Shown piece after piece: positions 1 to 34,031 of a stretch of DNA of 34,031 nt. The notes below the pieces were generated by a model, which made no database searches, had not been told where the DNA came from, and saw only the letters and a program-made list of their open reading frames with translations. Where the stretch lies: contig CALUPN010000015.1 in NCBI GenBank assembly GCA_944322625.1, forward strand, positions 1 through 34,031, read 5' to 3'. Numbering within the stretch: the stretch's first letter is position 1; every line of letters begins with the position of its first letter. A program made the translations under genes and the position numbers. The stretch is from Candidatus Gastranaerophilales bacterium (lineage in GTDB: Bacteria; Cyanobacteriota; Vampirovibrionia; Gastranaerophilales; Gastranaerophilaceae).

Positions 1-302
1 TTATTATCTACGAAATCGCATATTTCTTTCAACTCTTCTTCTGAAAAGTTTACAAGCATTCTTGTTGCAGATTTTTTAACGGCATTTATAATTTTTCTGT
101 TATCAAATTCCTCTCTGGTTCCGTCTTTTTTGATAACAAAAGTGCATTTTTTGATAGGAGTTATTTGCGCCGTCTTAACCGGCTCAGCCATTTTGGGTAC
201 AGGCGAAACCACATTGCCTTTTATAACATCCGTCGTCGTCTTTACTCCTGACGCCGAGCTAAACTCTACTATATTTCTTTCCTTATTTAAACTGTTCTGC
301 AT
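1..302 (-). CDS. ATP-cone domain protein, N-terminal part (probable ribonucleotide reductase; cut by window edge)
   Basis: Only the first 100 codons are present; the gene runs off the left edge. The start is the ATG at 302-300, preceded by AGGAGG at 320-315. After a Ser/Thr/Val/Pro-rich leader of about 46 residues comes an ATP-cone: KKDGTREEFDNRKI is its typical opening, followed by a basic helix and a helix with LKEICDFVDN. In known proteins the ATP-cone is the allosteric nucleotide-binding module at the N-terminus of ribonucleotide reductases (NrdD, NrdA, NrdJ) and of the regulator NrdR. The long leader argues against NrdR, which begins with a zinc ribbon. In an anaerobe the class III enzyme NrdD, which makes dNTPs from NTPs, is the likeliest identity, but the catalytic part is outside the window. 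The ATP-cone assignment is fairly secure and the NrdD assignment is inference. Confidence 0.6.
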   Translation of the reverse strand, partial: MQNSLNKERNIVEFSSASGVKTTTDVIKGNVVSPVPKMAEPVKTAQITPIKKCTFVIKKDGTREEFDNRKIINAVKKSATRMLVNFSEEELKEICDFVDN

Positions 303-737
303 TTTAATTAAAAACCTCCTAATCTACACATTAAGGCGTTTAAGGTGAGCTATTTTCTTCAGCTTTCCTTATAATTAGAGAATAACATTCTCTTCCCAAA
401 ATCTAATCCTATATTTAAATGATAAATCAAATAATCATTCTAATCAAGAATTTCACAAAACGTCACAAAAGGGGTAAGAGCAGCAATGACAATAGTTTTA
501 CAAAACTAAATATTGTTAAAATTGTTACGTTTTTTGCATGAATTTTTTTTTAATTTCTTGACAAACTCCGAAGAGCTTAATTATTGTAAATCATACACTA
601 CCATAATAAAACAAACAGCCATGACTTCAAACAAATTTTGCATGTAACAACATATTTTATCTATATGGTTTTATTTATGGTATTATTGAAATAAGTTAAG
701 ACTTAATATTGCACAATAAAAACTTAGGAGAATAAAA
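303..737. other. Intergenic region between divergent nrd-like gene and nusB
   Basis: No gene is visible in 435 bp. It holds a short perfect hairpin at 378-392 (GAGAAT-AAC-ATTCTC), a nusB promoter candidate at 558-587, and an AT-rich palindrome-like site at 506-515 (CTAAATATTG) that resembles half of an NrdR-box pair but has no clear second copy. Both flanking genes are read away from it, so it must contain two promoters; the minus-strand one is not obvious to me. Confidence 0.5.
558..587 (+). promoter_or_regulatory. Candidate sigma-70 promoter for nusB-ftsY
   Basis: TTGACA at 558-563 is a perfect -35 hexamer, followed after 18 bp by TATTGT at 582-587. This would give an untranslated leader of about 145 nt before nusB. 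The -35 is convincing and the -10 is weak; a second promoter closer to the gene is possible. Confidence 0.4.
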
Positions 738-1397
738 ATGCAGGCAAGACGTGCTGCCAGAGAATTGGCGCTAATATTATTTTCACAATTCGATAAAGAA
801 ATTACAAAATATTCAAGAAAAGATTTTGAAGATATAATGCTGAAATCCGTAAGAATTTTATCAAATACGGCTTCGGAAGAATTAAAGCTGACAGTGGGTT
901 CATTAATTGATATCAAAGACGGTTTGGATACATACGAAGCAGAGCACGAAACAAATCTTTCAAGACCGCTCGGCGCAAAAAATAAACCGGTAAAAATTCC
1001 TATGACTGATGAGATGATACAAAAAGTCGATACTATGATTGATGTTGCGGAAAAAGCCATTCTTGCGCTTGAAATCGCGGAGTTTGCAACCTTGGAAAAC
1101 CAATCGGAAGTTAAAAATTATACCGTTGAAATTGCGGAGCAGTTTAAACTTCACCATAAAGATATTGACAATGAAATCCAGAAATATTCTAACGGATGGG
1201 ATATTTCAAGACTTGTTAAAATGGATAAAGATATATTAAGAATAGCAATAACAGAACTTCTGTACATAAAAGACGCCCCGATAAAAGTTGTCGTTGATGA
1301 AGCTGTGGAACTTGCAAAAAAATATTCAACAGAAGATTCTTCTTCTTTTGTAAACGGAATTTTAGCGAAGGTAATTGTAGAAAACGGCTTAAAATAA
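738..1397 (+). CDS. nusB: Transcription antitermination factor NusB
   Basis: NusB binds boxA RNA with NusE (ribosomal protein S10) and keeps RNA polymerase processive on rRNA operons. The N-terminal helix is typical (RRAARELALILFSQ, residues 4-17). So are the C-terminal helices: WDISRLVKMDKDILRIA (154-170), VVVDEAVELAKKYS (184-197) and the closing VNGILAKV (205-212). At 219 residues it is about 80 longer than Escherichia coli NusB; the extra sequence (about 41-120) sits between the first helices and the C-terminal domain. Cyanobacterial NusB proteins carry a similar central expansion, one of the lineage clues in this window. The ATG is preceded by TAGGAG at 725-730. ftsY starts one base after its stop, so the two are almost certainly co-transcribed. 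Confidence 0.93.
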   Translation: MQARRAARELALILFSQFDKEITKYSRKDFEDIMLKSVRILSNTASEELKLTVGSLIDIKDGLDTYEAEHETNLSRPLGAKNKPVKIPMTDEMIQKVDTMIDVAEKAILALEIAEFATLENQSEVKNYTVEIAEQFKLHHKDIDNEIQKYSNGWDISRLVKMDKDILRIAITELLYIKDAPIKVVVDEAVELAKKYSTEDSSSFVNGILAKVIVENGLK

Positions 1398-1398
1398 G

Positions 1399-2301
1399 AT
1401 GTTTAACTTGTTTGACAAATTAAAAAATACCGTATCTAAAACAGCGCAGGTTCTTGTCGGAAATATTGTCGACACGGTTTCAGATGAAGAAGAATTTTCC
1501 GAATTTGTACTGGACGATATGGAAGATTTGCTGATAAGCGCAGATTTAGGGGTTAATTACGCCGCGGAACTGGTGGATAAATTAAGAGGACAAAATAAGA
1601 TTAAGCCTTCGGAAGTAAAAGAATATTTGCAGAATGAATTTCTCAAAACGCTTGACGGGGCAGGTTCCTGCAAAATGAATTATAAAGAAAACGGGTTAAA
1701 TATTTATTTTATAACCGGTGTAAACGGTGCCGGCAAAACAACCCTTATAGGAAAAATGGCCTATCGTTTTAAACAGGAAGGTAAAAAGGTTCTTATTGCT
1801 GCCGGCGACACTTTCAGAGCCGCCGCAGAAGAACAGGTCGATATCTGGTCAAAGCGTTCGGGCGCTGATATTGTAAGGCGTGATAAAGCGGACCCGGCCT
1901 CTGTTGTTTATGAAGCAATACAGAAAGCCCGAAAAGAAAATTATGACATAATTCTGGTTGACACGGCCGGAAGATTGCAAAACAAATTCAACCTAATGGA
2001 AGAGCTTGCCAAAATAAAAACCGTAATAGATAAAAATGCTCCGGATGAATTACGCGAAAGCATTCTGGTAATTGACGCAAATACCGGACAAAACGGACTG
2101 CAGCAAGCAAAAGTTTTCAAAGAATGCGTAAATTTAACAGCCGTAGCACTAACAAAACTCGACGGTTCCGCAAAGGGTGCAATTGTTCTTGCAATAGCAA
2201 AAGAACTTGGGCTTCCGGTTAAGCTTGTCGGAGTGGGAGAAGGAATGGAAGATTTAAAAGACTTTGACTCCAAAGAGTTTATTCGGGCATTATTTACGTA
2301 A
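1399..2301 (+). CDS. ftsY: Signal recognition particle receptor FtsY
   Basis: FtsY is the membrane-associated GTPase that docks SRP (Ffh plus 4.5S RNA) carrying nascent membrane proteins onto SecYEG. The NG domain is complete: a helical N domain (about 1-90), G1 GVNGAGKTT (107-115), the SRP-family insertion box GDTFRAAA (136-143), G3 DTAGR (188-192), G4 TKLD (252-255) and the closing GVGEGMEDLKDF. At 300 residues it lacks the long acidic A domain of the E. coli protein, as is common outside Proteobacteria; the N-terminal MFNLFDKLKN helix probably serves as the lipid anchor. The start follows the nusB stop by one base with no clear ribosome binding site of its own, which suggests translational coupling. 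Confidence 0.95.
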   Translation: MFNLFDKLKNTVSKTAQVLVGNIVDTVSDEEEFSEFVLDDMEDLLISADLGVNYAAELVDKLRGQNKIKPSEVKEYLQNEFLKTLDGAGSCKMNYKENGLNIYFITGVNGAGKTTLIGKMAYRFKQEGKKVLIAAGDTFRAAAEEQVDIWSKRSGADIVRRDKADPASVVYEAIQKARKENYDIILVDTAGRLQNKFNLMEELAKIKTVIDKNAPDELRESILVIDANTGQNGLQQAKVFKECVNLTAVALTKLDGSAKGAIVLAIAKELGLPVKLVGVGEGMEDLKDFDSKEFIRALFT

Positions 2302-2314
2302 TTTTTACCGGAAT

Positions 2315-2372
2315 TGTTAACGCAGTTTGGCGGATGCGGCAGTTACCGCAAGGGAAAAACTGCAGAGCAGAC
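2315..2372 (+). repeat. Partial, degenerate copy of the dispersed repeat tail
   Basis: The 14-mer CCGCAAGGGAAAAA at 2346-2359 recurs exactly at 2728-2741, the tail of copy A. The sequence before it (GGCGGATG here, GGGATGGG there) and after it (ending in AGCAG) is also similar. A local stem GCAGTT/AACTGC (2339-2344 with 2358-2363) encloses the shared core. It looks like a decayed fragment of the same repeat family, but the similarity is short. Confidence 0.4.
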
Positions 2373-2526
2373 TTCTGTCTACCACAATAAAATATATTTC
2401 TCCTCAACTTATAAACTCCTAAACCTTAATCAGCCCCCCCCAAAAAAGACCCCTCACCCGAATTTCAAAGTTTCGCCATAGCTCAACTTGAAATTCTTCC
2501 CTCTCCCACAAGGGGCGAGGGGATGT

Positions 2527-2741
2527 CACGCCAGGCGTACAGCCTACCCTCCCCTTGTGGGAGGGTCGAAATCTTTGATTTCGGGGAGGGGTAAATAAGA
2601 GGGTAAATCAGAGGAAAATATGAAAGTCCAAATAGCGGACAGGCTGAGCCGGCTAAGTCGTAAGGCTTAAAGGTGAAGCTCTGTGAGCGTGGAGCAAATC
2701 CAAGACAAGGTTGGGATGGGTGCTAACCCGCAAGGGAAAAA
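2527..2741 (+). repeat. Dispersed structured repeat, copy A
   Basis: This block aligns along its whole length with 7738-7980. Local hairpins follow one another: CCCTCCC/GGGAGGG (2547-2553 with 2559-2565); CGAAATC-TTT-GATTTCG (2568-2584); a short GGGTAAAT array; AAGTC-GTAA-GGCTT with a GNRA loop (2655-2668); GCTC-TGT-GAGC; and CCC-GCAA-GGG with a GNRA loop (2727-2736). Where the copies differ inside stems, pairing is mostly kept (AAGTC here, AAGCC in copy B, both pairing with GGCTT). That pattern fits selection or recent descent for an RNA fold. No transposase is nearby. It may be a non-autonomous mobile element or an unrecognised non-coding RNA. Reading frames within it look like chance ORFs. 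Confidence 0.7.
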
Positions 2742-2908
2742 GTGTAGCAGTTGATTTCAATCTATTCTGTTAATATTTTGTATATTTGCACATGTTTTAG
2801 TGATTGGAAAATATATTGATGCATTCGGTAAAAACACATGTTACAATGTATGAGGCGAATGGTGTGTGTGGGGGGGGCTCCAAGCGGGTAGCGGCAATAT
2901 AGCTTTGT

Positions 2909-2951
2909 AATCGGTTACGATTTATGCTTTGTTACTTTAATCTATAGATTA
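2909..2951 (+). promoter_or_regulatory. Two palindromes upstream of and overlapping the XRE start
   Basis: AATCG-GTTA-CGATT (2909-2922) and the perfect 14-bp palindrome TAATCTATAGATTA (2938-2951) lie 29 bp apart; the second ends on the A of the start codon. Palindromes placed like this usually bind the encoded repressor and give autoregulation. That role is inference. Confidence 0.45.
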
Positions 2952-3265
2952 TGATAAAGTATAAAGATTTATTGGCAAAAAGTGTAAAACGCTTAAGAGC
3001 CCGACAAGAATTAACACAAGAAAAATTTGCAGAATTAATAGAGCTTTCTACCGATGGTGTAAGTAATATTGAAAATGGCAAATATGCCCCTAAAGCGGAT
3101 ACCATCGACAACATTTGCAAGGCTTTTAACATAACCCCGTTTGATTTACTTTTACCGGAAATAAATCAAGATAAAAATTGGATTAATGAAATTGTCTGCA
3201 AATTAAAACTCGCAGACAATGATAAACTGAAGCGTATTAGTCAAATTATTGATTTAATTAAATAA
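2951..3265 (+). CDS. XRE-family helix-turn-helix regulator
   Basis: A 104-residue DNA-binding protein. Residues 6-66 form a Cro/C1-type HTH: LRARQELTQEKFAELIELS, the recognition helix region STDGVSNIENGKYAPKADTI, and CKAFNITPFDLLLP, the usual end of the domain. The remaining 35 residues are helical and may dimerise. The ATG at 2951 has no Shine-Dalgarno sequence and overlaps a perfect palindrome, so the transcript may be leaderless and autoregulated. The gene converges on dapL, with a 12-bp overlap of the coding ends. It follows a dispersed repeat and may be an accessory insertion. Its targets cannot be told from sequence. Confidence 0.85.
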   Translation: MIKYKDLLAKSVKRLRARQELTQEKFAELIELSTDGVSNIENGKYAPKADTIDNICKAFNITPFDLLLPEINQDKNWINEIVCKLKLADNDKLKRISQIIDLIK

Positions 3266-4420
3266 CTTCTCAAATCTTTGCATTGCTTCAATTGTATTTT
3301 CTCTCGAACCGAAAGATGTAAGACGGAAATACCCTTCACCGTTTTTACCGAAGCCGGCTCCGGGAGTACCTACAATTTGAATATTATGCAAAAGATAATC
3401 GAAAAATTCCCAAGATTTCATATTATTCGGGCATTTTAACCAGATATAAGGGGAGTGTTTCCCGCCAACATGCCATATATTACATTTAGTTAACGTTTCA
3501 GAAATGATTTTAGCATTTTCCATATAATAATTTATATTTTCTTTTATTTCTTTTTGTCCTTCTACTGTAAACACAGCCTCCGCGCCACGCTGAATAATAT
3601 AAGGAACTCCGTTAAACTTGGTAGTCTGACGTCTGAGCCACATTTTATTAAGTTTACCCAGAGCTTTCGGAACAATTGTATAGCCGCACCTGGTACCGGT
3701 AAATCCCGCCGTTTTGGAAAGCGAACAGAATTCAATCGCACAATCTTTTGCGCCTTCCGTTTCATAAATACTTCTCGGGAGATTTTCATCTGAAATAAAG
3801 CATTCATACGCGGCATCAAATAAAATTACAGCCTTTTTCTCCCGCGCAAAATCCACCCATTTTTGCAGCTGTTCTTTATTATATACGGCTCCTGTCGGGT
3901 TATTTGGCGAGCAAATATAAATTATATCAACATTTTCACCTGCAGGCATCGGGAGAAATCCGTTCGCTTCGTTTGCATCCGCAAAAATAACATTTCGACC
4001 CGCCATAACATTAGTGTCAACATAGACCGGATAAACGGGATCCGGAACTAAAACGGTATTATCCTGCGCAAACAAATCTAAAATATTACCGACATCGCTT
4101 TTTGCACCGTCTGAAATAAATATTTCATCCGAATCAAGCTCTACATTACGTTTTTTGTAATATTTTTGAACCGATTCCCGTAAAAAATCATACCCCTGCT
4201 CCGGCCCGTAACCTCTGAAAGTTTCCTGAACACCCATTTCGTCAACCGCTTTATGAAGTGCTTCAATAACCTGATGACACAAAGGCAGAGTAACATCACC
4301 GATACCCAATCTTATAATTTTTTTATCGGGATTTTGAGAAATAAAATCATTTACTTTATGCGCAATTGTTGAAAACAAATAGCTTTGTTCAAGATTATCG
4401 TAATTTTTATTTATTTGCAT
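3254..4420 (-). CDS. dapL: LL-diaminopimelate aminotransferase
   Basis: DapL converts tetrahydrodipicolinate and glutamate to LL-diaminopimelate and 2-oxoglutarate in one PLP-dependent step. It replaces the DapD/C/E route for lysine and peptidoglycan in cyanobacteria, chlamydiae, plants and some anaerobes. The family signature is strong: IIRLGIGDVTLPL (35-47), GYGPEQGYDFLRE (70-82), DEIFISDGAKSD (98-109), VPDPVYPVYVDTNVMAGR (125-142), SPNNPTG (171-177) and the Schiff-base lysine in SLSKTAGFTGTRCGY (Lys236). At 388 residues it is slightly shorter than the usual 400-410. The ATG at 4420 has AAAGGG about six bases upstream. A related aminotransferase lies at 31714-32955. Confidence 0.92.
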   Translation of the reverse strand: MQINKNYDNLEQSYLFSTIAHKVNDFISQNPDKKIIRLGIGDVTLPLCHQVIEALHKAVDEMGVQETFRGYGPEQGYDFLRESVQKYYKKRNVELDSDEIFISDGAKSDVGNILDLFAQDNTVLVPDPVYPVYVDTNVMAGRNVIFADANEANGFLPMPAGENVDIIYICSPNNPTGAVYNKEQLQKWVDFAREKKAVILFDAAYECFISDENLPRSIYETEGAKDCAIEFCSLSKTAGFTGTRCGYTIVPKALGKLNKMWLRRQTTKFNGVPYIIQRGAEAVFTVEGQKEIKENINYYMENAKIISETLTKCNIWHVGGKHSPYIWLKCPNNMKSWEFFDYLLHNIQIVGTPGAGFGKNGEGYFRLTSFGSRENTIEAMQRFEKLFN

Positions 4421-4556
4421 ACAGGCCCTTTCTCTGTAAAATATGATTTTAAAACGTGTATAATTATTTTTATATGATTATAACATAATCAGAATAATAT
4501 ATAAAAATTCTTCCTGCACAAAATCTCTTTTTCTGATTTTTTAATTAAATTTATGT

Positions 4557-4562
4557 TAAAAT
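4557..4562 (+). promoter_or_regulatory. -10 element placed for leaderless transcription of the phosphopantetheinyl transferase gene
   Basis: TAAAAT is followed by exactly six bases and then the ATG at 4569, which puts the predicted transcription start on the first base of the start codon. No Shine-Dalgarno sequence is present. The -35 is poor (CTGATT at 18 bp). Confidence 0.4.
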
Positions 4563-4568
4563 TATCAT

Positions 4569-5102
4569 ATGGATATTTTTATTATAGAAACAATTGATGC
4601 TGATAATGTGCACAAAGAATTGTTAAAAGAGTTCCAAAAAAAAGAGATTAGCAACGAAAAAAAACTGAATCAGCATTGCCTTTCTTACCTAATGGTTGAC
4701 AGGATTTTAAGAGACTTTTATAAAATGGAAAATCGTGAGATTGTTTTTAACGGGAAAAAACCGTTTTTAAAAACAAGAGAAAAATTTTTCAGCATAAGTC
4801 ATAGCGAAAATTTTATCGCACTCGCTTTTTCTGATTATGATTGCGGAATTGATATTGAAAAAATTAAATTAAGAAATTTTGAAGAAATTTCAAATCGAAT
4901 GGGCTTTAAATGCAATACGCTTGAAGAATTTTATAACGAATGGACAAAATACGAAGCGGAATATAAGCTTGGGAAACCCGCGCAAAAATTTAAAAAGCTA
5001 CATTTCGAAGATTATATAATAACGGCTTCCAGCGTAAACATTCAAGAAGAGTTTGAGATTTATATTCAAAGCGGACAGGTTTTTCCTAACGCAAATGTTT
5101 GA
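4569..5102 (+). CDS. 4'-phosphopantetheinyl transferase family protein
   Basis: The likely reaction is transfer of 4'-phosphopantetheine from CoA to the conserved serine of an acyl or peptidyl carrier protein. Motifs in order: FSISHSENFIALAFS (74-88, the SHS box), GIDIEK (93-98, metal-binding Asp95 and Glu97) and WTKYEAEYK (125-133), matching the family WxxKEAxxK, with Glu129 and Lys133 kept. The lysine before the Glu in the consensus is Tyr128 here, with Lys127 next to it, so the active site is slightly unusual. At 177 residues it is shorter than Sfp-type enzymes (about 225), and the N-terminal half is poorly conserved. No carrier protein or polyketide gene is nearby, so it may serve the fatty-acid carrier protein. 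The start lacks a ribosome binding site. Confidence 0.75.
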   Translation: MDIFIIETIDADNVHKELLKEFQKKEISNEKKLNQHCLSYLMVDRILRDFYKMENREIVFNGKKPFLKTREKFFSISHSENFIALAFSDYDCGIDIEKIKLRNFEEISNRMGFKCNTLEEFYNEWTKYEAEYKLGKPAQKFKKLHFEDYIITASSVNIQEEFEIYIQSGQVFPNANV

Positions 5103-5155
5103 TTGTTTTAAAGTTTTATATTTTTTTGCCGATAATATGTTTGAAAGGATATCAT

Positions 5156-5323
5156 ATGGCAAGAATTATAGAATCAGGCGGAAGAAGAATTATAAAAATG
5201 TCAGTTGACGATATTATCTCTGTTGTACAAGACTATCAGAGAATAGTCCCGCGCTTTTCTTCCGCCGAAGAAGTGCGGAATTATCTGAGCGATACCGTGA
5301 TATTTATACCTGAAGATTTTTAG
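5156..5323 (+). CDS. Small conserved-looking protein of unknown function (55 aa)
   Basis: I do not recognise a family. The ATG at 5156 is chosen because AAAGGAT (5144-5150) lies six bases upstream; a TTG at 5099 in the same frame would add 19 poorly coding residues and lacks such a site. The product is soluble: a basic start (MARIIESGGRRIIKM) is followed by a probable helix (SVDDIISVVQDYQRIV), a second helix (SSAEEVRNYLSD) and a short strand ending FIPEDF. It starts 53 bp after the phosphopantetheinyl transferase stop on the same strand, so co-transcription is plausible. Its stop overlaps that of the convergent TPR gene by four bases. Confidence 0.65.
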   Translation: MARIIESGGRRIIKMSVDDIISVVQDYQRIVPRFSSAEEVRNYLSDTVIFIPEDF

Positions 5324-6978
5324 TAAAAGTCGGAAGTAGATAAATCCGCAAGGGCATTTTTAGCATCTTCGTAAGCAGGATCCTGCTCAAGAATTTCCAT
5401 ATATAATGATTTTGCCTTCTCTCTGTTATTATTTTCATACAAAAGGGCTAAATTATACTTAGCCGGAATAAGTTCCGGATTATAAACAATGGCCTTCTTA
5501 AACGCTTCTTCCGCATTTTTGAAATCGTGCTGTGCAGCATACATAAGCCCGACTCTGTACAATCCCTGCGGATCTTTTTCATCAAACTTCAATAAATCCG
5601 TAAGAGCCTTCTTTTCTTCAAAGAAATTCCCGAGCTGGTGATGTGCTTCAGACAATAAAAGCAGGTATTTAGCTTTGTATGTATTTTGTTTATCATACTC
5701 AATTGCCTGATTAGAAGCCTCTACACAACCGGTATAATTTTTCTGCTTATAATAATTTTTCGCAACATTATAATATATTTCAGAATTAAGAGCGTTATAC
5801 TGCGTGGCATTTTTTAAATACTCAAACGACTCATCCAATTTATCCTGTTCGGCCATATCGACCGCCCATCTTATATACATCTCACACATCAAAAGATTTA
5901 TGGTTTTAGCTTCTTTCGGCGTAGCTTTATCAAGAAGCAGCATATATTTCTCCATAGCTTTTGAATATTCTCTTGTTTGAATATAAGCATCAGCAAGCTC
6001 TAATGTAACATCAAAACCGTTTTGAGACATCATGGCCAAATCTTCAAGAATGGCAATACCTTCTCCCATACGGTTTAATTTTATATTAAATGCCGCAATG
6101 TTATTCCTTACCTTAAATTTATCAGACCCTTGAATATCAAGTAACTTTTCGGAATATTCTATCGCCTTTTCATAATCTTCAGTCTCGACATACAATGTAA
6201 CCAATGTGTCATATACCCACAAAAGCACCTTAGCTTCCGTAACAAACGTAAGCATATACTGCAAAGTTTCAATCGCAACCGGGTAATTCTTTATTTTTAT
6301 ATATAATTCCGTAAGCTTTCTGTTAGTATTAACATCATTCGGATAAATTCCCAATCTCGTTTTATAAGCTTCAAAAGCTGCGGGATAATCGTGCACCTCT
6401 TCATTCAATTCAGCCAAAATTGATTGAACATCGGCAACATCTTCATCCAGCTCCATTAAATCGGAAAGAATCTCGTAAGCACTGATTGCCGAATACAGCT
6501 GGTCGGTTTGCTTGTATAATTCCGCAAGAGTTCTTACTACATTTTTGTCATTTTTCTTATGTTCAAATACAAATTCATATTCTTTAACAGCTTTTGTATA
6601 CAATTGTTTTTTTAAATAGCAATCTCCCAGAATCTGTCTTGTTTCCACGCTGTTCGACTTCTTTTTCAGAATAATGGAACACTGCTTTACGGCCTGATTA
6701 TATTTTCTGTCCTCATAATAAGCCCTGGCAAGATAAATTCTAACCTCAATATGTCCGGGAACTCTGTCCAAGTATTTCGTGGCAAGAAGCTGAACTAAAG
6801 CATATTCTTTTTTCTCAAACAGAACTTCCACCTGATCCAATATATTTTTTGTAGAAAGCTGGAGTTCGTCTCCCTTGCTGCCGCCGCCTTGATAAAGTAT
6901 TATTGAATACAAAATATAAATTGCCAGCACGGCAACTACAAAAGCAACTACTATAATTATGATATTTGTCTCTGACAT
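5320..6978 (-). CDS. Membrane-anchored tetratricopeptide repeat protein
   Basis: A 552-residue protein with one N-terminal membrane helix (about 5-28) and then, from about residue 45 to 545, roughly a dozen TPR helix pairs. Typical units are YLARAYYEDRKYNQAVKQC, ILGDCYLKKQLYTKAVKEYE, YNVAKNYYKQKNYTGCVEAS, YRVGLMYAAQHDFKNAEEAF and YNLALLYENNNREKAKSLY. TPR solenoids are scaffolds for protein complexes. Whether the solenoid faces the cytoplasm or periplasm is not clear; a short N-terminal signal anchor with no positive residues before it leaves this open. It is the only minus-strand gene between two plus-strand genes, so probably monocistronic. No specific partner can be named. Confidence 0.85.
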   Translation of the reverse strand: MSETNIIIIVVAFVVAVLAIYILYSIILYQGGGSKGDELQLSTKNILDQVEVLFEKKEYALVQLLATKYLDRVPGHIEVRIYLARAYYEDRKYNQAVKQCSIILKKKSNSVETRQILGDCYLKKQLYTKAVKEYEFVFEHKKNDKNVVRTLAELYKQTDQLYSAISAYEILSDLMELDEDVADVQSILAELNEEVHDYPAAFEAYKTRLGIYPNDVNTNRKLTELYIKIKNYPVAIETLQYMLTFVTEAKVLLWVYDTLVTLYVETEDYEKAIEYSEKLLDIQGSDKFKVRNNIAAFNIKLNRMGEGIAILEDLAMMSQNGFDVTLELADAYIQTREYSKAMEKYMLLLDKATPKEAKTINLLMCEMYIRWAVDMAEQDKLDESFEYLKNATQYNALNSEIYYNVAKNYYKQKNYTGCVEASNQAIEYDKQNTYKAKYLLLLSEAHHQLGNFFEEKKALTDLLKFDEKDPQGLYRVGLMYAAQHDFKNAEEAFKKAIVYNPELIPAKYNLALLYENNNREKAKSLYMEILEQDPAYEDAKNALADLSTSDFY

Positions 6979-7048
6979 TAAACCGAATAATCTCTCTTAC
7001 AGTAAAATCTAATATTATTATACACAATCTTTTTTAAAAAAGAAATAG

Positions 7049-7078
7049 TTTACTTTTTTAACAATTTAATTATATATT
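7049..7078 (+). promoter_or_regulatory. Candidate leaderless promoter for the secreted protein gene
   Basis: TTTACT (7049-7054), an 18-bp spacer and TATATT (7073-7078) are followed by six bases and the ATG at 7085. No Shine-Dalgarno sequence exists upstream of that ATG. Confidence 0.4.
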
Positions 7079-7084
7079 ATTAGT

Positions 7085-7663
7085 ATGAAAAAGTTTCTTT
7101 TTATATTTGCGGCAGTATTGTTTATATCCACGCTTTCCTGCAATGCTGATGAGTGGGACGATTTTTCCGGAGTAGAACACGCTTGGGACGGCCAAAAATC
7201 CGTTACTAATCAGGAATTTGAACAGGCAATCGATACTCTTGAAGGGAAAAAGAGAGAAAAAGAAGCTAAAAAACGTAAAAAAATGATAAAGAAAATCAGC
7301 GGGGGCGGAGAAAGCCTTCATCCTAATTTAAGCACAGACAGCGAGATTAAAGCACTAACCCCTTTAAAAGAAAATAAAGACGGGATGTTGCTTAATATTC
7401 CGGTACATTTGGTAATTAATCAGCAGCCCCTTGAAAAAGGTTTTTATAAAGTTATAGGAGAGCGGGATAAAAACAATAATATTTATTTATCATTTTATCA
7501 ATCACAATTTTTTAAAGGTAAAGTAAAGGCTATCGAGACTCAAGATGATTATGGACAGGAAACTATGGATTTTGTAGAACTGCTTCCGTTTGATGATAAA
7601 TATGTAAAAATAATTTTCGGTTCGCTTGATTTTAATGCCTATGCTTTTGTAAGGTTTTTCTAG
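7085..7663 (+). CDS. Secreted or periplasmic protein of unknown function
   Basis: A 192-residue protein with a good signal peptide: MKK, a hydrophobic core FLFIFAAVLFIST, then LSCNA followed by DEWDDF. Cleavage after Ala21 by signal peptidase I fits best. Cys19 could suggest a lipoprotein, but Thr at position -3 is a poor lipobox. The mature part has an acidic start, a strongly basic helical stretch (GKKREKEAKKRKKMIKK, about 55-71), then a beta-rich C-terminal half (LLNIPVHLVINQQPLEKGFYKV onward) ending in FVRFF. A C-terminal aromatic is also seen in outer-membrane proteins, though the domain is small. I recognise no family. Confidence 0.7.
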   Translation: MKKFLFIFAAVLFISTLSCNADEWDDFSGVEHAWDGQKSVTNQEFEQAIDTLEGKKREKEAKKRKKMIKKISGGGESLHPNLSTDSEIKALTPLKENKDGMLLNIPVHLVINQQPLEKGFYKVIGERDKNNNIYLSFYQSQFFKGKVKAIETQDDYGQETMDFVELLPFDDKYVKIIFGSLDFNAYAFVRFF

Positions 7664-7737
7664 CCCTTTTGCACTTCAAAACCTTAATTAGCACCCACCC
7701 CACCCCAACCCTCCCTCATAAGGGAGGGGGTTTTGCG

Positions 7738-7980
7738 CACGCCAAACGTACAACCCCCCTCCCCTTGCGGGAGGGTCGAAGTCTTTGATTTCAGGGAGGG
7801 GTAAATATGAGGGGTAAATAAGAGGGGTAAATAAGAAGGGTAAATAAGAAGGAAAATATGAGAGTCCGGATAGCGAACAGACTGAACCGGCTAAGCCGTA
7901 AGGCTTAAAGGTGAAGCTCTGTGAGCGTGGAGCAAATCCAAGACAAGGCCGGGATGGGTGCCAACCCGCAAGGGAGAAAA
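7738..7980 (+). repeat. Dispersed structured repeat, copy B
   Basis: Second full copy of the element at 2527-2741, same orientation, about 5.2 kb away. It has the same hairpin order, with AAGCC-GTAA-GGCTT at 7893-7906 and CCC-GCAA-GGG at 7965-7974. It is 28 bp longer because the internal GGGGTAAATAAGA array has four units (7798-7852) against two in copy A. The most conserved part is the last 115 bp, from the AAGCC hairpin onward, which is nearly identical in both copies. Both copies sit between genes, downstream of a plus-strand stop codon. Confidence 0.7.
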
Positions 7981-8043
7981 TTACGTCAGCGGATATTAAC
8001 TTGGAAAACCGCTCATTCAAAATTTGTAACAAATAATTTGTAA

Positions 8044-8071
8044 TTGCAATATTAAAAAAGTATGATATGAT
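8044..8071 (+). promoter_or_regulatory. Candidate promoter of the secretion operon
   Basis: TTGCAA (8044-8049), a 16-bp spacer and TATGAT (8066-8071). This leaves a leader of about 135 nt containing a GAGAG-GAA-CTCTC hairpin. Confidence 0.45.
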
Positions 8072-8211
8072 AGTAATAGATTATTTATGAGAGGAACTCT
8101 CAAATCTCGGTGGATATTTGAATTGAATAGTATAAATATAGGATTTCAAAAACATACTGTTAAGGTATAGTTTTAAAGAAGAGAGTAATTTAATAGTTAG
8201 AAGTAGTGAAT

Positions 8212-8877
8212 ATGCGCAATTACATGAAGAAAAAAGAAAGCAGAGTCGAAGCATTGAGTTTATCAGCAGATGAACTTATTGAAAAAATGCTTTTGCGGAA
8301 CAAAAAGCTTACGGGCCGCGTTCTAAAATCCATACTGGCACTGGCTGTCGCTGTTCCGGTGATATGTGCCGCAGGCGCGTTGAAAAGTGCAAAGTCAATT
8401 GACGACATAGATGCCGGTACGATTTCTTTGGCTGCAGCCCCCATTTCGGCGGCATCGTCAAAAAAAGATGTGATATCGATACCAACGGGTACGGTTAAAG
8501 CTAACCCGTTTTTGCCGTACAGAGATATTGGCGGCACAAGTGTAAGCGATATCCCCAACTATGAGCTTATCGAACCGCCGGAAGCTGTTAATGAAAATTC
8601 TGATGCTGCCAGGGTTATGGATACTATAGTTTCGGGAATATTATATGATAAATACAGTCCGTCAGCGATATTGAATATAGAAGGAAACGACTACCTCGTT
8701 AAAAAGGGTGATGTTGTTAACAATTATAAAGTTATGAACATAGCGCAGGACAGCGTAACGGTTAAGCTTGGCAATAACGTTTACAAAGCCGGCATAGGCG
8801 AAATCCTCACAGAAGGAGAAGTAACCCATAATGACGTTTCAAATTTAAGTAAAAAATTCGGAGGGGAAAGACGATGA
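8212..8877 (+). CDS. GspC/PilP-like inner-membrane secretion protein
   Basis: The first gene of a four-gene operon. The protein has a cytoplasmic segment of about 37 residues, one membrane helix (about 38-58, SILALAVAVPVICAAGALKSA), a low-complexity linker, the NPFLPYRD box and a C-terminal beta domain (VSGILYDKYSPSAILNIEG ... YLVKKGDVVNNYKVMNI). This resembles the HR domain of GspC and PilP, which bind the N0 domain of the secretin and couple inner and outer membrane. The membrane anchor and absence of a lipobox favour GspC over PilP. The ATG at 8212 is preferred because AGAAG lies at the right distance; a GTG two codons earlier is possible. Its stop overlaps the secretin start (ATGA). Confidence 0.65.
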   Translation: MRNYMKKKESRVEALSLSADELIEKMLLRNKKLTGRVLKSILALAVAVPVICAAGALKSAKSIDDIDAGTISLAAAPISAASSKKDVISIPTGTVKANPFLPYRDIGGTSVSDIPNYELIEPPEAVNENSDAARVMDTIVSGILYDKYSPSAILNIEGNDYLVKKGDVVNNYKVMNIAQDSVTVKLGNNVYKAGIGEILTEGEVTHNDVSNLSKKFGGERR

Positions 8878-10742
8878 AATATAATATAAAAAGGCTTTTA
8901 GCAGCAACGTTGTTATTAGCATTTGCAGCACCTTCAAGTACGGCACTCGCAAGCTACGATACCGTTCCTTATACTAATGCAACCGTGCTTTCAGGCGATG
9001 TTAAGCTTACTGCAAACAATGACAAAATAACATTAAGCTTGAGAGATTCCGACGTAAGACAAGTATTGAGAATGTTTGCTGATAAAGCCGGCATGAATGT
9101 GGTATTTCACTCTTCCGTAGAAGGTAAGGTTACGCTTGACTTAGTAGATATGCCTATAAATGAAGCTTTTAACCTGGTTTTGCAGGTTGCGGGCTTGAAT
9201 TATTATACACAGAATAATACACTTGTTGTTATTGCAAAAGACAATGCTGATAACGCAGCATTCTCAAAACAGGAGATGATGGTTTTCCCGGTAAAATATG
9301 TTAACGCGGGAAAAGTTGCGGATTTCTTAAACAAGAATGTTTTTGCAATTAAAAAGCCGGGACTTTCAGGCGTTGATGCCGCAACAGTAAACTCCGCAAC
9401 AAACGAAATTATAATTTTCGGCATGCCTTCCGATGCTGCAATCGTTCAAAAGGTTATTGATCAGCTTGACAGAGAACCTTTAAGCAAGACATTTACGGTA
9501 AATCATACAACACCTGCTGAAATGGCGGATATGATATGTAATATGCTCCTGCCTTCACGCGGTTCAAGCAACAGCAATGACAGCTCAGGCGGCGGTTTTG
9601 CTCCGCCCACTCCCGGAATGGGAACAACAGGAGGAGCCGCAGGTATTATGACCGGTGGTGCAGCCTCTACCGGCAGCAGTTCCGACAGTGAATTAAAATT
9701 AGGTGAAGGTATTGTCGCTTGTACCGTTTCGGCAAATTCTTCAAGTTCGGTAGCTGCGCCTTTTGATGTACAGAATTTATCAATTTCATATTTCCCGCAG
9801 AGAGGTACTATTACGGCAATGGGCGGTTCAGAAGCTCAAATGCAAATGATTTCCGATTTTATTAAGACAAATGATTTAAAACAACCTCAAGCTTATTTGG
9901 AAGTTTCTATTGTTGAATTAACGGAATCCGGCAGTAAAGAATTCAATAACGAATGGAGCATCCAATCTCCAAACTGGTTCTTGACTTTCTCCGGAACATC
10001 AACATCCGGCGGCAGAAATTCAGCACCCGGAACGAAGAGATTTGTTGAATTGCAAAAGATTTCAGAAGACGGTTCTTCACTTGAAACGACATATATGCCT
10101 GTTGAAAAATGGTATGGAGCCGGCTCATATATTTCTTGGCAAATGAACTATTTAATTGAAAACAGAAAAGGAAGAGTTCTTGCCAATCCGAAACTCTTGA
10201 TTACAAACGGTCAGGAATCTACTATTGACTTGACTCAAGATTATGTAGAAAAAGTAACTTCCGAATACTTATCATCAACTACAAGCGGTACAAGCTGGGC
10301 TAACGGTGCAGTTCAGAGAACTTATACAATCGGTGAAGACCAGGGTATCAAGGTAACATTGACACCGTTTATCTCACCGGAAGGTTATGTAACTTTAAAT
10401 ATCAAACCTGAATATTCTACAATCGCAGAGCAAGTATATGCACCTTCCGATGCTGCATCGGAAACTTCTGAAAGCAACAGAGACTTGCAGGCTACATTAT
10501 TAAGCAGAAGAAATCTTGACTTGAAAAATATCAGAATAAAAGACGGCGAAACATTAGTTATCGGCGGTTTGATACAGGAAAATGAAACAAAAACCGTTGG
10601 CAAAATACCTATCCTTGGTGACTTGCCGATTATCGGAGCAGTATTCAGAACAAGTACAACTTCTAAAACAAAGAATGAGCTTGTTATAATGATTACTCCA
10701 AAAATAATCAATGACGGTGAGTCTATAGCGGATAGTTTATAA
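8874..10742 (+). CDS. gspD: Secretin (GspD/PilQ family outer-membrane channel)
   Basis: A 622-residue subunit of the multimeric outer-membrane pore used by type II secretion or type IV pili. It has a signal peptide (1-26, ending ALA). An N0/STN-like domain (about 55-120) includes VRQVLRMFADKAGMNVVF and ends NYYTQNNTLVVIA. An N1 domain (about 138-200) holds VFPVKYVNAGKVADFLN. A further N domain is interrupted by a Gly/Ser-rich loop (about 230-275). The secretin core (about 340-615) contains RVLANPKLLITNGQE, DGETLVIGGLIQ, the signature VGKIPILGDLPIIGAVF and the end ELVIMITPKII. A start overlapping the upstream stop and a strong GGAGGGG site show coupling. GspD is preferred for the operon order, but PilQ cannot be excluded. 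Confidence 0.9.
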   Translation: MKYNIKRLLAATLLLAFAAPSSTALASYDTVPYTNATVLSGDVKLTANNDKITLSLRDSDVRQVLRMFADKAGMNVVFHSSVEGKVTLDLVDMPINEAFNLVLQVAGLNYYTQNNTLVVIAKDNADNAAFSKQEMMVFPVKYVNAGKVADFLNKNVFAIKKPGLSGVDAATVNSATNEIIIFGMPSDAAIVQKVIDQLDREPLSKTFTVNHTTPAEMADMICNMLLPSRGSSNSNDSSGGGFAPPTPGMGTTGGAAGIMTGGAASTGSSSDSELKLGEGIVACTVSANSSSSVAAPFDVQNLSISYFPQRGTITAMGGSEAQMQMISDFIKTNDLKQPQAYLEVSIVELTESGSKEFNNEWSIQSPNWFLTFSGTSTSGGRNSAPGTKRFVELQKISEDGSSLETTYMPVEKWYGAGSYISWQMNYLIENRKGRVLANPKLLITNGQESTIDLTQDYVEKVTSEYLSSTTSGTSWANGAVQRTYTIGEDQGIKVTLTPFISPEGYVTLNIKPEYSTIAEQVYAPSDAASETSESNRDLQATLLSRRNLDLKNIRIKDGETLVIGGLIQENETKTVGKIPILGDLPIIGAVFRTSTTSKTKNELVIMITPKIINDGESIADSL

Positions 10743-10746
10743 ATTT

Positions 10747-12807
10747 ATGTCTAATCAACTGGAAAAATTAAAGAACAGCATAAAAAAAGAATATGTTAGA
10801 GACTTTGAATTAAACCTGATGAAATCATCAGGTTTTATTCCAGTTGATAAAAGGCAAAATGATTTTGTAGTTATTTTAAATAAAAATAATGCTGCCAATA
10901 AGGCTCAGATTACATCTATAATAAGAGAAAAATTTAACGGCTTAAATCCGCTTTTCATTCCTTTGGAAATGAATGATTTTAATGAGGTTTTTAATTCAAT
11001 CGCACCGACAGCCGAACAAGAGAATTCCTCCTCACAGCCTCAGAACCCGGCAGAGCCGCAGAACGAGACAAAAGAACCTACTGCCGAAGAAATGCTTGTA
11101 GGAATCGGCTGGATTACAAAGGAACAATTACAAGAGTGTGCAGAAATCGCAAATGAAAAAAAGCTGCCGCTTGATGCTATTTTTTACGAAAAACAATATT
11201 TGACTTATGAGCAGCTTGTATCTTATTTAAAAAAGAAATACGGCTATGACGTAATTTCAAAATCAAACATTAAAGTCGATAAAAGCATTTTGAAAATGCT
11301 TCCGGATGATTTTGTCGAGAAAAAACAAACCATCATTATGTCCATGCAGGAAAACAAGCTTGCCGTAGCAATGGTTAATCCACTTGATAAATATACGATA
11401 AGAGAAGTATCTTTATCAACGGGTCGTTCTTTAAATGTCTATTGCATACCTTATTTTGAATACGATCAGTATTTAAAAGAATATTTTATGCAAAAAAAAA
11501 GTGAGCAGGCCGCTAAGGAAACCGAGCGTATTATCCAGAGTATTGAAGAAGAAGCTGCGCAGTTTTCTAATGAAGAATCTCTCTGGACACAGGTTGAAAA
11601 AGAACTGCAGGATGCAAGCGGTAACGTTGCAAAATTCGTTTATAAAATTATTACTGACGCAATTGATGCTAAAGCATCAGATATTCATATTGAACCGCGT
11701 TTAGGGTATTATGTTGTCCGCGTAAGAACGGACGGTATCTTAAAAAAAGTTCTTGAAATTCCCGGAAGTATTGAACAGGCAGTAATTACCCGTTTCAAAG
11801 TTTTAGCAAGAATGAACATTGCTGAACACAGACGCCCGCAGGACGGTACGTTTTCAATACGTTATAATGACAGAATGTATGATTTCCGTATAAACACACT
11901 TCCCGTATCAGGCAAAGAGAAAGTCGTAATCCGTATCTTGGCCCCCGCCGTAAGTTTAAAAACCGCCGGTGATAAAATGATTATTGCAGGAGCTTCCGAC
12001 GAAGACATAAAAAAAATTCACGATATGGTACAGTGTCCGAACGGTATTATTCTAACCTCAGGCCCTACAGGTTCAGGTAAAACAACAACACTTTATACGA
12101 TTTTAAAGGCATTGAATAAGGAAGATGTAAATATTACAACAATTGAAGATCCTATAGAAATTAAGCTTGAGGGGATTAACCAATCGCAGGTTAACCCTAA
12201 AGCCGATATTACATTCGCCTCTTGTATGAGAGCTATCTTAAGACAAGACCCTGATATCATCCTGATAGGTGAAATCCGTGACTTTGAAACATTAGAAGTT
12301 GCAATCTCAGCAGCTTTGACCGGTCACCTTGTATTAAGTACGGTTCACACAAATTCAGCTGCCGCAACGGTTACGCGTTTGATTGAAATGGGGGCAAAAG
12401 ATTATCTTGTATCATCAACCTTGACGGGCGTAATTGCACAGCGTCTCGTAAGAAGATTGTGTGACAAATGTAAAGAAGGCTACTTCCCGACAGAAGAAGA
12501 AGCTAAACATGTTTCCACGAATCCGGAAGTTCAGCAGCAATTAATGAAAACAAAGCTTTACAGAAAAAAAGGCTGCAAAGACTGCGGATATCTGGGTTAT
12601 ACCGGCCGACTCGGGATTTATGAGATTATGCCGATTACAAGAGAGATTAAAAAATTGATTGCACAGGGTGCTCACGATATTGAAATCGAAGAAGCAGCCG
12701 TTGCAGCAGGAATGAATACCCTTAAATATTCTTGCCTTAATCATATTATAGAAGGAAGAACCACCACAAGCGAATTCATAAGGGTATTAGGTTATGCAAG
12801 TGACTAA
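10747..12807 (+). CDS. gspE: GspE/PilB family secretion or pilus-assembly ATPase
   Basis: The cytoplasmic hexameric ATPase that powers pseudopilus or pilus extension. The N-terminal region (about 1-110) is poorly conserved with a Gln/Pro-rich linker. An MshEN/GspE-N-like domain follows (about 95-235; IGWITKEQLQECAEIANEKK). The C-terminal motor has Walker A GPTGSGKTT (439-447), an Asp box with TTIEDPIE, Walker B ILIGEIRD (Glu509), a His box HLVLSTVHTNSA and a tetracysteine zinc site (Cys572, Cys575, Cys610, Cys613), the mark of GspE/PilB over the retraction ATPase PilT. At 686 residues it is longer than GspE (about 500) and nearer PilB. It starts four bases after the secretin stop, without a clear ribosome binding site. 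Confidence 0.9.
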   Translation: MSNQLEKLKNSIKKEYVRDFELNLMKSSGFIPVDKRQNDFVVILNKNNAANKAQITSIIREKFNGLNPLFIPLEMNDFNEVFNSIAPTAEQENSSSQPQNPAEPQNETKEPTAEEMLVGIGWITKEQLQECAEIANEKKLPLDAIFYEKQYLTYEQLVSYLKKKYGYDVISKSNIKVDKSILKMLPDDFVEKKQTIIMSMQENKLAVAMVNPLDKYTIREVSLSTGRSLNVYCIPYFEYDQYLKEYFMQKKSEQAAKETERIIQSIEEEAAQFSNEESLWTQVEKELQDASGNVAKFVYKIITDAIDAKASDIHIEPRLGYYVVRVRTDGILKKVLEIPGSIEQAVITRFKVLARMNIAEHRRPQDGTFSIRYNDRMYDFRINTLPVSGKEKVVIRILAPAVSLKTAGDKMIIAGASDEDIKKIHDMVQCPNGIILTSGPTGSGKTTTLYTILKALNKEDVNITTIEDPIEIKLEGINQSQVNPKADITFASCMRAILRQDPDIILIGEIRDFETLEVAISAALTGHLVLSTVHTNSAAATVTRLIEMGAKDYLVSSTLTGVIAQRLVRRLCDKCKEGYFPTEEEAKHVSTNPEVQQQLMKTKLYRKKGCKDCGYLGYTGRLGIYEIMPITREIKKLIAQGAHDIEIEEAAVAAGMNTLKYSCLNHIIEGRTTTSEFIRVLGYASD

Positions 12808-12824
12808 AAAAAGAAGAGGGTAAT

Positions 12825-14024
12825 ATGCCAATATACAGTTATACAGCACTAAAGCAAGGAAAAGAAGTAGTAAAAGGAGAAGTAACCGCTTCTAACCTTA
12901 AGGATGCTAGAGATTTAATCCGAAAAATGGGGCTTGTTCCTACAAAGATTAATGAATATTCAGATGCTAAGGCTAAAAAAGCGGCACAAATTTCAAGTTT
13001 GAGTCTTTCCGAAAAAATTGATTTTATTTCGACTCTCCAAATCTTGCTGACATCAGGTATTCCGGCTGTTGAGTCTTTAATGTTTATGGAACAGGAAGCG
13101 GCTAAGAAAAAAATACGTGATATGTCGAAAATTCTGAAAACCCAAATTATGGCAGGTTCGACTTTTGCAGACACCCTCGCCAGATATCCCCAAGTTTTCG
13201 GTTACATTTTTATCGGTCTGGTTAAGGCCGGTGAAGAATCCGGTGAACTTGAAAAAACTTTAGGCCGTATTAAGGATTTGCTTACCAAACAATCTAACAT
13301 TAAAGGTAAAGTTATCGGTACATTAATGTACCCGATGTTCGTCGTAGTTCTGGCATTTGTAATTACAATTGTCATGCTGGTTTTCGTATTCCCTGCTTTT
13401 AAAGAAATGTTTGAACAGCAGGAAAAAGCACTGCCTTTAATTACTTCAATTATGATTAATGCCGGCGATTATTTAAAAACATACTGGTATACAATTCCGA
13501 TATTTATTGTTGCATTTGTAGTTTTCTGTTTTGTTATGGTCAACTGGCAGCCCGCAAGAAATGTTCTTGATAAGCTTGTTCTTAAGATACCTCTTTTAAA
13601 CAATCTTATTATATATGCAAACTATTCGAACTTCCTTTCTGTTATGAGTGTGTCATACGATGCAGGTATTCCGATTGTTGACTGCTTGCACCTCGCAGTT
13701 ATAACACTTACGAATTCGGTATTGAGAAATAAAATGAGCGGAGCTATCGTAAAAGTACAACAAGGTTTGCAGGTATCTCAAGCATTAAAATCCACCAAAA
13801 TTGTTCCAAAGATGCTGTTGTTTATGATATCGACAGGTGAACAATCCGGTCGTTTGGGTGATATGCTTGAAAAAGGCGTTAACTTCCTCGATAAAACATT
13901 AGACGGTATTATTGACACCATGACAAAAATGATAGAACCTTTAATGCTTATCGTAATCGGCAGTATCGTTCTTGTTATGGCACTGGCACTGTACTTACCG
14001 TTGTTCCAGTCATATATGAGCTAG
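12825..14024 (+). CDS. gspF: GspF/PilC family inner-membrane platform protein
   Basis: A 399-residue polytopic protein that anchors the assembly ATPase and gathers pilin-like subunits. It begins with the family signature MPIYSYTALKQGKEVVKGEV. Two repeated GspF domains follow (about 65-190 and 270-390), each with the pattern LLTSGIPAVESL ... FIGLVKAGEESGELEKTL and SVSYDAGIPIVDCLHLA ... MLLFMISTGEQSGRLGDML. Membrane helices lie at about 167-190, 220-242 and 370-395. GAGGG precedes the ATG. It ends the run of GspC-D-E-F-like genes; no pseudopilin, prepilin peptidase, GspL/M or retraction ATPase lies in this window. Confidence 0.92.
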   Translation: MPIYSYTALKQGKEVVKGEVTASNLKDARDLIRKMGLVPTKINEYSDAKAKKAAQISSLSLSEKIDFISTLQILLTSGIPAVESLMFMEQEAAKKKIRDMSKILKTQIMAGSTFADTLARYPQVFGYIFIGLVKAGEESGELEKTLGRIKDLLTKQSNIKGKVIGTLMYPMFVVVLAFVITIVMLVFVFPAFKEMFEQQEKALPLITSIMINAGDYLKTYWYTIPIFIVAFVVFCFVMVNWQPARNVLDKLVLKIPLLNNLIIYANYSNFLSVMSVSYDAGIPIVDCLHLAVITLTNSVLRNKMSGAIVKVQQGLQVSQALKSTKIVPKMLLFMISTGEQSGRLGDMLEKGVNFLDKTLDGIIDTMTKMIEPLMLIVIGSIVLVMALALYLPLFQSYMS

Positions 14025-14177
14025 GAAAGGGTTTAGGAGTTGAGAGATTTAGAAGTTTAGAAGAAGTTAAAAAATATAATATAAAAATATAATATGGGCG
14101 TTAGCGAATTAAAATTCTTATAAACCACTAAACTTATAGACTTTTAATAAACCAATTCACACGTGGAGAATAAATAA

Positions 14178-14459
14178 ATGGATAATAACGAAATTTTAGA
14201 ATTAACAACATCAGCCTGGAGAGAAAAGGTTTATATTGAAACCGCTGAATACATAATAAGAGGTTATGTATTCATGCCTAAAATCGGCAAAAGAACCAGA
14301 CTGCTGTCTGAAATTCTGAATACTAATAAACAGTTTATTGCGGTTAAGAATTGTACGATGGAGTCAAAACTGTTTCCGCAAAAAGATATCGAATCCCATG
14401 AATTTATTCAGGTTAATTTATCCACAATACTTATTATGAGACCTTTGTATGAGGACTAA
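14178..14459 (+). CDS. Small conserved protein of unknown function (possible DUF6812-type)
   Basis: A 93-residue soluble protein with GGAG about ten bases upstream of the ATG. The sequence is beta-rich with a short core: KVYIETAEYIIRGYVFMPKIGKRTRLLSEILN, then KQFIAVKNCTMESK, ending EFIQVNLSTILIMRP. This pattern, a strand pair followed by an R-LSEILN helix and a final VN-I-ILRP strand, reminds me of an uncharacterised family annotated DUF6812; that is memory, not a search. It follows the platform protein by 153 bp and its end overlaps the SDR start by 11 bp, so it is co-translated with the SDR gene. Small proteins of this kind next to pilus or secretion genes may be regulatory, but nothing here proves it. 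Confidence 0.6.
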   Translation: MDNNEILELTTSAWREKVYIETAEYIIRGYVFMPKIGKRTRLLSEILNTNKQFIAVKNCTMESKLFPQKDIESHEFIQVNLSTILIMRPLYED

Positions 14460-15279
14460 GACTTACGTTATAACAGGAGCAGCATCAGGTATCGGAAAGG
14501 CGCTTTTGAAACGTCTTTGTGAGGATAATATTGTTTTTGCGGGATATCGAAACAAAGAACATGAAGCGGTGCTGAAAGCGCTTTCTCCAAATATTTACCC
14601 CTTCTATATTGACTACTCTAAGCCCGAAACGATAAAGCTTGCTTGCGATTATCTTCTTTCAAAGTGCACAAAAATAGATACTATAGTTAATATAGCAGGC
14701 TGTGTCGTAGCAGGCCCTGTCGAAAGAATTGAGCCGGATGAGCTTCGCAGACAGTTTAATGTTAATGTTTTCGGACACATTGAATTAACCCAGAGGCTTA
14801 TGGAAATTTTAAATGACGGAAGGATTATTAATATAAGCTCAATGGCAAGCTTCGGGATTTTTCCGTTTATATCGCCTTATTGCGCTTCAAAACGCGCTTT
14901 AGACATGTTCTTTAACTCGCTTTTGATTGAAAACAAGAAAAATATTAAAGTTATATCAATAAAACCCGGGGTTATTGCAACACCTCTTTGGGGAAAATCT
15001 ATTGACGAAAACTCAAAATATTTTGAATACTTTAACGGTTACGAAAAAGAAATGCGCTATATTGTATCTAATGCTAAAAAGAACGCCAGAGAAGGACTCT
15101 CGGTTGAAAAAGTCGTCGATGTAATTTTAAAGGCTGATAGAAGCAGAAATCCGAAATTGTCATATACAGTCGGGAAAGATGCTTTTGCCGCAAGTATTAT
15201 CAGCAAATTACCGCAAAATATTGTAAATGCGCTCATAAAATACGGCATTAAAAAGAGAATAAACTCTCAAAAAATTTAA
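14449..15279 (+). CDS. Short-chain dehydrogenase/reductase (classical SDR)
   Basis: A 276-residue NAD(P)-dependent oxidoreductase. Visible motifs: nucleotide-binding TGAASGIG (9-16), the NIAG box in TIVNIAGCVVAGPVE, NVFGHIELTQ, the catalytic serine region INISSMASFG, and the catalytic pair Tyr144-x3-Lys148 in YCASK. After that comes the substrate loop KPGVIATPLW. The C-terminal part (FAASIISKLPQNIVNALIKYGIKK) resembles that of SDRs acting on lipid or retinol-like substrates, but the substrate cannot be deduced. It overlaps the upstream small gene by 11 bp in a different frame, so the two are translationally linked. Confidence 0.85.
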   Translation: MRTKTYVITGAASGIGKALLKRLCEDNIVFAGYRNKEHEAVLKALSPNIYPFYIDYSKPETIKLACDYLLSKCTKIDTIVNIAGCVVAGPVERIEPDELRRQFNVNVFGHIELTQRLMEILNDGRIINISSMASFGIFPFISPYCASKRALDMFFNSLLIENKKNIKVISIKPGVIATPLWGKSIDENSKYFEYFNGYEKEMRYIVSNAKKNAREGLSVEKVVDVILKADRSRNPKLSYTVGKDAFAASIISKLPQNIVNALIKYGIKKRINSQKI

Positions 15280-15412
15280 AGCCGGACATAATTATATCGA
15301 ACTAATTCTAAAGTATTATTTTGTAACATTTCTTTACATTTGTACAGGCATTGTCATTTGTGACTTACGGCGATTTTTGTAATATTTTAGTATTAGATTT
15401 TTGATAAAAAGA

Positions 15413-15463
15413 TTGATTATGTATTATGTTGTTGGTATATAATTTGAATGGACTGATTAGTCC
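15413..15463 (+). promoter_or_regulatory. Candidate promoter and 5'-terminal hairpin of the phosphorylase gene
   Basis: TTGATT (15413-15418) and TATATAAT (15436-15443) form a promoter with a 17-19 bp spacer, depending on the register. The predicted start near 15450 coincides with the perfect hairpin GGACT-GATT-AGTCC (15450-15463), so the mRNA would begin with a stem, an arrangement known to protect mRNAs such as ompA from decay. Upstream at 15322-15338 lies TGTAA-N7-TTACA, a possible operator. Confidence 0.5.
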
Positions 15464-15500
15464 TTTAGTAGTACACATTATTAGAAAAGGTTGAAAAATT

Positions 15501-17192
15501 ATGACATTACCAAACGTAGCATATTTCTCTATGGAAATAGCAATGGATCAATCACTTAGTACATATTCGGGTGGTTTAGGATTTTTGGCAGGTTCTCACA
15601 TGTTATCTGCCGGTTATTTACAAATGCCGATGGTAGGTGTAACTATGTTGTGGTCATACGGTTATTATGACCAAAGAATCGACCATGCTGGCAACGTTGA
15701 AGTAGCTTATATCAGAAAATATTATGACTTCTTAGTTGATACAGGTATCACTGTAGAAGTCGATACTTTCGGTGAAAAAGTTAAGGTTAAAGCTTTCAGA
15801 GTAGACCCCGAATTATTCGGAACTTGTCCTGTTTACTTATTAACAACCGATATTGACGGAAACAGTGACTGGGCTAAGAGCATTTCTCACAAACTTTATG
15901 ACGGAAACGAAAAAATAAGAATTGCTCAAGAAACTGTTCTCGGTATTGCAGGTATAAGAGTACTTCAAGCTGCAGGATATAACTTTGACGTTGTACATAT
16001 GAACGAAGGGCATGCTCTTCCGGCAGCTTTCGAACTCTTAAGACAATACAACGGCAATTTAGAAGAAGTCAGAAAGAAAACCGTATTTACAACTCACACT
16101 CCGGTTGCTGCAGGTAACGAAGTTCACTGGGTTGATACATTACTTGAAGGCGGTTTCTTTGCAGGCGCTTCAAGAGAAAGAGCTATCCAATTAGGCGGCG
16201 AAAACTTCTCTTTGACAGTTGCTGCATTAAGAATGTCAAGAATTGCAAACGCTGTTTCACAGCTTCACGGTCTTGTTGCTAACAAGATGTGGGAATGGGT
16301 TGACGGCAGATGCCCGATTAGAGCTATCACTAACGCCGTAAACTTACACTTCTGGCAGGATAAGAGAATGAACGGTGATAAGTCGTTTGATGAACTTCTT
16401 GCAGCTAAGCGTGAAATGAAAGTTAAACTCTTCAAATATATCGCTAATGTTGCAGGTAAGAGATTTGATCCGGATGTATTAACTATTACCTGGGCAAGAA
16501 GATTTGCTGACTACAAACGTGCTTGGCTTATCTTGATGGATAAGGACAGAATTAATAAACTGCTTGAAGAAAATAAAGTTCAGATTATTTTCGCAGGTAA
16601 ATTCCATCCGGATGATGTTATGGGTAAAGAAATGTTCAACAAGTTATTGAACCGTTCTCATACGTTAAAGAATGTTGTAGTATTACCGGGCTATGAATTA
16701 CAGTTGTCCGGCATGCTTAAACGCGGTACTGATGTATGGTTAAATACACCGCTTAGACCGTTCGAAGCATCAGGTACTTCCGGTATGTCAGCTAATGCTA
16801 ACGGTGCTATTCACCTTTCAACTTATGACGGTTGGACTGTTGAAGGTACTTTCCCCGGAATTAACGGTTATACTGTTGAATATCCGGAACTTGATGATGA
16901 TATGCCTTGGGAAGAAAGACACTGGGCAGATCACAGATGCATGATGGATATTATCGAAAACCAGATTATTCCTACTTACTACAACAACAAGCAGGAATGG
17001 GCCAGACTTATGAGACAGGCTATCAGAACTGCTGAAGCTTACTTTAATTCTGACAGAATGGTAATCGAATACTACAACAGATTGTATAAACCGATTGCAC
17101 ATGATGACAGCTCTTCAGGAGAAAAGAAGAAAGAATTAAATATTTCTGAAACTCCTACATTTGATGCTTGGACATATTCAAATATCAAATAA
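15501..17192 (+). CDS. glgP: Alpha-glucan phosphorylase family protein with Ser at the PLP-lysine position
   Basis: The family releases glucose-1-phosphate from storage glucan using PLP and phosphate. The start AYFSMEIAMDQSLSTYSGGL and VHMNEGHALPAAFELL, TTHTPVAAGNE, TWARRFADYKR and RPFEASGTSGM place it in the short GT35 branch (TIGR02094 type). At 563 residues it is shorter than that branch's longer members, which carry an extra N-terminal domain. The expected motif SGTSGMKAxxNG reads SGTSGMSANANG: the lysine that forms the PLP Schiff base is Ser430 (TCA at 16788-16790), while the flanking residues are conserved. Codon usage looks like that of a highly expressed gene, and the gene has its own promoter and terminator. 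Without the lysine, normal PLP catalysis is doubtful; it may have another activity. Confidence 0.85.
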   Translation: MTLPNVAYFSMEIAMDQSLSTYSGGLGFLAGSHMLSAGYLQMPMVGVTMLWSYGYYDQRIDHAGNVEVAYIRKYYDFLVDTGITVEVDTFGEKVKVKAFRVDPELFGTCPVYLLTTDIDGNSDWAKSISHKLYDGNEKIRIAQETVLGIAGIRVLQAAGYNFDVVHMNEGHALPAAFELLRQYNGNLEEVRKKTVFTTHTPVAAGNEVHWVDTLLEGGFFAGASRERAIQLGGENFSLTVAALRMSRIANAVSQLHGLVANKMWEWVDGRCPIRAITNAVNLHFWQDKRMNGDKSFDELLAAKREMKVKLFKYIANVAGKRFDPDVLTITWARRFADYKRAWLILMDKDRINKLLEENKVQIIFAGKFHPDDVMGKEMFNKLLNRSHTLKNVVVLPGYELQLSGMLKRGTDVWLNTPLRPFEASGTSGMSANANGAIHLSTYDGWTVEGTFPGINGYTVEYPELDDDMPWEERHWADHRCMMDIIENQIIPTYYNNKQEWARLMRQAIRTAEAYFNSDRMVIEYYNRLYKPIAHDDSSSGEKKKELNISETPTFDAWTYSNIK

Positions 17193-17212
17193 CTAAAACA
17201 AAAATAAAAGAG

Positions 17213-17248
17213 GCTCCGTGCTTATACAATAAGCGCGGAGCTTTTTTA
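17213..17248 (+). terminator. Strong intrinsic terminator after the phosphorylase gene
   Basis: A 13-bp stem, GCTCCGTGCTTAT with ATAAGCGCGGAGC (one G-T pair), loop ACA, is followed directly by six T. The most canonical terminator in the window. Confidence 0.92.
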
Positions 17249-17264
17249 TTCCGCCTGCAGGCTA

Positions 17265-17293
17265 TTCTCAATTTGCTTATTTTTTTATATAAT
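17265..17293 (+). promoter_or_regulatory. Candidate promoter of the AsmA-like gene
   Basis: TTCTCA (17265-17270), a 17-bp spacer and the consensus TATAAT (17288-17293). The predicted start near 17300 leaves an 18-nt leader with AGAGAGG before the ATG at 17318. Confidence 0.55.
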
Positions 17294-17317
17294 TAAATAA
17301 ACATAAGAGAGGTTTAT

Positions 17318-20300
17318 ATGAATAAAAGGGTCTGGACTAAGGTTTTAATAGCAGCAGCAAGTGCAGCTGCCGGAGTTTACGCATTTTTTTTGCTTTCTCC
17401 GCTTATTTTAAACCCGATAATTGAAGGATACACTCCGAAAATTAACGGTGAAATCCATAAAGCAACAGGACTTGTATCAAAACTCGAGGGAGTAAAAGTT
17501 GTTACGACTCCAAAGCTTACTGCCGGATTAAAAGTAAAACGCTTCACACTGCTTACTCCTGATAATGAACAGGTTTTTGACTCCAATAATTTTCAGGTCA
17601 AAATGTCATTAATCCCGCTTCTTGCAAGAAAAATTGAGATTGATATTGTCAGCCTTGAAAATGCTGATATTGATTTAAAAATCAATAATAACGGAAGTTT
17701 TGAAATAGAAAAATACTTCCCGCAGGAAGAAAAACCCCAAAATAATGAAAAAGTTAAACCGCAGAATTTATCCCTTCCTCTCGGGCTCAAATTCTCAAAT
17801 CATCTCCCTGATATCAAATCCGGAGGATATAATATTACGTTCATAAACGGAGATGATAAATATATTATAAGCGGAGATAAAACAGAGATTACTGATTTTA
17901 TTCTGAATAAAAGCGTCAGGGTTAAAGCTTCGGGCAAAGCTGTATTCAAAGACAGAGAACAGTTTAAATACAATCTTTCAGTCTTAAATAAAATCATGCC
18001 GGATATTGAGCTTAATGATTTGATTACAAACCCGCAGGCTGCGGAAGAGGCTCAAAAAGAGAGCGAGCCGGTTAATATTACGGAAATTTTTAAGGGGCTG
18101 TATAAAAGCAGATTGTGCGCTAATGCAGATACTGATTTAATCATAGCAAGAGAAGGTATAAACGGAAAAGCTGTTGTTACCAATTTATCTATACTAAATT
18201 TACCCCCGAGTGATGCGAATGTCGAGTTCAAGGGAAATAGTATAAATATACTTTCAAACATTTATACCGAAAAGAATGAACTTTCAAAAATTGACGGATT
18301 AATTAAGACCGGTAAACATCCGAAAATTGATATGAATTTTAAATCAAAGGCGGAAATTGCTAATGTTTTAAGAATAGTTAAAGATATTGCTGAAATATTC
18401 AATAACAAAGATTTGCAGACTTTGAGTGCACAGGGTCGAATTGATGCGGACTTTAACCTCAAATCAGATTTTAAAACCGTGAAATCAAACGGATACTTGA
18501 AAATTCCTTCTGCAGAGGTTTATTACGGATTATACAAAGTCGGGGTGGATAACATTAATGTTGATACTGAACTTAATAACAACAACATTAATATAAAAAA
18601 TATCGGATTTTCGGTATTTAACCAGCCTCTGAAATTTTACGGCACAATAAGCGAGGATGCCGTAAGCGACCTTCATCTTACAGCTGATAAGCTTAACCTC
18701 AAAGGACTTCTTGTTGCATTAGGACAGGGCGCTTTATTAAAAGATAACAATATTAATTCGGGCCTGATTTCATTGAATGCGGATATTACAGGGAGACTTG
18801 ATAAAATTAACCCGTTAATTAAACTAAGTATTAATAATATTGATATAAAAAATACGCCTTCCAATACAACGCTCAAAGCCCCTTCTACAGTTGTAAACAT
18901 CACCTCTGACGGCAAAACTTTCTCCGGTGATGCGCAAAGTGCTGACGTTAAGATTATAAATCCTGCTGCAAAAATTTCTATTCCTAAAATTAATGCAAAT
19001 ATAAAAGAAAAAGAAATTGAAATTACTAAAACGCCCGTTCAAATCGAAAAAATTAATACAACCGTCTCAGGTAAAATTCAAAATTATTTGACAGAAAAAA
19101 TCGGGCTGAATTTCCTGACAACAGGGGATATCAAATCAACGCTTTCCGGCGATATGAATTTGAATAAACAAACTCTGAACCTTTCATACTATACCAACGA
19201 ACTCTCAACAATCATTATACCGATGTTTGACAAATCCAAAATGTCATTTAGCGGAAATATTTTGATAACCGGAAATATGATTAATCCTACGATAAAAGGC
19301 GAAATTCAAGTTCCGTCTCTTAATATTCCGGAAATTCCGGTTACAATGAATAACCTCAACATAAACCTAGACGGACATATTTTAAACGGTAATGCTTCGC
19401 TTGCAAAATTTACTTCCGGCGGAATTGAGGCTGAAAATTTAACAGGTGATTTTGAACTCAAAGGGAATGATTTTTATCTCATAAACCTCAAGGGTTCAGC
19501 CTTCTTAGGTACAATTGCCGGTAATATTAAATATAATCTTGCAAATGCAAAAACTACGATAGATTTTTCCGGCACTAATATGGATGCAGCAAAGGCCGTC
19601 GCCGGTGCTGTCGGAATAAAAAATGCACTCTCCGGCACATTAGGATTTGATGCAAAACTTGATATGCTGGTTGCAGACTATGAAGATATGATGAAATCTC
19701 TCAACGGGAATGTAACTTTCAACGTCAAAAACGGAGCATTCGGCTCTATAGGACGGCTTGATAAATTCTTAAACGCAAGCAATATTATAACAAACAGTAT
19801 TCTAAAGACGACAGTTGCAACCCTTACTAATAACGCAGGACTTGCCGAAACTGCAAAATTTGATTATATAAACGGCGTTTTAAGTTTTAAAAACGGCTGG
19901 GCAGATATAAAAGAAATTAAAAGTTCAGGGAAATATCTCGCGTATTACATTTTCGGGAAATACAATCTCGTTAACGGAACTACGAATGTAACAATATTGG
20001 GTAGATTAGAAAGCACTATGGTTACAAAACTTGGGCCTATCGGCGAACTTTCGGCAGACAAACTGTTAGGATATATCCCTAAATTCGGGGCTTTAACAGC
20101 CAATATTGTTAATGCGCTTACAGAAAACCCGAAGGGAGAAAATATAGAAGCGATTCCGGCTTTAACCGGCGGGAGTACAAGCTATAAGGATTTCAAAGTC
20201 CTGTTTAACGGTGGTTTGGAAAGCACAAGCTCCGTAAAATCGTTCAAATGGCTTACAGATGTTGACACAAGCGCTATTGAAACCAAATCAACAAAGGAAA

Positions 20301-20455
20301 CTATTGAAGAAATAAAAAAATCAATAAATGAAGATTTTTCAAACACAGTCCAGAGTGTTACGGATGCTGTAAACAACTCAAAAGAACAATGGAATGATAC
20401 AAAAGAACAGTTGAAAAACAGCGCCGAGGAGCTGAAGAACTTGTTTAAGTTTTAA
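17318..20455 (+). CDS. AsmA-like (AsmA/TamB superfamily) envelope protein
   Basis: A 1045-residue protein with one N-terminal membrane helix (about 8-30) and a long periplasmic beta-repeat region. The early part (LEGVKVVTTPKLTAGLKVKRFTL, then SLIPLLARKIEIDIVSLENADIDLKINNNGSFEIEKYF) matches the AsmA N-terminal domain. The C-terminal part (about 750-950) has the AsmA_2-like pattern: LNGNVTFNVKNGAFGSIGRLDKF, FDYINGVLSFKNGWADIKEI. The last 60 residues are a charged helical tail. AsmA-like proteins form hydrophobic-groove bridges thought to carry phospholipids to the outer membrane, so the gene supports a diderm envelope. It has its own promoter and good ribosome binding site. Its stop overlaps that of the convergent CMP-sugar synthetase gene by four bases. 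Confidence 0.85.
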   Translation: MNKRVWTKVLIAAASAAAGVYAFFLLSPLILNPIIEGYTPKINGEIHKATGLVSKLEGVKVVTTPKLTAGLKVKRFTLLTPDNEQVFDSNNFQVKMSLIPLLARKIEIDIVSLENADIDLKINNNGSFEIEKYFPQEEKPQNNEKVKPQNLSLPLGLKFSNHLPDIKSGGYNITFINGDDKYIISGDKTEITDFILNKSVRVKASGKAVFKDREQFKYNLSVLNKIMPDIELNDLITNPQAAEEAQKESEPVNITEIFKGLYKSRLCANADTDLIIAREGINGKAVVTNLSILNLPPSDANVEFKGNSINILSNIYTEKNELSKIDGLIKTGKHPKIDMNFKSKAEIANVLRIVKDIAEIFNNKDLQTLSAQGRIDADFNLKSDFKTVKSNGYLKIPSAEVYYGLYKVGVDNINVDTELNNNNINIKNIGFSVFNQPLKFYGTISEDAVSDLHLTADKLNLKGLLVALGQGALLKDNNINSGLISLNADITGRLDKINPLIKLSINNIDIKNTPSNTTLKAPSTVVNITSDGKTFSGDAQSADVKIINPAAKISIPKINANIKEKEIEITKTPVQIEKINTTVSGKIQNYLTEKIGLNFLTTGDIKSTLSGDMNLNKQTLNLSYYTNELSTIIIPMFDKSKMSFSGNILITGNMINPTIKGEIQVPSLNIPEIPVTMNNLNINLDGHILNGNASLAKFTSGGIEAENLTGDFELKGNDFYLINLKGSAFLGTIAGNIKYNLANAKTTIDFSGTNMDAAKAVAGAVGIKNALSGTLGFDAKLDMLVADYEDMMKSLNGNVTFNVKNGAFGSIGRLDKFLNASNIITNSILKTTVATLTNNAGLAETAKFDYINGVLSFKNGWADIKEIKSSGKYLAYYIFGKYNLVNGTTNVTILGRLESTMVTKLGPIGELSADKLLGYIPKFGALTANIVNALTENPKGENIEAIPALTGGSTSYKDFKVLFNGGLESTSSVKSFKWLTDVDTSAIETKSTKETIEEIKKSINEDFSNTVQSVTDAVNNSKEQWNDTKEQLKNSAEELKNLFKF

Positions 20456-21129
20456 GAGTAAAGCTTAAGCAGCTCTTCAACAATAATCCAATCGCTTTCT
20501 TCATCAAGCTCATATGCCGTGTATGGAGGAAGCTCGTAAAACGTAATTTTTCCTGAAAGCCGGCATTTGTCTCTCAAAACATTTCCGGCTTTATTAATAT
20601 AGCAGGCGCCGGTTTCCGCTACAAGCCCTTCAAAATCCTGTCTGCGCGGGCGTCTGCGGTAATCATAATTAACAGGTTTTACCCCGCCGTCCGGCTCTAT
20701 AAACCACTTAAACTGCTTTTCAACAACTGCAGAAAATATCGAATCCGCATCACTTTCAATATATTTTTTGAACATTCCGTCTATATGCTCTGATTTTAAT
20801 AAAGGAGAAGTTGCCTGGATTAAAAAGAAATTGTCTTTTTTATCAAGACCTGCATTATCTATATATTCAAGCATTACGCTTTCCGTTGAAGCGGTATCAG
20901 ATGCATTCTCTGAATTTCTGTCAAAAATCTCCAATTTTTCAAACCCAAAACCTGAAACAACCTCTTTTATTTCTTTGCTGTCGGTTGCAATAATAACCTT
21001 ATCAATGCATTTTGCATCATTAGACGCTTTTGCCGTCCAATAAACAAGAGGCTTGCCGTTTATTTCTCTTATGTTTTTTAGCGGAATAGATTTACTCCCG
21101 CCTCTAACAGGTATGAATGCGATGTTCAT
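20452..21129 (-). CDS. neuA: CMP-sugar synthetase (acylneuraminate cytidylyltransferase family)
   Basis: It activates a nonulosonic acid (sialic, legionaminic or similar) with CTP to give the CMP-sugar donor for surface glycans. The CTP-binding start MNIAFIPVRGGSKSIPLKNI is characteristic, followed by KPLVYWTAKAS, IDKVIIATDS, FFLIQATSPLL and the late motif RPRRQDFEGLVAETGACYI. Length (225) is normal for the family. NeuA is the best-known member, but LegF or PseF homologues look similar, and no sugar synthase (neuB/neuC type) lies nearby to decide. It is the second gene of a minus-strand pair; its start lies inside the end of the upstream reductase gene (26-bp overlap), so translation is probably coupled. 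Confidence 0.82.
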   Translation of the reverse strand: MNIAFIPVRGGSKSIPLKNIREINGKPLVYWTAKASNDAKCIDKVIIATDSKEIKEVVSGFGFEKLEIFDRNSENASDTASTESVMLEYIDNAGLDKKDNFFLIQATSPLLKSEHIDGMFKKYIESDADSIFSAVVEKQFKWFIEPDGGVKPVNYDYRRRPRRQDFEGLVAETGACYINKAGNVLRDKCRLSGKITFYELPPYTAYELDEESDWIIVEELLKLYS

Positions 21130-22030
21130 TATCTTCTTCTTTCACTTTGATTAAATCATATAGGACTTGATTGTAAGGAGTCGGAATTTTGAATTCTTTA
21201 CCAAGTCTTATTATTTCGCCTGCAAAAATATCGACTTCCGTGCTCCTTCCGGCTAAAATGTCCTGATGCATGGAAGTTTTCCCTTCATCACACATTAGAG
21301 AAAGCGCATGCAAAGCATCAGCTTCAAGATTATCAAGATTGTTAACCCCTTTCTTTTCCGCAATTAGGCGGACTTCATTAATGAGTTTTTTTGCAAATTC
21401 AATAAAAGTTCTATTTCTTTTTAATTCACCGAATGTCATATTTAAAATTGCGGAAGTCTGATTAGAAAAGACATTCATGGTAAACTTGAGCCACATAGCA
21501 TAATCAATATCATCAGGACAAGAATAATTTATCCCGCATCTTTTAAAAATTTCAATAACCCGCGGATTTTTTTCTGCTACAATTTCCCCCACCCCGTCCT
21601 GCGTGACGGAATTACCTTCTCTTACGGCACTATGTCCGATAAAATAAGATTTTAAAACCACCGCCTCCGGATAAACCGCCTTAATTTTTTCTTCGGAAGA
21701 AATACCATTTAAAAGCGAAAGTATAATAGTGTTTTTCCCGATAAAATTTTTAATATTTTTTATTGCACTCTCTAATCCTTGCGCCTTTGTCGCAATAATA
21801 ATCAAATCGGGGGTAAATGAAACAGGGGTAAATGAAACGGGGGTAAATGTATTATTTGACGGCAGTACATACTCAAATTCTTGAGCTTTTCCATTTAAAG
21901 TCGGCTTGTTTTTTTTGTATCTTTCAAGCCTCTCTTCATCTACCAGAATTCTCAAATCACATTTTTCCCGGAACTTAACCGCAAAAGTAAGCCCCACAGC
22001 TCCTAAACCGCATATCAAAACTTTATCCAT
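21104..22030 (-). CDS. Ketopantoate reductase family protein (PanE/ApbA-like)
   Basis: Probable NADPH-dependent 2-dehydropantoate 2-reductase, the step making pantoate for CoA. It has Rossmann GLGAVG (8-13), TKAQGLESAI, a central LLNGISSEEKI, catalytic-type lysine in YAMWLKFTMNVFSNQTSAI, and the C-terminal family block KTSMHQDILAGRSTEVDIFAGEII. The usual length is about 300; here it is 308. A tandem 15-bp repeat (21810-21850) gives FTPVSFTPVSFTP before the DLIIIATKAQ strand, an expansion in a surface loop. The ATG has no ribosome binding site, but TTGAAT-N17-TAAAAT-N6-ATG predicts a leaderless mRNA. Pairing with a CMP-sugar synthetase is unusual; it may act on another 2-oxo acid. Confidence 0.8.
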   Translation of the reverse strand: MDKVLICGLGAVGLTFAVKFREKCDLRILVDEERLERYKKNKPTLNGKAQEFEYVLPSNNTFTPVSFTPVSFTPDLIIIATKAQGLESAIKNIKNFIGKNTIILSLLNGISSEEKIKAVYPEAVVLKSYFIGHSAVREGNSVTQDGVGEIVAEKNPRVIEIFKRCGINYSCPDDIDYAMWLKFTMNVFSNQTSAILNMTFGELKRNRTFIEFAKKLINEVRLIAEKKGVNNLDNLEADALHALSLMCDEGKTSMHQDILAGRSTEVDIFAGEIIRLGKEFKIPTPYNQVLYDLIKVKEEDNEHRIHTC

Positions 22031-22036
22031 AAAGTC

Positions 22037-22065
22037 ATTTTAAATAAATAACGAAAAATATTCAA
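22037..22065 (-). promoter_or_regulatory. Leaderless promoter of the ketopantoate reductase/neuA pair
   Basis: On the minus strand TTGAAT (22065-22060), a 17-bp spacer and TAAAAT (22042-22037) are followed by six bases and the ATG at 22030. Spacing places the transcription start on the A of the start codon. Confidence 0.65.
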
Positions 22066-22106
22066 CATTGTATAGCAGATTTAAGTACTTGCGAACGTAA
22101 ACCAAA

Positions 22107-22135
22107 TAGACAGCCCCAAAAAGTTATAGTAAGAT
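22107..22135 (+). promoter_or_regulatory. Promoter of the structured RNA element
   Basis: TAGACA (22107-22112), a 17-bp spacer and TAAGAT (22130-22135). Six bases later, at 22142, begins the first closing strand of the RNA (ACAGGGT), so the predicted 5' end coincides with the structure's edge. Confidence 0.55.
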
Positions 22136-22141
22136 AATTTT

Positions 22142-22362
22142 ACAGGGTAAAAGATACCTTTTCGAAAGAGGAACCGCTACACATTCATTCAAGCTTCGGG
22201 TTGGTTCCCGACTAGAAAGGGGGCTGATATGGATAATTTCAATTTAAGTTTATTATTAATCTTTTTGATTTTATACATATTAAATAACGGTTCTTACCCG
22301 AATAAGTAAGAACCGTTCAAGCTTCTAAAGGTATCCGGCAGTCTGGTAAACTGCCACCCTGT
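22142..22362 (+). ncRNA. Structured RNA element with 5'-3' closing stem and internal small ORF
   Basis: Paired segments read by eye: closing stem ACAGGGT (22142-22148) with ACCCTGT (22356-22362); GATACCTTT (22153-22161) with AAAGGTATC (22327-22335); GGAACC (22170-22175) with GGTTCC (22203-22208); a perfect 12-bp hairpin AACGGTTCTTAC/GTAAGAACCGTT (22286-22317); and GGCAGT/ACTGCC (22337-22355) abutting the closing stem. CTTT-TCG-AAAG (22158-22168) can form locally and competes with the long-range 9-bp pairing. AAGCTT occurs at 22191 and 22319 and could pair as a pseudoknot. A 26-codon hydrophobic ORF lies in the middle. The design resembles type I toxin mRNAs, whose 5' and 3' ends pair; an alternative is a miniature transposable element. 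I do not recognise an existing family. Confidence 0.5.
22229..22309 (+). CDS. 26-residue hydrophobic peptide (candidate type I toxin or membrane microprotein)
   Basis: ATG at 22229 with AAAGGGGG five bases upstream, one of the best ribosome binding sites in the window. The product is MDNFN, a hydrophobic stretch LSLLLIFLILYIL (residues 6-18), then a polar tail NNGSYPNK. One membrane-spanning helix with a short polar or charged end is typical of type I toxins and of other bacterial membrane microproteins. The stop codon lies within the right arm of the 12-bp hairpin 22286-22317, so folding and translation would interfere. No antisense promoter is clear by eye. The frame is short enough to occur by chance; the strong ribosome binding site and the surrounding structure are the arguments for it. 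Confidence 0.5.
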   Translation: MDNFNLSLLLIFLILYILNNGSYPNK

Positions 22363-22464
22363 ATTTATATTATTTACTATGTCCGACCGTTTGTCAAGAT
22401 AAGATAAAAATAGCAGTAGTGTATAGTTTGCTCAACAACTGCCTATGATAATTTTTAAAAATCC

Positions 22465-22625
22465 TGTCATTCTGAAAGTGCAGAAAAATTAATTTATTTA
22501 AAACGGTTAATTTTTCGCACTGTTCAGAATCTTACCAATCAGGCAATGCCTTTTGGTTTCGGTAAGATCCTGAACAGATTGAAAAACTACACTTTCGTTT
22601 GTTTTTCTAATCTTTCAGGATGACA
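22465..22625. repeat. Three-armed (cloverleaf-like) inverted-repeat element
   Basis: Outer stem TGTCATTCTGAAAG (22465-22478) with CTTTCAGGATGACA (22612-22625), one wobble. Inside are three hairpins in a row: 22478-22520 (GTGC-A-GAAAAATTAA with TTAATTTTTC-GCAC), 22520-22577 (CTGTTCAGAATCTTACC with GGTAAGATCCTGAACAG, 17 bp with one wobble) and 22581-22607 (GAAAAAC/GTTTTTC). Palindromes built on GTCATTCTGA...TCAGGATGAC with AATCTT cores occur widely as intergenic repeats in bacteria; this appears to be a compound member. No ORF or transposase is present. Confidence 0.7.
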
Positions 22626-22694
22626 TTTTATTAAATGTCAGAGTATTATTGTTGATATTTATATTGAAATTTTTGCGAAGCAAGCTCTAAATAC

Positions 22695-23036
22695 TCACTG
22701 TTTCCAATAAACATGAAAATTTCTTATTTCTTCTAAAGTTTCATCATAATTACCTTTAAAACAGATTGCTCTATCGTCAATATACAAATAAGACGGTATT
22801 TTTATATTAGTTACATCTTTAAAATATTTATCTAACTTATTATCCACTAACCATTTAGAAGTTAGAAGCAAATTTCTTGATGTAAAAAGATATAACTCCA
22901 TTTCACAAGATAATTTTTCTAAAAAATCTCTGGCACCATTTTTTAAACTCGGAATATAATTTTCGCTATAAGCTTCTCTGCCATAATAATTAAGCACCCC
23001 GTCTAAATCTACCAAAATTCTTCTTTTTTTAGCCAT
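22695..23036 (-). CDS. Small HAD-superfamily phosphatase-like protein
   Basis: A 113-residue minimal HAD fold. Motif I is VDLDGVLN (nucleophile Asp10, acid/base Asp12), motif II LFTSRN (52-55 region), a possible motif III lysine at 77-79, and motif IV YLYIDDRAICFKG (Asp87, Asp88). Such capless HAD proteins, often found in phages and on plasmids, are annotated as nucleotidase- or polynucleotide-phosphatase-like hydrolases; the substrate is unknown. AGGA lies about ten bases before the ATG. The promoter TTGTCC-N17-TATAAT on the minus strand overlaps the divergent XRE gene start, so the regulator probably controls this gene. Confidence 0.75.
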   Translation of the reverse strand: MAKKRRILVDLDGVLNYYGREAYSENYIPSLKNGARDFLEKLSCEMELYLFTSRNLLLTSKWLVDNKLDKYFKDVTNIKIPSYLYIDDRAICFKGNYDETLEEIRNFHVYWKQ

Positions 23037-23037
23037 T

Positions 23038-23096
23038 TTGTCCGTCCTACGGTTTGTTTACATTGTCATTATAGCGGACAATTTTATTATGGACAA
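23038..23096. promoter_or_regulatory. Overlapping divergent promoters and repeated operator half-sites
   Basis: Minus-strand promoter for the HAD gene: TTGTCC (23096-23091), 17 bp, TATAAT (23073-23068). Plus-strand promoter for the XRE gene: TTGTTT (23054-23059), 17 bp, GACAAT (23077-23082), then six bases to ATG. An inverted repeat ATTGTC (23062-23067)/GACAAT (23077-23082) lies between, and TTGTCCG (23038-23044) mirrors CGGACAA (23075-23081). These look like repressor half-sites. Confidence 0.55.
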
Positions 23097-23301
23097 GATT
23101 TTGTTACAAAAGCTTGCAAACAGGATCAAAGAATTGAGAAAAGTTTACGGTTATACACAAGATGATCTTTCGCATCTTGCACAAATCGGACGCTCAACTT
23201 TGGGAAACATTGAAACTGCTCAAAATGATATTACTTTCTCAAAATTAAATAAAATTGCAAAAGCTTTTAATTTGTCCTTAGCAGAATTTCTTAATTTTTA
23301 G
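23089..23301 (+). CDS. Small XRE-family regulator (70 aa)
   Basis: Nearly the whole protein is one Cro/C1-type HTH: LANRIKELRKVYGYTQDDLSHLA, recognition helix region RSTLGNIETAQNDITFSKL, and IAKAFNLSLAEFLNF. The ATG at 23089 is preferred to the upstream ATG at 23038, because the domain begins just after MDKILLQ and the 17 upstream residues would overlap the divergent promoter. No Shine-Dalgarno sequence precedes it; GACAAT lies six bases upstream, which fits a leaderless transcript. It is divergent from the HAD gene and probably represses both. A perfect hairpin 54 bp after the stop may end the transcript. Confidence 0.82.
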   Translation: MDKILLQKLANRIKELRKVYGYTQDDLSHLAQIGRSTLGNIETAQNDITFSKLNKIAKAFNLSLAEFLNF

Positions 23302-23354
23302 ATATTTATTCATATCGTCAGCAATATATAGCAAGTATACAATTCGTTATTATA

Positions 23355-23387
23355 AAGATGTGGTAAATCTTCGATTTACCACATCTT
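23355..23387. terminator. Perfect 15-bp hairpin after the XRE gene
   Basis: AAGATGTGGTAAATC-TTC-GATTTACCACATCTT. The stem is long and perfect but no U-tract follows on either strand, so it may be a transcript-end stabiliser or a repeat rather than a true intrinsic terminator. Confidence 0.5.
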
Positions 23388-23427
23388 ACATTGCTTATTA
23401 CACACTATTGTTAGGAAATTCTGTTTA

Positions 23428-23473
23428 ACAGAAAAAGCGCTATGGCTTATTTTGTTAATAATCATAGCGCTTT
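23428..23473 (-). terminator. Terminator of the 2-oxoacid:ferredoxin oxidoreductase operon
   Basis: Read on the minus strand: AAAGCGCTATG, an 18-nt loop, CATAGCGCTTT (perfect 11-bp stem), then TTC. It lies 35 bp after the stop of the ferredoxin subunit gene. Confidence 0.7.
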
Positions 23474-23507
23474 ATTTCACTAAATAGAGATTTTTATAAG
23501 CCGGTCA

Positions 23508-23777
23508 TTATTGTCTTTTTTCAATCCTAATCGCGCTGTCCGGACATGTCATTGCACAAGCTCCGCAGGCAATACATATTTCAGGGTCAGGAGCGACTGC
23601 CGGGGTCTGGTATAATCCGACCTCCTTTGACCACTGCAGGCATTTTTTACCCGCTTTATTCATAGGACATTTTGCTATACAAAGCCCGCAGCCTTTGCAA
23701 AGGTCGGTATAAACGTAATAATCAGCCTTTCCCTTGCCGACACCTTCTATTTTATATCCTTTATATTGTTTTTCCAT
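23508..23777 (-). CDS. 2-oxoacid:ferredoxin oxidoreductase, delta (2x[4Fe-4S] ferredoxin) subunit
   Basis: An 89-residue ferredoxin-type subunit passing electrons from the TPP active site to free ferredoxin. Two full cluster motifs are present: CKGCGLCIAKCP and CIACGACAMTCP. An extra CLQW segment between them is typical of the delta subunit in this family. The ATG at 23777 is chosen, with AAAGGG 12 bases upstream; a GTG three codons earlier would overlap the upstream gene more and sit too close to that site. It is the last gene of the operon, followed by a terminator. Confidence 0.85.
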   Translation of the reverse strand: MEKQYKGYKIEGVGKGKADYYVYTDLCKGCGLCIAKCPMNKAGKKCLQWSKEVGLYQTPAVAPDPEICIACGACAMTCPDSAIRIEKRQ

Positions 23778-23778
23778 A

Positions 23779-24342
23779 TTATACACCAGCCCTTTCTTTT
23801 ATCAGGGAAATTCCCATCTCAAGCGCCTGATAGTTTAACTCTCTAAGTTCCGGCTTAGCTTCAAATTTCTTGCCGAGAGCCATTTCCATGGCGTTTTTAA
23901 TATCATCAAGCTTAAGTACATTTGTTGCCGCTAAAAGTACCCCGAGAATGATTATATTAAACACTCTTGCGCTCAATTGCTCATTCGCAATCCTGTTTGC
24001 GTCAACCCCTATTATTTCTTTGCACTTAACTTCCGGTTTCTTGGTGCAGACAGATGTATCATAGACTACAATAGAATTCTCATCAACATAAGTTTCACAT
24101 CGGTCTATAGCTCTATCAGAGAGCATTATAACAATATTCCCTTTAGCAAATCTCGGCTCGCCGATAGTTTCGTCAGCTATCTGGCAGAAAGCAATAGAAA
24201 CCCCGCCTCGTTGTTCAACGCCGAAATTCGGGATATAAAGAACCTGCTTGCCTGCTTCATATCCTGCTTCTACAAGAATTTTAGCAATAGACTGAACGCC
24301 TTGCCCGCCTTCTCCTGCTAATACTATTTTTGTTCTTGCCAT
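23779..24342 (-). CDS. 2-oxoacid:ferredoxin oxidoreductase, gamma subunit
   Basis: A 187-residue subunit of the pyruvate/ketoacid oxidoreductase gamma family. It contains the opening motif IVLAGEGGQGVQSIAKIL (6-23), YIPNFGVEQRGGVSIAFCQIA, and ARVFNIIILGVLLA. It completes the heterotetramer that oxidises a 2-oxo acid to an acyl-CoA with reduction of ferredoxin. The start follows the beta-subunit stop by one base, with GGAGG in the end of that gene acting as ribosome binding site. The stop lies one base before the ATG of the ferredoxin subunit, another sign of a tight operon. Confidence 0.87.
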   Translation of the reverse strand: MARTKIVLAGEGGQGVQSIAKILVEAGYEAGKQVLYIPNFGVEQRGGVSIAFCQIADETIGEPRFAKGNIVIMLSDRAIDRCETYVDENSIVVYDTSVCTKKPEVKCKEIIGVDANRIANEQLSARVFNIIILGVLLAATNVLKLDDIKNAMEMALGKKFEAKPELRELNYQALEMGISLIKERAGV

Positions 24343-24343
24343 A

Positions 24344-25096
24344 TTACACTACCTCCGGTGTTAAAAATTCTTTAACTTCAAAGAATTCTTCCATTTGCTG
24401 AAGTCTTGCAAATGTATCGTAATTGTTTGTCCTCCAGTTCAAAGGACAAATTGAAAGTACTTCTACAAAAGAGAACCCGCCGTTTTGTACGTTCTTTAAG
24501 CCCTTAACGAATGTTGATTTAAGTTTCATTACATTAGAAACAGTAGAACGTGCAACGTATGATTTTTCTTTGTCGGCAATAGAAGCTACCATCTCCGCTG
24601 CTTTTGCAGGCTTACCCGTAACTGAGCAGTCTCTGCCGTACGGCGTTGTTTCGGTTTTCTGCCCCGGCATTGTAGTTGGTGACATCTGACCGCCTGTCAT
24701 ACCATAGTTAGTGTTATTAACAACTACTATCATTAATCTTTCACCGCGGACTGTCGCATTAACAAGGTGCTGTGCGCCTATTGCAAGGCCGCCGCCGTCG
24801 CCCATATATGCAATACCGATAGCTTCCGGATTAGCTCTTGTAAATCCGTAAATAACCGGAGTTGTTCTCCCGTGGTGAGTCTGGACAGTATCTAAATCCA
24901 TATAATTCCACGCAAGAAGCGAACATCCTATATCACATCCGAAAACAGTTTTTTGTTTTATACCTAATTCATCAACCGCCTGCGCTAAAGCCTTCAACGT
25001 AATACCATGACCGCATCCGGGGCAGAACTTGCTTGCTCCGACTTCCGCATTCTGTGCTTTCGGTAAATTAGGCGGTAAAGTTAATATTTCTGACAT
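24344..25096 (-). CDS. 2-oxoacid:ferredoxin oxidoreductase, beta (TPP-binding) subunit
   Basis: A 250-residue thiamine-diphosphate subunit. Motifs: FCPGCGHG near the N-terminus; GCDIGCSL; the TPP/Mg site GDGGGLAIGAQHLVNA with VVVNNTNYGMTGGQ. The usual GDGD is GDGG here, as in several members of the KorB group. Family relatives act on 2-oxoglutarate (KorB), branched-chain 2-oxo acids (VorA-like) or pyruvate; the sequence read by eye does not settle the substrate. AGGATGG precedes the ATG. It lies 134 bp after the alpha-subunit gene, a gap filled by a simple repeat, which is loose for this operon type. Confidence 0.88.
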   Translation of the reverse strand: MSEILTLPPNLPKAQNAEVGASKFCPGCGHGITLKALAQAVDELGIKQKTVFGCDIGCSLLAWNYMDLDTVQTHHGRTTPVIYGFTRANPEAIGIAYMGDGGGLAIGAQHLVNATVRGERLMIVVVNNTNYGMTGGQMSPTTMPGQKTETTPYGRDCSVTGKPAKAAEMVASIADKEKSYVARSTVSNVMKLKSTFVKGLKNVQNGGFSFVEVLSICPLNWRTNNYDTFARLQQMEEFFEVKEFLTPEVV

Positions 25097-25230
25097 ACTT
25101 TGGTATCCATCCTTTCTGATTTTTAAGTTAAGAAGTTAATAGGTTAATAAGTTAATAAGAAGATTTATTTTTACTGACTTATTCACTTTACTCTTATTTA
25201 CTTATTCACTTCACCCTTAAACTTCATATT
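25097..25230. repeat. Short tandem AT-rich repeats between alpha and beta subunit genes
   Basis: The gap contains imperfect GTTAATAA units (AAGTTAATAGGTTAATAAGTTAATAAG, split here as AAGTTAATAG, GTTAATAAG, TTAATAAG) and two CTTATTCACTT units. A related AAGTTTAGAAGAAGTTAA tract lies at 14060-14077. These look like slippage-prone spacer sequence; no gene or clear promoter is seen. Confidence 0.45.
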
Positions 25231-26325
25231 CTAAACTCCAACTGCCATTGCCTCTACTTTATTCACAATATCATCGCCGGTAACTCCGACGCCCATTTTG
25301 AATAAAGTATCGTATGGAGTTGTAAGTCCGTAGAGCTTTTCCAATACCATCTGCGCTAATTGTCCGTTTGCAGATTCTGTAAACAGAATTCTTTTTGCTC
25401 TTTGAACAGCTTCTCTTAAAGGCTTAACCGCAAGAGGTCTGATTGTAATCGGTCTGAACAAGCCGGCCTTAACCCCTTTTTCTCTAAGTTCATCAATTGC
25501 GGTTCTTGCAGAACGAGCTACAATACCGTGAGCAATAACAAGGATTTCAGCATCTTCAGCTCTGTATTCTTCCCATTCCTGAACCTCTTCGGACATTTTT
25601 TCATAATCCGCCTTATAACCTTCAAGAACATCCATAAGCTCATCTTCCATATTATAAGTGTTTCTAAGATGGGCAGATTTTCTGTCAACTCCGATTTCTC
25701 CATCCGCAAGAAGATATTTTTCTGTCGGAACCATTGTAATTCCGCGGCTTGCAGGGTCATAAAGGGTAACCGGCTCTCTCATTTTGCCCTGATATCCGTC
25801 AGCTAAAACATATGTCGGGAAACGGTATTTCCAGGCTGTATTAAATGCTTTAATCATATAATCATACAAATCCTGATGTCCTGCAGTAGAGTAGACAATT
25901 CTAAACCCTTCTCCATTTCCGCCGAAACAGGTTAATCTTGTCTCCTGCTGCGCGTAAATTACCGTTGCTGTGGAAGGTCCTCCTCTTTGCATAACCGCGC
26001 ATACAAACGGTATTCTCATCATCTCTGCCATAGACTGCGCGTCCTGCATAATTACATTCCCGGGTCCTGCTGTTGCCGTAAATGCCCGTTTACCTGCTAA
26101 AATACCGCCGATAGTAGAAAATCCTGCTGATATTTCATCTTCCGTCTGCAAAAATCCTGCGCCGGTTTTTGGAAGTAACTTGCACCACGTATGCATAATC
26201 TCATTTTGAGGTGTAATGGGATAACCGTACATAAATTCTGCCTCAGCCGAATTTGCGGCATAAGCAAGCACTTCATTGCCCGTTAGGAACATTTTAGTGT
26301 CTTCTTTAATAAGTTTGTTTACCAT
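25231..26325 (-). CDS. 2-oxoacid:ferredoxin oxidoreductase, alpha subunit
   Basis: A 364-residue subunit carrying the PYR and transketolase C-terminal-like domains. Visible motifs: EFMYGYPITPQNEIMHTW (about 30-47), GFLQTEDEISAGFSTIGG, the conserved TATAGPGNVIMQDAQSM, and MQRGGPSTATVIYAQQETR, then the C-terminal domain starting AEILVIAHGIVARSARTAI and FRPITIRP. This is the KorA/VorB architecture. With beta, gamma and delta behind it, the set forms an alpha-beta-gamma-delta enzyme that links 2-oxoacid oxidation to ferredoxin, central to anaerobic metabolism. The start is supported by GAGGGAAGG at good spacing. An 8-bp inverted repeat (26335-26342 with 26389-26396) could mask that site. Confidence 0.87.
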   Translation of the reverse strand: MVNKLIKEDTKMFLTGNEVLAYAANSAEAEFMYGYPITPQNEIMHTWCKLLPKTGAGFLQTEDEISAGFSTIGGILAGKRAFTATAGPGNVIMQDAQSMAEMMRIPFVCAVMQRGGPSTATVIYAQQETRLTCFGGNGEGFRIVYSTAGHQDLYDYMIKAFNTAWKYRFPTYVLADGYQGKMREPVTLYDPASRGITMVPTEKYLLADGEIGVDRKSAHLRNTYNMEDELMDVLEGYKADYEKMSEEVQEWEEYRAEDAEILVIAHGIVARSARTAIDELREKGVKAGLFRPITIRPLAVKPLREAVQRAKRILFTESANGQLAQMVLEKLYGLTTPYDTLFKMGVGVTGDDIVNKVEAMAVGV

Positions 26326-26406
26326 ATTTATACCTTCCCTCTATAATAAACCACATCATTATTTTACTACAATTTAAGTGTTGAGAAAAGAGGGAATTTA
26401 AAAATA

Positions 26407-26898
26407 CTAAAATACACGATATGAACGTGAGCTTAATGCACCTACAGGATCATCAGTCAAAACCGCACTGTTTTTATATGCATTTTGAGCATCTCTTATT
26501 GCAATAGCTTCAGCCGGGGTATAACCTTGTTTCAAAGAACTGTATACAATATCTCCGGAAGATACTTGTGATGCGGCAAATGAAGTTAACTCCGGTTTAA
26601 CGGCAGGCTGCTTATTAGCCTCTTCCGAACCGGCAGAATAAGTATTATTTTTATTTTCTGTCTGATATTCGTATTTGACCCCAAAAGACGGAACATTATC
26701 ATCCGGCAATTCATAAACCAGCCGGGCTTGCGGTCTGCCCTGAAAATACTCACGGGAAAATACCCTTGACTGTTCTTCTTCATCAATCTTGTCATAGGGT
26801 GTATGTGCGTTGATTGTAATCTGTTTCGGCGTAAACGGCGACGTTAATTGTCCGTAAATTGTTGTCGGCGAATACGGCGCAATTGCTTCCGGTTCCAT
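26407..26898 (-). CDS. Hypothetical protein, proline- and polar-rich (163 aa)
   Basis: I recognise no family. There is no signal peptide or membrane helix. Composition is polar with many Ser, Pro, Tyr and Gln, suggesting disorder, up to a more helical C-terminal part with GYTPAEAIAIRDAQNAYKN (about 124-142), the best candidate for a folded segment. The opening EPEAIAPYSPTTIYGQL and the low complexity recall orphan proteins of gut Vampirovibrionia, an impression only. A TATA-rich stretch upstream can serve as promoter; a weak GAGAAA precedes the ATG. It lies 81 bp upstream of the korA-like gene on the same strand. Confidence 0.6.
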   Translation of the reverse strand: MEPEAIAPYSPTTIYGQLTSPFTPKQITINAHTPYDKIDEEEQSRVFSREYFQGRPQARLVYELPDDNVPSFGVKYEYQTENKNNTYSAGSEEANKQPAVKPELTSFAASQVSSGDIVYSSLKQGYTPAEAIAIRDAQNAYKNSAVLTDDPVGALSSRSYRVF

Positions 26899-27010
26899 AA
26901 TGTTGTTTCTCTGTGGTTTATAATATACTTATATACACTTATTATATACTATTTTTCATCCCCTCAAAAGTCTATTTTTAATGAAAATTTACATTTCTTA
27001 ATATTTGTCA

Positions 27011-27039
27011 TTGACCAAAATGTTTACAAATGAGATAAT
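27011..27039 (+). promoter_or_regulatory. Leaderless promoter of the ABC permease gene
   Basis: TTGACC (27011-27016), a 17-bp spacer, GATAAT (27034-27039), six bases, then ATG at 27046. Both hexamers match the sigma-70 consensus at five of six positions, and the spacing places the transcription start on the A of ATG. Confidence 0.75.
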
Positions 27040-27045
27040 CAGGAT

Positions 27046-27918
27046 ATGAATTACTATAAAAAATACACACCGTATTTGTTTTTACTTCCGGCTGCAGCCG
27101 TTTTAATCGTATTCTTTTTTATTCCGTTTTTCCAAACATTCGGTTTAAGTTTTTTTGATTATTCTTCAAGCATTTATCATCCGTCTTTTTGCGGTGCGGA
27201 TAATTACTTGAAACTGATAAAAGAGCCTGTTTTCTATAAAGTTATGTTTAATACTTTTATGTATCTTGTAATTGCGGTTCCTTTTTTAGTCACTTTTCCG
27301 CTTTTTCTTGCAATATTAATAAACCGGAAAATCAGAGGAATAACTTTATACAAAATCCTGCTTTATCTGCCGGTAATTGTGTCTATTGTTGTTGCGGCAA
27401 TTGCTTTTAAATGGCTGTATGCAACAAGCGGTATTTTGAATTATATTTTATCAATGTTTCATCTTGCTCCGATAGGGTGGCTTACGGATACAAATTGGGC
27501 GCTTTTTTCCGTCGCGGTTGTTACAATTTGGAAAGGTATCGGATATTATATGATGATTTATCTGGCGTCTCTAATGAGTGTTCCGCAGGAATTATATGAA
27601 GCCTGCGATATAGACGGCGCCGGATTTTTAAGAAAACATTTAACAGTTACAATACCGCATATTATGCCGACAATTGCTCTGGTTTCTACCATAAGTACAA
27701 TTTCAGCAATGAAAGTTTTTGCGGAAATCTATGTTATGACAAAAGGAGGCCCCCTGAATTCCACTAAAACAATTGTATATTATATTTATGAAAGGGCTTT
27801 TGAAAATCTGGATTTAGGTTACGCATCAGCGCTTGCGGTTGTACTGCTTATTGTAGTAATGGCGTTTTCTTTAATCAATATTTTATGTTTTGAAAAAAAT
27901 AAATACGGGGATATTTGA
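27046..27918 (+). CDS. ABC transporter permease, carbohydrate type (MalF/UgpA-like)
   Basis: A 290-residue inner-membrane protein with six predicted helices (about 12-34, 73-97, 106-127, 150-172, 203-228, 260-284). The cytoplasmic EAA loop reads EACDIDGAGFLRKHLTVTIPHIMPT, which contacts the ATPase. The family imports sugars or glycerol-3-phosphate with a second permease, a binding protein and a UgpC/MalK-type ATPase. None of these is adjacent: the next gene is a glycosyltransferase that overlaps it by one base. It is therefore either an orphan subunit assembled from genes elsewhere or a relic. The start has a precise leaderless promoter; AGGA is present but only one base before the ATG. Confidence 0.85.
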   Translation: MNYYKKYTPYLFLLPAAAVLIVFFFIPFFQTFGLSFFDYSSSIYHPSFCGADNYLKLIKEPVFYKVMFNTFMYLVIAVPFLVTFPLFLAILINRKIRGITLYKILLYLPVIVSIVVAAIAFKWLYATSGILNYILSMFHLAPIGWLTDTNWALFSVAVVTIWKGIGYYMMIYLASLMSVPQELYEACDIDGAGFLRKHLTVTIPHIMPTIALVSTISTISAMKVFAEIYVMTKGGPLNSTKTIVYYIYERAFENLDLGYASALAVVLLIVVMAFSLINILCFEKNKYGDI

Positions 27919-28940
27919 TGAAAATTCTTGTTGTTACCGATTTATATCCGGTTAAAGAAAATGAGCCGGCAACTCCGCGGACGATTGCGGATTTTGTCTC
28001 CGGCTGGAAAAATATGGGGCAGGAAGTTCGGGTAATCAAACCGAATTTCTTATTTAATTCATTTCTTAGAAGAAAACCTTATTATAAATCGGGAATTTAC
28101 GGAGAGGTTGAAAACATCAATTATTTTTTCCCGTTTTGGGGGGATATTAAACATAAGATTAAAACCGAATTTAAACCTGATATTGTAATCGCGCATATGC
28201 CTAGCGGAATTTTGTTTGCAGATAAACTTGAAATGCCTTTTATCGCCGGCGTTCATGTTTCGGATTTAGAGGTTTTAACAAATCCTGTTTATTCGTTTTA
28301 TTTCAAAAAAGCACTTGAAAGGGGTTATAAAAACGCTAAAAAAATTGCCTGCAGAAGCAATGTAATAAAAGAAAAATTTCTGAAACTTTATCCCGAATAC
28401 GAGCCAAAAACTTTTGTCTGCTATTCCGGAATTGATGAAAATATAATTACGCAAAGAAAATGGAGCGGAGGAAGAAAAATTTTAACCTGCGCTCAATTAA
28501 TCAAACGCAAAAATATAGATAAAGTAATAAAAGCCTGCGATAAACTTGATGTTGAACTAAAAATTACAGGCGAAGGCAGGGAATACAAGAATTTGAAAAA
28601 ATTATCCCCAAAGCCGGTATTCACCGGCTGGCTTGAACATACAAAAGTCCTTGAAGAAATGAGAAATGCTGACATTTTTGTGCTTCCTAGCATCAATGAA
28701 ACATTCGGGATGGTTTATCTTGAAGCAATGGCTTCCGGCTGTATTACGGTATGCAGCGAAAACGACGGAATTGCTGGGATTATTAAAGACGGAGTTAACG
28801 GATATTTCTGGAGAGACGATATTATTGAAAAAATCTTAAACTCTGATAATCAAAATCAAATATTAGAAAATTCATATAAAACAATAATTAATTATACCCG
28901 GGAAAAAGCCTGTGAAAATTATTTAAATCAGATTAGCTAA
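27918..28940 (+). CDS. Glycosyltransferase family 4 protein
   Basis: A 340-residue retaining GT-B enzyme. The N-terminal half starts MKILVVTDLYPVKENEPATPRTIADF, typical of the acceptor domain. The C-terminal donor domain has FTGWLEHTKVLEEMRNADIFVLPS and the E-x7-E motif (Glu261, Glu269) in INETFGMVYLEAMASG. It probably transfers a sugar from a nucleotide donor to a lipid or surface glycan; donor and acceptor are unknown. The ATG at 27918 overlaps the permease stop in TGATG, with GGGGAT seven bases upstream, so translation is coupled. A TTG one codon earlier is less likely. Confidence 0.87.
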   Translation: MKILVVTDLYPVKENEPATPRTIADFVSGWKNMGQEVRVIKPNFLFNSFLRRKPYYKSGIYGEVENINYFFPFWGDIKHKIKTEFKPDIVIAHMPSGILFADKLEMPFIAGVHVSDLEVLTNPVYSFYFKKALERGYKNAKKIACRSNVIKEKFLKLYPEYEPKTFVCYSGIDENIITQRKWSGGRKILTCAQLIKRKNIDKVIKACDKLDVELKITGEGREYKNLKKLSPKPVFTGWLEHTKVLEEMRNADIFVLPSINETFGMVYLEAMASGCITVCSENDGIAGIIKDGVNGYFWRDDIIEKILNSDNQNQILENSYKTIINYTREKACENYLNQIS

Positions 28941-28981
28941 AGTGACTTGTAGTATTCAAATAAAAATAAAAAGTACGTTTT

Positions 28982-29049
28982 CCTCTCCTAACGGGAGAGG
29001 AGCAGCCGTGTTTGAGGCTGTGCCAAAAACTACGGCTGCGGTGAGGGGC
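28982..29049. repeat. Compound palindrome (REP-like)
   Basis: CCTCTCC-TAAC-GGGAGAGG (28982-29000) is followed by GCAGCCGT (29002-29009) pairing with ACGGCTGC (29032-29039), then GTGAGGGG. The block shares the CCCTC/GAGGG style of the two dispersed repeats but not their core. Confidence 0.55.
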
Positions 29050-29094
29050 AGATCATAGGAACAAATAAAAATTATAAAGTGAATTTCAAGAGAG

Positions 29095-29213
29095 CAGGCT
29101 TTGCCTGAAATTTAATCCACGCCCGAAAGGACGTAGGTAACAATTGCGTATTTTCTCTTTTTTTTCTGGTCTCTTTTCTTTCTCTTTTTTTCGCAATAAA
29201 AGAGATAGAAAAG
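29095..29213. repeat. Hairpin cluster with polypyrimidine tract
   Basis: CAGGC-TTT-GCCTG (29095-29107); ACGCCC-GAAA-GGACGT (29118-29133); then ATTGCG (29143-29148) pairing with CGCAAT (29192-29197) around a C/T-only tract. The overlapping alternative is CTTTTCTTTCTCTTTT (29173-29188) with AAAAGAGATAGAAAAG (29198-29213). The last two folds exclude each other. Confidence 0.45.
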
Positions 29214-29275
29214 GACAAGAAAGACAGGTTTTATGAAACATTTTTATAAACACTTTAGAGAAACCAAGCGAATTG

Positions 29276-29309
29276 TTACATAACTCAACAAATATTTACA
29301 TAACTTAAC
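29276..29309 (+). promoter_or_regulatory. Direct-repeat operator candidate upstream of the orphan gene
   Basis: TTACATAACTCAAC (29276-29289) and TTACATAACTTAAC (29296-29309) differ at one base and are exactly 20 bp apart, two helical turns. Two weaker ATAACCG copies follow at 29314 and 29333. Confidence 0.45.
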
Positions 29310-29430
29310 TTTGATAACCGCAAAATGCTGTAATAACCGGATTTTTATTTACAAGGTGATTTAGGGAGTCAATTTTTTGAAAGTAAATGTTTTTATATAA
29401 ATATATTAATAATAGTGTGAAGGTGTTTTA

Positions 29431-30291
29431 ATGCAAATAAACCCGATACTTTATCAGTATCAGGCAGATAAATTCCCTGATATTGCAAAAGATTATATAT
29501 CAGTAAAGAATGCTGTTGATAAAAAAGATAACAGCAAGGCATCCCCTGTATTTGAGGCAGTACCGGTCTACGGGCGCATAAATACTCTGCCGGAAAAGCT
29601 GGAGCAAAAGGATTATGCACCTGCCATGGGAATTGTATCACTTGCGATACTAAACGGGCCGGAGGAAATAAGCGATGTATTCAGTGTATATAACCAAATC
29701 CGCAAAGGCTTTCCCAAACCGGTCACATTCCATTCCGGCTACGATAATAAAAAAGCTCAGCATCCGTTTTCATTCTTCCGCGGCACAATTTTGCACGAAT
29801 ACATGAACCCGCTATCGCCCAAATGCCCGCACCCAAAACTTGCCGCCATGCTAATCAGACAGGATAAAACACTGTGGGATACAAAAATTGGTGAATGGTT
29901 TAAAAAGAAATTTGAAATAGAAGAAGACCAAATAAAAACTCACATTGAAGATATAGACTTTACGCCAGAGAATAAGAACTATGTACCGGCAAAAGTATTT
30001 AAAGCTAAAAATCCTTTTGCTGATATCTCAGCGCGGGCATTAACGCGGACAAGCACTCTGGGGGCGCTGGCGCTTGGCGGGATTGAAGCTGCACATGTTG
30101 CCCATGAAGTCTCTAACGGCAAAAACTTCTTTGAAGAGGCTGGAAAATCTGCTGCAACTTTAGGCGTAACTCTGGGAGCTACAGGTGTGTTAGGTGCTAT
30201 AGGCGCTAAATACCTAGGGCCTACCGGTTCACTTGCCGGCATGGGGCTGGGGGCTATTGCAGGTGCTGCAGTAAGCAATGCTATAGATTAG
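29431..30291 (+). CDS. Orphan protein with Gly-rich hydrophobic C-terminus (286 aa)
   Basis: GAAGGTG lies six bases before the ATG. It begins MQINPILYQYQ, similar to two other orphans nearby. The first 200 residues are soluble with no family I recognise; an internal helix-rich stretch includes HPKLAAMLIRQDKTLWDTKIGEWFKK (cited in two parts: HPKLAAMLIRQ and DKTLWDTKIGEWFKK). The C-terminus (about 205-284) is rich in Gly and Ala with small-xxx-small spacing: LGALALGGIEAAHVAHE, then ATLGVTLGATGVLGAIGAKY and LAGMGLGAIAGAAVSNAI, typical of glycine-zipper membrane segments. It might insert in a membrane or be an effector-like protein; that is inference. The end overlaps the convergent gene by 11 bp. 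Confidence 0.65.
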   Translation: MQINPILYQYQADKFPDIAKDYISVKNAVDKKDNSKASPVFEAVPVYGRINTLPEKLEQKDYAPAMGIVSLAILNGPEEISDVFSVYNQIRKGFPKPVTFHSGYDNKKAQHPFSFFRGTILHEYMNPLSPKCPHPKLAAMLIRQDKTLWDTKIGEWFKKKFEIEEDQIKTHIEDIDFTPENKNYVPAKVFKAKNPFADISARALTRTSTLGALALGGIEAAHVAHEVSNGKNFFEEAGKSAATLGVTLGATGVLGAIGAKYLGPTGSLAGMGLGAIAGAAVSNAID

Positions 30292-30538
30292 AACGCAACC
30301 GGTTTATTCCATCTTCTATCCATTCATTCGTTTTATTTATATATTTCTTTGCTGCAATTACCGTATCTAATCCGTCTCTTACTGATATTTCTTTAAACAA
30401 AAAAACATCATAGCTAAGGCGTTGCAGCCACTCTGTAGATACATTTTTAACGAGGCTGTAATCTTTCTTTGCCCATTCAAAATATTTTTTGTTCACTGCC
30501 CGAAAATTCGGCTGCGGCGATATTCGGTTGATTTGCAT
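30281..30538 (-). CDS. Small orphan protein with N-terminal NFRA motif (85 aa)
   Basis: AAGGAG lies seven bases before the ATG, and a consensus promoter lies upstream (30587-30559). The protein begins MQINRISPQPNFRAVNKKYF and is then helical and basic-acidic mixed (YSLVKNVSTEWLQRLSYDVF, ISVRDGLDTVIAAKKYINK). There is no signal peptide or membrane segment. The opening resembles that of the protein at 32988 (MKLQPVNIQNQKPNFKSAYP): a variable polar stretch then PNF[RK][AS]. I regard this as a lineage-specific N-terminal tag of unknown role. It lies downstream of a ribbon-helix-helix gene on the same strand. Confidence 0.7.
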   Translation of the reverse strand: MQINRISPQPNFRAVNKKYFEWAKKDYSLVKNVSTEWLQRLSYDVFLFKEISVRDGLDTVIAAKKYINKTNEWIEDGINRLRSNL

Positions 30539-30558
30539 TGATAACTCCTTAAAATCTA

Positions 30559-30587
30559 ATTTTACGATTTTAAACAGATATTGTCAA
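30559..30587 (-). promoter_or_regulatory. Consensus promoter of the 85-residue orphan gene
   Basis: On the minus strand TTGACA (30587-30582), a 17-bp spacer and TAAAAT (30564-30559). The predicted start leaves a leader of about 14 nt with AAGGAG. Confidence 0.72.
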
Positions 30588-30607
30588 GAAGCAGTGGGGG
30601 AAATGGT

Positions 30608-30781
30608 TTATTTTTCTGATTTTTCAAGATTTGCAAGTGCGTAACGGAGACTCTGGACAATAAACTCGTTACGGCTAATGCCGGCCTTAGTAGAATATTT
30701 TTCTATTTCGTCAAGAATATCAGCATCTATTCTTATACTTATTACTAATTTTTCAGGCTTTATAGGTTTAAAATTACTCAC
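30608..30781 (-). CDS. Ribbon-helix-helix (CopG/Arc-like) DNA-binding protein (57 aa)
   Basis: Read on the minus strand from GTG at 30781, with AAGGA eight bases upstream. The product has the classic RHH layout: strand KLVISIRID (11-19), helix A ADILDEIEKYSTKAG (20-34), turn and helix B ISRNEFIVQSLRYALANLEK (35-54). Alternating residues of the strand would contact the major groove as a dimer. Such proteins are antitoxins, plasmid copy-control proteins or local repressors. No recognisable toxin adjoins it; the next gene on the strand is the NFRA orphan, which has its own promoter. Two AATATAC repeats upstream probably form its operator. A GTG two codons earlier is a less likely start. Confidence 0.8.
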   Translation of the reverse strand: MSNFKPIKPEKLVISIRIDADILDEIEKYSTKAGISRNEFIVQSLRYALANLEKSEK

Positions 30782-30806
30782 TGTCACATTCCTTTTATTA
30801 ATATTG

Positions 30807-30835
30807 TAGTATATTGCTCGAGGTTATTGTATATT
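30807..30835. promoter_or_regulatory. Operator candidate of the ribbon-helix-helix gene
   Basis: TAGTATATT (30807-30815) and TTGTATATT (30827-30835) are direct repeats 20 bp apart on the plus strand, upstream of the RHH start. Two helical turns is a usual spacing for RHH dimers. Confidence 0.45.
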
Positions 30836-30858
30836 CAAATATGCAATATATATGGTAG

Positions 30859-30922
30859 TTGATTTTAGAATACGAGTCGTGGTATACTTTATTTTGAAGA
30901 AGTAGGTCAGGCACCGCCTGAC
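30859..30922 (+). promoter_or_regulatory. Promoter and leader hairpin of the 68-residue gene
   Basis: TTGATT (30859-30864), 18 bp, TATACT (30883-30888). The leader contains the perfect hairpin GTCAGGC-ACC-GCCTGAC (30906-30922) ahead of the GAGGAT ribosome binding site. Confidence 0.5.
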
Positions 30923-30955
30923 ATTAACTTTTACTTAGAAATATGAGGATGATAT

Positions 30956-31162
30956 ATGGAACAGGAAATAAAAGACAAGTTACAGGTGATAGAACAAAAA
31001 GTTGTTTCAAACAGCTATCTTATTGATACATTGCTATTTTATTGTAATGAAAACAGCGATGTTAACGAGGTTTCACAGGCTGCTTCCGTACTTGAGGTAA
31101 TATCTCAAAAAGAACAGGAAATTTTTAAACTTATATCAGATTATAGAAACGAAGTACAATAA
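30956..31162 (+). CDS. Small helical protein of unknown function (68 aa)
   Basis: GAGGAT lies five bases before the ATG. The sequence is acidic and predicted all-helical, with heptad-like spacing in EIKDKLQVIEQKVVSNSYLIDTLLF (split: EIKDKLQVIEQKV, NSYLIDTLLF) and a second helix VSQAASVLEVISQKEQEIFKLISDY. It could form a two-helix coiled-coil dimer. I recognise no family. It is transcribed divergently from the RHH gene, and the RHH operator candidate lies between them, so both may be controlled by that regulator. A short GC-containing hairpin (31192-31218, TTACTGT/ACAGTAA) follows and may end its transcript. Confidence 0.65.
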   Translation: MEQEIKDKLQVIEQKVVSNSYLIDTLLFYCNENSDVNEVSQAASVLEVISQKEQEIFKLISDYRNEVQ

Positions 31163-31346
31163 TCAAAAGGCGATTCTGATTAGCTCCATTATTTACTGTA
31201 CCTGCAGGCTTGCACAGTAATTTTGCATACAACTTGATAAAAACTCTAATACCTGAATTCCTAACATTTACCCCCAAAAACTAAACTAACAGGTGATTTA
31301 TGTTCAAGAATAAACCCTTACAATTTCTGTATGGAGATATGTTGTT

Positions 31347-31658
31347 ATGGAAAAATTTCAGAATAAATACTTGGAACTCAAAAATATTAATAAAGATATT
31401 GTCGACTGGGTAGAAGATGTTGCAGAAGAAAATAACTGTAAAATAGAACGCAAAGAATGGAAAAGCAAATATAACAGCTATGTTGTCTACGATTACGAGC
31501 CCTTTTGCTCGGAAGGATTTGAGATAAATATTTTGCTCAGCTCGTTTGATATTTCGTATCTCAATTTTATAAAATATCTGTATAACGAAAAACTAAGCAC
31601 AATCGAGTATTTAGACAATTGTATCAAAATTCCTTCAATAAAAAACTACTCACTTTAA
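31347..31658 (+). CDS. Hypothetical protein (103 aa)
   Basis: GGAG lies ten bases upstream of the ATG. The protein is soluble, rich in Lys, Glu, Asn and Tyr, with an N-terminal helix (YLELKNINKDIVDWVEDVAEE) followed by a beta-like segment (YNSYVVYDYEPF) and a segment with FEINILLSSFDISYLNFIKYLY. I recognise no family. A hairpin with a T-tract at 31673-31713 ends its transcript and doubles as the leader of the next gene. Only 184 bp of non-coding sequence separate it from the gene before. Confidence 0.6.
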   Translation: MEKFQNKYLELKNINKDIVDWVEDVAEENNCKIERKEWKSKYNSYVVYDYEPFCSEGFEINILLSSFDISYLNFIKYLYNEKLSTIEYLDNCIKIPSIKNYSL

Positions 31659-31669
31659 AAAAAATGGTA

Positions 31670-31713
31670 TATAATATTCCTTATCAAATACAGTTTGATG
31701 AGGAATATTTTTT
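31670..31713 (+). promoter_or_regulatory. Promoter, palindrome and T-tract before the second aminotransferase
   Basis: TATAAT (31670-31675) overlaps the left arm of an interrupted palindrome, AATATTCCT (31673-31681) with AGGAATATT (31701-31709), extended inward by ATCAAA/TTTGAT. The right arm carries the ribosome binding site and runs into six T just before the ATG. It can act as terminator for the upstream gene and as an operator or leader for the next. Confidence 0.55.
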
Positions 31714-32955
31714 ATGAAAGAATTTTTTAATGATTACGTACAAACACTTGAAACTTATATCATGTTTCGTATAAAAGAAACTGTTGCAAAAATAACTCCG
31801 GAATTAAAAGCAAAAGGAAGAAGCCCTATAAACCTTTCTATGGGAGCACCTACGGCTTCTCCGCCTAAGTTTGTTATTGAGAGTTTAAAGAAAGCTCTGG
31901 ATGAAAACGGAATGCATACATATTCTTCTCCTAAGGGTGAATTGTACTTAAGAGAAGCTATTGCAAAAAGAATGAAAAACAGATTTAATGTCGAGCTTAA
32001 TCCCGCTGATGAGATATTTTCTCTTATCGGATCAAAAGAAGGTTTAGCGAATTTTATCCGCGCTCTCATTAATCCAACGACAAATAATGAAGAAAAAGAA
32101 ATTATCCTTGTGCCGGACCCCGGTTATGCTTCATACGGAGAAATGGTTAAAGTTTCAGGCGGGCTGGCATATCCGATACCGTTAACTCCTGAAAATAATT
32201 TCATGCCGGATTTGGAAGAAGTTTGGAATGATTTTATAAAGCGGGGTTACAATCCTGAGAAAGTCAAAGCGCTTATTATCAATTATCCGAATAACCCTCT
32301 GGGCGCAACTGCTACAAGAGAATACTTAAAAAGTGTTGTTGATTTTTGTAAAAAACATCATATTCTTTTAATGTCGGATGCCGCTTACACTGATATGTAT
32401 TTTAAGCCGGAATTAAAACCCGCAAGTATTCTTGAATTTGAAGGCGCTAAAGATATAGCGGTAGAATTTTTTAGTTTCTCAAAACCATACGCCATGACCG
32501 GCTGGAGATTAGGCTGGATTTGCGGAAACAAAGAAGCTGTCCAGATATTCGGGAAACTGAAATCGACTCTCGATTCAGGTATATTTAAGGCTCTGCAAAA
32601 AGCCGGAAGTGAAATCCTTAATTCGGAAGAAGGCGAAGAATATATTAAAAAAGCAAACCAAAACTTTAAGAGAAATCAGGAAATCTTTGTAAAAGGATTG
32701 AAGGAAGAATTAGGCTGGGGCGGGTTTAATGTCCCCGATGCAACATTCTATCTCTGGCTTCCGGTACCGCCGAGATATAAGACCGCAGTCGAATTTACCG
32801 ATGATTTAATGCACAAATCCGGTATTGTAGCAGTTCCCGGCAATGCTTTCGGAAAATATGGGGAAGGCTTCTGCCGTGTCTCAATCGTCTGCTCGGAAGA
32901 AGAGCTTAAAGAAGCCATAAGACGAATGAAAGAGGACGGATTTAGTTTTGAATAG
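31714..32955 (+). CDS. Class I/II PLP-dependent aminotransferase (DapL/AspC-like paralogue)
   Basis: A 413-residue fold-type I enzyme. Motifs: INLSMGAPTASPPKF (39-53), YSSPKGELYLREAIA (70-84), the GSKEGLANF segment (106-114), VPDPGYASYGE, NYPNNPLGATA (190-200), SDAAYTDMYF, and the Schiff-base Lys257 in FSFSKPYAMTGWRLGW. GSKEGL with PDPGY is shared by DapL2-type and alanine/aspartate aminotransferases, so the substrate is uncertain; a role in amino-acid synthesis is safe. True dapL is at 3254-4420, so this is a paralogue with another task or a backup. GAGGAA precedes the start. Confidence 0.83.
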   Translation: MKEFFNDYVQTLETYIMFRIKETVAKITPELKAKGRSPINLSMGAPTASPPKFVIESLKKALDENGMHTYSSPKGELYLREAIAKRMKNRFNVELNPADEIFSLIGSKEGLANFIRALINPTTNNEEKEIILVPDPGYASYGEMVKVSGGLAYPIPLTPENNFMPDLEEVWNDFIKRGYNPEKVKALIINYPNNPLGATATREYLKSVVDFCKKHHILLMSDAAYTDMYFKPELKPASILEFEGAKDIAVEFFSFSKPYAMTGWRLGWICGNKEAVQIFGKLKSTLDSGIFKALQKAGSEILNSEEGEEYIKKANQNFKRNQEIFVKGLKEELGWGGFNVPDATFYLWLPVPPRYKTAVEFTDDLMHKSGIVAVPGNAFGKYGEGFCRVSIVCSEEELKEAIRRMKEDGFSFE

Positions 32956-32987
32956 CAAATAAATTTTTTAGAGGTTTTAATATCTGT

Positions 32988-33608
32988 ATGAAACTGCAGC
33001 CTGTTAATATTCAGAATCAAAAACCTAATTTTAAATCGGCATATCCGGTTACTCACTGGATTGCTGAAACCAACGGCAGTTATGCTTCTATCGGAAATCT
33101 TAATCTTATCAAAAAATTGCAGGGTAAGATTATAAGAATTCTGAATAAGCCTCTCACGGAAAGCAGCAAACCGATGGATGCAGGAGAAGAAAATTTCAGA
33201 ACTTATGTCGGAAAATGCGATATTTCATACAGGAATAATCCCGTCGTAAGATCTTTTTACAACAGAACGGAAAACAGCCTGAACAATTTCAGTCCGCTTT
33301 CTTATATTATATCCGGTGAAGATGTGGAGATTTTTGAAGATACACTTGCAAAGAATATCGGAAGATTAAAAGGAAAAGCAAAAGAAATTTTAAAACAGCC
33401 ATACTCTCCTCAAGCAGTTGAAGCGATTAAATTATACAACAGAGAAGGATTGAAATTCGTTAAAGATAAATCGAAACAAATTACGGATAAACAGGGACTT
33501 GTATACATGCTTCATACAAAATTTGAAATAATAAGAAACAGAGCGGGGAAAATAAAGGATTACCGATTTGTAGACGCCCGTTTTCTACCGATAAAAAAGA
33601 AAATTTAA
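32988..33608 (+). CDS. Orphan protein with N-terminal NFKS motif (206 aa)
   Basis: Starts MKLQPVNIQNQKPNFKSAYP; the early PNFKS matches the PNFRA of the 85-residue orphan at 30281-30538. After that it is soluble and basic, without signal peptide or membrane helix: NLNLIKKLQGKIIRILNKPL, a middle part with FRTYVGKCDISYRNNPVVRSF, and a helical C-terminal half with LKGKAKEILKQPYSPQAVEAI (21 residues; cited as LKGKAKEILKQ and PYSPQAVEAI) and YRFVDARFLPIKKKI. I recognise no family. GAGG lies 13 bases before the ATG, somewhat far. It follows the aminotransferase by 32 bp and may be read through from it. Confidence 0.65.
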   Translation: MKLQPVNIQNQKPNFKSAYPVTHWIAETNGSYASIGNLNLIKKLQGKIIRILNKPLTESSKPMDAGEENFRTYVGKCDISYRNNPVVRSFYNRTENSLNNFSPLSYIISGEDVEIFEDTLAKNIGRLKGKAKEILKQPYSPQAVEAIKLYNREGLKFVKDKSKQITDKQGLVYMLHTKFEIIRNRAGKIKDYRFVDARFLPIKKKI

Positions 33609-33613
33609 TAAAC

Positions 33614-33644
33614 TTGACTTAAAAAAATCATCATGTATTATAAT
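33614..33644 (+). promoter_or_regulatory. Promoter of tRNA-Gly
   Basis: TTGACT (33614-33619) and a consensus TATAAT (33639-33644) with a 19-bp spacer, 10 bp before the tRNA. Confidence 0.6.
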
Positions 33645-33654
33645 AGTATGCCGA

Positions 33655-33726
33655 GCGGGGGTAATTCAGTGGTAGAATGCCTCCTTGCCAAGGAGGATGT
33701 CGCGAGTTCGAGCCTCGTCTCCCGCT
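33655..33726 (+). tRNA. tRNA-Gly (anticodon GCC)
   Basis: A 72-nt cloverleaf. The acceptor stem pairs GCGGGGG with CTCCCGC (one G-T), discriminator T. The D arm contains TTCAGTGGTAGAA. The anticodon stem CCTCC/GGAGG holds the loop TTGCCAA with anticodon GCC, which reads GGC and GGT. The T arm holds TTCGAGC. CCA is not encoded. Its last 18 bases recur 186 bp downstream. Confidence 0.95.
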
Positions 33727-33728
33727 AA

Positions 33729-33761
33729 TAAAAAAGAGTCCTTTGCAGGGCTCTTTTTTAT
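33729..33761 (+). terminator. Intrinsic terminator after tRNA-Gly
   Basis: AAAAAAGAGTCC, a short loop, then GGGCTCTTTTTT: a GC-containing stem with one G-T pair that runs into a T-tract. Confidence 0.85.
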
Positions 33762-33894
33762 TAGCGGTGTGATAGCGGCGAGAAAACGCCTTTGCGAGTT
33801 GCGTGAGCGAGCTGAGGCTGGAGCATTTTTGCGAAGTGTTGAAAAACACTGAAGCAAAATGCGGAATTGCCGTTAAACGCGAGCGAACAAGACA

Positions 33895-33915
33895 CGAGCC
33901 TCGTCTCCCGCTCCA
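33895..33915 (+). repeat. Duplicated 3' end of tRNA-Gly (with CCA)
   Basis: CGAGCCTCGTCTCCCGCT at 33895-33912 is identical to tRNA positions 33709-33726, and here it is followed by CCA. Direct repeats that restore a tRNA 3' end are the usual footprint of integration at a tRNA; a partial tRNA pseudogene is the alternative. Confidence 0.7.
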
Positions 33916-33919
33916 TTTT

Positions 33920-33948
33920 ACAAGAGCCTTTTAAGGCTTTTTTTATTA
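33920..33948 (+). terminator. Second intrinsic terminator, after the tRNA-end duplicate
   Basis: AAGAGCC-TTTTAA-GGCT followed by seven T. Its position relative to the duplicated tRNA end mirrors that of a normal tRNA terminator. Confidence 0.65.
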
Positions 33949-34031
33949 GTTGTAAAATAAACTATACATACCAGACAGGAATTGCACTTACATTTTCTGT
34001 TATTGGAAAATCCTCTTTACAAAGGCAAATT

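Follow-up and report, generated by a model that had tools for sequence, protein, structure and literature searches.

What kind of element occupies positions 22107 to 22362 of our window (the whole stretch of 34,031 nucleotides that was analyzed), where a highly structured sequence encloses a 26-codon hydrophobic open reading frame? The original prediction had proposed an unnamed type I toxin-antitoxin system similar to Hok or AapA. Comparison supported this proposal, the nearest plan being that of Fst/par combined with an AapA/Hok-like closure of the 5' and 3' ends, with toxicity and transcripts still unproven. We consider it very likely that the element belongs to a hitherto undescribed family of type I toxin-antitoxin modules, with the reservation that all the evidence is comparative, that the sequences come mostly from metagenome-assembled genomes, and that toxicity, silencing and transcripts are inferred.

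The features listed in the original prediction, namely, the promoter, closing stem, 9-bp stem, 12-bp hairpin, ORF and Shine-Dalgarno (SD) sequence, were all present where it had placed them. A weak plus-strand promoter, TAGACA-N17-TAAGAT (22107-22135; 9/12 match), precedes the inferred full-length toxin mRNA (22142-22362, plus strand), whose 3' end is uncertain and which is delimited by core boundaries common to the copies and by a 5'-3' helix selected on the plus strand. The two ends of this mRNA form a closing stem between ACAGGGT (22142-22148) and ACCCTGT (22356-22362), the latter complementary to the start of the antisense RNA; 98.8% of the cells of this stem were paired in 59 copies, and its sequence is nearly invariant, without covariation. 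Further inside lies a perfect 9-bp long-range helix between GATACCTTT (22153-22161) and AAAGGTATC (22327-22335), with which a local 5' hairpin predicted in the isolated leader (22145-22149 with 22155-22159) shares bases and competes. The leader then carries a direct repeat, DRa (TTCAAGCTTC, 22188-22197), and a nearly invariant SD sequence (AAAGGGGG, 22216-22223), followed by the ORF (MDNFNLSLLLIFLILYILNNGSYPNK, 22229-22309), which is predicted to encode a single hydrophobic helix. A 12-bp hairpin (22286-22297 with 22306-22317) overlaps the last codons of the ORF and contains its TAA stop (22307-22309). Downstream are the second direct repeat, DRb (TTCAAGCTTC, 22316-22325), in the same orientation as DRa, and a GGCAGT/ACTGCC hairpin (22337-22355). 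Folding of 22142-22375 gave -70.9 kcal/mol, compared to -46.8 ± 4.3 kcal/mol for shuffled sequences (z = -5.7), and since the reverse strand folds with an equal score, folding alone cannot assign the structure to a strand.

The same element, with the same ACAGGGT/ACCCTGT boundaries, was found in many of the 57 relatives searched, often several times per genome. A pattern of the conserved leader matched 86 stretches in GTDB genomes, mainly from those named Candidatus Gastranaerophilales or Melainabacteria, the others being for the most part gut or rumen bins, and a second search, restricted to the genus, yielded further copies. The collected loci yielded 103 distinct full-length copies, almost all of them from Candidatus Gastranaerophilales, an order of non-photosynthetic Cyanobacteriota; a first script found the start in 98 of them, and 90 were left once near-duplicates had been removed. 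A covariance model of the antisense RNA matched 135 of 383 genomes sampled within the order. With a single exception these belong to one family, and the exception, which lies in a different family, is a genuine homologue that has an ORF and paired repeats (CTTCGATTTC) of its own. In a sample of 386 genomes spanning the phylum, 72 matched this model, every one of them in Gastranaerophilales, and none outside the order did. Presence is patchy among close relatives, and tandem arrays of two to four copies occur. The genome under study holds a second copy with a truncated toxin part and a whole antitoxin part. At L002/L195 (G000 C114 4263-4387, in the genome under study) and at L017 the toxin half is lost and the antisense RNA, promoter and repeat are whole; these might be orphan antitoxins. 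Rfam returned only chance-level matches, none at gathering score, and a known RNA family was thus rejected. The core pattern had no match in IMG/VR, and none was found in the phage and plasmid collections.

Beside the module, the window contains AT-rich imperfect inverted repeats (22462-22630; TCATTCTGAAAG ... CTTTCAGGATGA) that resemble a dispersed intergenic repeat. The adjoining region 22695-23301 holds a small minus-strand protein with a weak Pfam match to NIF phosphatase (HAD-like), divergent from a 70-amino-acid XRE-type helix-turn-helix protein.

The ORF encodes 26 amino acids in most copies and 29 in one subgroup. It was intact in about 99 of the 102 copies that could be judged, the exceptions being one without a stop, one without a start and one with a frameshift (a further copy, cut by a contig end, was left outside the 102). 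In the part of the ORF that precedes the hairpin, pN/pS was 0.39 in frame, and codon position 2 was by far the least variable, as expected if hydrophobicity is kept. The ORF is under purifying selection. That the conserved hydrophobic peptide is a toxin acting on the membrane is our inference, and its toxicity is untested. The peptides matched no model in Pfam or NCBIfam, and PHROGs contained nothing for them, so that a known peptide family was rejected. HOK_GEF (PF01848) matched neither the peptides nor anything else in the genome, and the PXXXG(C) motif was absent from the peptides. No match to the Fst model PF13955 was found in the genome either, a result of limited weight since control genomes also lacked a match above cutoff and the sensitivity of the model is not shown.

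Six loci (L003, in the genome under study at G000 C25 near 13649, and L030, L040, L041, L042 and L043) have only the antisense promoter and RNA start in common with the family. On the opposite strand, following AAAGGAGG, they encode different small hydrophobic peptides, e.g., MVDKIIMLLLAFAISVIALKLHQLYGAEGF and MIEKIIMLLIVATLFIVAFKLIQL, in the same overall plan. Judging from the sequence, they probably represent a second family of toxins whose antisense RNA is of the same type.

The original prediction had seen no clear antisense promoter, and this part of it failed. The top promoter-like site of the region is a strong minus-strand TTGACA-17-AATAAT (22397-22369; 11/12), and a promoter of at least 9/12 is kept there in 84/88 copies, compared to 13% expected. 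The toxin promoter, in turn, reached 9/12 in 50 of 87 copies (17% expected) and was not found in all of them. On the basis of this difference in conservation, and without transcript data, it is likely that the antitoxin has a strong promoter and the toxin a weak one. The sole terminator-like site of the region is likewise on the minus strand, at the stop-codon hairpin (22317-22286). For the toxin mRNA, no clear terminator was found, and the sequence has no U-run 3' of this hairpin on the plus strand. The putative antisense RNA (22280-22362, minus strand) would be about 82 nt long, with ends that are unmapped; it is matched by covariance model R1 at 22362-22270 (97.4 bits) and backed by promoter, covariation and wobble.

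Because a G-U pair turns into an A-C mismatch when the opposite strand is read, wobble pairs can reveal the strand on which a helix is selected, and we counted them in 59 aligned copies, which also served for the covariation of the 5'-3' helix. The stop-codon hairpin (22286-22317) contained 147 cells pairing on the minus strand only and 2 pairing on the plus strand only. At pair 162-185 the toxin has a Gly codon, either GGC or GGT. Although GGT there would allow plus-strand pairing and leave the peptide unchanged, 45/59 copies harbored the combination that pairs on the minus strand only. The original prediction had read this 12-bp hairpin as a stem of the toxin mRNA; this must be corrected, as the wobble pairs make it primarily a structure of the antisense RNA, whose terminator it likely is, given the minus-strand wobble, the compensatory changes and a T-run in the copies. 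The hairpin beside the minus-strand start (22337-22355) showed the same direction, with 42 minus and 9 plus wobble cells and with compensatory changes, and in the antisense fold as a whole 14 pairs had compensatory changes. Promoter, terminator and strand-specific covariation together make it likely, on comparative evidence only, that an antisense RNA complementary to the toxin mRNA exists. More generally, separate counts of G-U wobble for the two strands make it possible to assign convergent RNAs even where transcript data are lacking.

The 5'-3' closing helix had the opposite bias (81 plus and 25 minus wobble cells). The competing local 5' hairpin constrains its columns as well, and this bias is thus not independent evidence for long-range pairing. 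Homologues with compensatory stem changes, whose absence the original prediction had named as a refutation, were found: compensatory changes occur in all eight inner pairs of the helix, and the outer seven are nearly invariant and little informative. The covariation score of 0.329 exceeded that of shuffled alignments (0.201 ± 0.010), none of 500 of which reached it, and slid controls did not exceed 0.160.

A competing view of the locus is that it is a miniature inverted-repeat transposable element, or a REP-like repeat, in which the ORF is incidental. It could point to the inverted ends ACAGGGT/ACCCTGT and to the dispersal of the copies, whose 190 flank sequences fall into 100 clusters. None of four features, however, would be expected of a pair of transposon ends: an intact ORF under purifying selection, two opposed promoters, helices selected on particular strands, and the paired variable repeats described below. 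Broken ORFs beside persisting stems, which would have favored such an element, were almost never seen, and the conservation of the ORF thus speaks against it. We rejected this explanation on ORF integrity and strand-specific structure and regard it as very unlikely, in the absence of data on target-site duplications.

The 7- to 10-nt sequence of the direct repeats differs between copies and agrees within a copy. The mean agreement between DRa and DRb was 8.14 nt, compared to 4.58 nt when partners were permuted, with a maximum of 5.12 nt in 5,000 permutations. As the copies are related, these numbers are not exact probabilities, and for that reason we ran controls limited to relatives and to copies with the same SD. 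Against close ORF relatives the agreement still held (8.15 versus 4.75 nt, P = 1e-15). A match of at least 7 nt, with a sharp end at its 3' side, was present in 74/88 copies and lacking in about 14/88. Those 74 copies represent 21 repeat types, and on a tree of the element without its repeats the type changed at least 39 times. Copies within one genome, including those in tandem arrays, share no repeat, their non-cognate matches averaging 3.9 nt with a maximum of 7.

Could the repeats agree merely because both act in cis as anti-SD elements on the same SD, without any pairing between antisense RNA and leader? The 3' part of the repeat can indeed pair with the SD; repeats pair with their own SD side better than with those of others (-5.49 versus -5.03 kcal/mol, P = 0.01) and better than shuffled repeats do (-3.84 kcal/mol), and several successive anti-SDs are known in aapA3 (PMC6733600). 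However, copies with an identical SD side still match their own DRb (8.76 versus 4.95 nt; 8.52 versus 5.03 nt), so that the agreement cannot be put down to a common SD target. Moreover, the repeat spans 7 to 10 nt and its SD-pairing part only about 6, and paralogues in one genome have no common repeat. We therefore rejected cis anti-SD action as the sole cause, an explanation that we hold to be unlikely, while both roles, in cis and in trans, may hold together. Pairing of the antisense RNA in trans with DRa is the simplest remaining explanation, inferred without silencing data.

How repeats change was visible next to a panE-like gene (loci L169 and L171), where sister genomes differ in the version of the module that they carry. 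In one of them, the module at the orthologous site has near-identical flanks, and both of its repeats are changed to TTGAGACTTC. A third genome carries both versions in tandem at this site, which suggests reciprocal loss, and a fourth has nothing there. Elsewhere, at L107 (4373-4596), L010 and L117, the leader and antisense repeats disagree (e.g., TAGTCTTC versus CTTCGATTTC in L107); recombinants or inactive modules are conceivable here. A bolder reading, toward which we lean with some caution, is that Gastranaerophilales maintain a large and fast-changing type I repertoire in which the 7- to 10-nt repeat serves as an exchangeable address and in which new private pairs arise by tandem duplication, recombination and reciprocal loss (21 addresses and at least 39 switches), thus uniting Fst-like addressing and AapA/Hok-like closure in one module of about 290 bp.

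The mechanism that we propose is backed by comparison as regards its two-RNA anatomy, the coding selection, the closing helix and the repeat rule; its other steps are inferred. The weak plus promoter would give an mRNA of about 221 nt encoding the 26-amino-acid single-helix hydrophobic peptide, and the strong minus promoter a convergent structured RNA of about 82 nt spanning the 3' third of that mRNA. The latter would carry the complement of DRb and hence, the repeats being alike, of DRa in the toxin leader. The nascent mRNA may be held silent by the local 5' hairpin and by DRa-SD pairing; once finished, its two ends would pair with each other and the 5'-3' helix would lock it. Removal of about 35 nt from its 3' end would open it, if AapA3 is a guide. 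Abundant antitoxin would contact the mRNA via complementary hairpin loops and pair with DRa, which lies a short way 5' of the SD, as well as along the 3' end, blocking translation or triggering cleavage. Pairing with DRa could, it is true, release the SD from DRa, and the step at which translation is blocked is therefore unsettled. Were the supply of antitoxin to stop, the peptide would be made and would act on the membrane. With a private repeat per copy, paralogues would coexist without cross-silencing.

The peptide might instead be a small membrane regulator controlled by a convergent antisense RNA, with no role in killing. In favor of this, conservation of the peptide shows selection for a function but not for which one, and data on toxicity are lacking. 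However, the many near-equivalent paralogues with private repeats and tandem arrays fit the turnover of toxin-antitoxin modules better than they fit a housekeeping regulator, and so do the copy in the genome under study that has lost part of its toxin but kept its antitoxin part and the patchy presence among close relatives. A nontoxic regulatory pair thus appears unlikely.

The addressing recalls Fst/par_pAD1 of Enterococcus and other Firmicutes, with which the module shares convergent promoters, a toxin mRNA of similar size (~230 nt in Fst), a short antisense RNA, a pair of direct repeats crossed by both RNAs, an SD-masking stem, and repeats that are poorly conserved between systems, thought to prevent cross-talk (PMC7472228). 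In par_pAD1 itself, the repeats, the terminator loops and the SD-masking stem act in the manner proposed here (PMC7472228). In contrast to Fst/par, the peptide here is unrelated by Pfam and lacks the PXXXG(C) motif, the terminator hairpin serves the antisense strand rather than both (wobble occurs on the minus strand only) and overlaps the end of the ORF, a covarying 5'-3' long-range helix is present, and the phylum is another one.

That helix recalls AapA/IsoA of Helicobacter pylori, in which the toxin mRNA (~225 nt) is likewise closed by 5'-3' long-distance pairing, the SD is sequestered and transient hairpins form in the nascent leader (PMC6733600), features of which the last two are only predicted here. 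The 225-nt AapA3 mRNA becomes active only once 35 nt have been trimmed from its 3' end (PMC6733600), whereas such trimming is only inferred here. The peptide here appears unrelated to AapA by sequence, judging only from its lack of any Pfam or NCBIfam match, and the antisense RNA differs in starting at the 3' end of the module and in carrying a repeat that matches the leader. Hok/Sok of enterobacteria and plasmid R1 shares the metastable 5' hairpin, 5'-3' pairing and coupled covariation (as cited in PMC6733600), but our genome has no HOK_GEF match and the position of the antitoxin differs; direct repeats are not known in Hok/Sok.

Before a 2025 paper described the first candidate from cyanobacteria, the known type I systems, by that paper's account, all came from Proteobacteria, Firmicutes and Tenericutes (PMC12390103). 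The cyanobacterial system, MsoT1/MsoA1 of Microcystis aeruginosa, belongs to the same phylum as ours and likewise has an antisense RNA complementary to the 3' end and 3' UTR of the toxin, whereas MsoT1 is 63 amino acids long with two predicted membrane helices (PMC12390103). For Gastranaerophilales or Melainabacteria, the open-access literature searched contained nothing relevant on type I systems. The present family occurs in more than 100 genomes of the gut lineage of this phylum and had gone undetected by Pfam, NCBIfam, PHROGs and Rfam, and its many natural pairs with differing repeats make the gain and change of antisense RNA specificity directly testable. We do not class it under Fst or Hok, as neither toxin family matched and the terminator is not bidirectional; by analogy, the module probably resembles a type I toxin-antitoxin system that joins the addressing of Fst/par to the mRNA closure of AapA or Hok.
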